Shown: one piece after another, positions 1 through 64,000 of the stretch
Layout of the letters: each line of letters begins with the position of its first letter
How positions within the stretch are numbered: position 1 is the first letter of the stretch
Source of the DNA: Acidimicrobiaceae bacterium
GTDB lineage: Bacteria; Actinomycetota; Acidimicrobiia; Acidimicrobiales; RAAP-2
Assembly (NCBI GenBank): GCA_027306605.1
Contig: DAHUZK010000064.1
Location: 1 to 64,000, forward strand
Length of the DNA: 64,000 nt
Reading direction: 5' to 3'
Made by a program: the position numbers and the translations under genes
The notes under the pieces: generated by a model
What the model saw: the letters and a program-made list of their open reading frames with translations, nothing else
The model's database searches: none
Told to the model about the DNA's origin: nothing

Positions 1-423
1 ATGATCGCCGCGCTGGTGCGCTCCATCTTCGAACAGCCCGACCGCGAGACGACGTGGGCCCAGCTGGCCGACGTGGTCGACAAGCTGACCCAGGCCGGCT
101 TCAGCGACGTCGCCGTCTACCTGCTCGACGCGGCCGACGACGTGTTGGCCTTCAGCGCCTTCCCCACCGAACACTGGCCCAAGATCCGATCGAACAATCC
201 ACAAGAGCGCCTGAACAAAGAGATCCGCCGACGCACTGACGTCGTCGGGATCTTCCCCAACCGAGGCGGCGTGATCCGCCTGGTCGGAGCGATCCTGGCC
301 GAGCAGACCGACGAGTGGGCCATCGCCCGGCGCTATGTCAGCATCGAGTCGCTCAAGATCGCCCGCAACGACGAGCCGCCGGCATCTGACCCCCGTCCGG
401 CCATCGACGCCAGCTCTCGTTGA
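1..423 (+). CDS. IS256/mutator-family transposase, C-terminal part (cut by window edge)
   Basis: The window opens inside this gene, so the first codon shown is not its real start. The 140 visible residues match the C-terminal third of IS256-type DDE transposases, which normally run about 400 residues. The segment RSNNPQERLNKEIRRRT (residues 63-79) is the family's conserved stretch holding the last catalytic acidic residue (E69 here). It is followed by the usual FPNRG..IRLVGA.LAEQ.DEWA..RRY block. The enzyme would cut and join the ends of its own element. The reading frame is intact to a normal stop at 421-423. Whether the element is functional cannot be judged because the catalytic aspartates lie outside the window. 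Confidence 0.9.
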   Translation: MIAALVRSIFEQPDRETTWAQLADVVDKLTQAGFSDVAVYLLDAADDVLAFSAFPTEHWPKIRSNNPQERLNKEIRRRTDVVGIFPNRGGVIRLVGAILAEQTDEWAIARRYVSIESLKIARNDEPPASDPRPAIDASSR

Positions 424-541
424 GAACGCCCACCGACTCCGGGAGGCGGCCCATCGACACGACGACGTAGAGTCAGATCAACAGGTTGACGCGAGGGCCG
501 AGCACCTCACGGGCTTGTACACTACTCGCTGGGACGTGACC
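1..541 (+). mobile_element. IS256-family insertion sequence, right-hand portion
   Basis: The transposase reading frame is followed by about 118 noncoding bases, and the element seems to end near 541. Bases 514-541 (core gtacactactcgctggga) resemble the terminal inverted repeats of actinobacterial IS256 elements. The left end is outside the window, so the repeat pair and the target duplication cannot be compared. The right boundary is inferred from this resemblance and from the neighbouring minus-strand gene, whose coding character stops at 540. Confidence 0.7.
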
Positions 542-737
542 ACCAATCAGGATCACGTCCGTCTTCTCGCAGGTATGCCAGCGTGCTGGCCACATGAAGC
601 GCATTGCGGGGAAATTCGCAGCACTTCGAGAGCTCGGCGGCTGAGCGCATGTAGTGGTAGATGAGATCGTCAAGTTCGAACTCGTCGATTTCGCCGGCGT
701 CGAGCTGGACAAAGCCGGAACGGAGGTGTTCGAGCAA
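522..737 (-). CDS. Small conserved hypothetical protein with IS-altered C-terminus
   Basis: This 71-residue frame reads as a compact helical acidic protein (LDAGEIDEFELDDLIYHY, then TLAYLREDGRDPDWW). From memory it resembles a small conserved family of unknown function in Actinobacteria whose members end shortly after a PDWW motif. Here the last five residues (SRPSE) and the stop codon lie in the presumed terminal sequence of the adjacent IS256 element. The insertion therefore seems to have replaced the natural tail while leaving most of the protein readable. No function can be assigned. The start at 737 is the first available one and has no obvious ribosome site, so the N-terminus is uncertain. 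Confidence 0.5.
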   Translation of the reverse strand: MLEHLRSGFVQLDAGEIDEFELDDLIYHYMRSAAELSKCCEFPRNALHVASTLAYLREDGRDPDWWSRPSE

Positions 738-973
738 CTCCGAAGTTGTTCTTGGTGGTAGGCGGCAGCCGCTTCCCGGGCGGCCCGTCTTTCAGACTTG
801 TCGTCACGCTGCTCCTGGGAGCCTCCCGCCCCTGGCATGCCGTGAATGCTAACGCCGTTGGAACTGAAGAAAAGGCTCGCCTGCCACAGAACCCTGCCGG
901 ATATGGGGCTTTCCCGGCTGTACCTGCGATGACAGAATGAGTTCGCCACAGTGAACGAGCTCGGGGGTGAGCC

Positions 974-2347
974 ATGAAGTGCCTCGTCAGTCGGCGAACT
1001 CTTCGGGGATGTCTCGCGCTCCTCGCCGTCGGGCTACTGGCAAGCGGATGTGACTGGTCTCAGTTCGGTTTCGCATCGTCCCACAACGGAGACAACGCAT
1101 TCGATACCAGTATTTCCCCTACGAACGTTTCGACGCTCATCTCGAAGTTCACCGCGCTGAGCGGGACCGCAGCGAACGGACCTATCGCAGCGGAGGCGGA
1201 GGTAAATGGAGTCTTGTACGCGGCGTCGTACGGCATCCCACTGGGCTTCGGACTCACCCCGACGCTCTATGCATTCAGTGCGAACGGCACGAGCGGTTGT
1301 GGCGGCACCCCGGTGACCTGCTCGCCGCTCTGGACGGCCTCTCTAGGAGCAAACACCCAGTCCGAGTACAACGTGGCAGTAAACAACGGCGTCGTCTATG
1401 TCAACGGCGGCCCGGGCCTTGAGGCCTTTGACGCCGCCGGTCACACGAACTGTTCGGGGACCCCGACCGTCTGCCAGCCTTTGTGGCAAGCGTCGGCCAC
1501 CTGGACCAATGGCGTCCCCACCGTTTCGAACGGAGCCGTCTTCGTCACCTCGAACGGCGATCTCGAAGCATTCGATGCGAATGGCTATACGAACTGCTCG
1601 GGGAGCCCTAAGATGTGTTCACCGATTTGGACCAGTCATATTTCGAGCGCCTCGGCCGTGGCCACGGTTTCGAATGGGATCGCCTACGCCCTGAGCACCG
1701 ATGGCGGAACCAACGGGACCATCGTCGCGCTCGACGCCGCCGGCAACACGGGGTGTAGCGGAACCCCGAAGGTGTGCAGCCCTCTGTGGGAGTACGCGCT
1801 GCCTAACCAAGTGAGCGGCTCGACCCAGTACGTCTCAGTGTCGGGCACGACGCTGTACGCCGGCAGCTCTCGAGTGGTCTCACTGATGCCGCCCGACATC
1901 GAGGGATCGTTTGAGGCCTACGACGCCAATGGCGTCAGCGGATGCTCCGGCACGCCGAAGATCTGTGCACCGACCTGGACCGTCCCGCTCCCCTCTGCGG
2001 GTCCACCTCTTGTGGGCGATGGATTCGAATTCCCGCCACTAGTAGGCGGCGTTCCGCTCCAAGCCTTCGATGCGAACGGATCGAAGAAGTGGACATCCTC
2101 GGTTGAGGCGAGTCCGCTCGCCATTGGGGGTTCGGTGATCTATGCGACGGATTTCACGAATGTCTTCGCCTTTGATGCAAATGGAAGCACCGGCTGTACG
2201 AGCTCCGTGTGCAGCCCACTGTGGTCAACCAACCGGCCCACTGGGAGCGCGGAGGTCCAGAACACCATCGTCGCCAATGGCACGGTGTACGTGGCGACTC
2301 AAGAGGAGTCGGGCGTAGCTGAGATCCTCGCGTATGGATTGCCATAA
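974..2347 (+). CDS. Lipoprotein with PQQ-like beta-propeller repeats carrying cysteine pairs
   Basis: The 457-residue protein starts with a lipoprotein signal ending in the lipobox LLASGC (C26), so it should be lipid-anchored outside the membrane. The remainder is at least six blade-like repeats of the type 'V.NG..YV....L.AFDA.G...CSGTP..C.PLW', as in PQQ/quinoprotein-like propellers. Almost every blade carries two cysteines about six residues apart, for example in CSGTPKVCSPLW, which suggests one disulfide per blade. No catalytic residues of quinoprotein dehydrogenases are recognisable, so a binding or scaffold role is more likely. A ribosome site (gggggtga) stands just before the ATG. No close functional partner is adjacent. 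Confidence 0.8.
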   Translation: MKCLVSRRTLRGCLALLAVGLLASGCDWSQFGFASSHNGDNAFDTSISPTNVSTLISKFTALSGTAANGPIAAEAEVNGVLYAASYGIPLGFGLTPTLYAFSANGTSGCGGTPVTCSPLWTASLGANTQSEYNVAVNNGVVYVNGGPGLEAFDAAGHTNCSGTPTVCQPLWQASATWTNGVPTVSNGAVFVTSNGDLEAFDANGYTNCSGSPKMCSPIWTSHISSASAVATVSNGIAYALSTDGGTNGTIVALDAAGNTGCSGTPKVCSPLWEYALPNQVSGSTQYVSVSGTTLYAGSSRVVSLMPPDIEGSFEAYDANGVSGCSGTPKICAPTWTVPLPSAGPPLVGDGFEFPPLVGGVPLQAFDANGSKKWTSSVEASPLAIGGSVIYATDFTNVFAFDANGSTGCTSSVCSPLWSTNRPTGSAEVQNTIVANGTVYVATQEESGVAEILAYGLP

Positions 2348-2548
2348 CGAGGCGGCGCCCGGAGTGATTCCCAACTGCTGGTTCGAGAGAGAGGCCGTTG
2401 TGGGGCAATCGACCCGTCTAGCTCTTTACAGATTCGCTGCTGCCTCCGGGATTCTGCTCATCCGTACTCGTCTTAGACGGGGTGCCCCCTAACACCTAAT
2501 ACAAGTGTAATCCACCTGGGAAAACACGGAGGCGGTGAGCATGGCGGA

Positions 2549-2770
2549 ATGAGCCCATTCCCAACCCTGACCCGTTCCTCCTCAGCCAACGGAGAGCCTC
2601 GCTATTGCCTCGGCGATCCGCTCGTGGACTGCTATCTCGAGTTCGTGGCGGGCCGCTGTCGTGCGCACACGCTGCGGGCAGTGGCCTTCGATCTGAAGAC
2701 CTTCTTCGGCGTCGTGGACAAGGCCCCGGCTGACGTCGTGCCGGCCGACGTCTTCCCACACATCGGCCTA
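2549..2770 (+). pseudogene. Tyrosine recombinase/integrase, N-terminal fragment
   Basis: The first 73 or so residues read like the SAM-like DNA-binding N-terminus of actinobacterial phage-type integrases (DPLVDCYLEFVAGRCR, TLRAVAFDLKTFF, then PADVVPADVF). After that the frame runs into unrelated sequence, and the antisense strand carries the ferritin-like gene. The catalytic domain (R..H.R..Y) is absent, so this is a stub that cannot recombine DNA. It lies 2 kb from the IS256 element, consistent with a decayed mobile-element region. Confidence 0.65.
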
Positions 2771-2843
2771 GAATTTGCTGTTGGATCCCCTCAGGATGAC
2801 TGGGTGATCCCCGGATCCCCGATGACAAGAATCGTCGTCGATG

Positions 2844-3365
2844 TCACCGCCGCGCGTGCTTCTTTACGAATCGAAGAATCGCAAGATGCTTTTGGGTATC
2901 TCGCTGCATCAGTTCCACCAAGAGGCCGTTCAAAGACTCGTCGTGCATGGACCGAAGTTCACGCCGGAGCCGTTTGAGCTCACGTGCGTCCTCATTCTCA
3001 TGATGGAGAAGCCGTTTGGTCGCCGCGATCACTGCTGCTGGATCGTCTTGAGCGAAGTCCATGAATGGGATCACCGGTTCCCTTGCCTTCATGAGCGCGG
3101 TCGTTTCGAGCGATTCGGCGAGCTCCGAGAAGATCTGGTGGTGACGAATCTCGTCTTCGATCAGGAGGTTGACGAGATAGCGAAAAGCCCTGGACTGGGT
3201 CCGCTCCGCGATTTCGCGGTATTCCTCGAGAAGGTCTCGCTCCGTCGCGATGTGTTCGGTCAAGTGGGCGTACAAGGCCCGGTCCGCAAAAGATGGACCT
3301 GCCCACGACTCGTTGGTCATATCGATCATGTGCTCTTCGACAGGTCGGGCCCTCTCTGATTCCAT
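2844..3365 (-). CDS. Ferritin-like four-helix protein
   Basis: The 173-residue product is almost entirely helical, with acidic and histidine-rich segments typical of ferritin-like or rubrerythrin-like folds: TEHIATERDLLEEYREIAER, LLIEDEIRHHQIFSELAES, and a later HHENEDARELKRL helix. The ED.IRHH element could supply metal ligands as in diiron proteins, but the full ligand set cannot be confirmed by eye. ATG at 3365 was chosen because GAGGAGAGG stands just upstream. An in-frame ATG at 3494 would add 43 low-complexity residues. It probably stores or handles iron, or protects against oxidants, in the cytoplasm. Confidence 0.65.
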   Translation of the reverse strand: MESERARPVEEHMIDMTNESWAGPSFADRALYAHLTEHIATERDLLEEYREIAERTQSRAFRYLVNLLIEDEIRHHQIFSELAESLETTALMKAREPVIPFMDFAQDDPAAVIAATKRLLHHENEDARELKRLRRELRSMHDESLNGLLVELMQRDTQKHLAILRFVKKHARR

Positions 3366-3686
3366 GTCCTCGCTCCTCTCCTCAATGCGTCCATGCTCTG
3401 GGGCGGTCTGGGCGGCCTTTGCCCCATCGTCGAACCGTTCATCGGTCCGTGCGGGTTCGTCGGGAGAGTTCTGAATCTCTGTCCCCGTGCTCATCTGTCC
3501 AGGGTGTGCAAGCGTGCGTTGGGCGACCAGGGTCCTTGGTCCTTCCCGGCAGGGTCCTTGGTCCTTCCGGCCGAACCCCCAAACCGTTCCCTCACCGAGT
3601 TCGTCTCTGCGGACAAGGCGTTCCGAGCGACTCATCGCAGCGCTTGCATCGCTGCGACCATGGCGTCTTCTTGGATTCAGTTGATC
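3366..3686. other. Gene-free stretch
   Basis: About 320 bases between the ferritin-like gene and the broken membrane-protein gene show no convincing coding frame. The part nearest the ferritin-like gene could be its N-terminal extension if the ATG at 3494 is used. The middle carries a 22-base direct repeat, listed separately. Confidence 0.5.
3529..3571. repeat. Direct tandem repeat, two copies of about 22 bases
   Basis: The unit agggtccttggtccttcccg gc occurs at 3529-3550 and again, with one C missing, at 3551-3571. Each unit itself contains the doublet ggtccttggtcctt. It lies in noncoding sequence. Confidence 0.8.
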
Positions 3687-3971
3687 TCAAAGTGACGGTT
3701 CGTTCATCTGGTTGTAGTACCACCAGAAGAGACAGACACCGAGCGAGAGGACCACTGCCACGATTCGCCCAACGTAGTTGTACTGCCCTTCTGCTTCGCC
3801 AGGTCCTGGTCCAAGAGGGCGAAGGCAATGAGCTGCGCGACGCCGGCGATCATGACCAACACCAGCCATATGACGATTCAGGTCGCGAGAGTCTTCGGTC
3901 ATGCGCCGAAGAACGTCCAGGTGGGCCCGGGCCCTTCGGAGCGAGGGTGTCAGCTCCTCTTGAAGACGCTG
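3687..3971 (-). pseudogene. Small DUF4234-like membrane protein gene with two compensating frameshifts
   Basis: Three pieces together resemble a small two-TM actinobacterial membrane protein. The upstream piece reads QEELTPSLRRARAHLDVLRR and continues to DLNRH. The middle reads WLVLVMIAGVAQLIAFALL followed by DQDLAKQ. The end reads EGQYNYVGRIVAVVLSLG followed by FWWYYNQMNEPSL. The first and last pieces share one frame, but the hydrophobic middle is only readable in a shifted frame, with breaks near 3868 and 3790. The net frame is restored, but the first membrane helix is lost if translated as is. Either the gene is decaying or the sequence has two indel errors. No start codon is evident upstream of the conserved part. 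Confidence 0.55.
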
Positions 3972-3991
3972 AGAGGCGGCGTCAGCTCCGA

Positions 3992-4267
3992 CTACGCCTC
4001 GACGTTGATTTCGATGCGAGGTGGCCCGACCACGCCCGCCTTGGCCATGGCGTCCCTCAAATCCGGATCGTTGGCGAAGGCGTGCGCACTATCGACCGAA
4101 GAGAACCAGTGAAGCCCCGTAATTTCGTTGGGATCATCGGCATTCCGAAAGACGGCGGCGTCGGTGACCCCGTGCCGGTCACGTATCGGTTGCGCCTTGT
4201 CGTATTCGACTCGCCAAGCCTCATAGTCCCTCACGGGGTGCTGTACGACCATCAACACTCTTGCCAT
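3992..4267 (-). CDS. Small dimeric alpha/beta-barrel protein (ABM/cyclase-like)
   Basis: The 91-residue product begins MARVLMVVQHPVRDYEAWR and ends PRIEINVEA, the strand-helix-strand pattern of small dimeric ferredoxin-like barrels such as antibiotic-biosynthesis-monooxygenase or cyclase-like proteins. The FRNADDPNEITGLHWF segment fits the central strand. ATG at 4267 is preferred over one 30 bases upstream because GGAG lies six bases before it. It lies just upstream of the broken membrane-protein gene on the same strand. The substrate is unknown. Confidence 0.65.
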   Translation of the reverse strand: MARVLMVVQHPVRDYEAWRVEYDKAQPIRDRHGVTDAAVFRNADDPNEITGLHWFSSVDSAHAFANDPDLRDAMAKAGVVGPPRIEINVEA

Positions 4268-4400
4268 CCCGTACTCCTGTCGGTCGAGGCCTTCCACTCA
4301 AGCCTAACCCCGGCCGCTCATTGAACGAGCTCGATGAGCCCGGCAGTGAGTCAGGGTTCGCCTGCGCAGCCGTCTGCGATGCCCTGCAAGACTATTCCTG

Positions 4401-4530
4401 GTGTCAGGCCTGTGGCAGCAGTCGGCCTCTGCATCGGCGCGGTTTGCCGATCAGGCCGAACTGTACGACCGTCTTCGTCCCCGCTACCCGAACGAGCTCT
4501 TCGCCGAGATCGGCGAGATCGGCGACCGGG
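4401..4530 (+). pseudogene. SAM-dependent methyltransferase, N-terminal fragment
   Basis: From 4443 the frame reads FADQAELYDRLRPRYP then NELFAEI, the N-terminal signature of a common class I methyltransferase family (usually F...AELYD..RP.YP..LF). The SAM-binding glycine motif that should follow does not appear in any frame, and the secreted repeat-protein gene ends on the other strand at 4605. It is therefore a stub that cannot methylate anything. Confidence 0.5.
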
Positions 4531-4604
4531 CCTCACGGCATTGCGCCTCGAGAGCGTGCAACCTCGGAGCGGACTCACTCACTCGCCCCTGCGCGTATTC
4601 CGCG

Positions 4605-5489
4605 TCAGCAACTCAGGCTGAGGAACCTACTTCCAGGAATCGTGAACCTCCATCCGTAGTAGGTCGAAGCCAAGGAGTAGGCCGCGGTCTCTATCGGAAT
4701 GGTCGAGCGAGGCAGATCGGCACAGAAGGCGCCCAGGACCGCGCTCGACGTTGCATTCGGTCCCAATGCCAACATGGATGGGCTGGTGGAGCTGGCAATG
4801 CTCCATGCCACGACGTTGACTTCGTTGCCATTGTCGCAACTGAGTGGTGAGAAGGTGCCATCTTGGAAGAGGTTGAGCGATTTGGCGCAGACGCCGGCGG
4901 ACGATGTCGTGGGCGCGGGCGAAAGCCATGCGTTGCCGAGCGCCTTCGACACGGTGGTCGATGGCAGCAACCAGTAACCCGTGCTCGTGGGAGCCGCTTC
5001 GATGGCCGTGATCGGATAGCCCAATGACTGGCCACCGAGCGACCCGTAGAAACCCGCGGCACCGAAGGAGAACACTCCGCCGTCGGTCGCCACGAGCCAG
5101 TAGCCCTTGGCGTCGGAGGTGGCCGCCATGCCCACGATCGGGGCGTTGAGGCGTTGGCCGCCCATGGAGCCGTAGAACGCCGCGTCACCGTAGGAGAAGA
5201 TGCCGCCGTCGGACGCCACCAGCCAGTAACCGTTACCGTCGGAGGTCGTCGCCATGCCCACCATCGGGCCGTTCGGCGCAGCTGCACTCGGAAAGGCCGC
5301 GTGTGCGCTTCCGAAGCTCACCGGAGCATCGGGGACGGCGACGGGACCAGGCTGTGCGGCGCTTGCGGTACCGGAGAACACGGCCAGGGCCAGCCCGGAC
5401 CCAGCCAGAGCGCACACCGCAACAGAGGTCCCGATCCGGTGCCACACGGACGGTGGTCGCCGGCGCGCCATCCCTCGAAGAGCTTCCAT
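4605..5489 (-). CDS. Secreted GYWLV/FGDA repeat protein with unique C-terminal domain
   Basis: The 294-residue protein has an N-terminal signal peptide (positive [11 protein letters not shown] start, hydrophobic [15 protein letters not shown], cut near ASA-AQ). Residues about 75-175 contain three 'GYWLV..DGG.FS.G.A.FYGS.GG' repeats, which resemble propeller-like extracellular repeats common in Acidimicrobiia. The last 110 residues form a different domain with four cysteines ([18 protein letters not shown], final SLSC). Function is unknown; it should act outside the cell. A paralogue with six such repeats lies at 9053-9979. The last residue is a cysteine. Confidence 0.7.
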
Positions 5490-5696
5490 GGCCTTGTCTG
5501 CCTCTCTCGTCCCCGGGGGCGTCCCGATGCCTCATGTCCACGATATCGCAACGATCTTTCGGCGGTCCTGCAACGCGAAAAAGTAGTCGCAAGTCATGTA
5601 CGGATTGCCTCGGACCGCAGCAAGGCTTGCGGCAGGCCTGCTGCATCAGCACAGTGGGAGCCTTCCGATCCTGACGGGCACACCTAAGCTCGGCCT

Positions 5697-6389
5697 ATGA
5701 CGCAACACCGCCTCTTGTTGGTTCACGGGGCCTTCCACGGAGCATGGTGCTGGGACCGATTGCGGCCTGAACTCGATCGTCTCGACATCTCCCATGAGAC
5801 CGTCGAGCTCCCGTTCACCTCGACTGATGACGATGTGACTGCCGTGAGAAATGCGATTGACAACAGCGACGGCAGCATCTCGGTTCTCGGGCATTCCTTC
5901 GGCGGGGCTGTGATCAGTGCCGCGGCGAGCGAAGGTGGAAGGCCATATGGAGCCACGAGGTCACTGATCTTTCTGACCGCCTTCATGACTGCACCTGCAC
6001 AGCACATCGACTTCAGTGGCGCCCCCGGTATGGCTGACATCGAGCTCGGTGAGGATACGGCATCTATCCACCCCAACGCCGCCCGCTCGGCCTTTTACCA
6101 CAGGTGTTCGGTGCAAGATACCGATTGGGCGATTGCGCAGCTCCGGCCGATGCCGACGTCGGTGTTATTGGCGCCGCCGGATCCGATGCCGGCATGGCAG
6201 GTCTTGCCGAGCACGTACATCGTGTGCACCGACGATCGGATCCTGAGCCTGTCAGCACAAGAGCAGATGGCCCAGAACGCGGATCGCACGAGGCGGATCG
6301 ATAGCGACCATTCCCCCTTCCTGTCCTGCCCCGGGACGCTCGGTGAAATGCTGCGGGAGATCATCACGGACGATCCCACGTCTGCCTGA
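5697..6389 (+). CDS. Alpha/beta hydrolase
   Basis: This is a 230-residue esterase-like hydrolase of the small EstC/hydroxynitrile-lyase type. The oxyanion motif is HGAFHGAW (10-17), the nucleophile elbow GHSFGG has Ser67, and a likely catalytic histidine sits in DSDHSPF near residue 205. A candidate acid lies in the VCTDDR stretch about 25-30 residues earlier. The complete triad and normal length suggest an active cytoplasmic esterase or related enzyme. The substrate cannot be inferred; the gene stands alone. Confidence 0.85.
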   Translation: MTQHRLLLVHGAFHGAWCWDRLRPELDRLDISHETVELPFTSTDDDVTAVRNAIDNSDGSISVLGHSFGGAVISAAASEGGRPYGATRSLIFLTAFMTAPAQHIDFSGAPGMADIELGEDTASIHPNAARSAFYHRCSVQDTDWAIAQLRPMPTSVLLAPPDPMPAWQVLPSTYIVCTDDRILSLSAQEQMAQNADRTRRIDSDHSPFLSCPGTLGEMLREIITDDPTSA

Positions 6390-6507
6390 TCCGACCTCCG
6401 AAGACACCCCGGACGGGTCGAACGTGGACGACGATCAGGTGAGTGACACAGAGCACGCCTGAAAGTAATTTCACGAATCGGAGTTGGTTACCGCAAGGAG
6501 GTGTCTC

Positions 6508-6933
6508 ATGAAGGGCTTCAGAAACTTCCTGATGCAGGGGGATCTGATCGTCATCGCGGTCGGGCTCGTGATCGCGCTGGCATTCAGCACGCTCATCAAA
6601 TCGTTTACGGACTCGATCATCACTCCCTTGGTCAACGCGGCCGAAGGGGGGAAGGGTGCTGCGGCTGGCTTGGGCTGGACTGTCAATGGACAGCGAATTC
6701 TCCTCGGCAACTTCATCTCGGCCATTGTCTACTTCCTCATCTTCATGGCCGTCATCTATTTCGTGCTGGTTGTGCCCTATCGCGCATATATGAAGCGCAA
6801 GGGAACCACGGTCTTCGGTCCTCCCGCCGATACCATCACCTGTCCGCAGTGCCTGTCGGACGATCTCCCGGTCGGAGCCTTACGGTGCCGCCATTGTGGG
6901 AGTCCGCTACTGGAATCGAGCGCTGCCGATTGA
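6508..6933 (+). CDS. mscL: Large-conductance mechanosensitive channel with C-terminal zinc ribbon
   Basis: The N-terminal 100 residues are MscL: short amphipathic start (MKGFRNFLMQGD), first pore helix with the pattern VIAVGLVIALAFSTLI (about 13-37), a periplasmic loop, and the second helix at about 68-90. It opens under membrane tension to release solutes during osmotic downshock. Instead of the usual short cytoplasmic helix, the protein ends in a treble-clef-like zinc ribbon with cysteines at 112, 115, 127 and 130 (CPQC...CRHC). ATG at 6508 is chosen because AAGGAGG stands seven bases upstream. It has 141 residues. Confidence 0.9.
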   Translation: MKGFRNFLMQGDLIVIAVGLVIALAFSTLIKSFTDSIITPLVNAAEGGKGAAAGLGWTVNGQRILLGNFISAIVYFLIFMAVIYFVLVVPYRAYMKRKGTTVFGPPADTITCPQCLSDDLPVGALRCRHCGSPLLESSAAD

Positions 6934-7094
6934 CACGAGCGGGACGACGCTGAAGTCTCCGCTTCGTCTGCCCAGCCGGTTTTGCAGCAAATGGGCGGGA
7001 GGAGTGATCCGAGTCTGCTGGCCGGCTGGCCGCTCGGGATCACGGCGTTCGACCGGTCTCGACCACAGCCCGGACTGCGCAGACGCGCCTCACC

Positions 7095-8162
7095 TCACGA
7101 CGGCGTCAGGTTCAGCTGCCCGAGACCGGAGATCTCGATCATGTCACCGTCTTTGACGTTGAACGTGAAGCTGGGCGCACTCCCTTGACTCCGGTCACCA
7201 CTGACCGTCTCGTTGATGCCTTCGCTCGTGACGACGACGGTGCCACTTTCGCCGGCACCCGGAGTGGCGACGTAGTGACCTGGCCCGAGGTCCTGCCCCA
7301 CCGTCCATGTCCCCGCATAGAGGGTGACCGCGCTGTGGGTCGTCACGAACGGCGTCGCCACGGGAGTGAAGAAGACCTGCGAGAGCCCTGACACCTGGAT
7401 CTGGTCGCCGGTCGATATCCGGACCCGTATCTGGGGAACCCCCTGGGTACCTGGGGAGCCGAGGACCTCGTCGTAGCGGTCGGTGCCGGTGACGACGAAT
7501 TCGCCGCTTTGATCCGGTCCCGGCACCACGTCGTACAGCCCCGGGGCCACGTCGGTACCCCCGACGAAGTGCCCAGAGCCGAGGATCACGGCCGTGCCCT
7601 CGACCTGGCGGGTCGCGGTGGTTGCGATCGGTGCCGCGGTGGTCGTTGTCGTGCTGGTCGGCGGGGACGAGAAGGGAGGGCTGGGCTGAGGTCGTGATGC
7701 GGTCGTGGCCGGGTCAGTCGCGCTCGACCCCGTTGTCTCGCTGGTGGTGGCCACGGGTGCGCCGGAGGTCGCGGACCGGTTCTCGGGCGTTGCCGAGACG
7801 GCAGGCAGGGACGGTCCTGGTGCTGCAGCACTGCTCGAGGGTGGCACGAGCGAGGGTGGCACGAGCGCGGATGACCCATGCGAAGGGGAAGGGTACGAAG
7901 GAGGAAGAAGCGATGACGGCGCGAACGGGATACCGGATGCAGATGCACCGTCACCGATCGATGTGAGCGGTACTGTGGTCCCGCGTGACGGGGCGGGGCT
8001 CGAAGAGGTCGACGGAGATGTCGGTCCGAGCGCCACCAGCAACAGAATCGCCACGATGCCCAGGCCAGAAGCGATCCCGATGCCGTTCTGAAGGCTTCGG
8101 ACGCCTATCTCGCTCCTGACCTTCACGGGGATCGCCCACTTCGCGCGCTCAGGCTTGGACAT
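7095..8162 (-). CDS. Membrane-anchored protein with two repeated C-terminal domains
   Basis: The 355-residue protein starts with a short cytoplasmic segment (MSKPERAKWAIPVKV), one transmembrane helix (about 25-45, ASGLGIVAILLLVALG) and a long Ser/Thr/Pro-rich linker of about 140 residues. The C-terminal part is a duplicated domain: SGHFVGGTDVAPGLYDVVPG...SGEFVV and GTWTVGQDLGPGHYVATPG...SGTVVV, each ending in an 'GD.I.VSGL.Q' strand. Such domains occur on actinobacterial surface proteins, with no known activity. ATG at 8162 has an AGGAGG eight bases upstream. It probably projects outside the cell. Confidence 0.7.
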   Translation of the reverse strand: MSKPERAKWAIPVKVRSEIGVRSLQNGIGIASGLGIVAILLLVALGPTSPSTSSSPAPSRGTTVPLTSIGDGASASGIPFAPSSLLPPSYPSPSHGSSALVPPSLVPPSSSAAAPGPSLPAVSATPENRSATSGAPVATTSETTGSSATDPATTASRPQPSPPFSSPPTSTTTTTAAPIATTATRQVEGTAVILGSGHFVGGTDVAPGLYDVVPGPDQSGEFVVTGTDRYDEVLGSPGTQGVPQIRVRISTGDQIQVSGLSQVFFTPVATPFVTTHSAVTLYAGTWTVGQDLGPGHYVATPGAGESGTVVVTSEGINETVSGDRSQGSAPSFTFNVKDGDMIEISGLGQLNLTPS

Positions 8163-8320
8163 CTCAATGACCTCCTGTACCCGTGGAGGCAATTGTCTCA
8201 CCTCTGGTTGGAGATGTGTTGCGCCACACCCTCTCTAGCTCTCGGGGTCTCCTCGGTCCACCGATTCTCACGGCGGTTGCGCCCTCAGGGTCGGATCCCG
8301 CCGGCGAAACGGTGGGTCGG

Positions 8321-8913
8321 TCAGCGATTGCCCCCGTCTCCGTCCTCGATCACCCTGGCGATGCGTCTGTCCGGTACGAGCCAAACCACGGCCACCACGA
8401 CGTAGATCGCAAGGGCCGCCCAGGGTGCGAAAGGGGCGAGGATGACACCCACCACGTATGCGGCAGCCGACAGGCGGCCCTTTCGGTCGCCGCCAATTGC
8501 GACGGCCAACCGTGAATCGGCCGGGTGCAAGCTCAAGAGTGCTCGGGTGAGGACGAAGTACGCCAGTGCCGACAGCAGGAGCACCAACCCGTACACGGCT
8601 ACCGGGGCCGAATCGACGGGATACTTGCCCAACCACGCTGTGGCCGCCGGAGTGAGCGACAGCGCGAACAACAATCCCATGTTCGCCCAGAGGACACGGC
8701 CATCGATCCGCTCCACGACGTGCATCAAATGGTGATGGTTGTCCAGTAGATGGCCAAGAAGGTGAAGCTCAACGCGTAGACCAGAAGCTTCGGCAGAAGC
8801 GATCTCAAGTCACTGAAGCCCTGTCCCGTAGGTGGACGCAGATCCAGGACCATGATCGTCATGACGATTGCGATCACTGCATCCGTGAAGGCTTCCAGTC
8901 TTCCCTTCGTCAC
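8321..8913 (-). pseudogene. TMEM175/DUF1211-type channel gene split by a one-base frameshift
   Basis: From GTG 8913 the frame reads VTKGRLEAFTDAVIAIVMTI, the hallmark first helix of bacterial TMEM175-like potassium channels with its F(S/T)D motif. It runs to FLAIYWTTITI and stops at about 8725. The rest of the family pattern (MHVVERIDGRVLWANMGLLF and later helices) continues in another frame to 8321. Adding one A in the acaacc stretch (about 8737-8741) turns the junction into YWTNHHHLMHVV, which restores the family's conserved W.NHH segment. The conservation on both sides means a very recent mutation, a sequencing error, or recoding. Confidence 0.8.
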
Positions 8914-9052
8914 GACCCGAGCATCGCACACCTCGGAGGTCCGGCGGCCGTGACATGGGAAGCCGCCGGGCAACCGGTGCCACGTGTGCGCGCGAGGTCC
9001 CTCATTTGGACCGGTGGTTCGAGACTGCTGCTTTGCGGAGCCGTGATGACGA

Positions 9053-9979
9053 TCAGCCGCTGGCGGCAATGCCGAAGACGGGTTGGATCGGCGGATTGTG
9101 GTTCGCCATCGATCCGAGGAACGGGGCATCACCGAAGGCGAAGACGCCACCGTCCTGCGCCACCGTCCAGTAGCCCGCCCCGCCCGGATCGGCAGCGATG
9201 CCGATCATGATCGCGTTGAGGGTCTTGCCGCCCATGGAACCGGCGAACCGGGCATCGCCAAAGGCGAAGACGCCACCGTCATAGGACACGAGCCAATACC
9301 CGTGGCCATCCGGGGTACGGGCGATTCCCGCCACGGGTGCGTTCAAGGGTTGACCGCCCATGGAGCCGTAGAAGGAGGCATCCCCGTAGGCGAAGACGCC
9401 CCCGTCGATTCCCACCAGCCAGTAGCCACCGCCGTCGGGGGTCGAGGCGATGCCGGAGAAGTAGTCGATGTCGCTCCCATAGGGCGGCCAGCTCGTGATG
9501 CCGGGATGGATCATCGAGGCGTCGCCGTACCACTTTGCGTCACCGAAGGGAACGACGGCGCCATGCTGACCGTACAAGATCCAGCCGCCGTGGCCGGACG
9601 GAGTGGACGCGACGGCAGTCGCACCACCACCTTGGTCGTTCGCCACGGACACGTCGGCGGCGTCACCAAAGCCGTAGAGGTTGGTGACGTGTGGGCTGTA
9701 GGCCGGGTAGTAGTCCACGACCCAATAGCCATTCGCGTCGCCCGTCGCGCCGAAGCCGAAGCACTCGAGCGTGCACTGCTGGGTCGCCGATCCCAGGAAC
9801 GGGGCATCGCCAAAGGCGAAGACGCCGCCGTCGCGAGACTCCAGCCAGTACCCTGGGCCGGGCGTCGCAGCGCCTGCCGAAACCGTGCCCGTAGGGGCGG
9901 GCACGGACGCAGCGGGTGCGAGGACTGCGGTGGCCCCGACGAGGCCGATGGTGGCGACACACCTCGGGATTCGCCCCAT
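9053..9979 (-). CDS. Secreted protein made of six GYWLV/FGDA repeats
   Basis: The 308-residue protein has a signal peptide (MGRIPRCVATIGLVG..., cleavage in the AGAA region) followed only by six repeats of about 40-50 residues. The best copies read GYWLVSYDGGVFAFGDARF, GYWTVAQDGGVFAFGDAPF and GYWLVGIDGGVFAYGDASF; the second and third copies are diverged (GYWVVDYYPAY, GGWILYGQHGAVVPFGDAKW). The repeats suggest a propeller-like binding surface outside the cell. ATG at 9979 is chosen because AGGAGG is five bases upstream. It is related to the gene at 4605-5489 but lacks that protein's cysteine-rich tail. Function unknown. Confidence 0.75.
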   Translation of the reverse strand: MGRIPRCVATIGLVGATAVLAPAASVPAPTGTVSAGAATPGPGYWLESRDGGVFAFGDAPFLGSATQQCTLECFGFGATGDANGYWVVDYYPAYSPHVTNLYGFGDAADVSVANDQGGGATAVASTPSGHGGWILYGQHGAVVPFGDAKWYGDASMIHPGITSWPPYGSDIDYFSGIASTPDGGGYWLVGIDGGVFAYGDASFYGSMGGQPLNAPVAGIARTPDGHGYWLVSYDGGVFAFGDARFAGSMGGKTLNAIMIGIAADPGGAGYWTVAQDGGVFAFGDAPFLGSMANHNPPIQPVFGIAASG

Positions 9980-10736
9980 TGGGTCCTCCTGACTTCCTCG
10001 GGACCGTCGGTCCGAAGGGCATGCTCTTTTCGAGGCTCTCATTGCCCGATGCTGCTCCGTAGGGTCCAAAGTCACAGCAGCGTCGTTCAACCGAGCACCT
10101 ACCGCGTCCTCGTGGAGCCGGAGCCGTCTTCGATGGCGCCGGGGCAATCGTCACTCCGAGCGAGCCCCACGGCCGCGCGACTCCCCGGAGCTCGGACGGG
10201 AGTGCTAGACCTCAGATGCGGTTCTGCCGTCCCTCGCGAGACCACCCCGACCCGATGGAGCGGGCCGGGGTGGTCTTCCCTGGTGGGATCCACAGGCGTC
10301 AGCGGGCTTGGCGAACCCCTCGACCTGTGGCACCAAAATTTTGCCAGACCACAAACGGGGCGTGCCAGGGAGATTCGTGCCTGGCTCCAAGAAAATTCTT
10401 GGTGGACCGCATTGCGTCCGTGCCTGGGACCGGTTGGGAGCCGGGCTGCCCTCGGGACTTCGAGTCATCACCTCTCCCCGAGGCCCCGAGCCACCGACCC
10501 GATCTTGCTCGCCACGATCGACCGCGTCCGCCTGCGGGAGCCCTTCGGCAGCCGGGCCCCGAGGCGGCTCTCGGCTCAGCCCCAGAAGCGAGCTCCCCGT
10601 GGGTGACGTCTCCGAGGGAAACGCCCACGCGAGGGTGCGTGTTGATCCCATGGACGGAGATAGCGCGCGCCGCCCTGCCGACGCATGGTGACGCTGAAGG
10701 CCACGCGGTCGCTCCGACTCCGCAGGTGTCGCGAGA
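9980..10736. other. 757-base gene-free stretch with hairpins
   Basis: No frame here has convincing coding character on either strand. It contains a strong hairpin at 10239-10276, a 10-base perfect palindrome CAAAATTTTG at 10334-10343, an inverted repeat GCCAGG/CCTGGC at 10364-10385, and an AT-rich dyad ccaagaaaattcttgg at 10387-10402. The last three lie within 70 bases of each other. It is flanked by two minus-strand genes. A regulatory or small-RNA locus is possible but not shown. Confidence 0.5.
10239..10276. terminator. Strong hairpin, possible transcription terminator
   Basis: The left arm agaccaccccg (10239-10249) pairs perfectly with cggggtggtct (10266-10276). After one mismatch four more G-C pairs extend the stem, closing on the loop atggag. 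There is no long T-run, so it could be a non-canonical terminator for the HxlR-type gene reading leftward or simply a structured element. Confidence 0.45.
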
Positions 10737-11414
10737 TCACGCAGGGCGGGGAATCGACGCGAACGGAGAGGGTGTGAACCATCGCGGCAGGTCCCGGCGA
10801 AGCGTCTCGGGACCCAGCACGTCGATGTCACCGGCAACCAACGCCTGCGACCATGTCATGTCGCCACGCCAGACTTCGACCATCCGGCGCAAGCTGGCGT
10901 TGACCATCACGGCAACCGGGTAGCCGGGATCCACATCGCAGACATCTGCATCATCGGCAGTGATCACCATCCACCAGTCACGGGTCTTCGTGGGCGCGTC
11001 CGGGAAGCTGAACTGGATCACGATCCTTCCGTCCGGGACGGCCGTGTGGTCGACATTGCGGTGCATGTCCCACAGGAGCAGGGTGGGGTCGAGATCCTCG
11101 TCACCGAGTTCGCCGACCCAGCGGACTCCCCAGGCACCCAATGCCTCGACCACCGGACGCAGCTCCTGCCCTGCGGTGGTCAGCACATAGCGAACGTCCT
11201 TTCCTTCCGTATGTCTCTCGACGATTCCGGAGCGCGCCAGTTGCTGCAGACGTTTCGACAGGAGTGAGGGCGACATTCGTGGCAGGCCGCGGCGCAGGTC
11301 GTTGAACTTCTCGCTCCCACATGCGAGCTCACGGACGACGAGCAAGGTCCAACGCTCGTCGAGCAGCTCCATCGCCTTGGACACCGGGCAGAACTGGTGG
11401 TAACCGGCCGGCAC
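10737..11414 (-). CDS. HxlR-family transcriptional regulator with C-terminal ligand-like domain
   Basis: Residues 1-100 are an HxlR winged helix: CPVSKAMELLDERWTLLVV, then the recognition region FNDLRRGLPRMSPSLLSKRL and the wing GIVERHTEGKDVRYVLTTAG. Cysteine 9 is the position used by redox-sensing members. The remaining 125 residues (about 101-225) look like the SCP2-type sterol-carrier-like domain found on longer actinobacterial HxlR proteins and might bind a lipophilic ligand. It is divergent from the methyltransferase at 11522 across 107 bases that carry a perfect palindrome, so it probably controls itself and that gene. Confidence 0.85.
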   Translation of the reverse strand: MPAGYHQFCPVSKAMELLDERWTLLVVRELACGSEKFNDLRRGLPRMSPSLLSKRLQQLARSGIVERHTEGKDVRYVLTTAGQELRPVVEALGAWGVRWVGELGDEDLDPTLLLWDMHRNVDHTAVPDGRIVIQFSFPDAPTKTRDWWMVITADDADVCDVDPGYPVAVMVNASLRRMVEVWRGDMTWSQALVAGDIDVLGPETLRRDLPRWFTPSPFASIPRPA

Positions 11415-11443
11415 GCTGGAACACGTTAGCCAGTACAGATCTT

Positions 11444-11453
11444 GGACTAGTCC
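11444..11453. promoter_or_regulatory. Palindrome GGACTAGTCC between divergent genes
   Basis: A perfect 10-base palindrome sits 30 bases before the HxlR-type start and 68 bases before the methyltransferase start. It is a candidate operator for the adjacent regulator, by position only. Confidence 0.4.
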
Positions 11454-11521
11454 GGCCTGACGGCCTTCCGTAGCGTGCCCGGCAAGGAGCTGCGACCGAG
11501 CCGAAGGACGAAGGAGCTGGC

Positions 11522-12361
11522 ATGACAGAACGGACGGGCACCATCGAGGCCGAGCAGGCCCTCAAGGCGAGGCAGCGGGCCGTCTGGGCCCTCGGGGACT
11601 ATCCCTCCGTGGCCGCCGAGGTCATCCCCGATCTCGGCGCCGTTCTCGTCGAGGCCTGTGGGGTCGGGGCTCACCACAGGGTCCTCGACGTGGCGACCGG
11701 GTCGGGGAACGTCGCCCTTCCGGCGGCGGTGACCGGAGCGGCCGTGGTCGCCTGCGACCTCACTCCGGAACTGCTGCGAGCCGGTCGGGAGCTCGCTGAC
11801 GGCCATGGAGTCCGTGTCGACTGGCGTGAGGGGGATGCCGAAGCGCTCCCCTTTGCCGACGACGAATTCGACATCGTCCTTTCCTGCCTCGGGGTCATGT
11901 TCGCGCCGAACCACCGGGCGGCAGCCGACGAGCTCGTTCGCGTCTGTCGCCCAGGCGGGAAGATCGGCCTGATCAACTGGACACCGGACGGCTTCGTCGG
12001 TCAGATGCTGGCCGCGATGAAGCCGTACGCGCCGCCGTCCCCTCCGGGTTCACAACCCCCGCCACTGTGGGGCAAGGAAGACCATGTCCGCAGCCTTCTC
12101 GCCGGCCGAGTCACCGACATAGACGTTCGACGCCAGTCTGTGACTGTTGATCGCTTCGCTGATCCCGAAGCCTTCCGTGACTACTTCAAGTCCCGCTACG
12201 GTCCGACCATCGCCACATATCGCGGCATTGCCCATGATGCCGACCAGGTGGCAGCGCTCGACCGCGAACTGCTCGAGCTCGCACGGCGTCACGACATGGG
12301 TACCGACAGCACGATCATGGAATGGCAGTACCTCCTGTTCACTGCTCGCGTCCCGGATTGA
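11522..12361 (+). CDS. SAM-dependent methyltransferase (UbiE/Coq5-like fold)
   Basis: The 279-residue class I methyltransferase has motif I VLDVATGSGNVALPAA (about residues 54-69), an acidic residue at the end of strand two (VVACDLTPELL), and the later DFDIVLSCLGVMFAP motif. The substrate-binding C-terminal half (WQYLLFTARV end) is not diagnostic, so the acceptor is unknown. Its divergent placement from the HxlR regulator suggests inducible expression, for instance in response to a toxic aromatic or lipid compound, but this is inference. Confidence 0.85.
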   Translation: MTERTGTIEAEQALKARQRAVWALGDYPSVAAEVIPDLGAVLVEACGVGAHHRVLDVATGSGNVALPAAVTGAAVVACDLTPELLRAGRELADGHGVRVDWREGDAEALPFADDEFDIVLSCLGVMFAPNHRAAADELVRVCRPGGKIGLINWTPDGFVGQMLAAMKPYAPPSPPGSQPPPLWGKEDHVRSLLAGRVTDIDVRRQSVTVDRFADPEAFRDYFKSRYGPTIATYRGIAHDADQVAALDRELLELARRHDMGTDSTIMEWQYLLFTARVPD

Positions 12362-12415
12362 TCTCAGTCCAAGAGGACCAGCCCCGTCGTCAGACCCAGG
12401 GGACCCGGCCGGCGG

Positions 12416-13324
12416 CTACGCGTCCCGGCGCACGAGGACCCAGCAGCCCAGGGCCAAAATGACCACCGTGTAGAAGACGAGGAGGGCGAAACCTGCCCAC
12501 GGGCTGAACGCCGGTCCCACTCGGTCGGGCAATCCGTTGGTCGAGAACATCACGAGGCCGATGTTGGCCGGCAGGTACCGCGCCACCGCATTGCTGATCG
12601 AGGTGGGCAGGGCCTGGACGATGAGAGGCAGCACGAGCACCACTCCGGCGAAGGCTGCGATCGCGCCGGCCGTGTGCCGGATGATGGTGCCCAGTCCCAG
12701 TGCCAGCAGTCCCAGGACGGCCAGGTAGAGCCCGGCACCGATCACCGCTCTGAGGACACCGGGCTGGCCCAGCGAGGCGGAGCCGGTCGTCGGGAGCAGG
12801 CCCTTGAGCTTGGGAGGTACCTTCAGCCCGAGTTGATGGGCGTGCTGTGCGATGGCCGCCGAGGGCCCGACGGCATGCTTGGCGGACAAGATGGCCTGTC
12901 CGACGCCGAAGGCGATGAAGGTGAAGACCTCGCTGACGACCAGGGCTACCGCTCCGAAGACGAGCACCTTGGCCAGGAGCACGACGGGGCGCCGGGGCAC
13001 CGCCGACAGGGTGGCCCGGATCGTGCCGGTGCCGTACTCGGCGCTGATGACGAGCACCCCGAGCACACCGAAGATGAGCTGGCCGAGGAAGATCCCGATC
13101 AAGCTCAGCCGGGTCGGATCGTCCACGATGTCGGTGGCACTTCTCGCCCCCGTGCTGAGCGTCGCCAGGCCGACGACCGCGATCCCGGTCGCAACGAGCG
13201 TCCACATGGTGGATCGGACCGACCACAGCTTGGTCCACTCGGCGGACATGGCCCGGCGAAGACCGACGCGACCCGGCTCCTGTTCGACGGCGAGCGGGGT
13301 CGAGGCCCCGAGAACCGCTGTCAC
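12416..13324 (-). CDS. ABC-2 type transporter permease
   Basis: This 302-residue membrane protein has the typical layout of ABC-2 permeases: a cytoplasmic start (LRRAMSAEWTKLWSVRSTMW), a first helix, and five further hydrophobic segments including LVISAEYGTGTIRATLSAVP, the family's coupling-helix region. It starts at a GTG overlapping the ATPase stop (GTGA), so the two are translationally coupled. With the ATPase it would form an exporter for a drug, lipid or peptide; the substrate is unknown. Confidence 0.85.
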   Translation of the reverse strand: MTAVLGASTPLAVEQEPGRVGLRRAMSAEWTKLWSVRSTMWTLVATGIAVVGLATLSTGARSATDIVDDPTRLSLIGIFLGQLIFGVLGVLVISAEYGTGTIRATLSAVPRRPVVLLAKVLVFGAVALVVSEVFTFIAFGVGQAILSAKHAVGPSAAIAQHAHQLGLKVPPKLKGLLPTTGSASLGQPGVLRAVIGAGLYLAVLGLLALGLGTIIRHTAGAIAAFAGVVLVLPLIVQALPTSISNAVARYLPANIGLVMFSTNGLPDRVGPAFSPWAGFALLVFYTVVILALGCWVLVRRDA

Positions 13325-14223
13325 TGTCCACCCCGGAACTCGACGGCCTCTTCGGTGAGCTCCATGAAGGCATCCTCCAGCGAAGCGACGGGGGTCAGTT
13401 CGTGCAGCGCCACTCGTATCGATGCAGCCAGATCGCCGACCTCGGGGGCCGACAATCCGGTCACGGTCAACGAACCGTCCGGATCGTCGATAACCTGGCC
13501 GCCGGCATTCGTCACGGCATCGACGAGCTGGTGCGGCGCCGGCGTACGCACCTTGACCGACTGGCGAGAGCTTCGGGCGACGAACTCCGACACCGAGGTC
13601 TCGGCGATCAGCTTGCCCTTGCCGATCACCACCAGGTGATCCGCCGTGAGGGCCATCTCGGCCATGAGGTGGCTCGACACGAAGACAGTGCGACCTTCGG
13701 CGGCCAGGTTCTTGCAGAGCGTCCGTACCCAGCGGATTCCTTCGGGGTCCAGCCCGTTCACCGGCTCGTCGAAGAGGAGAACCCCGGGGTCGCCGAGGAG
13801 AGCGGCGGCGATGCCCAGGCGCTGCCCCATCCCGAGAGAGAACTTCCCGGCGCGCTTGCCCGCCACCGAAGTGAGGCCGACGAGCTCGAGCACCTCGTCC
13901 ACGCGGGCGCGCGGGATGGCGTTGCTACGGGCCAGGGTCAGCAGGTGGGCCCGAGCGGAGCGGCCCGGGTGGATCGCCTTCGCTTCGAGCAACGCTCCCA
14001 CTTCCCGCAGTGGCCACGGCAGGTCGTGATAGCGCCGGCCCAACACGCTGACCGTGCCGGCGGCCGGCGCATCGAGGCCCATGATCATGCGCATCGTGGT
14101 CGACTTGCCCGATCCGTTCGGTCCGAGGAAGCCGGTCACGGTGCCCGGACGCACGTCGAACGACAGATCGTCCACGGCCACGACGTCTCCGAACCGCTTG
14201 GTGAGCCCGCGGGCCTCGATCAT
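13321..14223 (-). CDS. ABC transporter ATP-binding protein
   Basis: From ATG 14223 the 300-residue protein reads MIEARGLTKRFGDVVAVDDL. It has Walker A GPNGSGKST (34-42), a signature-like FSLGMGQRLGIA in place of LSGGQ, and Walker B LLFDEPVNGLD. The C-terminal 80 residues are the extension seen in ABC-2 exporters of the drug/bacitracin type. The frame stays open far upstream, but conserved sequence begins only here. It is the first gene of a two-gene operon with the permease. Confidence 0.92.
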   Translation of the reverse strand: MIEARGLTKRFGDVVAVDDLSFDVRPGTVTGFLGPNGSGKSTTMRMIMGLDAPAAGTVSVLGRRYHDLPWPLREVGALLEAKAIHPGRSARAHLLTLARSNAIPRARVDEVLELVGLTSVAGKRAGKFSLGMGQRLGIAAALLGDPGVLLFDEPVNGLDPEGIRWVRTLCKNLAAEGRTVFVSSHLMAEMALTADHLVVIGKGKLIAETSVSEFVARSSRQSVKVRTPAPHQLVDAVTNAGGQVIDDPDGSLTVTGLSAPEVGDLAASIRVALHELTPVASLEDAFMELTEEAVEFRGGQ

Positions 14224-14433
14224 CGCACCAGCCTTGCACGGGTCGTCCTTCCGTGGGTATCGGGGAGAACCCCGAGACAGACCCTGACTCCCCGGAGACC
14301 GAATCCCCCTTGAGACGTAGAGCCCGGGCCCGCCACGGCCGCGCATGCCGCAGGGTCCGCTCGGCCTGCCTCGGCCCGTTCCGTCGCCGCGGAGGTTCCC
14401 TAAGATCGGTCCCACACCGAGACGGGGGGCCAC

Positions 14434-15501
14434 ATGACGACCGAGACGGAGACGGCCCTCATCGAGCTGCTCGACACCGTCCGCGAAACCCATGCACGCT
14501 TCGTCGAGCAGCTCGCCGACGACCACGACACGCTGCTCGAATCGCACAAATGGCTGCTGTCGATCGTGCAGGTGGCGGCCGACGTGCACCTCTGGTCGGA
14601 CTCGGCCAGGCCGCGTTTGGTGGAGATCGTCGGGCCCTACAAGAAGTGGGGTGGGGACAATGCCGACGCCTTCTACTGCTACGCCCCGGTCGATCCCTCC
14701 CGAACCTATCGGGTGACGCTCCATCCCGGGGACGCCGTGTACATGTCGCTCACCGTCTACGGAGGTCCGAACGACGGAAGGTACTCGACCCGCATCGTCG
14801 GCTCGGTGAACAGCCATGAGGCCGAGCGGGACGCCGAGGGTACCATCCACGTCGTCCTCTCCGCCGAGCGACCCGTCGAACCAGGCGTCTCTTGGATCCG
14901 CCTGGAGCCCGACGCCGTTGCGGCCATCACGCGGGACTACCTCGAAGACCCAAAGCACGGTCGCCGCGCCAGCTGGCACGTGGAGGCCGAGGACCCGCCG
15001 GACACGTTCCGGCAGGGCGACGCGGACCTGGCACGGCGCTTCCGGGCCATGACGACATGGGTCCGCGAGCAGGCGAGCATCGTTCCGATACCTCTTGGGC
15101 CTCCCAACGCAATCGATCCTCCCTACCCGGTGCCGACCACCACGTTCGGGTGGGCTGCCGGAGACGCCGCTTATGCCATGGGTGCTTTCGAGCTCGCGGA
15201 AGACGAGGCATTGGTCCTGCGCGGTCGAAGCCCCGACTGCGCCTTCTGGAACATGTGCCTGTGGAACCCGCTTCTCCATACGTACAACTACGACTACGAA
15301 CCGGTCACCATCAACGGAGCGCAAGCCCGCTACGAGGACGACGGCTCGTGGATCATCGTGGTGTCGGCGCGCCGCCCGGCCCACCCCAATTGGGTCTCGA
15401 CCGCCGGGCACCGCAGGGGCCGCATCTGGTTCCGCTGGTTCCTGCCCGCCGAGACCCCGGAGCAGCCTCAGGTCGAGGTCCTCCCGGTCGACACGGTATG
15501 A
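14434..15501 (+). CDS. DUF1214 domain protein
   Basis: The 355-residue protein matches the DUF1214 family in its second half: VYMSLTVYGGPNDGRYSTR early, and CAFWNMCLWNPLLHTYNYDY then DDGSWIIVVSARRPAHPNW. The C-terminus GRIWFRWFLPAET corresponds to the usual 'R.Y.P' end. No signal peptide is seen. The biochemical role of DUF1214 is not established; such genes often sit near sulfotransferase-like or lipid genes in Actinobacteria. Its stop overlaps the next start (ATGA), so it is translationally coupled to the sulfotransferase and probably acts on the same molecule. Confidence 0.8.
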   Translation: MTTETETALIELLDTVRETHARFVEQLADDHDTLLESHKWLLSIVQVAADVHLWSDSARPRLVEIVGPYKKWGGDNADAFYCYAPVDPSRTYRVTLHPGDAVYMSLTVYGGPNDGRYSTRIVGSVNSHEAERDAEGTIHVVLSAERPVEPGVSWIRLEPDAVAAITRDYLEDPKHGRRASWHVEAEDPPDTFRQGDADLARRFRAMTTWVREQASIVPIPLGPPNAIDPPYPVPTTTFGWAAGDAAYAMGAFELAEDEALVLRGRSPDCAFWNMCLWNPLLHTYNYDYEPVTINGAQARYEDDGSWIIVVSARRPAHPNWVSTAGHRRGRIWFRWFLPAETPEQPQVEVLPVDTV

Positions 15502-16760
15502 CGCCTCGGCCCGCCCCGGTCCGCCTCGACGACCTGGCGGCTCCGAGGTTCAGCGACGAGGTCGACGCCGTCCTCCGTTTCATGGAAGAGGCGGGTGCGC
15601 AGCTGACGCTCGATCCGGCAGGGTTGCTGGAGGCGGCGCGGACGGAGACGGGCCTCACCGATTTCGGCCCCGACGACTTCGTCGAGCGCCTGGCCCTGCT
15701 CTGCCGGGCCATGCGGGAGCAGGGGGGGTTCAACAACGCCGGGATCATGCAGCAGCACGTCCTCGTCGTCGGCCTCTTGAAGAACCGCCTTCTGGTCGAG
15801 GATCTCGTCGCTCGCCACCCCGAGATCCTCGAAGAACGCGTCACCGCCCCGATCATCATCTGCGGGCTGCCTCGGACCGGCACGACGCATCTGCACAACT
15901 TGATGTCGTCGGATCCTGCCCTGCGCTCGCTCCCCTACTGGGAGAGCCTCGAGCCGGTGCTGGCCGATCGCGAGCGGCCGGCATCCGGCCGGCCCGATCC
16001 GCGCCTCGAGCGAACGGCAAACGCACTCTCGTTCCTCGGAGCCGCCCTGCCGTACTTCGACCGGATGCACGAGATGACCGTCGAGCACGCGCACGAGGAG
16101 ATCCAGCTCCTCGCCATCGACTTCTCCACCATGCTCTTCGAGACGGCGGCGCCCATGCCCCTGTGGCGCGATCACTACCTGTCGCACGATCAGACCCCCA
16201 GCTACGCCTACCTGCGCAAGATCCTCCAAGTGCTCCAGTGGCTCCGGGGCGGGGTCCGCTGGGTCCTCAAGAGCCCCCAGCACCTCGAGCAGTTTCCTGC
16301 CCTGCTCGAGACCTTCCCCGACGCGACGTTCGTCGTCACCCACCGCGACCCGGTCTCGGTCACGGCGTCGATGGTCACGATGCTCGCCTACACAGCCCGC
16401 TTGACCCGTGACCACGTCGATCTCGTGGATCTCGGCGCCTACTGGAGCAACCGGCTCGAGCGCATGCTGCGTCGCTGCACGCAGGACCGCGATGTGCTCC
16501 CGGCCGACCGCACGATCGACGTGCGGTTCGACGAATTCATGGCCGACGACCTGGACATGGTACGCCGCGTGTATCACCTGGCGGGCCAGCCGTTGGACGA
16601 CCGGTCCCAGCGTGCGATGGCGGCGTTCATGGCCGAACACCCTCGGGGGCGCCACGGGGCCGTCGTCTACGAACTGGAGCAGTTCGGCATCGATCCATCC
16701 GAACGACGACGGGCGCTGTCCTTCTACACCGAGCGTTTCGGGATCACACTGGAGTCTTGA
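15498..16760 (+). CDS. Sulfotransferase family protein
   Basis: The 420-residue protein carries the PAPS 5'-phosphosulfate loop GLPRTGTTHLHNL (residues 123-135) and the 3'-phosphate region FVVTHRDPVSVTASM, as in bacterial sulfotransferases. The conserved 'SPQHLEQFPALLETFPDA' precedes the latter. The N-terminal 115 residues are the helical extension common in actinobacterial members. It would move sulfate from PAPS to a hydroxyl or amine on an unknown acceptor. The start is fixed by the ATGA overlap with the DUF1214 gene. Confidence 0.88.
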   Translation: MTPRPAPVRLDDLAAPRFSDEVDAVLRFMEEAGAQLTLDPAGLLEAARTETGLTDFGPDDFVERLALLCRAMREQGGFNNAGIMQQHVLVVGLLKNRLLVEDLVARHPEILEERVTAPIIICGLPRTGTTHLHNLMSSDPALRSLPYWESLEPVLADRERPASGRPDPRLERTANALSFLGAALPYFDRMHEMTVEHAHEEIQLLAIDFSTMLFETAAPMPLWRDHYLSHDQTPSYAYLRKILQVLQWLRGGVRWVLKSPQHLEQFPALLETFPDATFVVTHRDPVSVTASMVTMLAYTARLTRDHVDLVDLGAYWSNRLERMLRRCTQDRDVLPADRTIDVRFDEFMADDLDMVRRVYHLAGQPLDDRSQRAMAAFMAEHPRGRHGAVVYELEQFGIDPSERRRALSFYTERFGITLES

Positions 16761-16821
16761 GCCCGGGTACGGACAGCGGCTCGTGGGGCGGACGACGTCC
16801 GGAGGCTCAGGCGTGGCGCCG

Positions 16822-19413
16822 CTACTCCATGGGTCGGGTGGCGATTCCCGACGGGTCGCGCCCCGCCAGCACCCAGCCGACCAGCACCGCGACGAGCGGC
16901 ATGGCGATCACGATCAGGAACAGGTTTGTCCACGGGACGTGGTCGAACAGGTCCGACAGGCCACCCTCGAGCGGATTCGAGCGATACCAGCCGACCAGGC
17001 CGACGTAGGCGGCGACCGCCCCGAGCAGCGCGCCGAGGAAGGCGAGGCCTCCCGCCGTCACGGCGGTCAGGCTGCGCCTGGTGCGCGAGCTGGCACCGGC
17101 CGCCGTGAGCGTACGCAGGTCACTCGCCGTCTCGCTCCGGAGCAACCCCACGCTCATGGCGAGGATGCCGAGTGCGAGCGCGATGGCGAACACCGTGGCC
17201 CAGTCCACGATCTCGGCCGAGGCCGGCGCCTCGTTCTTCGACTCGATGCTCAGGTCGTTGGACGCTGCGACCGACCGGGCATTGGTGATCTGGGCCGAGG
17301 TGATCGGGTTGGCGCCTTCGACCATCCATCCCTGGAGGCTGCTGTCCGCTGCGACGTGCAGCCGGCGCAGCGCAGACTCGGTGATCACCGTGTTGGGTGC
17401 CGACGTGCCGCTCGGGAGCCGGCTCTCGGCCTGGACGACGGGGTGGGCGAGGCACGAACCGGGTGGGCACGGGTTCGTGCCACCCTGACCGCCGGGTCCG
17501 CCGGGTCCGCCGGGTCCGAGCGAGGAGCCGCCGCCCCCATTCCCGCCGATGCCACCGCCGTAGGTGAGCTGCACGCCCGAGCCGGCCAGGCCCGGTCGCG
17601 AACTGAGGACGTCGACGTCCGACGGGATCGAGGACGGGTCGATGCCATACGCCCGCAGCAGCGCCGGCGTCGCCACGTAGATCTGACCGCTCCACTGGCG
17701 GCCGCTGCCGCTGGGGTTCTGAAGACCGGCCGCCGGGCTCTCGAGCGCGTACACGTCACGCGCGCCGACCGAGCTGGCGATGGCGCGGGCGGTGTCCTGC
17801 TGCGACGACACGCTCGGCGCCGGGGTCGCCGGCCGGCTCTCACCGCTCGGGCCGAAGGTGGGGCCGGTGGGCGGTGTGTAGACGGCGAGCTCGTTCGGCG
17901 CCAGGTTCGGTCCGACGTAGTCGAAGGCGTTCGAGTATCGGGCCACAGCCACGGCGCAGACGACCACGGCGATCAGAACACCGACGCTGATGGCCGAGAG
18001 TGCCGAGCCGGAACGAGCCCGGTACCGCGCCATGTCGCGCAGGGGCAGGCGGACGGCAACGGGAGACCTCCGTCCGATGCGGGCCAACAGGACGAGGAAG
18101 AAGGGTGAGACGAGGATGATCCCCGCCACCAGGGCCACGAACCCGGGGATCAGCCACGTCGCGCCGCCGCCGTTGCGCTGCGCGCCCGAAAGGGAGAAGA
18201 AGACGAACCCGAGGACGAGAGCGATCACGCCCGGGAGGAGCGAACGGTGGATCTGGCGCGGCGGTGCCGGCCGTCCGGCCAGCGCCACCACCACGGGGAC
18301 GCGGGTGACGGCCCTCGCCGGGTACCCGGCGGCGAAGAAGGTGGCGACCACCGCGAGCACCATGGCGGGCACGATGACCTTCCAGGGCAAGGCGAACACC
18401 GCGATGAGATGGTGCGCGCTCTGCTCGTTGTACGGACGGTAGGCCAGCCATGCCGCCAGCCCGACGGCGAACCCTGCCAGGGCACCGACCGCCCCCACGA
18501 TGACGCCGTTGGCCTCGAGGACGAGGCGGACGTTGCGGTCGGTGGCCCCCATCGACTCGAGCATGCCGAGGGCCCGCAGCCGTCGCTGCGCCAGCACGGT
18601 GAAGCCACCGATCGATACCAGGGCGATCAGGAGCATGCCCACGGTCGCCAGCGCCAGCACGATCGTCGACGGGTTGATCAGGTTGTGGTTAGCGGCCGTG
18701 GCGACCGTCGCGACGTTCAATCCCGCCGGCAGCGTCTTGAGCGCCGAGTCCGGTGCGTCGAAGAGGACCGTCACCTGGCTCGGATGTTGCAGTTGTCCGG
18801 GCGGCACCAGCGCGAAGTCGTCGAGCAGGTTCTGCGGGTTCTGCACGATGCCGACGACCGTCTTGCCGCCCTGGGACCAGGTGTCGCCGACCTGCAGGTT
18901 CAGCTCGGAGGCCAGGCCGGGTGTGACGGCGATCTCCTTCGGCCCCCTCGGAGAGCGGCCCGAGAGCAGCTGGAGCATGGGGCCGCCGTAGGGGCCGCGC
19001 GGATCCTGCGATCGCAGCTGGTAGGTCTGGGTGCTGCCGGGCACCGTCAACGTCTCGTTCTCGATCACCTGCACCGTGCCGAAGCGACGCCGGAGCAGGG
19101 CGATCTGCCTCTCGACCGCAGCCGGGCTGCGGGACGGCGACTTGGCCGTCGGCGTCGACAGGTTGAAGGTGGCCAGGTCGTGCGCCGTCCCGAAACCGGC
19201 ACCGGCCGGGGGCGGCGTGTTCGTGGCGACCGCGGAGCCCACCACGACGGCGGCCACGGCGACGACGACGAGGAGAAGGATCAACAGCTGCTGGCGCCAC
19301 TCGCGCCGGAAGAGGCGCCAGGCCCAGCGGACCATGGCCCGGCGGGCCGGGACACCGCCGCTCGGTTCGGGGGCCCCCGTCGTGCCCGGCCGCTCGAGGA
19401 CGCCCACGCTCAT
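16822..19413 (-). CDS. FtsX-like ABC transporter permease (MacB-type)
   Basis: The 863-residue permease starts MSVGVLERPG and has a first membrane helix at about 41-62, a large extracytoplasmic domain, an FtsX core (helices around 265-430, with the RRLRALGMLESMGATDRNVR coupling segment), a second extracytoplasmic domain and a terminal FtsX copy ending DPSGIATRPME. The second external domain contains a Gly/Pro-rich loop (about GGGIGGNGGGGSS and GPGGPGGPGGQGG) followed by two cysteines. It overlaps the ATPase gene by ATGA. It probably exports or extracts lipoproteins, lipids or peptides under PadR control. Confidence 0.9.
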   Translation of the reverse strand: MSVGVLERPGTTGAPEPSGGVPARRAMVRWAWRLFRREWRQQLLILLLVVVAVAAVVVGSAVATNTPPPAGAGFGTAHDLATFNLSTPTAKSPSRSPAAVERQIALLRRRFGTVQVIENETLTVPGSTQTYQLRSQDPRGPYGGPMLQLLSGRSPRGPKEIAVTPGLASELNLQVGDTWSQGGKTVVGIVQNPQNLLDDFALVPPGQLQHPSQVTVLFDAPDSALKTLPAGLNVATVATAANHNLINPSTIVLALATVGMLLIALVSIGGFTVLAQRRLRALGMLESMGATDRNVRLVLEANGVIVGAVGALAGFAVGLAAWLAYRPYNEQSAHHLIAVFALPWKVIVPAMVLAVVATFFAAGYPARAVTRVPVVVALAGRPAPPRQIHRSLLPGVIALVLGFVFFSLSGAQRNGGGATWLIPGFVALVAGIILVSPFFLVLLARIGRRSPVAVRLPLRDMARYRARSGSALSAISVGVLIAVVVCAVAVARYSNAFDYVGPNLAPNELAVYTPPTGPTFGPSGESRPATPAPSVSSQQDTARAIASSVGARDVYALESPAAGLQNPSGSGRQWSGQIYVATPALLRAYGIDPSSIPSDVDVLSSRPGLAGSGVQLTYGGGIGGNGGGGSSLGPGGPGGPGGQGGTNPCPPGSCLAHPVVQAESRLPSGTSAPNTVITESALRRLHVAADSSLQGWMVEGANPITSAQITNARSVAASNDLSIESKNEAPASAEIVDWATVFAIALALGILAMSVGLLRSETASDLRTLTAAGASSRTRRSLTAVTAGGLAFLGALLGAVAAYVGLVGWYRSNPLEGGLSDLFDHVPWTNLFLIVIAMPLVAVLVGWVLAGRDPSGIATRPME

Positions 19414-20132
19414 GCGTTCGGAAGGTCCGCCAGGAAGGCTTCGGGTCGCTGCGCCGGCATGGTCTGGTCCACGATCCGGCCGTCGCGCAGGAAGACAACG
19501 CGGTCGGCCCACGAGGCCAGCTGCGCGTCGTGGGTCACCACCACTGCCGCCATGCCGCGGTGGCAGGCGGCCAGGATCTGGCGCATGACCGCCTCGGCGT
19601 TGGTCGAGTCGAGGGCCCCCGACGGCTCGTCGGCGAGGAGGAGCCGTCGCCCGCCCACCACGGCCCGTGCGATGGCCACCCGTTGGCGCTCGCCCCCGGA
19701 CAGCTGGTCGGGAAAGTGCGACGCCCGGTCCGTCAGCCCGAAGTCCTCGAGCGCCTCGAGCGCCACCCCCTGGGCCTTGCGGGCCGCGACGCCGTCCAGC
19801 TCGAGCGGCAAGGACACGTTCTCGAGCGCGCTCAGACCGGCCAACAGGTTGTAGTCCTGGAAGACGTAGCCGATGGACTGCCGCCGTAGCCGCGCCTTGC
19901 CGTTGCGCGAGAGCGTCGACAGCGGCCGGCCGTCCACGAACACCTCGCCCCTGGTGGGATCTTCGAGGCTCCCGGCGATGGTCAACAGCGTGCTCTTGCC
20001 GGACCCGCTGGCGCCCATCACGGCCACCAAGGACCCGGCGTCGACCGACAGCGCCACACCCTGCAGCGCGTGCACCTGTGCGATGCCGTCCCCGTAGGTC
20101 TTCGAGACGTCGTGGAGCTCGAGATAGCTCAT
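19410..20132 (-). CDS. ABC transporter ATP-binding protein (LolD/MacB-type)
   Basis: The 240-residue ATPase has Walker A GASGSGKST (40-48), the signature LSGGERQRVAIARA and Walker B LLADEPSGALD, the exact style of ATPases that power MacB/LolCDE-type permeases. Its start ATG overlaps the padR stop (ATGA) and its stop overlaps the permease start (ATGA), so all three genes are translated in series. Conserved sequence begins at MSYLELHDVSKTYG. Confidence 0.95.
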   Translation of the reverse strand: MSYLELHDVSKTYGDGIAQVHALQGVALSVDAGSLVAVMGASGSGKSTLLTIAGSLEDPTRGEVFVDGRPLSTLSRNGKARLRRQSIGYVFQDYNLLAGLSALENVSLPLELDGVAARKAQGVALEALEDFGLTDRASHFPDQLSGGERQRVAIARAVVGGRRLLLADEPSGALDSTNAEAVMRQILAACHRGMAAVVVTHDAQLASWADRVVFLRDGRIVDQTMPAQRPEAFLADLPNA

Positions 20133-20737
20133 GACCGGTTGCCCACCTTGCGCCGCGCCTTGGGGAGGGGTCCCGCCTGCGGGAGCGGCGCGTCCACGCC
20201 CGCAGCGGCTCGCTTCAGACGGCCCTCGGCCGTGTCCAACCACCGGAGCAAGGAGTCGAGCCGGAAGAGCTCGGCGTCGACGACCAGCGCGAAGTTGAGG
20301 TCGAAGCGGGACTCGTCCTCCTTGAGGCGCGTCCACTGCTGCATGAGCTCGACGAGGTAGCGGCGGTGCACCTGCACCACGTCGTGGATGTCGACGCCGG
20401 GGAGCCCGAGGGCGACGAGCACCTTGATCACCAGCTCGTCGCGGGGCGGCGAGGAGAAGTCGGGTGGTGTCCGGAGCCACTGCGCCAGCTCGGCGGCGCC
20501 GTCCTCGGTGATGTGGAAACCCTTCTGGGGCCCCTCCTCCGTCGTGTCGTCCGCCTCCACCAGCCCGTCACGCTCGAGCCGTTGCAGCGTCGTGTACACC
20601 TGCCCGACGTTGAGCGGCCAGACGTCGCCGGTCCGGGCCTCGAATTCCTGACGCAGCTGCAACCCGTACTTGGGACCCTCGCTGAGCAGCGCCAGGAGGG
20701 CGTGGCGGACGCTCACGCCTCCGCCCGGGCTCGACAC
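20129..20737 (-). CDS. PadR-family transcriptional regulator
   Basis: The winged helix reads HALLALLSEGPKYGLQLRQE, PLNVGQVYTTLQRLERDGLV and GFHITEDGAAEL, standard PadR; the C-terminal helical half (VQVHRRYLVELMQQW) mediates dimerisation. The listed start is 20737 (202 residues), but the in-frame GTG at 20716 giving MSVRHALL is at least as likely by family comparison. It is the first gene of the padR-ATPase-permease operon. A 23-base palindrome just upstream is its probable operator, so it should repress its own exporter until a drug or lipid signal binds. Confidence 0.92.
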   Translation of the reverse strand: MSSPGGGVSVRHALLALLSEGPKYGLQLRQEFEARTGDVWPLNVGQVYTTLQRLERDGLVEADDTTEEGPQKGFHITEDGAAELAQWLRTPPDFSSPPRDELVIKVLVALGLPGVDIHDVVQVHRRYLVELMQQWTRLKEDESRFDLNFALVVDAELFRLDSLLRWLDTAEGRLKRAAAGVDAPLPQAGPLPKARRKVGNRS

Positions 20738-20755
20738 GGCGAGTCATTCATTCGA

Positions 20756-20778
20756 AGTAGCATACTAAGTATTCTACT
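20756..20778. promoter_or_regulatory. 23-bp near-perfect palindrome, probable PadR operator
   Basis: On the minus strand the two halves AGTAGaATACT and AGTATgCTACT flank a central T; only one base pair of the eleven breaks symmetry. It stands 19 bases before the listed padR start, in an AT-rich island within GC-rich DNA, and overlaps likely promoter bases. PadR proteins commonly bind such ATACT/AGTAT dyads and autorepress. Confidence 0.7.
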
Positions 20779-20887
20779 GGATGATCAGCGCCCCTGTCGA
20801 GGCCTCCGAGCTGGCTCTTCGTCGCCGGCCGTCACCGGGCACCCCGCCGGAGCAGGTCCGGCGGTACCGGGCGGGCCCCCCGGGGCC

Positions 20888-21370
20888 TCAGAGGGCGGCG
20901 AGCACCTCTTCGACCGAGCTGGCCTGCAGGCCGGGACCGGGTTCGACCGCCAGCCAGGTCACGACGCCGTCGTCGAGGATGGCGGCGTAGCGCTGCGAAC
21001 GGGAGCCGAGGCCGAAACCCGAGCCGTCCATGGTCAGCCCGAGGGCCTCGGTCAGCTCCCCGTTCCCGTCGGCCAGCATCACGACCTTGCCCTCGACGTG
21101 CTGGTCCTTCCCCCAGGCACCCATCACGAAGGGGTCGTTCACCGAGACGCAGACCACCGTGTCGACCCCCTTGGCGCGCAGTTCCTCGGCCCGCAGCACG
21201 AACCCCGGGAGGTGGTGGTCCGAGCAGGTCGGCGTGAAGGCGCCCGGGACACCGAAGAGGACGACCTTGCCCTTGCCGAGCACGCCGGCGGCGGTGGTCG
21301 CCTCGGGGCCCTTGTCGCCGAACGTGAAAACTTTCACATCGGGGATCCGCTCGCCGACTGCGATGGTCAT
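20888..21370 (-). CDS. Peroxiredoxin (Prx5-like)
   Basis: The 160-residue protein has the Prx5 active-site segment VPGAFTPTCSDHHLPGF with the peroxidatic Cys49, and a later FVMGAWGKDQ block typical of the subfamily. A second cysteine (VVCVSV) lies in a buried strand and is not an obvious resolving residue, so it may act as a 1-Cys enzyme using an external thiol. It would reduce peroxides in the cytoplasm. GGAGG stands six bases before the ATG. It is transcribed alone, upstream of a divergent binding-protein gene. Confidence 0.92.
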   Translation of the reverse strand: MTIAVGERIPDVKVFTFGDKGPEATTAAGVLGKGKVVLFGVPGAFTPTCSDHHLPGFVLRAEELRAKGVDTVVCVSVNDPFVMGAWGKDQHVEGKVVMLADGNGELTEALGLTMDGSGFGLGSRSQRYAAILDDGVVTWLAVEPGPGLQASSVEEVLAAL

Positions 21371-21584
21371 CGTTGCCTCCTCGGTGGTCGCGGCCCAAGG
21401 TTGCCATACGCCTGCCGGCGGCCCCAATCGGGCCGCTGCCCGCCTGCGCTCGGCCGCCCTCCCCTTGGCCGCCCGAGCGCGTCGTCCCTGCCGCCCCCGC
21501 TCGGTCACGAAGCTGTAACCTGCCGCCAGTCGTGCCGCGACGTAGTCGTAATACGCGGGGAACTCGAGACCTTGGGGGGTTGCG

Positions 21585-23237
21585 ATGACGCACTCGTTCG
21601 ATCGGCGTTCGTTCCTGGCGGGCGGACTGGCCCTCGGTGCCGGCGCCGCCGCACTGGGGGCGCTGGGTGACAGTGGCGTCGCCGGCGCCAACATCACCAA
21701 CGGCCCCGGCCTGAACGGCATCACCGACAAGAAGCCGGTGCGGGGCGGATCGCTCACCTTCGGCATCGACACCGAGGAGAGCGGTTTCAACCCGTCCACG
21801 GCGCGCTGGGACGAGGGCGGCTTCCTCTACGGGCGGACCGTGATGGACCCGATCGCCATCGTCACCGCGTCGGGCGCCGTCCAGCCGTACCTGGCGGAGT
21901 CCATCACCTCCAACGCGGACTTCACCTCGTTCACCATCACCCTGCGTCCGGGCATCGTCTTCCACGACGGGACCCCGCTCGACGGCAAGGCCCTGTACGC
22001 CAACATCGAGGCGCAGGCGACTTCGCTGCTGACCGGCCCGGCCGTCGCCACCAACATCAGCGGCGCCTCGGTCACCGGCCCGCTGGCGGTGACCATCACC
22101 ATGAAGTCGTCGTGGGCCCCCTTCCCCTACTACCTGGCCCAGGCCCAGACGGGCTACGTCGCCGCGCCGTCCATGTTGAGCAACCCGAACGGAACCAGCC
22201 ACCCGATCGGCACCGGGCCCTTCTTCTTCGAGGACTGGGTGCCCAACAGCCACATGACGTCGACCCGGAACCCCCACTACTGGCGCAAGGGCTACCCGTA
22301 CCTGGACTCCATCACCTACAAGCCGATCATCGATCCCAACGCCCGCGTCGACGCTCTCGAGACCGGAGAGATCGACATCATGCACACCAACTCCCCGGCG
22401 GGCCTCGAGCAGTTCCGCGGGGACAAGAAGTGGGCGTACTACGACAACAGCGGCCAGGTCGTGGGGCAGCCCACGGTCCAGTGCATCATGCTCAACACGT
22501 CGGCACCGCCCTTCAACAACCACACGCTGCGCCAGGCGATGGCCATGAGCATCAACCGGACCCAGTTCTCCAAGGTCATCAACAAGGGCATCGACGCGCC
22601 GATGAACGGCCTCTTCATCCCCGGGAGCGAGTACTACACGAAGACCGCTTACCCGAACTACGACCCGTCCGGTGCGGCCAAGCTGGTCAAGCAGGTCCAG
22701 CACGAGACCGGAAAGCAGGTGTCGTTCACGCTGAACTCGACCAGCAACTCCGACGTGCTGCGCGCCGCCCAGTTCCTGCAGCAGGCGTTCCAGCAGGCGG
22801 GCATGAAGGTGAACATCAACATCATCGCCCAGTCCACCCTCATCAACAACGCGCTGGCCGGCAGCTACGAGGCCACCTTGTGGCGCCAGTTCGGCGCGGT
22901 CGATCCGGACCTCAACTACGTGTGGTGGACGACGCAGCTGGCCTCGGGGCCGCTGGCGCTCAACATGGCTCGCAACGTGGACCCGCGGATCCAGGCCGCG
23001 CTGGTCGCCGGGCGCACGACGAACAACAAGGCCGACCGGGTCAAGGACTACCAGCACGTCAACCAGTACCTGGCGCAGGACCTCCCCTACATGTGGCTGG
23101 CCCGCGACACCTGGGCCGTCATCGCCAACCCGAAGGTCCAGAACTTCGCCAATCCGACCACCGTGCAGGGGGCCAAGGCCATCGGCTTCGACGAGGGCGT
23201 GCTCTGGCCCACCCAGATCTGGAAGTCGAAGTCCTGA
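21585..23237 (+). CDS. Peptide/oligopeptide ABC transporter substrate-binding protein, Tat-type signal
   Basis: The 550-residue protein is a family 5 solute-binding protein (DppA/OppA-like): GGSLTFGIDTEESGFNPSTA near the start, FHDGTPLDGKALYANIEAQ, and RQAMAMSINRTQFSKVINKG in the middle. The N-terminus MTHSFDRRSFLAGG is a twin-arginine signal, indicating export in folded form. No lipobox follows, so anchoring is unclear. No permease or ATPase gene of this transporter class lies within the window, so it is an orphan here. It ends four bases from the convergent ABC-F gene. Confidence 0.9.
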   Translation: MTHSFDRRSFLAGGLALGAGAAALGALGDSGVAGANITNGPGLNGITDKKPVRGGSLTFGIDTEESGFNPSTARWDEGGFLYGRTVMDPIAIVTASGAVQPYLAESITSNADFTSFTITLRPGIVFHDGTPLDGKALYANIEAQATSLLTGPAVATNISGASVTGPLAVTITMKSSWAPFPYYLAQAQTGYVAAPSMLSNPNGTSHPIGTGPFFFEDWVPNSHMTSTRNPHYWRKGYPYLDSITYKPIIDPNARVDALETGEIDIMHTNSPAGLEQFRGDKKWAYYDNSGQVVGQPTVQCIMLNTSAPPFNNHTLRQAMAMSINRTQFSKVINKGIDAPMNGLFIPGSEYYTKTAYPNYDPSGAAKLVKQVQHETGKQVSFTLNSTSNSDVLRAAQFLQQAFQQAGMKVNINIIAQSTLINNALAGSYEATLWRQFGAVDPDLNYVWWTTQLASGPLALNMARNVDPRIQAALVAGRTTNNKADRVKDYQHVNQYLAQDLPYMWLARDTWAVIANPKVQNFANPTTVQGAKAIGFDEGVLWPTQIWKSKS

Positions 23238-23241
23238 CCAC

Positions 23242-24840
23242 CTAGCGCATCTCCACGTCGTCGAGGTACTCCTCGCGCCAGTGGGTGTAGCGCTCCTCGG
23301 GCAGCCGTAGGCAGAAGGTCGGCCGCAGGGCCTCCACGAAGGAGCGATCGTGGCTGACGGCCACGATCGTCCCCGGCCAGTCGCCCAGCATCTCGCCCAC
23401 GGCGACGATCGACGCCGGATCGAGGTTGTTGGTGGGCTCGTCGAGCAGCAACACGTTGGCCTCGCCTGCCGACAGCATGGCCAGCCCGAGCTTCGCCCGC
23501 TCCCCGCCCGACAGGGTGGACGGCATCTGGTCCGCCGCCCTCGAGGGCAGCCCGAACGAGCCCAGCAACGCCCGGCGGTCCTTGTCGGCCTCGAGCACGG
23601 CGCCGCTCACGTTCGCCAGCGCGCTCCGGGCCGGGTCGATCTGCTCGTGCTCCTGGGCGAAGTAGCCCAGCACGACGTTGTGCCCGAGCTCGACCACCCC
23701 GTTGCTGGGCTCCTGCACGCCGGCCAGGCACCGCAGCAACGACGACTTCCCGGCACCGTTGCGACCGATCACCACGATGTGATCGCCGCGGCCGGCGTGG
23801 AACGTCACGTCGGACAGCACCTCGTTGTCGCCGTAGCGGATCCCGAGCTTGTCGACCTCGAGGGGGACGGCAGCGCTGCGCGGCGGCCGGGGCAGTGAGA
23901 ACGCCGTGGCCCGCTGGCGCCGGTCCACGTGGGTCCGCGACGCCTCGAGTCGCTCCACCCGCTTGTCGAGCGACTTGGCCTTGCGGGCGCGCTTCTCGGT
24001 GCTCCCGCGCATGGAGTCGGCCAGGGTCGACAGCCGCTTGATCTCGCGGTCCTCCAGCGCGGCGGCGCGTTCACGCTGGCTGCGGTCCGCCTCGTGCTGC
24101 GCCAGGAACCTGGAGTAGTTGCCCTTCCACTCGGTCAGGCGCTGGTTCGCGATGTGCAACACCTTGTCGATCGACCGGTCCAGCAAGGAGAGGTCGTGGC
24201 TCACCACGAGCAGCGCGCCGGGGAAGCGGGCCAGCTCGTCGAGGAGCCAGCGCTTGGCCGAACGGTCGAGGTGGTTCGTGGGCTCGTCGAGGATCATCAA
24301 CTCGGGTCCCGAGAAGAGCACGCGCATGAGGTCGATCCGCCGCCGCTGCCCGCCCGAGAGCGAGTCGATGTCCTCGAGCAGGAGCTCCTGGCGCAGGCCC
24401 AGCCCGTCGGCCAGGCGCGCCATCACCGCCTCCGCCTCGTAGCCCCCGTTGGACCCGAACTGCTCCTGGAGGTCGGTGAACAGCTCGATGTGCTCCTCGG
24501 AGGGGTCGTCGGCCATGGCGGCGCGGGCGGCGCCCAGCGCGTCGTCGAGGACGTCGAGCCCGCGCGAGGAGAGGACGTGGGAGAACCCGGTCGGCTCGAG
24601 GCCCAGGCCGCCCGGCACCGGCGCCTGCGGCAGGTAAGCGAAGGTGCCGAGAAGGCGCACGTTGCCCCGGTGGCGGAGCTGCGGCGCCGGCTCGCCGACG
24701 AGCAGGGAGATGAACGACGACTTGCCCGTCCCGTTCCGGCCGACCAGCCCGACCTTCTCGCCGGCCCCGACCACGAAGGAGGCGTCCTCGAGGAGGGTCC
24801 GGTCGCCGATCTCCAAGGTGAGGCCCGATCCGACGATCAC
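23242..24840 (-). CDS. ABC-F family ATPase (ribosome-associated)
   Basis: The 532-residue protein has two ABC cassettes in tandem and no membrane segment. Cassette one has Walker A GRNGTGKSS (34-42), LSGGQRRRIDLMR and ILDEPTNHLD; cassette two has GRNGAGKSS, LSGGERAKLGLAM and LLDEPTNNLD. The charged linker between them (LADSMRGSTEKRARKAKSLD) corresponds to the P-site tRNA interaction motif. ABC-F proteins act on the ribosome in translation or antibiotic protection; this one is not assignable to a named subfamily. It starts at GTG 24840, divergent from the MFS gene 45 bases away. Confidence 0.92.
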   Translation of the reverse strand: MIVGSGLTLEIGDRTLLEDASFVVGAGEKVGLVGRNGTGKSSFISLLVGEPAPQLRHRGNVRLLGTFAYLPQAPVPGGLGLEPTGFSHVLSSRGLDVLDDALGAARAAMADDPSEEHIELFTDLQEQFGSNGGYEAEAVMARLADGLGLRQELLLEDIDSLSGGQRRRIDLMRVLFSGPELMILDEPTNHLDRSAKRWLLDELARFPGALLVVSHDLSLLDRSIDKVLHIANQRLTEWKGNYSRFLAQHEADRSQRERAAALEDREIKRLSTLADSMRGSTEKRARKAKSLDKRVERLEASRTHVDRRQRATAFSLPRPPRSAAVPLEVDKLGIRYGDNEVLSDVTFHAGRGDHIVVIGRNGAGKSSLLRCLAGVQEPSNGVVELGHNVVLGYFAQEHEQIDPARSALANVSGAVLEADKDRRALLGSFGLPSRAADQMPSTLSGGERAKLGLAMLSAGEANVLLLDEPTNNLDPASIVAVGEMLGDWPGTIVAVSHDRSFVEALRPTFCLRLPEERYTHWREEYLDDVEMR

Positions 24841-24884
24841 AGCACAGTGTACGGGGGGTCACAGCAGCTCGGTACACTCCGCGG

Positions 24885-26510
24885 ATGCCCGTCCTCGAAC
24901 GCAAGTGGTGGACCCTGATCGCCGTCTGCACGGCGGTCTTCATGCTCCTGCTCGACATCACGGTCGTGAACGTGGCGCTGCCGGACATCCAGCGCTCGTT
25001 GCACTCGAGCTTCGCCGACCTCCAGTGGGTCGTCGACGCCTACTCGCTGACCCTGGCCGCCTTCTTGCTGACCGCGGGCGTCGTGGGCGACATCTACGGT
25101 CGGCGCGAGGTCTTCGCCATCGGTCTGGGCATCTTCTCGGCGTCCTCTCTGGTCTGCGGCCTCTCGACCACGCCGCTCATGTTGAATCTCGCCCGGGCCG
25201 TCCAGGGTGTCGGCGGCGCCATCATGTTCGCCACGTCGCTGGCGCTCATCGCCAATGCCTTCATGGGCCGGGACCGCGGCACCGCCTTCGGGATCTACGG
25301 AGCCGTCATCGGTGGCGCGGTCGCCGTCGGGCCGCTGATCGGCGGCGCCATCACCAGCGGCATCGGCTGGCGCTGGATCTTCTTCGTCAACGTGCCGATC
25401 GGTGTCGTCGCCATCCTCATCACGTTCGCCAGGATCAGCGAGTCGAAGGACCCCCGGGCGCGCCGGGTCGACTGGATCGGCTTCGTGACCTTCTCCGCCA
25501 GCCTCTTCGCCCTCGTCTTCGCGCTCGTGCGCGGGAACGACCTCGGCTGGGGCAGCGCCACGATCGTCGGCCTCCTGGTGGCGGCCGTGGTGCTCATGGT
25601 GGCCTTCTTCGTCAACGAGGCGAGGACGAGCGATCCCATGCTCGATCTCGGCCTGTTCCGGATCCCCGCCTTCGCCGGGCTGTCCCTGGCCGCCTTCACG
25701 CTGGCCGCGTCCATCTTCGCCATGTTCTTGTACCTGACGCTCTACATCCAGGACAACCTCGGGTACGGCCCGTTCGCCGCCGGCCTGCGCTTCCTGCCCA
25801 TGACGCTGGTGACCTTCTTCGTCGCCTTCTTCGCCGGTCGCCTCACCGTCCGCGTGCCGTCGCGCCTGCTGCTCGGCGTCGGGATGCTCGTCGTCACCGC
25901 ATCGCTCTTCCTCATGGCGACCACCGACCCCACCTCGAATTGGACGGTGCTGCTCCCGGGCTTCATCGTGGGCGGGCTGGGCATCGGCATCGTCAACCCG
26001 GTCCTGGCTTCGGGTGCCGTCTCGGTGGTCGAGCCACAGCGCTCGGGCATGGCGTCGGGCGCCAACAACACGTTCCGCCAAGTGGGGATCGCCACCGGCA
26101 TCGCCGTCCTCGGGGCCGTCTTCCAGAGCCAGATCGTGTCGCACACCTCGGCAGCGCTCAGCCGCTCCGACGTCGGCGCCGAGGTGCTGCGCCGCGGGGG
26201 TGCGCCGCTGCGCGCCGCCCTGCCGGCGGGCGAGGTGCGCGCCGTGGCCGCCGGCATCCCGAACGCATCGGCGCGGGCGGCATTACTGCACGCCTACCAC
26301 ATCGGCTTCTCGACCTCCCTCAACCACCTCATGGAGATCGGCGGTGTGGTGGCCCTGGTCGGCGCCGTCGGCGCCTTCGCCCTGGTGCGCCAGCGGGACT
26401 TCGTCGTCCCCGGAGGAGCCGGGCGCGGCGAGCAGTCCCCGCAGAGCGCCCCGGCCGACGGTCGAGCCGGGACGCCGGCAGACGTCGGCGTCCCCGCTGC
26501 GCATGCGTGA
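24885..26510 (+). CDS. MFS transporter, DHA2 (drug:H+ antiporter) family
   Basis: The 541-residue protein shows the 14-helix pattern of DHA2 exporters. Motif D1 is present as LDITVVNVALPDIQRSL (residues about 23-39), followed by QWVVDAYSLTLAAFLL and motif A GVVGDIYGRREVF. A motif-C-like GIYGAVIGGAVAVGPLIGG follows. It should export hydrophobic compounds using the proton gradient. The last 40 residues are a cytoplasmic tail. Its stop overlaps the GTG of the following GNAT gene (GTGA). Confidence 0.92.
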   Translation: MPVLERKWWTLIAVCTAVFMLLLDITVVNVALPDIQRSLHSSFADLQWVVDAYSLTLAAFLLTAGVVGDIYGRREVFAIGLGIFSASSLVCGLSTTPLMLNLARAVQGVGGAIMFATSLALIANAFMGRDRGTAFGIYGAVIGGAVAVGPLIGGAITSGIGWRWIFFVNVPIGVVAILITFARISESKDPRARRVDWIGFVTFSASLFALVFALVRGNDLGWGSATIVGLLVAAVVLMVAFFVNEARTSDPMLDLGLFRIPAFAGLSLAAFTLAASIFAMFLYLTLYIQDNLGYGPFAAGLRFLPMTLVTFFVAFFAGRLTVRVPSRLLLGVGMLVVTASLFLMATTDPTSNWTVLLPGFIVGGLGIGIVNPVLASGAVSVVEPQRSGMASGANNTFRQVGIATGIAVLGAVFQSQIVSHTSAALSRSDVGAEVLRRGGAPLRAALPAGEVRAVAAGIPNASARAALLHAYHIGFSTSLNHLMEIGGVVALVGAVGAFALVRQRDFVVPGGAGRGEQSPQSAPADGRAGTPADVGVPAAHA

Positions 26511-27187
26511 CTGCCCGTGAGCGAACGGCCCCGGACCTGAGCCCGAGCGTGCAGGCGCCGTTCACGCTCGAGGGCCGGGACGTGCGGCTCGAGCCGCTGT
26601 CCGAGTCGCACGTCCCCGCGCTGGTCGAGGCGGCGGCCGAGGACCGCAGCAACTACCAGTGGACCGACGTCCCCGAGGGCACCGAGCGGATGAGCGCCTA
26701 CGTGCGCGACGCCCTGGCCGAGACGGCCGCGGGAGCGCACGTCGCCTTCGCCACCGTCCGCAAGGGCGCGGGTCCCGGCGGGGCCGACCGGGTCGTCGGT
26801 TCGACGCGCTTCTGCGACATCGCCTGCTGGCAGTGGCCGCCCGGGGCGGTCCACCAGCGGCACGGGGTCCCCGACGTCGTCGAGATCGGGTACACGTGGC
26901 TGGCCGGCTCGGCGCAGCGCACGCCGGTCAACACCGAGGCCAAGCTCCTGATGATGACGCACGCCTTCGAGGTGTGGGAGGTGCACCGGGTGGCGCTGCG
27001 GACCGACGTGCGCAACAAGCGCTCGTGGGCGGCGATCGAGCGCGTCGGGGGCAAGCTCGACGGCATCATGCGGGCCGACCGACCGGGCGCCGACGACACC
27101 GTGCGCACGTCGGCCCGCTTCTCCGTCGTGGCCGACGAGTGGCCGGCGGTGAAGACGCGGCTGGCGGCGCGGCTCGCCGCCCCCTGA
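26507..27187 (+). CDS. GNAT family N-acetyltransferase (RimJ/RimL-like)
   Basis: The 226-residue protein matches GNAT enzymes of the RimJ type: FTLEGRDVRLEPLSESHVPAL at the start, VEIGYTWLAGSAQRTPVNTE for the strand before the acetyl-CoA loop, and VALRTDVRNKRSWAAIERVG at the end. The usual Q/R-x-x-G-x-G/A loop is replaced by GSAQRTPVN, as in a subgroup of these proteins. GTG 26507 overlaps the MFS stop, so acetylation and export may act on the same compound. Substrate unknown. Confidence 0.85.
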   Translation: MTARERTAPDLSPSVQAPFTLEGRDVRLEPLSESHVPALVEAAAEDRSNYQWTDVPEGTERMSAYVRDALAETAAGAHVAFATVRKGAGPGGADRVVGSTRFCDIACWQWPPGAVHQRHGVPDVVEIGYTWLAGSAQRTPVNTEAKLLMMTHAFEVWEVHRVALRTDVRNKRSWAAIERVGGKLDGIMRADRPGADDTVRTSARFSVVADEWPAVKTRLAARLAAP

Positions 27188-27228
27188 GGCGGGCACCGCC
27201 ACCCGGGCTGTGCTCGGGTCGGGCGGGG

Positions 27229-27540
27229 TCAGGCCCGGGCCAGCGTGGCCTGGATCTTGCGCAGGTGCAGGGCGCGCACGGCAGCCTCGGCCTCGTCCTT
27301 GGGCCGGACGGCGGCGACCGCCTTGCCGGTGCGGTGGATGCGCCAGGCCAGTTGGTCGGCGCGCTCGACGGTGTGCCCCAAGATCTCCACGAAGGCCTGG
27401 ATCACCGTCTGGAACGTGGTGACGTCGTCGTTCCAGACGACCACCGCCCAGAGGTCCTCGAACGCGAAGAACGTCTCGACGTCCGCGTCGTCGACGCGCT
27501 CGAGCTCGATGGTGCTGGACGAGTCGGGTTCTGGTGCCAT
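27229..27540 (-). CDS. clpS: ATP-dependent Clp protease adaptor ClpS
   Basis: The 103-residue protein has the ClpS core: WAVVVWNDDVTTFQTVIQAF (about residues 31-50), with the DD that contacts the N-terminal amine of N-degron substrates, then the helix HTVERADQLAWRIHRTGKA replacing the classical H..G. ClpS delivers N-end-rule substrates to ClpAP/ClpCP. It stands alone, divergent from the alcohol dehydrogenase 60 bases away. No clp protease gene is nearby. Confidence 0.88.
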   Translation of the reverse strand: MAPEPDSSSTIELERVDDADVETFFAFEDLWAVVVWNDDVTTFQTVIQAFVEILGHTVERADQLAWRIHRTGKAVAAVRPKDEAEAAVRALHLRKIQATLARA

Positions 27541-27600
27541 GGTTCCGCGTCGGACCTCGTTCGGGCCCCGAACAGTCTAGACCTGGAATAACGTGCGGTC

Positions 27601-28647
27601 ATGCGAGCAACCGTTCTCGAAGGACCGCGCCGCGTCAGCGTCCGCGACGTCCCGGACCCCGCGCTGCCGGGGCCCGAAGGTGTGGTCGTCGCCGTCGAGC
27701 ACACCGCCATCTGCGGTTCCGACCTGCACCTGTACCACGACGCGCCCACCGGGACCGGCATCAGGCTCGGCCACGAGGCGATCGGGACGGTGCTCGAGGC
27801 CGGACCCCGGGTGCGCACGGCGAAACCGGGCGACCGCGTGCTCGTCTCGGGCGTGATCGGTTGCGGCGTGTGCGGCCCCTGCCTCGCCGGCCAGCCCAAC
27901 CTCTGCCTCGCCGGCAAGGCCGCCGCCTTCGGCACGACGCCGGAGCTCCCCGGAGGGCAGGCCGAGGCGATGGCGGTGCCCTTCGCCGACCTCTTCGCCC
28001 TGCCGATACCCGAGGGTGTCTCCGACGAGGAGGCCGTCCTGCTGACCGACATCCTGCCCACGGGGTACCTCGGCGCCTTGCGCGCCTCCATCCGGCCCGG
28101 CGCCACGGTCGTCGTGGTCGGCCTGGGGCCGGTGGGCATCATGGCCCTGCAGTGCGCGTCGCTGTTCGGGCCGGCGCGGATCCTCGCCGTCGACATGGTC
28201 CCCGAACGGCTGGCCCGGGCCGAACGGCTCGGCGCGGAACCCATCGACGCCCGCATGGCGCCGGGCTCGGCCCAGGTGCTCGAGGCCACGGGGGGTCGCG
28301 GCGCCGAGTGCGTGATCGAGGCTGTCGGCGCCGACGCCACCGTTGCCGACGCCCTCGCCTGCGCCGCCACGGGCGGCACCGTCTCGATCGTCGGCGTGAA
28401 CCTGTCCCCCGCCATGGCGTTTCCGATGGGCATGGTCTTCCTCAAGAGCCTCACCGTGCGCACCGTCTTCGCCCCCGTGCCGGGCACGTGGGCCGCCCTC
28501 GTGCCGCTCGTCCAGTCCGGGCGCTTCCACGCGCTGGCCGACACCTTCACCCATCGCATGGCGCTCGACGACGCGCCGGAGGCCTACGAGTTGTTCGACT
28601 CGCGGGCCGACGGTGTCTTGAAGGTCTTGCTGGCGCCGAAGGACTGA
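27601..28647 (+). CDS. Zinc-dependent alcohol dehydrogenase
   Basis: The 348-residue medium-chain dehydrogenase has catalytic zinc ligands C38 (AICGSD), H58-E59 (GHEAIG) and a complete structural zinc set C88, C91, C94, C102 in GCGVCGPCLAGQPNLC. The dinucleotide motif is VVVGLGPVGIMALQ. It would oxidise or reduce an alcohol/aldehyde pair with NAD(P). Its last 64 bases overlap the 3' end of the convergent membrane-protein gene. Confidence 0.92.
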   Translation: MRATVLEGPRRVSVRDVPDPALPGPEGVVVAVEHTAICGSDLHLYHDAPTGTGIRLGHEAIGTVLEAGPRVRTAKPGDRVLVSGVIGCGVCGPCLAGQPNLCLAGKAAAFGTTPELPGGQAEAMAVPFADLFALPIPEGVSDEEAVLLTDILPTGYLGALRASIRPGATVVVVGLGPVGIMALQCASLFGPARILAVDMVPERLARAERLGAEPIDARMAPGSAQVLEATGGRGAECVIEAVGADATVADALACAATGGTVSIVGVNLSPAMAFPMGMVFLKSLTVRTVFAPVPGTWAALVPLVQSGRFHALADTFTHRMALDDAPEAYELFDSRADGVLKVLLAPKD

Positions 28648-29747
28648 GCGCCCGTGGGCTCGTCGGGGGTGCGGTTGATCACGACCGGCCACTCGGCGGC
28701 CCCGAGCTCGGGGCGGGCGATGAGCCACGGGGAGGGCGGAGGCATGATCAGGTGGGTCAGCGCGTCGACGATGGGCTCGTAGTTGACCCGCCAGCCCTGG
28801 AAGTTGCGCCAGGAATCCTCGAGGTCGCGCTCGGCCGGCCACTGGACCTCCATCAGGCGCCGCCACCCGTCCTCGAATTCCTGGCGGGTCAGCCGGGTCC
28901 CGGCCGTCGGCAAGGGATCGGCGTCGTGCTCGATCTTGAGGGCCCGCGCCATGGAGCGCAGGCACCGGATCCCCATCGACAGGCACAGGCGCGCCTGGTG
29001 TGGCGTCTGCTCGGGGCTCACGGCGTGGTAGAGCGCCGCCGAGTCCATCATGGCCACCAGGCTCACCAGCCAGCTGCGGGACGAGACCGGTGAGCGGAAC
29101 CAGATGAGGACGGGATAGTTGGCATGGCTCTCCGAGACGGCGGCGGACCAGCGCTCCCACGCCGCGTAGAGCGACGGCAGCTCGTCCATCGTGTCGAGCC
29201 AGTAGTTGCGGGCCAGGATCTCGGGACCCCAGGCCGGGCTCCCGCCGCGCGCGCCGAGCAGCGTGACCTCGGTCTCGCGCGTGGCGAATTGGCCGTACAG
29301 GGCCGGCAGGTAGGCGATCTCGAGCGCGACGACGAGGAGCCCCAAGCCGGCGGCCACGATCTCGAGGACGCCCGGTCCCGGCCCGCGCACCGTGGCGATG
29401 CCGAGCGTGAAGACCGAGGACCCGGCCACGGCGAGCGAGGAGGCGAAGTCCACGCCGCTGTCCCACCAGACCACGAGCGCGAACCCGAGGACGAGCAGGC
29501 TGAGCCAGAGTACGAAGAGCAGGACCATCGCCGCCGGCCCCACGTAGGAGATGACACGATCACGCGCCTCGTAGGTCGGCAGCCGTGGGACGATCCGGCG
29601 CGCCACGCCACCGAACATCCGGGCCAGACCCCTGACGAAGCGCGACGACGTGACGCGGGGAACGACCAGCGCGCTGAAGACGCTCCAGACCGTCAGCGCG
29701 ATGATGCCGATGCCCGCGACGAGCGCGACGATGCGGGCGACGACCAC
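28584..29747 (-). CDS. Membrane protein with pore-loop-like segment, large cytoplasmic domain
   Basis: The first 155 of 387 residues hold four hydrophobic segments (near 5-30, 72-95, 103-120 and 128-152). Between the second and fourth, DFASSLAVAGSSVFTLGIA resembles the pore helix and filter of two-TM ion channels, but the canonical TVGYG filter is replaced by TLGIA. The rest is a soluble, Trp- and Arg-rich domain (NYWLDTMDELPSLYAAWERW). From memory, such proteins are often annotated as two-pore-domain channel-like in Actinobacteria; ion conduction is not shown. The C-terminal 20 residues are encoded antisense to the alcohol dehydrogenase end. Confidence 0.6.
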   Translation of the reverse strand: MVVARIVALVAGIGIIALTVWSVFSALVVPRVTSSRFVRGLARMFGGVARRIVPRLPTYEARDRVISYVGPAAMVLLFVLWLSLLVLGFALVVWWDSGVDFASSLAVAGSSVFTLGIATVRGPGPGVLEIVAAGLGLLVVALEIAYLPALYGQFATRETEVTLLGARGGSPAWGPEILARNYWLDTMDELPSLYAAWERWSAAVSESHANYPVLIWFRSPVSSRSWLVSLVAMMDSAALYHAVSPEQTPHQARLCLSMGIRCLRSMARALKIEHDADPLPTAGTRLTRQEFEDGWRRLMEVQWPAERDLEDSWRNFQGWRVNYEPIVDALTHLIMPPPSPWLIARPELGAAEWPVVINRTPDEPTGAQSFGASKTFKTPSARESNNS

Positions 29748-29768
29748 GGCGCCATCCTGCCAGATGTA

Positions 29769-31622
29769 CTACTGCGACACAGCGGCCAGGCGGGCGGCGG
29801 GGCGCCCCGACGCGACCAGCGCGGCCGGTACATCGAGCTCGCGCGCGCGCACCAGCTCACCCAGCCCTTTGGCCTGCGAGTCGAGCCGCAGGTTGGATGC
29901 GACACCCCAGCCCAAGAATCCGTGGACCACGAAGTTGAGTGCCCGCAGGTTCGGGAGCGCGTAGCGCCGCACCTCCAGGCCGTCGGCCTCGGGAAGCAGC
30001 GCGCGGAACTGCGTCACGCCGAAGGCGTGCTGCAGCCAGGACGCCACGTCGTCCTCGTCGGCCCACAGGCCCACGTTGGCGTCGCCACCCTTGTCCCCGG
30101 ACCGCGCACCGAGGAGCACGCCCAGTCGCACCCGCACCAGACCGCCGCCGTCGGGCACGACGCTCGCGGCGCCGTCGGTCCGGGTGCCCCCGCCGGGCCG
30201 TTCGGCGGGACGGGCCGCTTCCGCTGCCGTCGTCGCGCCGGTGGTCGGGCCCGTGCTCCGACGTGGGTCCGGTGTCCTCGTCCCTTGCTCGACCGCTGAC
30301 CCGTCACAGAGCACGACCGGCGTCACCGCCGACGCCGCAACGGTCGTCGGCCAGTAGCGCGCCACGCGCTGCGCCCCCGACGGCGCGCTCGTGAAGAAGG
30401 TGCCCGGATAGCTCGAGAGGCTGGTCTCGACCACCGCGCCCGAGAAGGCGCGCCCCACGGTCTGTTCGTCGTCACCGCGCACGGCCAGGCGCAGGTAGGC
30501 CAGGCCATGGCCGGTGAGGTCGCCCGAGAGGTCCTCGGCGCTCTCGGAGAACGCCTGCTTGCCGCCGCGGATCCCGGCCCACACCGCGTCGGCGGCGACC
30601 CGCGCCTTCGCCGCCACGTCGGCTCCGGTCAGCGCCAGCGTCATGGCGTTGCGCCAGCCCGCATCGAGGTTGGCCGTGACCTTGAGCGTGGGGGGCGGCG
30701 GTTCGCCCCGCACCGCGCCCAGTCGCACGCGGTCGGGGCCCTCCTGGCTGATGTGGATCGTGTCGAAGCGGGCCACGGCGTCGGGGCTGAGGTAGCGCGG
30801 TTCGCCGATCTCGTAGAGGAGCTGTGCCGTGACCGTTCCGACCGACACCACTCCACCGGTGCCCGCGTGCTTGGTCACGACGCAGGACCCGTCGGCGTAC
30901 AGCTCGGCCAGCGGGAAGCCGATCCGCTCGGGCCCCGGCACCTCCTCGAAGAAGGCGTAATTGCCACCGCAGCACTGGGCGCCGCACTCGATCACGTGAC
31001 CCGCCACCACGGCACCCGCGATGGCGTCGTGGTCGTCGTCGGCCCAGCCGAAGGCGTGGAGGGCCGGTCCCACGACCAGGGCGGCGTCGGTCACGCGCCC
31101 GGTGACCACGACCTGTGCCCCGGCGCCCAACGCGTCGGCGATGGGGCGCGCCCGGAGATACGCGTTGGCCGTCACGACGGCGGCATCGGGCGGCAGCTCC
31201 TCCCCGGTGTCGAGGTTCACGAAGTGCTCCCCCGTCCGGCGGAGCTCGGGCAGCCGGGCGGTGATGTCGTCACCCGACACCGACGCCACCCGCACCGAGA
31301 CGCCCTGACGCCGACCGAGAGCGCGCACCGCGTCGGCCAGGAGCTCGGGGTCGAGGCCGCCCGCATTGGCCACCACGGTGATCCCGCGTTCCACGCACGT
31401 CGGGAGCACGTCCTCGAGCTCGCGGAGGAAGGTGCGCGCGTAGCCGCCACTGCGCTGCCGCGTCTTGTGGAGGATGTACATCGTCAGCTCGGCCAGCCAA
31501 TCGCCGGTCAGCACGTCGATGGGACCGCCCTCGACCATCTCCCTGGCGGCACCGGCACGGTCCCCGAAGAAGCCGCTGCAATTGGCGATGCGCAGCACGC
31601 CGGCCGGGCCGGGCTGGGTCAC
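29769..31622 (-). CDS. Acyclic terpene utilisation AtuA-family protein (DUF1446)
   Basis: Residues 1-440 of 617 are the AtuA domain: LRIANCSGFFGDRAGAAREM at the start, GGPIDVLTGDWLAELTMYIL, VVANAGGLDP and VIECGAQCCGGNYAFFEEVP. After a Pro/Thr-rich linker, the final 110 residues (VRVRLGVLLGARSGDKGGDA to LRALNFVVHGFLGWGV) are the small C-terminal domain often fused to AtuA. The enzymatic role of AtuA is not settled; it accompanies geranyl-CoA-type carboxylases in citronellol degraders. GTG 31622 overlaps the biotin carboxylase stop (GTGA), making it the last gene of the four-gene operon. Confidence 0.88.
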   Translation of the reverse strand: MTQPGPAGVLRIANCSGFFGDRAGAAREMVEGGPIDVLTGDWLAELTMYILHKTRQRSGGYARTFLRELEDVLPTCVERGITVVANAGGLDPELLADAVRALGRRQGVSVRVASVSGDDITARLPELRRTGEHFVNLDTGEELPPDAAVVTANAYLRARPIADALGAGAQVVVTGRVTDAALVVGPALHAFGWADDDHDAIAGAVVAGHVIECGAQCCGGNYAFFEEVPGPERIGFPLAELYADGSCVVTKHAGTGGVVSVGTVTAQLLYEIGEPRYLSPDAVARFDTIHISQEGPDRVRLGAVRGEPPPPTLKVTANLDAGWRNAMTLALTGADVAAKARVAADAVWAGIRGGKQAFSESAEDLSGDLTGHGLAYLRLAVRGDDEQTVGRAFSGAVVETSLSSYPGTFFTSAPSGAQRVARYWPTTVAASAVTPVVLCDGSAVEQGTRTPDPRRSTGPTTGATTAAEAARPAERPGGGTRTDGAASVVPDGGGLVRVRLGVLLGARSGDKGGDANVGLWADEDDVASWLQHAFGVTQFRALLPEADGLEVRRYALPNLRALNFVVHGFLGWGVASNLRLDSQAKGLGELVRARELDVPAALVASGRPAARLAAVSQ

Positions 31623-33622
31623 GCCGGCTCCACCGAGACCAAGAGGTCCTGCACGTCGACCTGCTGGCCCGGCGCGCAGGCGACCTGGACGACGGTGCCG
31701 GCACCGTTGGCCCGCAGCGTGTGCTCCATCTTCATCGCCTCGAGCACCACCAACTCCTGCCCCTCGGCGACGGTGTCACCCTCCGCCACGAGGACCTTGG
31801 TGACCGCGCCGGGCAACGGCGCCCGGCACTCCCCTGCCACGCCGTCGCTCACGTCGGGGTCGTCGTCGTCCCTGTGGCCGAAGGACGACTGCCCCTCGGG
31901 ACCGTTGACGGCCGCGCCGTGGTCGCGCAGCCGGACCCGGTACCGGCGCCGCAGCCCGTCGGCGGCGGTCAGGTCGACCACGTGATCGGCGGCGCCCCCG
32001 GTTCCCTCAGTGCCCACCCGGGCCCAGCCGCCGTCACGCCAGTCCCCGCCCACCCGGACCTGCACCGGGGTGGCGCCGCCGCGGCCCGAGCCCGGCCCGG
32101 TGCGCACCTCGAGCACGCCGGCGGCGTCGGTCAGCTGATCGACGTGGAGCGCCGTCCCGACGTTGCGCCACCCCCCGACTCGGACCGGCACCAGGCTGGC
32201 CCTCGCCCGCACGTGCCCCAGCGCGCACGCCGCGGCGGCGGCGTGTCGCCGCCGGGCATCGTCGGGCAACCGGGCGTCGCGCAGGTCGGAACGCCGCTCG
32301 AGATAGTGGATGTCGGCCTCGCCGCGGCCGAACGCCCCGTCGACGAGGACTGCCTCGAGGAGGTCCCGGTTCGTCTCCAGGCCGTCGAGCTCGAGCGACC
32401 GGACCGCCCGGGCGGCGCGGGCGACGGCGGTCTCACGGTCGTCGCCGTGCGCCATCACCTTGGCCACCAAGGAGTCGTAGGCTGGGCTGACCACGGTGCC
32501 CGATTCGACGGCGCGGTCGGTGCGCAGCCCGGGCCCGTCGGGCCAGCGGGCATGGGTCACCGTGCCCGGCGTCGGCCGGTAGCCCTCGCGGGGCCGCTCG
32601 GCGCACAGCCGCACCTCGACGGCGTGCCCGCGGGCCCTGACGTCGGACTGCGCCAGCGGCAGCGGGCGGCCGGCCGCCACGGCGAGCTGGAGCCCCACGA
32701 GGTCGAGGCCCGTCACGAGCTCGGTGACGCCGTGCTCGACCTGCAGGCGCGTGTTCATCTCGAGGAAGAAGAAGCCGCTCTCGTCGACGAGGTACTCGAC
32801 CGTACCGACGCCGACGTAGTCGACGGCCCTGGCCGCCTCCAGCGCGGCCTCCCACATGGCGCGGCGGGTCGCCGCGGCCACCAGGACGGCCGGTGCCTCC
32901 TCGACGACCTTCTGGTGCCGCCGCTGCACCGAGCACTCGCGGTCGAGCAGGTGCACGACCGTGCCGCTCGTGTCCCCCACCACCTGGACCTCGACGTGGC
33001 GGGGTGCCTCGAGGTAGCGCTCGAGGAAGACCTCGCCCGAGCCGAAGGCGGACGCGGCCTCGCGCTGAGCGGCCGCCACCGCGTCGGCCAGCTCGCCGGC
33101 CGCCCGCACGAGGCGCATGCCGCGCCCGCCCCCGCCGGCGGACGCCTTGACCAGGAGCGGATACCCCACCTCGGCGCCGGCCGCGTCCAGCGCCGGGCCG
33201 TCGGGGGCGCCCTCGACCACCACGCTCGGCAGCACGGGCACGCCGGCCGCCGCCACGACCTCCTTGGCCCGCGCCTTGTGGCCCATCACCCGCATCGCCT
33301 CGGGCGGCGGCCCCACCCAGACGACGCCCGCCGGAGCACAGGCCTCGGGCAGGGCGGGATCCTCCGAGAGGAAGCCGTAGCCCGGGTGCAGCGCGTCGGC
33401 GCCCGCCGCCCCGGCCGCCCGCACCAGCGCATCGGGATCGAGGTAGGTCTCGGCCAGGGAGGCACCGGGCAGCAGGACCGCCGCGTCCGCCTCGCCCACG
33501 TGCGGGCTGGCCGCGTCGTCGGCGGCGTAGACGGCGACCGCCTCGCAGCCGGCGGCATGGGCGCCGGCGATCACCCGTCGTGCGATCTCCCCCCGGTTGG
33601 CCACCAGCAGTCGACGGATCAT
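31619..33622 (-). CDS. Acyl-CoA carboxylase alpha subunit (biotin carboxylase plus BCCP)
   Basis: The 667-residue protein begins with a biotin carboxylase domain: RRLLVANRGEIARRV, HPGYGFLSEDPALPEAC, the ATP-grasp GGGGRGMRLV, and FFFLEMNTRLQVEHGVTELV. The C-terminus is a biotin carrier domain with the biotinylated lysine in EAMKMEH about 35 residues from the end. It charges biotin with bicarbonate for the carboxyltransferase encoded upstream. The layout matches MCC/GCC alpha subunits. ATG 33622 shares one base with the upstream stop (TGATG). Confidence 0.95.
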   Translation of the reverse strand: MIRRLLVANRGEIARRVIAGAHAAGCEAVAVYAADDAASPHVGEADAAVLLPGASLAETYLDPDALVRAAGAAGADALHPGYGFLSEDPALPEACAPAGVVWVGPPPEAMRVMGHKARAKEVVAAAGVPVLPSVVVEGAPDGPALDAAGAEVGYPLLVKASAGGGGRGMRLVRAAGELADAVAAAQREAASAFGSGEVFLERYLEAPRHVEVQVVGDTSGTVVHLLDRECSVQRRHQKVVEEAPAVLVAAATRRAMWEAALEAARAVDYVGVGTVEYLVDESGFFFLEMNTRLQVEHGVTELVTGLDLVGLQLAVAAGRPLPLAQSDVRARGHAVEVRLCAERPREGYRPTPGTVTHARWPDGPGLRTDRAVESGTVVSPAYDSLVAKVMAHGDDRETAVARAARAVRSLELDGLETNRDLLEAVLVDGAFGRGEADIHYLERRSDLRDARLPDDARRRHAAAAACALGHVRARASLVPVRVGGWRNVGTALHVDQLTDAAGVLEVRTGPGSGRGGATPVQVRVGGDWRDGGWARVGTEGTGGAADHVVDLTAADGLRRRYRVRLRDHGAAVNGPEGQSSFGHRDDDDPDVSDGVAGECRAPLPGAVTKVLVAEGDTVAEGQELVVLEAMKMEHTLRANGAGTVVQVACAPGQQVDVQDLLVSVEPA

Positions 33623-35220
33623 CAGTGCCGGACCACCCCGAAGACGGCCGTGCCGCGCACGGGCGCCGAGTGCACCGCCGTGAGCGCGATGGCCAGCACG
33701 GTGCGGGTGTGGCGCGGATCGATGATCCCGTCGTCCCACAGGCGCCCGGTGGCGTACTGGGCGGTCGACTCCTCCTCGATCTGGCGCTCGGTCGCCGCCC
33801 GCAGCTCCTCGTCGGCCTCCTCGTCGAAGGGACGGCCCGCCGCCTCGGCGGCGTTGCGCCGCACGATCGAGAGCACGCCGGCCAGCTGTTTCGGCCCCAT
33901 GACCGCGATGCGGTGGTTCGGCCAGGTGAAGATGAAGCGCGGGTCGTAGGCGCGGCCCGCCATGGCGTAGTTCCCGGCGCCGTAGCTGGCACCCACCATC
34001 AGCGTCAGGTGCGGCACCGTCGAGTTCGAGACGGCGTTGATCAGCTTGGCCCCGTCCTTGATGATCCCGCCCTGCTCGTAGCGCGTGCCGACCATGAAGC
34101 CCGTGATGTTCTGCACGAAGAGGATCGGCGTGTCGCTCCGGTTGCACAGCGCGATGAACTGCGCGCCCTTCTGCGCCTCGGGCGAGAAGAGGATCCCGTT
34201 GTTGGCCACCACGCCCACCGGGTAGCCGCCGAGGTGCGCCCAGCCGCACACCAGCTGCGGGCCGTAGTCCTCCTTGAACTCCTCGAAGCGCGAGCCGTCG
34301 AGGACACGGGCGAGGATCTCGCGCGTGTCGAAGGGCACGCGCACGTCGACCGAGGCGATGCCCAGCAGCTCCTCGGCGGGATAGAGCGGCTCCTCGACGG
34401 CTTGCCGGGGTCCGGGTCCGAGCCGGCGCCAGTGCAGGTGCGCCACGATCCCCCGCGCCATCCGCAGCGCGTCCCGCTCGTCACGGGCCAAGTAGTCGCA
34501 CAGACCCGAGGTGCGGGCGTGCATCGCCGCGCCGCCGAGCTCCTCTTCGTCCGCCTCTTCGCCGATGGCCATCTTGACCAGCGGCGGGCCGCCCAGGAAC
34601 ACCCGGGCCCGGTGCTCGACCATGACCGTGTAGTCGCTCATGCCCGGCAGGTACGCCCCGCCGGCCGTCGAGGAGCCGAACACGACACAGACGGTCGGGA
34701 TCCCCTGCGCCGAGAGCTGGGTCAGGCGACGGAACTGCTCGCCTCCGGGCACGAACACGTCGGCCTGGCGCGGCAGGTCGGCCCCTCCGGACTCCACGAG
34801 GATCAGCAGCGGCAGGCGGTTCTCCTCGGCGACGTCCATGGCGCGCAGGAGCTTGCGGATCGTGGTCGGGCTCGTCGTCCCGCCGCGCACCGTGGGGTCG
34901 TTGGCGACGACGAGGCACTGCGTGCGCGAGACCTCGGCCAGCGCCACCACCACGCCGCCGCCGACGGGGTCACCGGTGTGCAGGCCGGCCAGGGGGCTCA
35001 GCTCGAGGACCGGCGTCCCGGGATCGACGAGTGCCTCGAGGCGCTCGCGCACCATCATCTTGTCGCGGGCGCGGTGACGTTCCACGTACTGCGGTCCGCC
35101 TCCGGCCAGCACCTCGTCGTGGCGGGCCGCCACCTCCTCGGCCAGGGCGCGCATGGCCTCGGCGTTGCGTCCGAACTCCTCACCGGAGGTGACGAGCCGG
35201 CTGTGCAGGACCGTGCTCAC
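33622..35220 (-). CDS. Acyl-CoA carboxylase beta subunit (carboxyltransferase)
   Basis: The 532-residue protein is a crotonase-fold carboxyltransferase of the methylcrotonyl/geranyl-CoA type: VVANDPTVRGGTTSPTTIRK and LILVESGGADLPRQADVFVP in the N half, NGILFSPEAQKGAQFIALC and QNITGFMVGTRYEQGGIIKDG in the C half, then ASYGAGNYAMAGRAYDPRF. It transfers CO2 from biotin to an enoyl-CoA. GTG 35220 overlaps the hydratase stop (GTGA). The substrate (3-methylcrotonyl- or geranyl-CoA) cannot be told apart without alignment. Confidence 0.94.
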   Translation of the reverse strand: MSTVLHSRLVTSGEEFGRNAEAMRALAEEVAARHDEVLAGGGPQYVERHRARDKMMVRERLEALVDPGTPVLELSPLAGLHTGDPVGGGVVVALAEVSRTQCLVVANDPTVRGGTTSPTTIRKLLRAMDVAEENRLPLLILVESGGADLPRQADVFVPGGEQFRRLTQLSAQGIPTVCVVFGSSTAGGAYLPGMSDYTVMVEHRARVFLGGPPLVKMAIGEEADEEELGGAAMHARTSGLCDYLARDERDALRMARGIVAHLHWRRLGPGPRQAVEEPLYPAEELLGIASVDVRVPFDTREILARVLDGSRFEEFKEDYGPQLVCGWAHLGGYPVGVVANNGILFSPEAQKGAQFIALCNRSDTPILFVQNITGFMVGTRYEQGGIIKDGAKLINAVSNSTVPHLTLMVGASYGAGNYAMAGRAYDPRFIFTWPNHRIAVMGPKQLAGVLSIVRRNAAEAAGRPFDEEADEELRAATERQIEEESTAQYATGRLWDDGIIDPRHTRTVLAIALTAVHSAPVRGTAVFGVVRH

Positions 35221-36008
35221 GGCGGCCCGCCCGCGCCGCGCCCGCTCGTGTCCCACGACGGTGGCCGCTTCTGCAAGAAGGCCTCCATGCCCTCAGCGGC
35301 CTCGGGCCCGGCGAACAGCGCGGCCGAGGTGTCGGCGGCAGCGGCCAGCCCGTCGGCCCACGGCCGGGCCGGCAGCGTGCGCAACAGGTCCTTGGTGGCG
35401 CGCAGCGCGCCGGGTGCGGCCCGGCGTAACGCCTCGGCCCGCGCGCCGACCCAGGCGTCGAGCGCGCTCTCGTCCTCCACCGCGTCCGAGAGCAGGCCGG
35501 CCGCGGCCGCGGCCGCGGCGTCGAAGGGCTCGCCCGTCAGCGCCGCCCGGGCCAAGAAGCGGCGGTCCATCACACCGAGGGCCGGCACCAAGATCATCGC
35601 CGGCGCCACCCCGACGCGCACCTCGGTGAAGGCGAAGGTCGCCGTCACCGGCGCCACCGCCAGGTCCGCCGCCGCGATGAGACCGAGACCGCCGGCGCGG
35701 GCGTGGCCGTTGACCCGGGCGATCACCGGCACCGGGCTCTCCGCCATCTGGGTCAGGATCCCGGGCATGCGGTTGGGCGCCGCGGATCCGCGCTCGGAGA
35801 GGTCGGCGCCCGAGCAGAACACGGTGCCGCTGCCGGTCAGGACGATGCCGCGCACCTGCGAGTCACCGGTGGCGTCACGCAACGCCGCATCGAGCTGTTC
35901 GAGCAGGCGTGCCGACAGCGCGTTGCGGTTGTGCGGGGAATCGAGCGTCAGCGTCACGATGCCGCCGCTGTGCTGCACCCCGACCGACACATCCGTCACG
36001 TCCGTCAC
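35217..36008 (-). CDS. Enoyl-CoA hydratase/isomerase family protein
   Basis: The 263-residue crotonase begins VTDVTDVSVGVQHSGGIVTL. It has the oxyanion-hole segments GSGTVFCSGADLSERG and NGHARAGGLGLIAAADLAVA. At the second catalytic glutamate region it reads FAFTEVRVGVAPAMI, with E in place. GTG 36008 gives the conserved N-terminus. It is the first gene of the operon with the carboxylase subunits and AtuA, so it would hydrate the carboxylated enoyl-CoA, as AtuE/LiuC do. Confidence 0.9.
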   Translation of the reverse strand: MTDVTDVSVGVQHSGGIVTLTLDSPHNRNALSARLLEQLDAALRDATGDSQVRGIVLTGSGTVFCSGADLSERGSAAPNRMPGILTQMAESPVPVIARVNGHARAGGLGLIAAADLAVAPVTATFAFTEVRVGVAPAMILVPALGVMDRRFLARAALTGEPFDAAAAAAAGLLSDAVEDESALDAWVGARAEALRRAAPGALRATKDLLRTLPARPWADGLAAAADTSAALFAGPEAAEGMEAFLQKRPPSWDTSGRGAGGPP

Positions 36009-36069
36009 GGGGCGCAGTGTAGGGGGACCTCCCCGGAGGGGACGAAAATCCCGGTGGTATCGTTCGCCG

Positions 36070-37221
36070 GTGATCGAGACGGACGAACACCGGCTGTTCC
36101 GCCGGACGCTCCGCGGCCTCTTCGAACGGGAGATCGAGCCGCACGTGGACGAGTGGGAGGCGGCCCGCACCTTCCCGGCCCACGAGCTGTTCCCCAAGCT
36201 GGCCGCGGTCGGGCTGTTCGGGCTCGAGTACGACGAGGCCTACGGCGGCATGGGCGCGGACCACACCTTCACGCTCATCGCGGGCGAGGAGATGGGCCGG
36301 ATCAGCTGCGGCGGCGTGCCGATGGCCATGGCGGTGCAGATGTCGATGGCGACGCCCGCGCTCGCCCGCTACGGGTCCGAGGAGCTCAAGCAGCGGTATC
36401 TCGCACCCGCCGTGCGCGGCGAGGTCGTGACGTCCATCGCGGTGACCGAGCCCGACGCCGGCAGCGACGTGGCCGGCATCCGCACCAGGGCGGTGCGCGA
36501 CGGCGACGAGTGGGTGATCAACGGCGCCAAGCTGTTCATCACCAACGGGACCCAGGCCGACTGGCTCTGCCTGCTGGCGCGTACCTCCGAGGACCCCGGC
36601 TACCGGGGCATGTCGCTCATCGTCGTCCCGACCGACCTCCCCGGGCTGGCCGTGTCACGCAAGCTGGAGAAGCTCGGCATGTGGTCGAGCGACACGGCCG
36701 AGCTGTCGTTCACCGACGTGCGCGTCCCGGTGTCCAACACCATCGGCGAGAGCGGCCGCGGCTTCCAGCAGCAGATGGCCCAGTTCCAGGCCGAGCGGCT
36801 CATCACCTTCTACAAGCAGGTCGGGTCGATCGGGCTGGCGCTCGAGCGCACGAAGGCCTATCTGCAGCAGCGGCGAGCCTTCGGTGCCCCGCTGCTGGCC
36901 AACCAGCACCTGCAGTTCGTCCTGGCCGAGCTGGCGGCCCGCCACGACGTCTTGAAGCACTACGCGCGCACGGCGGCCGATGCCGTCCTGGGCGGCGAGG
37001 ACGCCACCCGCTACGCCACCATCGGCAAGCTGCTGGGCTCGAGGCTCCAGCGCGAGGTGGCGGACTGCGCCGTCCAGTTCCACGGCGGCATGGGGTACAT
37101 GGACGAGAGCTGGACGTCGCGCTACTTCCGTGACACGCGCCTCGACTCCATCGGCGCCGGCGCCGACGAGGTCATGCTGCGCATCCTGGCCCGCATGGAC
37201 GGGTTCACCGCCGGGTCCTGA
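36070..37221 (+). CDS. Acyl-CoA dehydrogenase (AtuD/IVD-like)
   Basis: The 383-residue flavoprotein has the FAD-binding AVTEPDAGSDVAGIRTRAV and FITNGTQADWLCLLART blocks and QRRAFGAPLLANQHLQFVLAEL. At the end of the protein the usual Y/F-E-G-T motif is replaced by IGAGADEVMLRIL, so the catalytic glutamate is not there. The helix segment FQAERLITFY has a glutamate at the position used by isovaleryl- and long-chain enzymes. The GAGADEVML ending is typical of citronellyl-CoA dehydrogenase-like proteins. GTG 36070 is 61 bases from the divergent hydratase operon, which fits a shared pathway. Confidence 0.92.
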   Translation: MIETDEHRLFRRTLRGLFEREIEPHVDEWEAARTFPAHELFPKLAAVGLFGLEYDEAYGGMGADHTFTLIAGEEMGRISCGGVPMAMAVQMSMATPALARYGSEELKQRYLAPAVRGEVVTSIAVTEPDAGSDVAGIRTRAVRDGDEWVINGAKLFITNGTQADWLCLLARTSEDPGYRGMSLIVVPTDLPGLAVSRKLEKLGMWSSDTAELSFTDVRVPVSNTIGESGRGFQQQMAQFQAERLITFYKQVGSIGLALERTKAYLQQRRAFGAPLLANQHLQFVLAELAARHDVLKHYARTAADAVLGGEDATRYATIGKLLGSRLQREVADCAVQFHGGMGYMDESWTSRYFRDTRLDSIGAGADEVMLRILARMDGFTAGS

Positions 37222-37248
37222 GGCCGCCCGAGCGCCCGAGCACATCGC

Positions 37249-38088
37249 TCAGGTGTGCCGGAACACCGCCTGCCCGCCACCGCTGGCCACGAGCCTGCGG
37301 TCCTCGGACCACACCCGGCCCGTCCACGAGAGCAGACCGCCGTGGGCCACCGGTGCGTGGGCGTCGAGGAGCATCCAGGGCGAGTCGCTGCCTGGATACT
37401 GGAACGACGCGTAGAGGTCGAGGCTCGGCGCGATGAACGGCGGGTCCCGGTGCAAGTGGGGCCGCGACCCGGCCGGCCAGCTCCCCACGTCGAGCACGAT
37501 CAGCGAGCGCGCCGCGTCGACCCACGGATCGGCGAAGGTCGCCGTCGGCCGGCAGCGGACCCAGGTGCGCCAGGTCGGCGGGAGCGGCTCGGTCGGCGGC
37601 CACCGCGCGGACCACTCGATCACGCGTTCGTCGAAGTTCTCCCAGAAGGCGTAGGGGCCGGCGCCGGAGTCGTCGTCCTCCGCCGCGGCCCACAGGTCCG
37701 TCCGCGCCGGCAGCTCCTCGGGGTCCGGCACGTCGGGTGGCGACACGTCCTCGTGCTCGAGGCCCTCGACCTGGCCCACCGACCACACCATGGCGTCGAG
37801 CACCGGCTTGCCCTGCTGGGTCATCTCGACCCGTTGCGCCGCCACGGTCCTGCCCGACCGCAACGGCGTCACGACGAGGTCCACCGGCGCGAACGCCGCG
37901 ACCGAGAGGTAGTGGCAGAAGAAGCTGGCCGGGCGCAGCAGCGGGCTCTCGGCGCCGGCGGCGCGCAACGCGATGGCGGCCACGTAGCCCCCGCACGGCC
38001 CCCAGATCTCCCAATCGCCGTGCACGGTGGCCCTGTAGCGTCCGTCACCCTGCGGCTCGGTCGCCGTGTCGAGCTCGACGTCACCCAT
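37249..38088 (-). CDS. Acyl-CoA thioesterase-like protein (double hotdog)
   Basis: The 279-residue protein resembles TesB-like acyl-CoA thioesterases of Actinobacteria: GDWEIWGPCGGYVAAIALRA (central hotdog helix) with FFCHYLSVAAFAPVDLVVTP after it, and a second half ending LLSWTGRVWSEDRRLVASGG. It would release free acids from acyl-CoA, a sensible partner for the catabolic genes next door. It overlaps the upstream GNAT gene by eight bases. Confidence 0.8.
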   Translation of the reverse strand: MGDVELDTATEPQGDGRYRATVHGDWEIWGPCGGYVAAIALRAAGAESPLLRPASFFCHYLSVAAFAPVDLVVTPLRSGRTVAAQRVEMTQQGKPVLDAMVWSVGQVEGLEHEDVSPPDVPDPEELPARTDLWAAAEDDDSGAGPYAFWENFDERVIEWSARWPPTEPLPPTWRTWVRCRPTATFADPWVDAARSLIVLDVGSWPAGSRPHLHRDPPFIAPSLDLYASFQYPGSDSPWMLLDAHAPVAHGGLLSWTGRVWSEDRRLVASGGGQAVFRHT

Positions 38089-38671
38089 GTGCGCGCTCCC
38101 ACCGCTCCCTCGTCAGCTCGGTCACCGTCACCTCCTCACCGTGCGGGCCGACGGTACGCAAAAGCGGCGAGAACCCGAGCCGTTCCATCACCCGGCCCGA
38201 CGGTGCGTTCTCGGGCTCGTAGATGCTGACGATCCGGGTGAGGCCGCCCTGGTCGAAGCCGAAGTCCACGGCGGCGGTGCCGGCCTCCGTCGCCAGACCT
38301 CTTCCCCGATGCGCGCCGGCCAGGCGCCACCCGACCTCAACCGCCGGCAAGATCTGGGGCAAGAAGTGCGGGACGGCCAGCCCGGCCCACCCGATCATGG
38401 TGCCGGTCGCCCTCTCGACCAGCGCCTCGATCCCGAACCCGTCGCTCTCGTAGCGGGCGGTGACCTGTTCGAGGAACCGTGCCGTCTCGTCCCGGCTCAT
38501 GGCGCCGCGCAGCGGATACCACCAGAAGGACTCCTCGGCGTGGAGCTCGGCCAGCTCGTCGAGATCGCCGGGCCCGAAGGGGCGCAGGACGAGCCGCGCC
38601 GTGGTGAGGGTCGGGACACCGGGTCCCCGCACACCGCCGGGAACTCCCCCGGTCGTCCCGAGATGCGCCAC
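38081..38671 (-). CDS. GNAT family N-acetyltransferase
   Basis: The 196-residue protein is a RimJ/RimL-type acetyltransferase: LTTARLVLRPFGPGDLDELA, the acetyl-CoA loop VGWRLAGAHRGRGLATEA, and the end LTRIVSIYEPENAPSGRVME followed by RLGF. The N-terminal 18 residues are Gly/Val-rich and the true start may be internal. It is translationally linked to the thioesterase by an eight-base overlap. The substrate is unknown. Confidence 0.88.
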   Translation of the reverse strand: MAHLGTTGGVPGGVRGPGVPTLTTARLVLRPFGPGDLDELAELHAEESFWWYPLRGAMSRDETARFLEQVTARYESDGFGIEALVERATGTMIGWAGLAVPHFLPQILPAVEVGWRLAGAHRGRGLATEAGTAAVDFGFDQGGLTRIVSIYEPENAPSGRVMERLGFSPLLRTVGPHGEEVTVTELTRERWERAHG

Positions 38672-38677
38672 GGCCGC

Positions 38678-38947
38678 TCAGCCCAACGGCAGCCCGGGAG
38701 CGTCCGCCAGCGACGGGTCCCGGCCCGGGCGGGCGGAGGCGGCGTACAGCTGCTCGGGGCGGAAGGAGCGCACGGCGCGATCGCCGGCCCGCCCTCCGAC
38801 GACTTCGACCCACGCCTCACCGGTCTCGCCGTTGGTGACGTGCGCCACGAATTCCCAGGACGCCCCGCGCAGGCGCGTCCCCTCGACCTGCACCGGGTCG
38901 CCGGGGCGCAGGCCGGCCCACCGGGTGCTGCGCCGGAGGTCAGGCAT
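38678..38947 (-). CDS. Small conserved actinobacterial protein
   Basis: The 89-residue product reads TRWAGLRPGDPVQVEGTRLR, then GASWEFVAHVTNGETGEAWVEV and a terminal RAVRSFRPEQLY. This beta-rich pattern, with RPGD and a repeated Trp, recurs in a small actinobacterial family of unknown function. ATG 38947 was chosen because conserved sequence begins there and GAGGG is nearby. It lies seven bases upstream of the GNAT gene on the same strand. Confidence 0.65.
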   Translation of the reverse strand: MPDLRRSTRWAGLRPGDPVQVEGTRLRGASWEFVAHVTNGETGEAWVEVVGGRAGDRAVRSFRPEQLYAASARPGRDPSLADAPGLPLG

Positions 38948-39084
38948 CCCGGTGCCCTCGGTCGGGTCTCGGCGACGGGCGCGGGGGCATCGCGACCTTT
39001 CTACAGGCTCGGGACGCCCGTGCCCGACAGGCCCGGGACGGAGCATCGCCCTGGGCACGAGCACCCCCGTCGTATCCTCTGCGC

Positions 39085-39855
39085 ATGGCGCTCGATCCTC
39101 CGCGAACGCTGACGCCATCGAAGGTCAGCGCGTTCACCAACTGCCCTCTGGCCTTCCGCTTCTCGCAGATCGAGCGCCTGCCGGAACCGCCCTCTCCCCA
39201 CGCGGTCAAGGGAACGCTCGTGCACGCTGCGCTCGAGGGCCTGTTCTGGCACCACGCCGCCGGGACCCGGACCGTCGAGGCCGCCGAGGCCGAGCTGGTC
39301 CGGGCCTGGAGCGCCATGCAGCACGACGAGGAGTTCGCGCAGCTCTCGCTCGGCCCGGACGAGGCTGCGGCGTTCCTGGCCGACGCGCGCCAGCTGGTGC
39401 AGAACTACTTCCTGCTCGAGGACCCCGACGACTCGCGCACCATCGGCGTCGAGCTGGGCGTCGAGACCGTGGTGGACGGGATGCGCCTGCGCGGCATCAT
39501 CGACCGGCTCGACCTCGAAGCCGACGGGAGCCTGACCGTCGTCGACTACAAGACGGGCCGCGCTCCGGCCGAGCGCTACGAGCACGGCAGCCTGGGAGGC
39601 GTCCAGACGTACGCCCTGCTCTGCGAGAGCCTCCTGGGCCGCGCCCCCACCGAGGTCCGACTTCTCTACCTGCGCCAGCCGGTCGCCATCGCCTCGAAGG
39701 CCTCCGAACAGACCATCCGGGGCCAGCGCAAGCGGGCCGTGGCCGTCTGGAGTGCTATAGAGCGTGCGTGCGACGCCGAGGATTTCCGGCCCAACGTGGG
39801 CCCGCTGTGTGACTACTGCAACTTCAAGGAGTCGTGTCCCGCCTTCGCCGCGTGA
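39085..39855 (+). CDS. RecB-family PD-(D/E)XK exonuclease domain protein with Fe-S cysteines
   Basis: The 256-residue protein is a stand-alone RecB/Cas4-like nuclease. It opens with TLTPSKVSAFTNCPLAFRF (Cys20) and ends with LCDYCNFKESCPAFAA (Cys242, 245, 251), the split four-cysteine set that binds a 4Fe-4S cluster in AddB and Cas4. The catalytic core is GIIDRLDLEADGSLTVVDYK with the metal-binding Asp, Asp and Lys. It should degrade or trim DNA ends. There is no helicase or CRISPR gene nearby; it overlaps closely with the PAP2 gene that follows. Confidence 0.88.
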   Translation: MALDPPRTLTPSKVSAFTNCPLAFRFSQIERLPEPPSPHAVKGTLVHAALEGLFWHHAAGTRTVEAAEAELVRAWSAMQHDEEFAQLSLGPDEAAAFLADARQLVQNYFLLEDPDDSRTIGVELGVETVVDGMRLRGIIDRLDLEADGSLTVVDYKTGRAPAERYEHGSLGGVQTYALLCESLLGRAPTEVRLLYLRQPVAIASKASEQTIRGQRKRAVAVWSAIERACDAEDFRPNVGPLCDYCNFKESCPAFAA

Positions 39856-39856
39856 C

Positions 39857-40405
39857 GTGACCTCGCCGTCGGGCCTGTCCGCCGTCGACGAGGTCCTCGA
39901 CGCCGCCTTCGAACCCCTGCGCGGTCGTCCCGAGGTCGATCGCGCCGCCGCGGTCGTGTCGAACCTGGCCGACTACGGCGTCGTCTGGGTGCTGCTGGCC
40001 GGCCTCAAGGCACGCCGCCGGGGTGCCGGCCGGCGGCGCGCCGTCGTGGCGCTCGCCGCCGCCGGGTTCTCGTCCATGATCGTCAACCGCCTGGTGAAGC
40101 AGGCCGTGCCACGCGAACGACCCCAGGACCATCTCGACGCCGCGGTGCGCGCACCCACGAGCAGCAGCTTCCCGAGCGGGCACACGCTCGCTGCCTACTG
40201 CACGGCCTTCGTGCTGGCCGAGACCGACGCCGGCACGGCGGCGACCGTCGGCTTCGCCACCGCCGTCGCCGCCAGCCGCGTGCACCTGCGGGCGCATCAC
40301 CCGACCGACGTCCTGGGAGGTGCCGTCATCGGCTCCCTCCTGGGTCTCGGCCTGCGTCCGGTGGTCGACGCCCTGGCCCCGGGCCGCACCGGCCGGGGGC
40401 GCTGA
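39857..40405 (+). CDS. PAP2 superfamily phosphatase
   Basis: The 182-residue membrane protein has all three PAP2 motifs: KQAVPRERPQ, SFPSGHT and SRVHLRAHHPTDVLGG, with the catalytic histidines in place. It would remove phosphate from a lipid or polyprenyl substrate, such as undecaprenyl-PP or phosphatidic acid, with the active site facing outside. GTG 39857 lies one base after the nuclease stop. Confidence 0.9.
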   Translation: MTSPSGLSAVDEVLDAAFEPLRGRPEVDRAAAVVSNLADYGVVWVLLAGLKARRRGAGRRRAVVALAAAGFSSMIVNRLVKQAVPRERPQDHLDAAVRAPTSSSFPSGHTLAAYCTAFVLAETDAGTAATVGFATAVAASRVHLRAHHPTDVLGGAVIGSLLGLGLRPVVDALAPGRTGRGR

Positions 40406-40440
40406 CCCGGTTCGACCCCGGTACGGAGGGGAATGTTCCC

Positions 40441-41064
40441 GTGCGAGGTGAGGTTGATGGCACTGTGACGAGCTTCTCGGTGAACTGGGACTACCGCTGT
40501 CCCTTCGCACGCAACGCCCATGAGCACCTGGTGGCCGGCCTGAGGGACGGCGCACCGTGGGAGGTGACCTTCGAGCCCTTCTCGTTGAGCCAGGTGCACG
40601 TTGCCGAGGGGGACACCGCGGTGTGGGACGACCCGGCCCGGGCGAAGGACCTGATCGCGCTGGCGTCCGGCGTCGTGGTGCGGGACCGGCACCGCGAGAG
40701 ATTCCTCGATGCGCACGAGGCCCTCTTCCGCGCCCGCCACGACGAGGGTCTCGACCTGCGCCAGCCCGAGGTCGTCGCAGGCGTGCTGGATTCGGTGGGC
40801 CTGCCCGGCGCTGCCATCGTCGAGGAGGCGCAGTCGGGCGAGCCCTTCGGCGAGATCCGACGGGCTCACGAGGTGGCCGTGACCAAGTGGGAGGCCTTCG
40901 GGGTACCGACCTTCGTCGTGGCGGACCGTGCTGTGTTCGTCCGCTTGATGAGCCGGCCCGAAGGAGATGCGGCACTCGCCCGGCGCACGATCGACGGCGT
41001 CCTCGCCATCTTCGAGACCCTGCCCGACCTCAACGAGTTCAAGCACACGTCGCTGTCACACTGA
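40441..41064 (+). CDS. DsbA-family thioredoxin-fold protein
   Basis: The 207-residue protein starts VNWDYRCPFARNAHEHL within its thioredoxin fold; CPFA has only one cysteine of the usual CxxC, so it is more like 2-hydroxychromene isomerase/FrnE-type DsbA proteins than an oxidase. The GVPTFVVADRAVF strand carries the cis-proline typical of the fold. GTG 40441 and GTG 40465 are both possible starts. No signal peptide is visible, so it should act in the cytoplasm. Confidence 0.8.
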   Translation: MRGEVDGTVTSFSVNWDYRCPFARNAHEHLVAGLRDGAPWEVTFEPFSLSQVHVAEGDTAVWDDPARAKDLIALASGVVVRDRHRERFLDAHEALFRARHDEGLDLRQPEVVAGVLDSVGLPGAAIVEEAQSGEPFGEIRRAHEVAVTKWEAFGVPTFVVADRAVFVRLMSRPEGDAALARRTIDGVLAIFETLPDLNEFKHTSLSH

Positions 41065-41088
41065 TCGGCCGAACTGACCGGCCGATCA
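41062..41088. terminator. Strong hairpin between convergent genes
   Basis: TGATCGGCCG (41062-41071) pairs perfectly with CGGCCGATCA (41079-41088) across a seven-base loop. It begins at the DsbA-like stop codon and faces the end of the LLM gene, so it probably terminates transcription from both sides. No long T-run follows. Confidence 0.65.
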
Positions 41089-41140
41089 ATTCGGCGGTGC
41101 CCCCTCCCGGTGGTCCTCCCTGTCCCGGCGGTGCACGGTG

Positions 41141-42061
41141 TCAGGACCGCGCCAGCTCCCCGAGCAGTTCGAAGCCGCGCCGGCGCTCCTCCGCGTCGCC
41201 CATGACGGAGGCGACGAGGTCGGTCGCCCCGGCGTCGGCCAGCCGCTGGATCGCCGCCACGACCGCCTCCTCGTCACCGATGAAGCCGATGTCGGCGGCA
41301 GTGTCCGCACCCTCCTTGTCGAGCATGGCGCGGTACGAAGGCAGGTTCGGATAGATGGAGAAGGCGTCGTTGATACGCGCCGCCGCCGCTTCGGGCTCGG
41401 TGGTCACCGCCACCGGCAGGGACACCACGACCCGCGGCGCCGGTCGGCTGGCCGCTTCGGCCGCCGCGGTGATCGCCGGCACGATGTGGCTCCCGATCGT
41501 GGCGGTACCCGTCATCCAGGTGATGGTGCCGTCGGCCACGCTCCCGGCCAGCTTCAACATGGCGGAACCGAGTGCCGCCACGAGGACAGGAGGGGCGGTG
41601 GCCCCTGGCACCTCGAGGGGCGTGAAGGCGTTCGTGGTGATCCGCTCCCCCGCGCTGGCGACGACCTCGCCCTGCAAGAGGGGCATCAGCGAGGCCAGGT
41701 ACTCCTTCATGTACGCGGCAGGACGGTCGTAGCTCATCCCCCACATGTTCTCGACGACGACAGCATGCGAAAGCCCGATGCCGAGCAGGAGCCGGTTGTC
41801 CGTGGCCCACTGCACGGTCAGGGCCTGCGCGGCCAGCATCATCGGGTGGCGCGGGTGCACCGGCACCACACCGGTCCCGAGCCCGATCCCGGGGACCTGG
41901 GCACCGGCGGTGGCAAGGAGCGTGAGCGTGTCGGGCCCGAAGATCTGGGCGCCGAAAGCATGGTCGAACCCGGCGTCGGCGAATCGCCGAAGCTGGGCGA
42001 TCGTGTCGGCCAGCGACCGGTCGACGTCGATCATCGTGCCGATTCGCAGCGGCTTTGCCAT
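41141..42061 (-). CDS. LLM-class oxidoreductase, probably F420-dependent
   Basis: The 306-residue TIM-barrel protein has the luciferase-like pattern FADAGFDHAFGAQIFGPDTL, the GTGVVPVHPRHPMMLAAQAL segment, and LLLGIGLSHAVVVENMWGMS. These features match actinobacterial F420-dependent families (TIGR03564-like), which reduce or oxidise diverse substrates with F420. No F420 ligand can be proven by eye. It is divergent from purK across 80 bases. Confidence 0.88.
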   Translation of the reverse strand: MAKPLRIGTMIDVDRSLADTIAQLRRFADAGFDHAFGAQIFGPDTLTLLATAGAQVPGIGLGTGVVPVHPRHPMMLAAQALTVQWATDNRLLLGIGLSHAVVVENMWGMSYDRPAAYMKEYLASLMPLLQGEVVASAGERITTNAFTPLEVPGATAPPVLVAALGSAMLKLAGSVADGTITWMTGTATIGSHIVPAITAAAEAASRPAPRVVVSLPVAVTTEPEAAAARINDAFSIYPNLPSYRAMLDKEGADTAADIGFIGDEEAVVAAIQRLADAGATDLVASVMGDAEERRRGFELLGELARS

Positions 42062-42141
42062 GGACCAGGTGCTCCCTCGCGTAGTCTGCCGTGTGTGTTC
42101 TCCTTACTGTCTAGGCGAATCCCCGACCGGGGGCGAGTGAG

Positions 42142-43353
42142 CTGAGCACCTATCGGATCGGGTTCGTGGGCGCGGGCCAACTGGCCCGGATGGCCGGCGA
42201 GGCCTCGAGCGCCCTCGGCCTCTCGATGGCCGTCCTGGCGGAACGGCCCGACGACGCCGCCTGCGCGATCGCGGCAGGCGTCGTGGTGGGCTCACCCTTC
42301 GACGCCGGCACCATGCGGGCATTCACCGATCTGTGCGAGGTCGTCACCTTCGACCACGAACAGGTCGACCTCGAGATCGTCGCCGCCCTCCAGGCCGAGG
42401 GCGGCGTGTTGCGGCCGGGGGCCGAGACGCTCGAGCTGGCGGTGGACAAGGCGCGCATGCGCGCCGTCCTCGACGCCGCCGGTGTGCCCGTGCCGGCCTA
42501 CCGGATCGTCGACCCCGGGCCCGACGCGCTCGATGCGGTCTCCGCCTTCGCCGGCGACCACGGGTGGCCCGTGATGCTCAAGGCGGCCCAGGGGGGCTAC
42601 GACGGCAAGGGTGTCTGGCCGGTGTCCAACCGGGCCGAGGCCTCCGCGGTGCTGGACCCGGTGGGAGGGCGTGTCGTCGTCGAGGAGCTCGTCCCGCTCG
42701 ACGCCGAGCTCGCCGTGATGGTGGCCCGGCGCCCCTCGGGCGCGTCGGTGGCCTGGCAGGCCGTCGAGACGGCGCAGGTCGGTGGGGTCTGCCGCGAAGT
42801 CCTCGTCCCGGGCCGCCTCGGCCACGACGTGGTGGAGGCGGCCTCGGCCCTGGGGCAGAAGGTGGCCGAGATCGCCGGCGCCGTGGGCGTGATGGCGATC
42901 GAGCTCTTCTGGACCAAGGGGCGCCTGCTCGTGAACGAGGTGGCCACGCGTCCGCACAACTCGGGCCACTGGACGATCGAGGGGGCGGTGACCTCCCAAT
43001 TCGAGAACCACGTCCGCGCCGTCCTCGACCTCCCCCTCGGCTCGACGGCGCCGAGCCACCCCTGCGTGGCGAGCGTCAACGTCTTCGGCGGCCCGGCGGG
43101 GGCCGACCCGGCCACCTTGCTCGGGCGCGGCTTGGCGGTCGAGGGGGCCCACGTCCACCTCTACGCCAAGCGGGCACGCCCCGACCGCAAGCTGGGCCAC
43201 GTCACCGTCTGCGGCGACGACGCCGCCACCGTTCGAATGAGCGCGTGGTCGGCCGCCCTCGCCCTCGGCACGCCGGTGCCCGACGGTCTGACCCTCCCGG
43301 CCGGGTTGGCGGCACGGTCCGGGCCGGCGGCACGGTCCGGCGTGGCACCATGA
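42142..43353 (+). CDS. purK: N5-carboxyaminoimidazole ribonucleotide synthase
   Basis: The ATP-grasp enzyme makes N5-CAIR from AIR, bicarbonate and ATP in purine synthesis. Visible motifs are [19 protein letters not shown] at the N-terminus, [12 protein letters not shown] (ATP loop), [20 protein letters not shown] and [19 protein letters not shown]. No ATG, GTG or TTG precedes the conserved first strand in frame; CTG at 42142 would give [12 protein letters not shown]. The first usual start, GTG 42166, would delete that strand. It has about 404 residues and is followed by purE with an ATGA overlap. Confidence 0.9.
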
Positions 43354-43880
43354 GCGCCTCCCCGGGGCCGGCCGTGACGTCGCCGGCCGTGGCCGTGCTC
43401 ATGGGCAGCTCCTCGGACCTGCCGGTGATGCAGGGGGCTGTCGAGGTGCTCGAACGCTTCGGCCTCCCCCACGAGGTGCGGGTGGTGTCCGCCCACCGCA
43501 CGCCCCACGAGATGCTGGCCTTCGGGCAGGAGGCGGCCGGACGCGGCCTGCGCGTGCTGATCGCCGGCGCCGGCGGCGCGGCGCACCTCCCCGGGATGCT
43601 GGCCTCGGTGACGCCGTTGCCGGTCATCGGCGTCCCCGTGGCGTTGTCCCAGCTCGACGGCCTCGACAGCCTGCTCTCCATCGTGCAGATGCCCAGAGGG
43701 GTCCCCGTGGCCACCGTGGCGGTGAACGGGGCCCGCAACGCCGGGCTCCTCGCCGTCCGGATCCTTGCCGTCGGCGACGCCGACCTGACTGCCAAGATGG
43801 AGTCGTTCCAGACCGAGATCGCGTCCGACGCCCGGAGCCAGGACGCGGACGTGTCCGCCACAGTGAGGGGCGATGGCTGA
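43350..43880 (+). CDS. purE: N5-CAIR mutase
   Basis: The 176-residue protein shows class I PurE motifs: [49 protein letters not shown] and [20 protein letters not shown]. It converts N5-CAIR to CAIR, the step after PurK. Start ATG overlaps the purK stop, and its own stop overlaps the next gene by eight bases. Confidence 0.95.
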
Positions 43881-44718
43881 GCCGACGTTGGCCCAACGCC
43901 TCGGCTATCCCGCCGAGGCCAAGCTCGTGATCATCAACGCCGACGACCTCGGCTCCTGCCACTCCGCCAACGTCGGCGTGTTCGAGTGCCTCGGCACCGG
44001 CACGGTGACCAGCGCGACCTTGATGGTGCCGTGCCCATGGGCCAGGGAGGCGAGCAGCCGCTACCGCGGCGAGGACGTCGGCGTGCACCTGACCTTGAAC
44101 GCGGAGTACGAGCTGTACCGCTGGGGCCCCATCACCCATGCCCCCTCCCTGCTCGGGGGGGACGGCGGGTTCCCGCGCACGGTGGAGGACGTCTGGGACC
44201 ACGCCGACGTCGACGAAGTGCGACGCGAGTGCCGGGCCCAGATCGAGCGGGCCATCCTGTGGGGCTTCGACGTGAGCCACCTCGACGCCCACATGGGGAC
44301 GCTCCAGCTGCGGCCCGAGTTCTTCGACGTGTACCTCGACCTCGCGCTCGATTTCGGGCTGCCCTTGCGCATGGTCGGTGCGTCGGTGGAGCGCTATCTC
44401 GGCTTCCCGGCCCGTTCGCTGGCGGCAGAGGCGGGTGCCGTCTTCACCGACCACTTCTGCCTGGTCCCCGGCGTCGGCTCCCGACCGATCTTCGAAAAGC
44501 ACCTGGCCGCGCTGCGGCCCGGAGTGACCGAGTTGCACCTGCACCCGGCCATCGACAGCGCCGAGCTGCGATCGTTGGCCACCGACGACTGGGAGGCGCG
44601 GGTCGACGACTACCGGATCATCTGCGACGAGGACTGGGTCCGCGGCATGGTCGACCGCGCCGGGGCGACCCTGATCGGGTTCCGACCCCTGCGCGAGCTG
44701 GCACGGGCCGGCGCGTGA
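43873..44718 (+). CDS. ChbG/YdjC-family carbohydrate deacetylase
   Basis: The 281-residue protein has the YdjC motifs: [20 protein letters not shown] (metal-binding Asp-Asp), [31 protein letters not shown] and [15 protein letters not shown]. Members deacetylate N-acetylglucosamine-containing sugars. It overlaps purE by eight bases, so it is co-expressed, although no functional link with purine synthesis is known. Confidence 0.9.
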
Positions 44719-44728
44719 CGGCGGGACG

Positions 44729-45433
44729 ATGACCCCGGCAGGTCCGACGACGATCAGCGACGTCACGATCCTGCCCAAGAACCGTCACCAGCGTCGCGGC
44801 GACACCTTCGACATCACCTTGTCCCCCGACGGCATCGAGATCATTCGTCCGGGTCGTCGGCAGCAGCATCTGAGCTGGGACCGCATCTCGCGTTGGGAGA
44901 TCGCGGAGCACGTCGGCTACGTCGTGCTCACGCTGCGTGGCGACGGCGCCGTCACCCCCCTGGTGGTCAAGGGCTGGACGCTCGACGACCTCGAAATCGT
45001 CATGCGCGACGTCACGTCGGGCGTCGCCGGCTCCATCCCCGTCCGCGACATGCCGCCGTCATCCTCCGGGCTGGTGACGGCCGGGCCCGCGGCCGAGGTG
45101 GCCGAGGTGGCCGAGGTGGCCGCGGCCGAGGTGGCCCTGGCCGAGGTGGCCGTGGCCGAGGTGGCCGCGGTCGAGGTGGCCGTGGCCGAGGAGGCCGTGG
45201 TCAACTCTGACATGCCCATTGCGGCTCCGCCGGTGGACCCACCCGCCCGTTCCCGGCGCCCGGAGTCACGGGTGGCCCGCCGCCGGCGCCTGCAGCAGAA
45301 ACGGCGCAGGGCGCGCTTCGGCTGGAAGGCGGCCGTCACCGTGATCCTGCTCTGCGCCCTGGCCGCCGCGGTGGCGATCGTGCTCCTGCAGAGCGCCGGG
45401 GCGATCAGCTGGGGCTTCCTCGGCCCGAGCTGA
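44729..45433 (+). CDS. Hypothetical membrane protein with EVA tandem repeats
   Basis: The first 100 of 234 residues look like a small PH-like beta domain (ITLSPDGIEIIRPGRRQQHL, VGYVVLTLRGDGAVTPLVVK). Residues about 123-158 are a run of EVA repeats (AEVAEVAEVAAAEVALAEVA) encoded by a near-tandem gaggtggcc unit. A strongly basic segment (RVARRRRLQQKRRRARF) then leads into one C-terminal membrane helix (about 203-225). No function is recognised; the tail-anchored layout suggests a membrane-bound cytoplasmic protein. It ends in a 14-base tandem repeat. Confidence 0.65.
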   Translation: MTPAGPTTISDVTILPKNRHQRRGDTFDITLSPDGIEIIRPGRRQQHLSWDRISRWEIAEHVGYVVLTLRGDGAVTPLVVKGWTLDDLEIVMRDVTSGVAGSIPVRDMPPSSSGLVTAGPAAEVAEVAEVAAAEVALAEVAVAEVAAVEVAVAEEAVVNSDMPIAAPPVDPPARSRRPESRVARRRRLQQKRRRARFGWKAAVTVILLCALAAAVAIVLLQSAGAISWGFLGPS

Positions 45434-45499
45434 CCTGCGGGTGCTGACCTGCGGGTGCTGACCTGCGGGTGCTGACCTGCGGGTGCTGACCCGCGGGTC
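45430..45499. repeat. 14-bp tandem repeat, about five copies
   Basis: The unit ctgacctgcgggtg occurs four times exactly from 45430 to 45485, and a fifth, changed copy follows to 45499. The stop codon of the EVA protein is inside the first copy. The array separates two convergent genes. Confidence 0.9.
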
Positions 45500-45501
45500 G
45501 C

Positions 45502-46362
45502 TCAGCCCCGCAGTCCCGCGAACAGGTCGTCCTCGGTGACGTCGAGGGGACCCAGTCGGCTCCGGGCCAGCCGGAACTCGTCGACGGGATGGATGTCGCG
45601 CATCACCTCGGGCGGCAGCCCGAACCAGAACGGCGAGTTCGGGTCGACCTGGGTGGCGTGCGCCCGCAGGGCATCGGCCCGCACCTGGGTGAAGCCCGTG
45701 ATGTCGACGGTGGTCGTGAACGGTTCGATCCTGGTCATGCGCTGCAACCACTTGTCGTCGAACGGCGACTCGAGGCCGAGCTCGAGGAACTTCTGGTGGA
45801 TCTGGCGGAAGCGCTCGCCCGACCACACCGAGTAGTAGAGCTTCGAGGGCGCGAAGGCAGGGCCCGCCTCCGGGAACCGGTCCGGGTCACCGGCGGAGTC
45901 GAAGGCCAGGATGGAGATCTCGTGCACCCGCAGGTGGTCGGGATGGGGGTACTGGCTCTGGTCGTCGGGGTAGGTGATGACGACCTGGGGCTTCTCGCGG
46001 CGGATCGCCTCGACCAGCCGGCCGACCGCCTCGTCGAGAGGGGCCCGGGCGAACGAGGCCGGATTCGAGTTGGACTCCGAGTCCGGCATGCCCGAGTCCC
46101 GGTAGCCCAGGAGCACCGTGTCGTCGTAGCCGATGATCTCGGTGGAGGCCTTGAGCTCGGCCATCCGCACCCGTGCGAGGTCCTCCCGCACCTCGGGTGT
46201 GTCCATGGCCGGGTTCAAGATGTCCCCCTCCTCGCCGCCGGTGCAGCAGACCAGGACGGTCCGGACGCCCTCGGCATGGTAGCGGGCCACGGTCGAGGCA
46301 CCCTTGGAGGCCTCGTCGTCAGGGTGTGCGTGGACGCTGAGCAGGCAAAGGCGTTCGGGCAC
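45502..46362 (-). CDS. mca: Mycothiol S-conjugate amidase
   Basis: The 286-residue protein has the zinc-binding motif AHPDDEASKG near its start, LLGYRDSGMPDSESNSNPAS, and ITYPDDQSQYPHPDHLRVHE, as in Mca/MshB-type LmbE proteins. Length and the YPDDQ.QYPHPDH block favour Mca, which cleaves mycothiol conjugates to a mercapturate for export, over MshB. It marks a mycothiol-using actinobacterium. Confidence 0.93.
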   Translation of the reverse strand: MPERLCLLSVHAHPDDEASKGASTVARYHAEGVRTVLVCCTGGEEGDILNPAMDTPEVREDLARVRMAELKASTEIIGYDDTVLLGYRDSGMPDSESNSNPASFARAPLDEAVGRLVEAIRREKPQVVITYPDDQSQYPHPDHLRVHEISILAFDSAGDPDRFPEAGPAFAPSKLYYSVWSGERFRQIHQKFLELGLESPFDDKWLQRMTRIEPFTTTVDITGFTQVRADALRAHATQVDPNSPFWFGLPPEVMRDIHPVDEFRLARSRLGPLDVTEDDLFAGLRG

Positions 46363-46436
46363 GGATCGACCTTAGCGGCGGCGGACGGAACCGCCCGGTG
46401 CCCTCCTCCCCGCCGCGGGGCTTATGCTCGTTATCC

Positions 46437-47252
46437 ATGGCAGGAACGTTCAGTCGGATCCGGGACATCTTCCGGTCCAAGGCGAACAAGGCCCTGGACA
46501 AGATGGAGGACCCGCGCGACACCCTGGACCTCTCCTACGAGAAGCAGGTGGAGCAGCTGACCAAGGTCCGGCGGGGCGTGGCCGACGTGGCGACGGCCCG
46601 GAAGCGGATCGAGCTGCAGGCCCAGGGCCTGCAGAAGCAGGCCGACAAGCTCCAGGGACAGGCCAAGGCGGCGCTCCAGCAGGGCAACGAGGACCTGGCC
46701 CGCGAAGCCCTCTCGCGCCGGGCCGCGCTGGGCGAGCAGTTGGCCGAGCTCAAGACGCAACACGACCAGATCAGCGACCAGGAGCAGAAGCTGGTCGCGA
46801 CGTCCCAGGAGCTCCAGTCGCGCGTCGAGCGCTTCCGCACGCAGAAGGAGACCCTCAAGGCCTCCTACACCGCGGCCGAAGCACAGACCAAGGTCGGCGA
46901 AGCCGTGTCGGGCATCTCCGATTCGACCCGCAGCGCGGGTGCGACCATGCAGCGGGCCCAGGACAAGATCGCCTCGATGCAGGCCCGTGCCGGCGCCATC
47001 GACGAGCTCCTGGCCTCGGGCGCGCTGGACGACCTGACGCAGCCCGTCGACGACATCCAGAAGGAGCTCGACAAGGTGTCGTCGACCAGCCAGGTCGACA
47101 ACGAGTTGGCGGCACTGAAGGCGGAGATCGGTCCCGGATCGGACGGCGCTGCCGGCATCGGCGCCGGCAGCGGTGCCGGTGCCGACGGGACGTCGGCCCT
47201 GCCCGCAGCCGAGCAGGCGGAAACAGGGGGGACAGGAGGAGAGGGCGCCTGA
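46437..47252 (+). CDS. pspA: PspA/IM30-family phage-shock/membrane-stress protein
   Basis: The 271-residue protein begins AGTFSRIRDIFRSKANKALD, an amphipathic N-terminus, and is coiled-coil to about residue 215 (YEKQVEQLTKVRRGVADVAT). PspA proteins bind stressed membrane and preserve proton-motive force. The Gly/Ala-rich tail after residue 230 is extra. It is the first gene of pspA-htpX-pspAB; the stop and next start share a base (TGATG). Confidence 0.92.
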   Translation: MAGTFSRIRDIFRSKANKALDKMEDPRDTLDLSYEKQVEQLTKVRRGVADVATARKRIELQAQGLQKQADKLQGQAKAALQQGNEDLAREALSRRAALGEQLAELKTQHDQISDQEQKLVATSQELQSRVERFRTQKETLKASYTAAEAQTKVGEAVSGISDSTRSAGATMQRAQDKIASMQARAGAIDELLASGALDDLTQPVDDIQKELDKVSSTSQVDNELAALKAEIGPGSDGAAGIGAGSGAGADGTSALPAAEQAETGGTGGEGA

Positions 47253-48214
47253 TGGCAATCTCACACAACATCAAGCCGGACCGCGGACTGACCTACCGGA
47301 TGCTCATGACGGGGTTCTTCCTCGTCGTGCTCTACGGCGCGGTCATCGGGGTCCTGATCGCGGTCGGGTTGTCCTTCGCCTTCGTCCTCGTCATCGCCGC
47401 CGCACTGCTCTTCGGCCAGTACTGGTTCAGCGACAAGATCGCCATGTACGCCATGCACGCCCACGAGGTGACCCCCGAACAGGCGCCACAGCTGCACGGC
47501 GTCGTCGACCGGCTCTGCGCCCTGGCCGACATGCCCAAACCGCGGGTCGCCATCGCCGAGACCGACATCCCCAACGCCTTCGCCACGGGGCGCAGCCCCA
47601 AGGCGGCCGTGGTGTGCTGCACGACCGGGCTGCTGCGCCGGCTCGAAGAGCCCGAGGTCGAAGCAGTGCTCTCGCACGAGCTGTCGCACGTCGCCCACCG
47701 CGACGTGGCGGTGATGACCATCGCCAGCGGACTGGGCATGATCGCCGGGCTGCTGACGCGGGTGATGTTCTACTCGGAGCTGTTCGGCGGCGGCGGAGGC
47801 GGCAACAACAATTCCCAGAGCCAGGCGGCCCTCGTCGAGATGGTCGTCATGCTCGTGTCCGTCGTCGTCTACTTCATCAGCTTCCTCTTGACCATGGCGC
47901 TGTCCCGCTACCGCGAGCTGGCGGCCGACCGGTCGGGGGCGATCCTCATCGGCCGCCCCTCCCTGCTGGCCTCGGCCCTGGTCAAGATCACCGGTGAGAT
48001 GGGCCGGATCCCGACGAAGGACCTGCGGGCAGCCGAGCCGTTCAACGCCTTCTTCTTCACGCCGGCCGTGGCCAACGGTGCCACCCAGGGCGCCGGCGGC
48101 GGGTTCAGCTTCGGGCAGCTGTTCCGCACCCACCCCACGCTCGAGAAGCGGCTGGCCCAACTCGACGCGCTGGAGCGGCAGCTCGGGCAGGCCGGCCCGA
48201 CCGGAACCGACTGA
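47252..48214 (+). CDS. htpX: Zinc metalloprotease HtpX
   Basis: The 320-residue membrane protease has the motif EAVLSHELSHVAHRDVAVMT with HELSH as zinc-binding HExxH, and a downstream glutamate in YRELAADRSGA as third ligand. Hydrophobic helices lie at about 18-55 and around the middle. It degrades misfolded membrane proteins. Its position between PspA and PspAB fits a membrane-quality operon. Confidence 0.94.
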   Translation: MAISHNIKPDRGLTYRMLMTGFFLVVLYGAVIGVLIAVGLSFAFVLVIAAALLFGQYWFSDKIAMYAMHAHEVTPEQAPQLHGVVDRLCALADMPKPRVAIAETDIPNAFATGRSPKAAVVCCTTGLLRRLEEPEVEAVLSHELSHVAHRDVAVMTIASGLGMIAGLLTRVMFYSELFGGGGGGNNNSQSQAALVEMVVMLVSVVVYFISFLLTMALSRYRELAADRSGAILIGRPSLLASALVKITGEMGRIPTKDLRAAEPFNAFFFTPAVANGATQGAGGGFSFGQLFRTHPTLEKRLAQLDALERQLGQAGPTGTD

Positions 48215-48247
48215 GCCGCATCGATCCGCCGGATACCCTCGGCACCT

Positions 48248-48820
48248 GTGGGCCTCCTCGACACGATCCTCGGCCGCTCCAAGCCGGTCCGCGCCAACCT
48301 CGACGCGCTGTTCTCGCTCCCCACCGCCGCGCTGACCCTGCAGAGCGCCGGCGGCCTCGTCAGCTCCGGCCACGCCGGTGTGTGCTGGAAGCCGCCGCCC
48401 GGTCAGGGCTCGGCCGACGCCCAGAAGGAGATCGGCGAGCTCGTCGGCGACGGCTTCAGCCAGACCCACGACTCCTTCGACTACGGGTGGCTGTTGCTCG
48501 ACGACCCCGATCTCGAGGAGCTGGTGACCAAGATCCACATGGCCAACTCCACGTTGCAGGACAACGGCTGGGGGCCCCAGCTGCTCGCCTCGGTCTTCGG
48601 ATTCGTACCGGGCCCCGACGCCGGCGGCGACGCCCGGGCATTCCGCCTCGTCTACCTCTACAAGCGCGGCACCTTCTACCCCTTCGCCCCGGTCGACCCG
48701 AAGCAGGAACGCCGCGACACGGAGCTGGAGCTGCGGATCCGCACCATGGTCGGGTCGGACCTGCCGATCGAGGCCGACCTCTCTCGGTGGTTCCCCATGT
48801 GGGACATGCCCGTCTCGTGA
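48248..48820 (+). CDS. pspAB: PspA-associated protein PspAB
   Basis: The 190-residue protein begins MGLLDTILGRSKPVRANLDA and continues FSLPTAALTLQSAGGLVSSG, the pattern of PspAB proteins that accompany PspA and HtpX in Actinobacteria. The C-terminus LRIRTMVGSDLPIEADLSRW is also conserved. Its molecular role is not established; it is thought to work with PspA. It lies 33 bases after htpX. Confidence 0.88.
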   Translation: MGLLDTILGRSKPVRANLDALFSLPTAALTLQSAGGLVSSGHAGVCWKPPPGQGSADAQKEIGELVGDGFSQTHDSFDYGWLLLDDPDLEELVTKIHMANSTLQDNGWGPQLLASVFGFVPGPDAGGDARAFRLVYLYKRGTFYPFAPVDPKQERRDTELELRIRTMVGSDLPIEADLSRWFPMWDMPVS

Positions 48821-48833
48821 CGGGAGCACGCCG

Positions 48834-49583
48834 GTGACGGATGCGCTCGACCGGCTGATCGCGCTCGACGGTGCCGTCAACTTCCGCGACCTCGGCGGTT
48901 ATGCGGCGGCCGGCGGGATGCGCACGCGCTGGCGACGGCTCTTCCGCGCCGACGGCCTCGGCGAGCTCACCGGCGACGACCTGGGGGTGCTGCGCTCGCT
49001 GGGCATCCGCACGGTCATCGACCTGCGCTCGGAGTCCGAGCTCGAGCGGGGCCGCTTCGACGTCGATGCCCACCCGGTGGCCTTCCACCACTTCCCCTTC
49101 ATCGAGGAGCTGCCCGACGCCCAGGAGTTCGACCGGCGCCCCGGGCTCCTCGGTTCCCAGTACCAGGAGATCGTCACCGACGCCGGCGCGCAGATCAGGG
49201 CCACCCTCGGCGTCCTCGCCGCGCCCGACGCCCTCCCCGCCGTCTTCCACTGCACCGCCGGCAAGGACCGCACCGGGGTGCTCTCGGCCATCGTGCTCTC
49301 CCTCCTCGGCGTGGACGAGGAGATGGTCGTGGCCGACTACGCGCTGAGCGGCGAGGCGATGCTCCGGTTGCGGGCCAAGCTGATCGTGAAGTACCCCGAG
49401 GGCCGGGAGACGATCGAGAACATCGACGAGGTCTTCTCGGCCGAGCCGGCTCAGATGGAGGCGTTGCTCGACCACGTCCGCCGGCGCTACGGCTCGGTCC
49501 AGGCGTATGTGAGCGGTCTGGGCGTCGGGCCCGAGGTCGTCGAGTCGCTGCGAACCTCGCTGCTGGAACCGCTCAGCGGGTAG
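48834..49583 (+). CDS. Tyrosine-protein phosphatase (Y_phosphatase3/SidD-like)
   Basis: The 249-residue protein has the P-loop HCTAGKDRTGVLS with catalytic Cys, and the conserved start NFRDLGGYAAAGGMRTRWRR then LFRADGL. It matches Y_phosphatase3, acting on phosphotyrosine or phosphoinositides. GTG 48834 is 13 bases after pspAB, so it may belong to the same transcript. Confidence 0.92.
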   Translation: MTDALDRLIALDGAVNFRDLGGYAAAGGMRTRWRRLFRADGLGELTGDDLGVLRSLGIRTVIDLRSESELERGRFDVDAHPVAFHHFPFIEELPDAQEFDRRPGLLGSQYQEIVTDAGAQIRATLGVLAAPDALPAVFHCTAGKDRTGVLSAIVLSLLGVDEEMVVADYALSGEAMLRLRAKLIVKYPEGRETIENIDEVFSAEPAQMEALLDHVRRRYGSVQAYVSGLGVGPEVVESLRTSLLEPLSG

Positions 49584-49604
49584 CTGCGCCCGGCTCGGAT
49601 CGCC

Positions 49605-49628
49605 GAGGTCAGACGGACGGCTGACCTC
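49605..49628. terminator. Hairpin between convergent genes
   Basis: GAGGTCAG (49605-49612) pairs perfectly with CTGACCTC (49621-49628) over an eight-base loop, between the phosphatase end and the pterin dehydratase end. It may end transcription from both sides. Confidence 0.5.
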
Positions 49629-49633
49629 TGACC

Positions 49634-49959
49634 TCAGGCTTCGCCGTCGGTGCCGTCCTCCTCGTCCTTGACGTCGGGGCGCAACCGGTCGATCACACCG
49701 GCCAGCGCCAGGTCGAGCAGGGTGATCCCTCCCGAGTCGTGCGTCGTGAGCGCGAGGTGCACGCTGTTCCAGCGGATGTCGATGTCAGGGTGGTGGTTGG
49801 CCGCCTCGGCGGCTGCACCGACGACGTTGACGAACCGGAGCGCGGCCGCGAAGTCGTGCAGCTTGACGGTCGTCACGAGGACGTCACCGTCCCGACGCCA
49901 CTGGAGGTTCTGCTCGTCCAGCGCTGCGTCGACCTCCGACTCCGACAACACCGGCTCGC

Positions 49960-49963
<4 letters not shown>
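49634..49963 (-). CDS. 4a-hydroxytetrahydrobiopterin dehydratase (PCD)-like
   Basis: The 109-residue protein has the PCD active-site segment [20 protein letters not shown] with the two His residues, then [14 protein letters not shown]. It dehydrates 4a-hydroxypterins or acts as a related small enzyme. It follows fumC with a GTGA overlap. Confidence 0.9.
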
Positions 49964-51360
<1,397 letters not shown>

Positions 51361-51422
51361 GACGTCAGCTTAGGACGGGTGGCGAGGGGCTCCCTTCGGA
51401 TGCGGCCCTGCTTCGTGGACGC

Positions 51423-53135
51423 TCATCGGAAGGCGAGCTCGACCCTGGTCCCATGTCGGGGGGACGAGTCCACCCTGAAGTCGGCGCCGACGGCCGCGGC
51501 GCGCTCTTCCATGCTGAGCAGGCCCAAGCCCTCCCAGCGTGACCGCGTCTCGACGTCGAAGCCGCACCCGTCGTCCTCGATGACGAGCCGCAGCCCGTCG
51601 CCGCGCTCGAGACGGACCCGCACCATGTTCGTGCCACTGTGGATCGCCACGTTCGTGAGCGCTTCTCGCACGATACGGAGCACGTTCTCCGTGACCTCAC
51701 CGGGCATGTCGACATCCTCGGCCAGATCGAGTTCGACCGCGATGCCCAGGCGCGGGCCGAGGTCTTGCGCGATCCGGGCGATCGCACGATCGAGCGACTG
51801 CGTCTCGGGAACCGACAACACGGTCATGGCCCGGCGTGCCTCGTCGAGAGCCCGGTCGGCGGCACCGGATATCTCGTCCACGTCGACGGTCGGCGGACCA
51901 TCGCTCGTCCAGCCCCGGGTCTTGCTGGCGATGAAGGCGAGCTCGTGCGCCAGACCGTCGTGCAGCTCGCGGGCGATGCGCCGGCGCTCCTCGGTGGTCG
52001 CCTGCTGCTCGAGCTTCTCGTGCGCAGCCCAGTTGGCAAGAGCGAGTTCGAGGAGGTGCCCGAGGGCGACGGCGCGTTCGATGCACTCGTGGGGCACCGG
52101 GCCGGCCACGCTGGCCAGCACCAGCACGCCGTGAGGGGTGCCGTCCGGGCAGACCGGCACCCAGGCCCCATGGGTCACGCCGGTCGACTCGAGGACCTCC
52201 CGCACGGCCGGCCCGGCCAGGTCGGGCTCGAGCGGGCCTTCCACGGGCTGCTTCATCCGTATGGCGTCTCGGATCCAGGGATGCTCTTCGAGCCGCCAGC
52301 TGTCCTTCACCCGCTTCCCGGTTCGGCGGAGCTCGGCGTCCATCACGAGCATCTCGCCATCGACGCGGAGATAAGTCGCCCGCAGGTGCTCATCCCCGCC
52401 CGGCAGCGCCATGCGGGCCACCAGGTCGGTGCCCAGCGCCGTGATGGCCGGCGGGTCCGACAGGAGCGTGAGCTGGCGTGCCGCGGCGTTGACGTCTCGC
52501 TCCTGGCGCAGCAACTGGGCCGTGCGGGCGTTGGAGAACTCGAGTTGCCTCCGCAGCGCGTGGATCCCGATCGAGAGCATGGCCGCGATGCCGGCGGTGA
52601 GGAGCAGGCGACGGGACGTGAGTGTGCCCGGGTCGGCCTCGGAGCAGAGCGAGACGACGAGGATCGATGCGAGCACGAACCCGACGACGAGGCCCGTCTC
52701 GCGTGGACTGCCGTAGAGCGCGATTCCCACCACGGGCACCAGGAGCAGCAAACCCAAGCCGCTGCTCGCGCCACCGGTTGCCAACATCAGGAAGCTCACC
52801 GACACGACGTAGATGCCGGCACGCAACAACCAGCCGTGCGGCGTGTCGCCCTTGGTCCAGAGCAAGAGGCCCCCCACCCCGAGGAGGAGGATCGTGCTGA
52901 CCATGAACGCCGCCATGTTGGTCGGGCCCGGGGGCCACAACGCACTCAACTGTCCGATCAACACGACCAGCGTGAAGGGAGCGCGGCGGAGGACGATCTC
53001 CCGGCGGGTCGGGCCCGGTTCGGCGGGCATCCCCGCCTTGTCCGCCCCGGTCATCCCGATGACCCCGGTGATCCCGGTGGTCCCGCTCAGCCCCGTGATG
53101 GCGGAGGTCACGGTGAGAGGCTCGGACTCGGGCAC
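51423..53135 (-). CDS. Sensor histidine kinase (NarL-type, HisKA_3), orphan
   Basis: The 570-residue protein has several membrane helices (about 50-195), a GAF-like middle domain (about 230-390), the H-box RRRIARELHDGLAHEL with the phospho-His, and a HATPase with NVLRIVREALTNVAIHSG and DDGCGFDVETRSRWEGLGLL. It would phosphorylate a LuxR/NarL-type regulator, but no response regulator gene is adjacent. The first 35 residues are Gly/Thr-rich (TTGITGVIGMTG) from a repetitive DNA stretch, so the start may be further in. Confidence 0.9.
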   Translation of the reverse strand: MPESEPLTVTSAITGLSGTTGITGVIGMTGADKAGMPAEPGPTRREIVLRRAPFTLVVLIGQLSALWPPGPTNMAAFMVSTILLLGVGGLLLWTKGDTPHGWLLRAGIYVVSVSFLMLATGGASSGLGLLLLVPVVGIALYGSPRETGLVVGFVLASILVVSLCSEADPGTLTSRRLLLTAGIAAMLSIGIHALRRQLEFSNARTAQLLRQERDVNAAARQLTLLSDPPAITALGTDLVARMALPGGDEHLRATYLRVDGEMLVMDAELRRTGKRVKDSWRLEEHPWIRDAIRMKQPVEGPLEPDLAGPAVREVLESTGVTHGAWVPVCPDGTPHGVLVLASVAGPVPHECIERAVALGHLLELALANWAAHEKLEQQATTEERRRIARELHDGLAHELAFIASKTRGWTSDGPPTVDVDEISGAADRALDEARRAMTVLSVPETQSLDRAIARIAQDLGPRLGIAVELDLAEDVDMPGEVTENVLRIVREALTNVAIHSGTNMVRVRLERGDGLRLVIEDDGCGFDVETRSRWEGLGLLSMEERAAAVGADFRVDSSPRHGTRVELAFR

Positions 53136-53243
53136 ATCTGGGTATCGGCTCGAGCGCCGGAGGGCCTGAGCACTCCCGGGATCGTGCCTGGCACCGGGGG
53201 TGCGGCGCCCCGATGCGTCAGGGCATCTGCGGGTGGGTAGGAC

Positions 53244-55379
53244 TCAGGGATTCGCGGGATGGTCGTCGGGGCAGGCTCCGGGTGGGTTGTTGAAATCGGG
53301 ATTGGTCACCCATGAACCCTGTGGCCAATCCCCCTTGGCCGGACCCAGGTGGAACACCGCCGTCATGTCCGCCAGCAGGGCGTTGGCGTAGCGGGCGCTG
53401 CCATCGGGACACAAGTGCACGTTGTCGAGCTTCCTCACACGGATCCACTGAGCGGTCGGCGCGTGTGGGTCTCCCTGGGGAGGCAGCCACGGTGAGAACT
53501 TGCCGTTCAGCGTCAGTGAGCTGGCGAGCGGGAAGTACATGACTCGGCCCGGGAACCGGGTCGTCATGTTGGCGGCGATGTTGTTCCAGGCGATGACACC
53601 GTCCGAGCGCTCCTTGTTGTAGCTCGCTTGCGCCGCGGGATTCGAGGACGGGAGGACCCCCGATTGGGGGAATTCTGTGAAGATCACCCCTTCGACGCCA
53701 TTGCCCGGTGCCAGCATGGTCGCCACGGCGCTCTGCAGCAACCGGGAGTACGCCACCGGCTCATGCAGCGCGTTGGGCGTGGTCGGTCCGTATTCGTCCC
53801 AGCTCCACGACGCCACGATGAGCTGCGCGTGGGTCTGCGCGATCAGCGTCGGGATGGCTGTCCGCCAGTTGGTCGCGGTGCCCAACCCGAACCCGGGGAT
53901 GGCGGCCGAGCTCACCACCACGTCCCCGGTCGCCTCGAGCGCGGCGGTGATGCCGTACGAGGCGTCCTGCATGACCGAGTCGCCGATGAGCAGCACGTGC
54001 AAGGGGTCCGAAGGCGAAGGCTGGGCCGTGAGCCGAATCGGGAGCTGGTGCTCGTAGCCTCCCGAACCCGGTACCGGCTGGCCCTTCGGGGACACCGGAG
54101 CGAGCTGTGAGGTCCGGACCACGGGAGAGGGGTCGGCGATCGCCGGAATCGTGGCGACCACGATCACGACCGCGCTCAGGATCCCTGCCAGCGGGGCCCC
54201 CCACCAGCGCACCAGGCCCCGAGGGCGAGCCAGGCGGATCGGTCGCTCCACCAGGTAATAGCTGGCTGTCGACAGGACGAGCGTCACACCGACGCGCACG
54301 ACGTCGAGAGGCAACGTGGGCAGTCCCGTCCTGGCTCCGGTCACGTACACGATGACGGGCCAGTGCCACAGGTAGATGCCGTACGAGATGGTGCCGACGA
54401 AATGCAGGGGCGGCCAGGCCAGCGCCCGGGAGAAGCGGCCCGGTTCGACGAGCCGGGCATCCGACACGACCAGCGCCGCCAACGCGGCGCAGATCAGGAA
54501 ACCGCCCTCGAACATGAAGGAGGTGGGCAGACCGCCCGGCGTCCCGGCGGTGACCCAGAACACCGCCAGCACGGCGGCGGCGGTCGGACCGATGACGTGC
54601 AGGATCCGGCGGGACGGCTGAGCAGGTTGCGGGCGCGAGGCAGCGAGAAAGGCCAGGGTCGCCCCGGCCATGAGATCGAAGAGGCGGGTGTCGGTCCCGT
54701 AGTAGATGCGCGAAGGATCGGTGCCCGGTTGAAAGAGAGCGGCCATGAGAACGGACGAGAGCACGCCGAGGGAGACGGCCAGTACCGCCCCCGTCCTGCG
54801 CCATCCCCGTCCGGCCACACGGAAGAGCAGAAGCAGGACCAGCGGCCAGACGAGGTAGAACTGCTCCTCGATCGCCAACGACCAGGTGTGTTGGAGGGGC
54901 GACGGTGTCGAGAACTGTGCGAAGTACGACTGGTGCGCGAAAATGAGGTGCCAGTTGTTCGCGTACAGCAGCGTCCAGATGGCCTCACCGCGCAACCCCG
55001 AGAGATCGATGAGACCGTTCGCGCCGGGTCCACCGAAGAGCGCGTTCGCGATGATGTAGAGGCCGAGTGCGATGACCACGAGGAAGAGGGCGGGGAGCAA
55101 GCGCTTCGCTCGACGTGCCCAGAAGGCAGGCAAGCTGATGCGACCCGAACCCCTCCATTCCTCGAGGAGGAGTGTCGTGATCAGGAATCCCGACAACACG
55201 AAGAAGAGGTCCACGCCGAGATAACCGCCCGACGCCCAGCCGAGCTGAAGGTGGTAGGCGAACACGCCGAGCACCGCCACGCCACGGAGGCCGTTGAGCG
55301 CAGGCAGATGCCGTCCGGTGACAGCCGTCGTGGGCGTGGCTGCGACGTGGCGTTCCGCGACCACAGTGGTGTCGGTCAT
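53244..55379 (-). CDS. OafA/YrhL-like acyltransferase with C-terminal SGNH domain
   Basis: Residues 20-390 of 711 are acyltransferase-3: RHLPALNGLRGVAVLGVFAY, the catalytic His in that helix, YLGVDLFFVLSGFLITTLLL, and LQHTWSLAIEEQFYLVWPLV. Residues 460-711 are an SGNH hydrolase domain with LLIGDSVMQDAS and a late DNVHLCPDGSARYANALL carrying the catalytic His. Such proteins O-acylate cell-surface polysaccharides. Start ATG overlaps the end of the short LLM gene (ATGA). Confidence 0.92.
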   Translation of the reverse strand: MTDTTVVAERHVAATPTTAVTGRHLPALNGLRGVAVLGVFAYHLQLGWASGGYLGVDLFFVLSGFLITTLLLEEWRGSGRISLPAFWARRAKRLLPALFLVVIALGLYIIANALFGGPGANGLIDLSGLRGEAIWTLLYANNWHLIFAHQSYFAQFSTPSPLQHTWSLAIEEQFYLVWPLVLLLLFRVAGRGWRRTGAVLAVSLGVLSSVLMAALFQPGTDPSRIYYGTDTRLFDLMAGATLAFLAASRPQPAQPSRRILHVIGPTAAAVLAVFWVTAGTPGGLPTSFMFEGGFLICAALAALVVSDARLVEPGRFSRALAWPPLHFVGTISYGIYLWHWPVIVYVTGARTGLPTLPLDVVRVGVTLVLSTASYYLVERPIRLARPRGLVRWWGAPLAGILSAVVIVVATIPAIADPSPVVRTSQLAPVSPKGQPVPGSGGYEHQLPIRLTAQPSPSDPLHVLLIGDSVMQDASYGITAALEATGDVVVSSAAIPGFGLGTATNWRTAIPTLIAQTHAQLIVASWSWDEYGPTTPNALHEPVAYSRLLQSAVATMLAPGNGVEGVIFTEFPQSGVLPSSNPAAQASYNKERSDGVIAWNNIAANMTTRFPGRVMYFPLASSLTLNGKFSPWLPPQGDPHAPTAQWIRVRKLDNVHLCPDGSARYANALLADMTAVFHLGPAKGDWPQGSWVTNPDFNNPPGACPDDHPANP

Positions 55380-55912
55380 GGGCGCTCCATGACGCACACC
55401 GCGGGACGGGCCGTGGGGCGCAGAACCAGATCGATCAGACCGTCCAAGGCGCCAGGCAGTGTTTCGCCACCGGTGAGGTCGATGACCACAATCGGTCCCG
55501 TCTCGCCCTGGCTCAGCGGCCTGGCACGGTTGCGCCCCGCACGGACCGGGAAGTGCGGGCCCTCGCTGACGACCTCACCGACCTCCCAGAGCGCCCGACA
55601 CAGAGTGATCGCCTCGGCCAGGGTGTCGGCGAACGGCGGCGTGAAGCACACGGCACTGCGGCCACCGCACACGAGATCCAGGCTCGTCACCTCCCGGGCC
55701 AACATCGCCGGGTGCCGGCTCCGGGCCGAGAACGTCATCCGTGCGCCCAGCCGCACGTCGGGCACGGCCGCGGCCAGGCCAGCCGCCAGGACGAGCGGGT
55801 CACCCAGGGAGCTCTCGGTGATGAAAACGGCCGCTGCACCCTCGGTGACGGCCTCTTTCGCCTGTTCTCGCAGGGTGGCCGCATCGCCTGCTGCGAGCAG
55901 GTGCACCTCCAC
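55376..55912 (-). CDS. Short LLM-like (luciferase-like) protein
   Basis: The product (about 178 residues from GTG 55912; 192 from 55954) looks like the first part of a luciferase-like monooxygenase: VEVHLLAAGDAATLREQAKE, GAAAVFITESSLGDPLVLAA, DVRLGARMTFSARSRHPAML, AREVTSLDLVCGGRSAVCFT. The barrel strands beyond the middle are missing, since full LLM proteins have about 300 residues. Yet the frame is clean and coupled to the acyltransferase by an ATGA overlap. It may be a shortened, re-purposed enzyme. Confidence 0.6.
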   Translation of the reverse strand: MEVHLLAAGDAATLREQAKEAVTEGAAAVFITESSLGDPLVLAAGLAAAVPDVRLGARMTFSARSRHPAMLAREVTSLDLVCGGRSAVCFTPPFADTLAEAITLCRALWEVGEVVSEGPHFPVRAGRNRARPLSQGETGPIVVIDLTGGETLPGALDGLIDLVLRPTARPAVCVMERP

Positions 55913-55960
55913 GGCGACGCAGACTAGGACGAATGAGCGGGGTTCCCGTGTCACCGGCCC

Positions 55961-55989
55961 GGTCAGGTCCTGGTCAGGTCCTGGTCAGG
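55961..55989. repeat. 11-bp tandem repeat at end of dprA
   Basis: The unit ggtcaggtcct occurs twice from 55961 to 55982, and a third partial copy extends to 55989, covering the dprA stop codon. Confidence 0.85.
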
Positions 55990-57067
55990 CCAACTCCCAC
56001 CATCCACCGGCATCTCGAGCAAGTCCGCTCCGAGCGAGTCGTTCGAGTGCGCCGCAGAGAGCCGGAAGGGAAAGGCTCGTCGCCCGGAGGAGGTCGTCCA
56101 GAGGAGCCGGGTCAGAAGAGAGCACGGCGAAGACGAGACGCTCCTCCTCAGATGCCGGTTCGGCTCGTTGTCGTGTCGCCACGGTCGCGCCTTCGGGGTT
56201 CTCGGACACGGCGAACGGCGCCGGCTCCACCCCTGCCAGCGAGAGCGACACCAGCACGTCCGTGGCGGAGCACACCGGGAAGGCCCCTTCGGCCAGCAGC
56301 GCGTTGGTGCCCTCGGACGTCGCGCTGCGAATCGACCCTGGTACGGCGCCAACGGGGGCGCCTCGTTCCAGTGCCGCCGCCACGGTGTGGCGGGATCCAC
56401 CTTGGTGCCGGCTCTCGACGACCACGACCACGTCGCTCAGGGCAGCCAGGAGCCGGTTGCGGGCCGGAAATCTCCATCGCTCCGTCCTCGCCCCGACCGG
56501 GGACTCCGACACGATGACGCCTTCTCCGGCGACCCGCTCCCAAAGGCGCGCATGCCGGCGGGGATACGGCTCGCCGAGACCTCCTGCCACCACGCCGACG
56601 GGAGGCGACCCCGCGCCACAGGCTCCTTCGTGCGCAGCAGCGTCGATGCCGAGGGCGAGTCCCGAGACGATGCACACGCCGGCAGCCGACAGATCTGCTC
56701 CCAATTGGGCCGCGACGCCGATCCCGTAGCGGGTGGGGGCGCGCGTGCCCACGACGGCGACCGTGGCCGGCCACTCCAGAGCACCAGGATCGCCGAGGCA
56801 GAAGAGGACTGCCGGTCCCTCCGGATCCTCCCGGAGCCGTCGGGGATACCGGGAATCGCTCTGGAGGAGGACCGTGATCCCACGACGGACGTGATCGTCC
56901 CAGATCTTCGCCACTTCTTCGGCGGTCTGACCGGATTCGTCCGACGCCCGGGCCCAGGTGGCCGACGGCGCGCCGTCGGCGAGAAGTCTGCGCAGTGTTG
57001 CGGGCCCCACCGCGGGGGACAAGGACAGGGCAACGGCATACGCGGCTTCCGGAAGTGCAGCGCTCAT
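55985..57067 (-). CDS. dprA: DNA-processing protein DprA
   Basis: The 360-residue protein has the Rossmann-like DprA core: VAVVGTRAPTRYGIGVAAQL, IVSGLALGIDAAAHEGA, RFPARNRLLAALSDVVVVVE and GSRHTVAAALERGAPVGAVP, plus a C-terminal winged helix. It loads RecA on incoming single-stranded DNA during transformation. It overlaps yifB by four bases. Confidence 0.95.
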   Translation of the reverse strand: MSAALPEAAYAVALSLSPAVGPATLRRLLADGAPSATWARASDESGQTAEEVAKIWDDHVRRGITVLLQSDSRYPRRLREDPEGPAVLFCLGDPGALEWPATVAVVGTRAPTRYGIGVAAQLGADLSAAGVCIVSGLALGIDAAAHEGACGAGSPPVGVVAGGLGEPYPRRHARLWERVAGEGVIVSESPVGARTERWRFPARNRLLAALSDVVVVVESRHQGGSRHTVAAALERGAPVGAVPGSIRSATSEGTNALLAEGAFPVCSATDVLVSLSLAGVEPAPFAVSENPEGATVATRQRAEPASEEERLVFAVLSSDPAPLDDLLRATSLSLPALCGALERLARSGLARDAGGWWELA

Positions 57068-58533
57068 GCAACCACCGCCGCCGTGCCGGCGCGGAGCGAC
57101 AGCGCCTCACTGACATGGAGGAAGGAGATCTCGTCCTCTTCCGCCAAATCGGCCAATGTCTGCGCCACCCGCGAGATCTTGGTCAGCCCGCGCGCACTGA
57201 GCGCGCCTTCCCGGAGCCTGGTCGACAAGAGATCCGAAGCCTCCGGCGCCATCACCGGTAGCGCATCGGCGTCCCGCGCCGCCGCCCGGGACCGTGCCGC
57301 TGCGACCCGAGCGGCGACTGCCTCGGTGGACTCACCCGGAACTCGAGACAGCAGGTCCTCCGGATCGGGCCGGCTGACTGGGACGACCAGATCGAACCGG
57401 TCGAGCAGAGGATTCGAGATCCGGCGGCGGTAACGCGCTCGGGTCGCCACCGAACAGGTGCAGGCTCCTTCGTAGACCCCCTCACCGCACGGGCACGGGT
57501 TCATGGCCGCGACGAGCAGGAAGGAAGCAGGGAAGGTGACCGTTCCCCCCACTCGGTTGACTCGAATGACGCCCTCCTCGAGCGGTTGCCGGAGGGATTC
57601 GAGTGCCGCAATCGGGAATTCGCCGAGCTCGTCCAGGAACAGGACGCCATGGGTTGCGAGGCTCACCTCACCGGGTCGCAATGACCAGCTGCCGCCGCCC
57701 ACGAGCGAGACGATCGACGCCTGGTGGTGTGGCGCCCGGAACGGTGGTCGCTCGAACAACGCAGTCTCGGGAAGAGCAGCCCCCGCGGCTGAGAAGATCC
57801 GGGTCACCGTGAGAGACTCCGGACGCGTCAGTGGTGGAAGCAGCCCGACGAGGCGCTCGGCCAGCATCGTCTTGCCCGAGCCCGGAGGGCCGATCATCAG
57901 CAGGTGGTGACGGCCGGCCGCTGCGACCTCCAGCGCGCGACGGCCGAGTATCTGCCCTCGCACGTCGCGCAGGTCCGGCTCGGTGGTCGAGCGGCGCGCC
58001 CTTTTGGGTTCAGGCGGAGGCGGCCACGCCGCCTGCCCGCGCAAGATGCGGACGAGGTCGGCCAGGGTCGCCACACCATGGACCGTGTTTCCTCGGACCA
58101 GCGCCGCCTCCGCCACGTCGTCGAGCGGAACGACCAATTCGGGAGCATCAGTGGCGTCGGCGAGGGCGATCATTCCCGGGACGTGGCGTAGCGATCCGTT
58201 GAGGCCGAGTTCACCGCAAAAGGCCAAACCCTCGGTGCAGGCCGGGCTGAGAGCTCCTGCTGCGACCAAGAGCCCGACGGCAATCGGGAGATCCAGGCCC
58301 GCTCCAGCCTTCCTGACCCCCGAGGGGGCCAAATTCACGGTGACCCTGCGCAACGGCCACTGAAGGCCGCTCGAGAGCACGGCAGCACGGACGCGATCGC
58401 GTGCTTCTCGGACTGCTGCGTCGGGCAGACCCACGATGGTGAACCCGGGGAGCCCGTTGGAAACATGAACTTCCACTGAGACGGTGCGCCCGACGGCGCC
58501 GCTCAGGGTGGCGGATGTCACTGAGGCCAGCAC
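57064..58533 (-). CDS. yifB: YifB/ComM-family AAA+ ATPase (Mg-chelatase-like)
   Basis: The 489-residue protein has an N-terminal domain VEVHVSNGLPGFTIVGLPD, Walker A GPPGSGKTMLAERLVGLLP, Walker B HGVLFLDELGEF and a CPCGEGVYEGACTC cysteine patch. ComM helicases widen recombination tracts during DNA uptake. It forms an operon with dprA. A large dyad array lies 134 bases upstream. Confidence 0.94.
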   Translation of the reverse strand: MLASVTSATLSGAVGRTVSVEVHVSNGLPGFTIVGLPDAAVREARDRVRAAVLSSGLQWPLRRVTVNLAPSGVRKAGAGLDLPIAVGLLVAAGALSPACTEGLAFCGELGLNGSLRHVPGMIALADATDAPELVVPLDDVAEAALVRGNTVHGVATLADLVRILRGQAAWPPPPEPKRARRSTTEPDLRDVRGQILGRRALEVAAAGRHHLLMIGPPGSGKTMLAERLVGLLPPLTRPESLTVTRIFSAAGAALPETALFERPPFRAPHHQASIVSLVGGGSWSLRPGEVSLATHGVLFLDELGEFPIAALESLRQPLEEGVIRVNRVGGTVTFPASFLLVAAMNPCPCGEGVYEGACTCSVATRARYRRRISNPLLDRFDLVVPVSRPDPEDLLSRVPGESTEAVAARVAAARSRAAARDADALPVMAPEASDLLSTRLREGALSARGLTKISRVAQTLADLAEEDEISFLHVSEALSLRAGTAAVVA

Positions 58534-58868
58534 GATGATTGAACGGTCGGCACCTCCCCGATTTGTGTCGCCGAGTTCCGTCCCTCTCGGAATTCTCGAG
58601 TCTCACGGGCCCAGCGTCTGCAGTCTCAGTCAGGGCAGGAGCCGCTTCGTAGGGTGTTTGGACCAGCTGTATATGCCACCTCCGGCCCTTGGCATCCGGG
58701 TGTATACGCGCGCCACGCCGCCCATCCCCGGGGGCGACCGGCTATCGCGCGTATACAGATGAAGGTGGGACGAGGGTCTGCATATATACAGGGAAGAACC
58801 GATTCAGCGTGCCGTGACCTACACAGAGGCACGAGACTTGTCGGCGTCGGGAAGACGCCCGGGGCGGC
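58534..58868. other. 335-base gene-free region upstream of yifB
   Basis: No credible gene is seen here. The stretch holds the symmetric dyad array at 58667-58791 and presumably the yifB-dprA promoter. Apparent small frames through it simply read the TGTATA repeats. Confidence 0.7.
58667..58791. promoter_or_regulatory. 125-bp symmetric array of four TGTATA-type sites
   Basis: Two 46-base arms (58667-58712 and 58746-58791) are inverted around a 33-base centre. Each arm starts outside with ctgtatat and ends inside with tgtatacgcgcg; the outer eight bases and inner twelve are identical between arms while the sequence between them differs. Within each arm the two TGTATA motifs are 33 bases apart, about three helical turns. 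This looks like four binding sites for a dimeric or looping regulator upstream of yifB-dprA. The protein is unknown. Confidence 0.6.
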
Positions 58869-59915
58869 TCAGTCCTGGGGCGGGAGTTGGTCGCGAGGCG
58901 GCCGGGCCGGGGTGGCGACCGGCGGAGGGACGGAGCCGTTGGTGCTCGCGTCCCCGCTCATGTTCTCGTTGCGAAGGGTCGAGAGAAGGACCTCGGCCGC
59001 GCCCATCAGGCTTGTCGCCTCGTAGGGGACGACGACCTTGGCGTTGTCCGAAGCAGCGATGTCCTGGAGCGCCCGCAACTGCAATACCGCCAGCGTGTGC
59101 GGGTTGATGGCCACTGCGTCGATAGCTTCCAGGCGGGCCGCCTCGCCGGCACCGCGCAGCTCGAGCGCTTTCCGCTGGCCCTCGGCCTGCAGCTCGAGCA
59201 CGCGCTGCTGGGCCTCCGCTCCCAAGATGGCCGATTGCTTGGCTCCCTCGGCCTCGAGCACGGCGGACTGCTTGCGTCCGCCGGCCTGGTTGATGGCGGC
59301 CTGCTGCTCGCCCTCGGACTTCAAGATGGCGGCTCGCTTGTGCTGCTCCGCCTCCTTCTGCTCCGACATCGCCTGCACGACGTTCATCGGCGGCGTGATG
59401 TCGAGGATCTCGATCCGGTTCAGCCGCACCCCCCATTTGGCCGTCGCGTCGGCCATGTGGTCCTGCATCCGCGAGTTGATCATCTCGCGCTCGCTCAAGG
59501 CTTGGTCGAGCGAGAGTTCCCCGAACACCGCCCGCAGGGCGGTCCGGGAGAGCTGATCCACGGCCAGAGCGAAATCGTTGATCTCGAACAAGGCGGACTT
59601 CACGTCAATCACCTGACAGAAGATGGTGGCGCTGACCTGCAACGAGACGTTGTCCTTGGTGATGACCGCCTGCTGGTCCCCCGTCATCGGGAACTCGCGG
59701 ACGTCGACCTTGTCCATCCGATCGATGAAGGGAACGAGCCAGTGGAGGCCGGGCTGGGTGACCGCCCGGAACTCGCCCAGACGCTTGACGACACCGACGC
59801 TCCCCTGCTGCACGATCTTGACGCAGCGGCTCACCAACCACAAGCCGGCGGCAACCACCACGACGCCTGCTGCCACGCCTACCAGTACTGCCTCAGCCGC
59901 CGATCCGAGCAACAT
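58869..59915 (-). CDS. SPFH/band-7 (stomatin/prohibitin-like) membrane protein
   Basis: The 348-residue protein has one N-terminal membrane helix (about 8-30), a band-7 domain (CVKIVQQGSVGVVKRLGEFR, MINSRMQDHMADATAKWGVR) and a long coiled coil (AEGAKQSAILGAEAQQRVLE). The tail is Pro-rich. Such proteins form membrane scaffolds and usually pair with NfeD proteins; a short NfeD-like gene lies directly upstream. Confidence 0.92.
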   Translation of the reverse strand: MLLGSAAEAVLVGVAAGVVVVAAGLWLVSRCVKIVQQGSVGVVKRLGEFRAVTQPGLHWLVPFIDRMDKVDVREFPMTGDQQAVITKDNVSLQVSATIFCQVIDVKSALFEINDFALAVDQLSRTALRAVFGELSLDQALSEREMINSRMQDHMADATAKWGVRLNRIEILDITPPMNVVQAMSEQKEAEQHKRAAILKSEGEQQAAINQAGGRKQSAVLEAEGAKQSAILGAEAQQRVLELQAEGQRKALELRGAGEAARLEAIDAVAINPHTLAVLQLRALQDIAASDNAKVVVPYEATSLMGAAEVLLSTLRNENMSGDASTNGSVPPPVATPARPPRDQLPPQD

Positions 59916-59962
59916 GGGCGTACCTCCTTGTCGGGCCTTCTCGGGCCTGTCCGGTCTTCCGG

Positions 59963-60172
59963 CTATGTGTCGATTTCGTAGACCACCAGGAGCCCACGCT
60001 CGACGTCAGCGACGATAACGCTGGTGCCCACCGGGATACTGGCGTCGGGGTCGAGAGGAATGGCCTGCCATTCCTCTCCCCTGGCCCGGATCCGTCCGGG
60101 ACGATGCGCGCCTTCGATGGCCCTGGTCACCAACGCCGTGTCGCCGATCATGCCCTGAACGCCGCTGAGCAC
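59963..60172 (-). CDS. NfeD-like soluble (OB-fold) domain protein
   Basis: The 69-residue product matches only the C-terminal OB domain of NfeD: GMIGDTALVTRAIEG, PGRIRARGEEWQAIPLD, GTSVIVADVERGLLVVYEI. The membrane helices that normally precede it are missing. It sits 47 bases upstream of the SPFH gene, its usual partner. Confidence 0.75.
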   Translation of the reverse strand: MLSGVQGMIGDTALVTRAIEGAHRPGRIRARGEEWQAIPLDPDASIPVGTSVIVADVERGLLVVYEIDT

Positions 60173-60203
60173 GGACCCACTCTATTAGCGGCGTCCGCCT
60201 CCC

Positions 60204-60235
60204 ATCAGCGGCCCTTCAGCGGCCCTTCAGCGGCC
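60204..60235. repeat. 11-bp tandem repeat, about three copies
   Basis: The unit tcagcggccct occurs twice and a third partial copy follows, just after the enoyl-CoA hydratase stop. Confidence 0.8.
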
Positions 60236-60241
60236 GGCCCC

Positions 60242-61024
60242 TCAGTGACCCACGAACACGGGCTCCCGCTTCTCGACGAAGGCGGCCATCGCCTCGCTGG
60301 TGTCCCGGGTGGAGAAATTCAAAGACTGGCAACGAGCCTCGTCCTCTACGGCCTGCTCCATCGAGGCCATGGAGGAGCCGTGCAGCAGCGTCTTGGTCAT
60401 CGAGAGCGCCAGCGGCGGGCCAGCGGCAAGCTGGGTCGCCCACTCGTCGACGAAGGCATCGAGCTCGTCCACCGCAAGGGCCCGGTTCACCAGGCCCATC
60501 TCGGCCGCCTCGATACCGCTCCACATCCCCCCGAACAGCGCGATCTCCTTGGCGCGTGCCATGCCGACCAGGCGCGGCAGCAGCCACGAGGCCCCGTTGT
60601 CCAAGGACAGGCCGCGCCGGGCGAAGATCATGGAGAGCCGGGCCGTCGTACTGCAGACGCACAGGTCGCAGCCGAGTGCCAACGACAGACCGGCACCGAC
60701 CGCCACGCCGTCGACCTTGGCCAGGGTCGGCTTCGAGACACGGTGCAGCGCCAGCGCGACGTCACCGAGCCTGCGCATGCGTACGAGGCCGGCCCGCTTG
60801 GCGTCGGTCGCCGGCCCGTTGGGGTCACCGAGGTCGGCGCCCGAGCAGAACGCGCCGCCGGCGCCCGTGAGCACCATGACGCGGTCGTCCGGCTGGTCCT
60901 CGACCTCGAGGAAGGTCTCGAGCAGCTCGCTGAGCATCTTGGCATTGGCGGCGTTCTTGCGCTCGGGTCGGTTCATCGTGACGGTCACGATGCCGTCCTT
61001 GCGGTCGACGATAAGGGTCTCCAT
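60242..61024 (-). CDS. Enoyl-CoA hydratase/isomerase family protein
   Basis: The 260-residue crotonase has GAGGAFCSGADLGDPNGPAT and VDGVAVGAGLSLALGCDLCV for the oxyanion hole. At the site of the second glutamate it reads FARRGLSLDNGASWLLPRLV, with D/N rather than E, as in isomerase-like members. It lies inside the translation/competence neighbourhood, where it is not usually found. Confidence 0.9.
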   Translation of the reverse strand: METLIVDRKDGIVTVTMNRPERKNAANAKMLSELLETFLEVEDQPDDRVMVLTGAGGAFCSGADLGDPNGPATDAKRAGLVRMRRLGDVALALHRVSKPTLAKVDGVAVGAGLSLALGCDLCVCSTTARLSMIFARRGLSLDNGASWLLPRLVGMARAKEIALFGGMWSGIEAAEMGLVNRALAVDELDAFVDEWATQLAAGPPLALSMTKTLLHGSSMASMEQAVEDEARCQSLNFSTRDTSEAMAAFVEKREPVFVGH

Positions 61025-61050
61025 GGCCACCGACCCTACGCGGCGAGCTG

Positions 61051-61395
61051 TCAGAACGCACCTTCGACGACCTGGAGCTTCCGGCCCATGACCGAGGCGA
61101 CGTCGAAGCGGATCTCTGCCCAATAGGTGCTCTGGCTCACGAGATACGCCGCCGCCAACTGGCGCAGCCGCATCTGTTTGGTGACGGTGACCGCTTCGAG
61201 GGGGTGCCCGGTCGCGGTGTGCGAGCGGGCCTTCACCTCGCAGAACACCAGGGTTTCGCCACGAGAGCAGATGAGGTCGATCTCACCCTTGGCACAGCGC
61301 CAGTTCCGCGCGAGGACGGTGTAGCCCCGGGACCGGTAATGCGCGGCCGTCAGGTCTTCACCGTACCGACCGAGGACGGTGTTGTGCTCACCCAC
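61051..61395 (-). CDS. yraN: YraN/UPF0102 family nuclease-like protein
   Basis: The 114-residue protein has the endonuclease-like core GRYGEDLTAAHYRSRGYTVL, then KGEIDLICSRGETLVFCEVK with the D...E.K catalytic pattern. Its exact role is not established. Location next to DUF2469 and upstream of yifB-dprA is typical of Actinobacteria. Confidence 0.92.
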   Translation of the reverse strand: MGEHNTVLGRYGEDLTAAHYRSRGYTVLARNWRCAKGEIDLICSRGETLVFCEVKARSHTATGHPLEAVTVTKQMRLRQLAAAYLVSQSTYWAEIRFDVASVMGRKLQVVEGAF

Positions 61396-61423
61396 GTCGG
61401 GGGAACGGTCGCCCCCTGGGACC

Positions 61424-61717
61424 TCAGAGCTCTTGTTCGGGCAGCCGCTCGATGTTCACGTCACGGAACGTGACGACACGCACCTCGGGCACGAAGCGGG
61501 CGGGCCGGTACATGTCCCAGACCCACGCGTCCTGCAGCTCGAGCTCGATGCAGGCCGGGGTCGTGTCGGACCGCACGTTCAGCGACACCTCGTTGGCCAG
61601 GTAGAAGCGCCGCTCCGTCTCGATCACGTAACGGAAGACGGGGAGGACGGCCCGGTACTCCTGGACGAGCCCGAGCTCGATTTCGGACTCGTAGCGCTCG
61701 AGATCTTCCTCGCTCAC
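61424..61717 (-). CDS. DUF2469 family protein
   Basis: The 97-residue product matches DUF2469 through LERYESEIELGLVQEYR, YVIETERRFYLANEV and DAWVWDMYRPARFVPEVRVV. Function unknown; conserved in Actinobacteria next to rnhB and yraN. Here rnhB is missing between it and rplS. Confidence 0.92.
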   Translation of the reverse strand: MSEEDLERYESEIELGLVQEYRAVLPVFRYVIETERRFYLANEVSLNVRSDTTPACIELELQDAWVWDMYRPARFVPEVRVVTFRDVNIERLPEQEL

Positions 61718-61735
61718 GCCGCGCCGTCCGTGGTG

Positions 61736-62284
61736 CTAGCCGTCTGCGTTCTCCTGCTCGGCTTCGCCGGCCTCGTCGACCGCCTCGGCGACTTCTCCTC
61801 CTGCGTCGGCTTCTGCTCCTGCCTCTGCTTCGACCCCCAACTCGTCGACGATCTCTTCGGCGTCGATCTCCTCGTCCTCGAGCACCTCGTCCTCGAGCAC
61901 CTCCACCTCGGGTGCTGCCCCGTTGACCGCCTTGCCCCGGGGGACACGGCGCTCCTTGATCTTGGCCGCCTTCCCGTGCCGCTGCCGGAGGTAGTAGAGC
62001 TTGGCCCGGCGGACGTCGCCCAGCGTGGCCACCTCGATCTTGGCGATGGTGGGCGAGTGCACCGGGAACGTCCGCTCGACCCCGACACCGAAGCTCACCT
62101 TGCGCACGGTGAAGGTCTCCTGCACGCCCCCGCCCTGGCGGCGGATCACCGCGCCCTGGAACACCTGGACCCGCTCCCGGTTGCCCTCGACGACCCGGAC
62201 GTGCACCTTGACGGTGTCGCCCGGACGGAACTCGGGGATGTCGTCGCGCAGGCTGTCGCGATCGATCGTTTCGGTGGGGTACAT
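61736..62284 (-). CDS. rplS: 50S ribosomal protein L19 with acidic C-terminal tail
   Basis: Residues 1-117 of 182 are L19: [60 protein letters not shown]. The remaining 60 or so residues are a highly acidic tail ([20 protein letters not shown]) not part of normal L19, which is about 115 residues. ATG 62284 gives the conserved start. Confidence 0.95.
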
Positions 62285-62300
62285 GGGGGGCGTCCTTCGG

Positions 62301-63107
62301 TCACTCCGGCCTGTCGGTCCGCGCAGGCTGCTCGTCAGTCTGCGCCCGGCCGGACGGAACATCGTAGCCGTGCTCGGCCAGGGCCCGCACGTCGTCAGGG
62401 CTCAGCGCCGCCCCTCTGACCAGGCGCTCCATCAGATCGGGACGCCGTTCCGCCGTCCGCAGCAGGGCCTGGGTCCGGCGCCACGCCGCCACGGCGCCGT
62501 GGTCGCCCGAGCGGAGCACCTCGGGCACTTCCCACCCCCTGAACGAGGCCGGCCGGGTGTACTGGGGGTACTCGAGCAGGCCCTGGCTGAAGCTCTCCTC
62601 GCGCGCCGACTCCTCGTTGCCCAACACGTCGGGCAGGAGACGGGCCACGGCCTCGACGACGACCAACGCTGCCAGCTCACCGCCGGCCAGCACGAAGTCC
62701 CCCACCGAAAGCTCGCCGTCGACGAGGTGGTCCGAAACCCGCTGGTCCACGCCTTCGTAGCGTCCGCAGAGCAGGGAGAACCCGCCCGCGGGGGCCTGGG
62801 CCAAGGAGGCCAATTCCCCCGCCACGTCCTGATCGAAGCGCCGCCCTCCCGGTGCCATGAGGTACAGCGGCCGGGGCAGATCCGAGACGGACTCGACACA
62901 TCGGAAGACCGGCTCGGGCATCAGCACCATGCCGGCTCCGCCCCCGAAGGGGCTGTCGTCGACCGAGCGTCGGGGATCGTCGGCGCCCTGGCGCAGGTCG
63001 TGGACCCGCACGTCGAGGGCTCCGGCAAGGCCCGCCCGGCCGAGGATCGAGGCCCCGCAATACCCTGCCACGACGTCGGGGAAGATCGTGATGACGTCGA
63101 TCCTCAT
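62301..63107 (-). CDS. trmD: tRNA (guanine-N1)-methyltransferase
   Basis: The 268-residue SPOUT enzyme has the knot motifs [32 protein letters not shown] and [20 protein letters not shown]. It methylates G37 of tRNAs that have G36. It lies between rimM and rplS as expected. Confidence 0.96.
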
Positions 63108-63135
63108 CGGGCGGGCCCCGCAGATCGTGTGGCGC

Positions 63136-63603
63136 TCACAGCTCGAGCAGCCCCTCGGGGAGGTCGACGTCCACCGTCATCGCCCCCGCGTCGTGGGCCG
63201 TGACGAAGCGCACCGGGATGAGCCCACCCGAGGCCAGCACCAGCAGGTCGCTCGCCGGGTTGGCCTCGACCGCTTCCACGGTTCCGAGAACCTTGCCCGT
63301 CGCCGCGTCACGGACGGACGCGCCGACGAGCTCGTGCACCCACAAGGCACCCGGCACGTCCAGTGGCTCCGCCGAGAGATCCAGCCCGCGCAGGCCTTCC
63401 GCCGCGGTGCGATCGGCGACGCCTTCGAACTGCACGAGGTAGCGGTCCGGCGCCGTGCGGCGCGCCGAGACCACGCGCAAGGGACCGGCCGCGGAGGAGA
63501 GCTCCGACCCGGGGTCCAGCCGCCGGGCCTGGTCGCTCCACAGGTCGACCACCACCTCGCCCTGGAGGCCATGGGCCCGGGCGACCCGGCCGACGGTGAG
63601 CAG
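63136..63603 (-). CDS. rimM: Ribosome maturation factor RimM
   Basis: The conserved N-terminus LLTVGRVARAHGLQGEVVVD and the PRC-barrel end ALWVHELVGASVRDAATGKV identify RimM, needed for 30S assembly. The frame has no ATG, GTG or TTG before the conserved start; CTG 63603 fits, two bases after the KH stop. The first usual start, GTG 63555, would remove the conserved first 16 residues. Confidence 0.9.
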   Translation of the reverse strand: MLTVGRVARAHGLQGEVVVDLWSDQARRLDPGSELSSAAGPLRVVSARRTAPDRYLVQFEGVADRTAAEGLRGLDLSAEPLDVPGALWVHELVGASVRDAATGKVLGTVEAVEANPASDLLVLASGGLIPVRFVTAHDAGAMTVDVDLPEGLLEL

Positions 63604-63604
63604 C

Positions 63605-63958
63605 TCAGTCGTCGACGATGTCCACGCTGGCCTGGACGCCGTCCTTGGCGGCCGCCACGTTGACCAGCGTCCGGATGGCTTGTGCCGTCCGGCCGCGACG
63701 GCCGATGACCCGACCCATGTCGTCCGGCGCCACGTGCAAGCTGAGCCTGAGCCCGCCCCTGCGCTCGTCGGTGTCGATGGCCACCGCGTCCGGATCGTTC
63801 GACAACGAGCGGGCGAGATACGTCAGGACCGCACTCGGCGTGCCCCCGTCCTCGGGTCCGCGCTGGTTGCCGACGCCCGCCGCGTCGTCGGTCACGTTGC
63901 CGTCGACGTCGCCCCCATCGGTCTGGTTGATGTCGCCCGCTTCGTAGAGGTCGGTCAC
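63605..63958 (-). CDS. KH-domain RNA-binding protein (KhpA-like) with acidic N-terminal extension
   Basis: Residues 42-117 are the single KH domain with the binding loop DMGRVIGRRGRTAQAIRTLV. About 40 acidic, Gly-rich residues precede it (NQTDGGDVDGNVTDDAAG), longer than usual. It is the standard neighbour between rpsP and rimM. GTG 63958 overlaps the rpsP stop. Confidence 0.93.
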   Translation of the reverse strand: MTDLYEAGDINQTDGGDVDGNVTDDAAGVGNQRGPEDGGTPSAVLTYLARSLSNDPDAVAIDTDERRGGLRLSLHVAPDDMGRVIGRRGRTAQAIRTLVNVAAAKDGVQASVDIVDD

Positions 63959-64000
63959 TTGGCCCTCGCTGCGGCGAACTCGTCCCAGGCACCAGAGGTC
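63955..64000 (-). CDS. rpsP: 30S ribosomal protein S16, C-terminal end (cut by window edge)
   Basis: The minus strand reads TSGAWDEFAAARAK then a stop, upstream of and overlapping (GTGA) the KH gene. By position and by the typical actinobacterial S16 tail this is the end of rpsP. Only 14 codons are visible, so the call rests mostly on synteny. Confidence 0.7.
   Translation of the reverse strand, partial: TSGAWDEFAAARAK

Follow-up and report, generated by a model that had tools for sequence, protein, structure and literature searches.

The mirrored TGTATA array upstream of yifB in this window, by which is meant the whole stretch of 64,000 nucleotides that was analysed, is most likely not a switch for DNA-uptake genes but a putative docking station for a DNA-binding protein, because it belongs to a set of 18 arrays that lie behind unrelated genes in one species, with none found in the relatives that were searched. 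The 18 arrays would be lineage-private intergenic stations for a putative sequence-specific, oligomeric DNA-binding protein, and this explanation as a whole, with the insulation or organisation of gene ends included, is given about an even chance of being right. Eighteen arrays that follow one grammar and occur in one species only would give a clear example of how a genome acquires a new class of protein station, the relatives still having short gaps free of arrays at the corresponding positions. Were the protein to be found, the arrays would become testable for gene-end insulation or chromosome organisation.

The layout of the array (Table 1) is as the first-pass annotation described it, with four TGTATA sites and two inverted arms of 46 bases around a 33-base centre all recovered from the sequence and from a repeat search, the latter returning an inner inverted repeat of 12 bases whose copies are 33 nt apart. 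The spacing of 33 bases between the motifs of one arm, also part of that description, is seen here between the cores and is 33-35 bp across the family. In the arm logo, conservation begins some 20 bp beyond the outer TGTATA and some 52 bp beyond the inner one, which makes the conserved part of an arm longer than the first-pass annotation had it, and the unit scores stand against a background that reaches a maximum of 7.8 across 114,000 positions. TGTATA occurs four times in the 64-kb window, every time within the array, where 0.55 occurrences are expected and at least four are seen in 3 of 100 shuffles; this count is by itself mildly unusual, and it is because the geometry of the array recurs that chance is excluded, TGTATA-N27-TGTATA (at up to two mismatches) being found genome-wide as inverted pairs against 0-1 matches per strand in the control. 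The left arm of the window scores 40.3 bits against the family profile (E 8.7e-10, with the profile partly built from the same arm), and the right arm is weak at 8.8 bits. The start codon of yifB is 135 bp from the nearest array core, and the SPFH/Band 7 gene on the other side has its 3' end toward the array at a distance of 79 bp.

Table 1. Parts of the array in the window and the genes beside it
Feature	Position	Strand	Score or basis
Whole element, comprising both mirrored arms, the centre and the weak third unit of the right side	58648-58845	.	arm logo, unit scan
Left arm, CTGTATAT...TGTATACGCGCG	58667-58712		
Left arm, outer unit core TGTATATG	58668-58675	+	unit score 25
Inner unit core of the left arm, TGTATACG, lying 33 bp from the outer one	58701-58708	+	unit score 23
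Centre, bounded by the inner cores (span from inner to inner 57 bp)	58709-58749	.	
33-base centre separating the 46-base arms	58713-58745		
Mirrored right arm, CGCGCGTATACA...ATATACAG	58746-58791		
Right arm, inner unit core TGTATACG	58750-58757	-	unit score 19
Right arm, outer unit core TGTATATA	58783-58790	-	unit score 15
Core of the weak third unit in the right arm, TGTGTAGG, 35 bp beyond the outer core	58818-58825	-	unit score 10
dprA	55985-57067	-	Pfam PF02481, PF17782
yifB, Mg-chelatase-like AAA protein	57064-58533	-	Pfam PF01078, PF13541, PF13335
SPFH/Band 7 protein gene	58869-59915	-	Pfam PF01145

A search with the arm profile finds 18 elements in the host genome, a draft assembly of 3.36 Mb that is 81% complete. 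The pair TGTATA-N(20-40)-TGTATA has 10 matches in this genome against none in the control, with exactly 27 bases between the sites in eight of the 10, and a longer pattern with two mismatches allowed is matched at about 18 places, mainly as inverted pairs. The family profile, a sequence-only profile of 67 columns built from 29 arms, recovers the same 18 elements, with most arms at E 1e-12 to 1e-5 and weaker arms within the same elements. These scores are partly by construction and the informative result is that no further element appears, the best match outside the 18 having E 0.28 among the best 150 first-look candidates that the profile scored, a set that very weak copies could have missed. 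The first-pass annotation had named a dispersed repeat as the finding that would undo its reading, and this proves half right, as there are indeed 17 other arrays, but the copies have motif positions and spacing in common and not their overall sequence.

Thirty-five arms align without gaps and, when read toward the centre, carry GGGG, T.TCTGTTC, CTGTATAYG, sCGnCTCGGGG, aTTG, pyrimidines and CTGTATACGCG, the consensus being GGGG..TCTGTTC...CTGTATAYGsCGnCTCGGGG..aTTG...CTGTATACGCG. Each arm has two to four units spaced 33 or 35 bp apart, or 68-70 bp where one is apparently missing, and in most elements two mirror-image arms flank a centre of 30-74 bp. Not every member of the family is mirrored, as the element C3a (L042:9624-9765) has four units in a single orientation and no opposite arm. 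The centre spans 30-32 bp in nine elements and 35, 42, 42, 44, 53, 57, 74 and 74 bp in the others, with the commonest lengths (30-32, 42-44, 53 and 74 bp) differing by approximately whole helical turns. The eight non-modal spans lean toward one face of the helix (Rayleigh p of about 0.04 at 10-10.5 bp, for eight spans and read off a scan of several periods), which is only suggestive because the 57-bp span of the window copy fits poorly and several periods were tried. A helical period of conservation along the arm was also tested and is not significant.

The arrays appear to be private to the host lineage in every collection searched. The exact two-site pattern is absent from 171 other genomes of the family and the one-mismatch pattern from four congeners. 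With the profile, 60 near relatives yield three matches, all of them marginal (E 0.05-0.08), and 396 further genomes from the order, searched under stricter filters, yield none at E 1e-4. The three-site pattern is without a match in viral contigs and has 11 single, scattered matches in a GTDB-wide scan of about 85,000 species, in unrelated and mostly AT-richer lineages, both collections being ones that may exclude the window's own genome; the arm profile finds nothing in the 11, which are read as chance. A close variant of the three-site pattern fits 7 of the 18 elements in the host genome, therefore a comparable set in another genome would probably have been picked up. No description of TGTATA arrays or of a comparable repeat family was found in open-licence papers.

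Where the same gene pairs occur in relatives, the gap is generally shorter. Between mutM and smc there are 393 bp in the host, 40 bp in the congener G003 and 41 bp in the congeners G004 and G002, with the added segment in the host longer than the array itself and the intergenic sequence strongly diverged between species, and as three congeners have the short gap a gain in the host lineage is likelier than repeated loss. The MerR gene and yfiH, by their coordinates, are about 300 bp apart in the host, whereas the distance in G003 is about 50 bp and that in G002 about 20 bp; purA and clpB are separated by 493 bp in the host and by 135 bp and 151 bp in members of two further genera. At the locus in the window the evidence for added DNA is less strong, because in G020, which belongs to another genus, the SPFH gene adjoins yifB across a gap of the same order that has no array. 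Fourfold sites of host and congeners are 0.32-0.59 identical for all compared genes except a 38-residue purA fragment, thus the split between them is old.

The view of the first-pass annotation that these are protein-binding sites rather than a transcribed hairpin is supported by the family, in which the motif columns are kept and complementarity of the spacers within loci is not. Among the 17 two-armed elements, spacer identity is 0.440 within a locus and 0.400 between loci (permutation p 0.043), and without the elements C46 and C7 it is 0.405 and 0.394, with the motif columns still conserved. Between elements the motif columns match at 0.686 and the low-information columns at 0.302, where composition predicts 0.292, a contrast that is partly built in as columns were picked by information content; the low-information match at the level of composition means that no background homology is left between elements. 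It could be proposed that the arrays work at the RNA level, as bidirectional transcription terminators or 3'-end hairpins, given that they sit behind 3' ends and that four of them fold far better than shuffles (z -8.0 for C46, -6.9 for C7, -5.0 for C81 and -4.5 for C6). This is very unlikely, as for others the folding is no better than that of shuffles (z +0.6, +0.6, -0.3 and -0.8, and -1.2 for the window copy), there is no terminator-like site at the array of the window, nine array loci gave no match to Rfam, and pairing within loci is lost except in C46 and C7, with no excess of complementarity elsewhere that would mark a conserved covarying stem. The arms of C46 (L050:5514-5641) and C7 (L045:9936-10109) are nearly perfectly complementary, unlike most of the family, possibly through a recent inverted duplication or conversion. 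Because the motif columns alone are conserved and arm pairing is not maintained, protein binding is favoured over RNA hairpins, and the reading of the 18 elements as a family of putative protein-binding arrays is well supported.

Whether such a protein would control the adjacent genes can be judged from where the arrays lie. All but one of the 18 are behind the 3' end of a gene and, with gap types taken from a purpose-made codon-usage gene predictor, 12 are in tandem gaps, five in convergent gaps and one in a divergent gap, which becomes 11, six and one with an ORF missed beside C52 that would make this array convergent. Divergent gaps make up about 40% of the intergenic length in the fetched sequence and convergent gaps about 7%, and the binomial probability of one or none of the 18 arrays being in a divergent gap is about 0.001. 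The exception to the 3'-end rule is C6 (L044:9099-9199), the sole array between divergent genes, which are lon and a DUF3039 gene. Neighbours of the arrays, as identified by Pfam, include yifB, the SPFH gene, pntB, an aldehyde dehydrogenase, lon, purA, clpB, smc, mutM, ppk2, a cyclophilin, a prolyl oligopeptidase and a P450, together with an aminotransferase read as hemL, a GNAT gene read as rimI and a laccase-domain gene read as yfiH, whilst panB and rpsF were read from translated gene starts alone. The control of competence that the first-pass annotation proposed is not supported because the flanking genes are unrelated; the 17 other arrays adjoin unrelated housekeeping genes, with convergent gaps used and divergent gaps avoided, and the array it looked for upstream of yifB in relatives is absent from all 23 yifB loci, three congeners included, so a competence regulon was rejected. 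A conventional transcription-factor regulon, with the arrays as operators of the adjacent downstream genes including yifB-dprA, has in its favour the 11 or 12 arrays in tandem gaps, hence upstream of a gene and 105-289 bp from its predicted start, and the common operator layout of paired sites some three turns apart. It is nonetheless unlikely, since the five or six arrays in convergent gaps have no promoter to control and one lies in a divergent gap, the neighbours have no function in common, and the orthologous genes in relatives are without arrays. The MerR gene beside the C61 array was considered as the source of the binding protein and is not favoured, because the array-free congeners G002 and G003 have the same gene.

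A mobile-element origin is a serious rival to the docking station, although in itself it is thought somewhat improbable. It would make the arrays non-autonomous, MITE-like elements, with arms that bind a transposase or recombinase encoded elsewhere and with insertions tolerated behind genes. MITEs and similar small non-autonomous elements are short and intergenic and have mirrored ends, and the arrays are like them in being short, intergenic, mirrored and extra DNA relative to relatives, the host gaps at mutM-smc and MerR-yfiH holding about 250-350 bp more; the confinement to one species, the unrelated neighbours and the avoidance of promoter regions also fit with insertion. However, the copies are unlike each other outside the motif columns, an all-against-all BLAST shows no common ends or flanks, the number of units and the length of the centre vary, and no gene is flanked by a pair of arms, as the matched arms are all within the 18 short elements. 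An autonomous relative around a transposase gene is not among the profile matches in the 81%-complete assembly, from which such a copy could be missing. That elements are alike at motif columns alone argues against recent mobile-element copies, and old sites kept by constraint, or sites assembled separately, would fit the sequences better. If the arrays are mobile, then a family of elements can retain its binding grammar while all other sequence identity is lost.

Other known systems share some of these features. The clusters of parS, multi-site operators and other protein-spreading or partition-type sites have repeated, spaced recognition units at a modest number of chromosomal sites, and the arrays are similarly modest in number and built from repeated spaced units, but they are not linked to promoters and have 33-bp units in mirrored arms behind 3' ends. 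Such an arrangement, with two mirrored arms of 33-bp units behind 3' ends, is not known to us from any described system. In REPs a perfectly complementary GC-rich palindrome comes after a GT(A/G)G head, and they occur in tens to hundreds of identical or near-identical copies with a cognate Y1 (IS200/IS605-like) transposase, RAYT; binding of several proteins to REPs and BIMEs has been reported, and roles in chromosome organisation and transcription termination have been suggested for them (PMC2817692). The arrays are also species-specific and intergenic with repeated units in an inverted arrangement, but differ in their TGTATAYG cores, in having no complementary palindrome per unit, in not keeping a hairpin and in being 18 elements alike at motif columns alone. 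A REP/RAYT system was rejected, as the Y1 transposase PF01797 has no match in the host genome (G000, 81% complete). The congener G002 has two Y1 transposases (PF01797; L111, L112), which were not found in G000, G003 and G004.

For the docking station, it is envisaged that subunits of the protein would bind along each arm and that the two bound arms would meet across the centre. More loosely, the complex may bridge or coat the DNA at gene ends and insulate transcription units, as a roadblock or as a topological boundary, in which case the arrays would separate gene pairs such as mutM and smc, 40 bp apart in congeners; just as loosely, its role may be in organising the chromosome rather than in the switching of particular promoters. 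As to function, the insulation of gene ends or the organisation of the chromosome would be the first choice. The full proposal, put forward tentatively, is a lineage-private system for insulation or chromosome organisation, with an oligomeric protein that would recognise the 33-bp units and bring the mirrored arrays together at some 20 gene ends. The station and a mobile origin are compatible, as elements may arrive as insertions and then be kept for binding.

A further motif is found at one of the neighbouring genes. Directly upstream of the smc start, GCGACCCTA or GCTCAACCTA/GCTCACCCTA is present in each of the eight genomes for which the two genes were aligned, reading TAGGGT or similar toward smc (L091-L094, L096-L099), and it looks like the -10 element of a putative short-leader or leaderless promoter.
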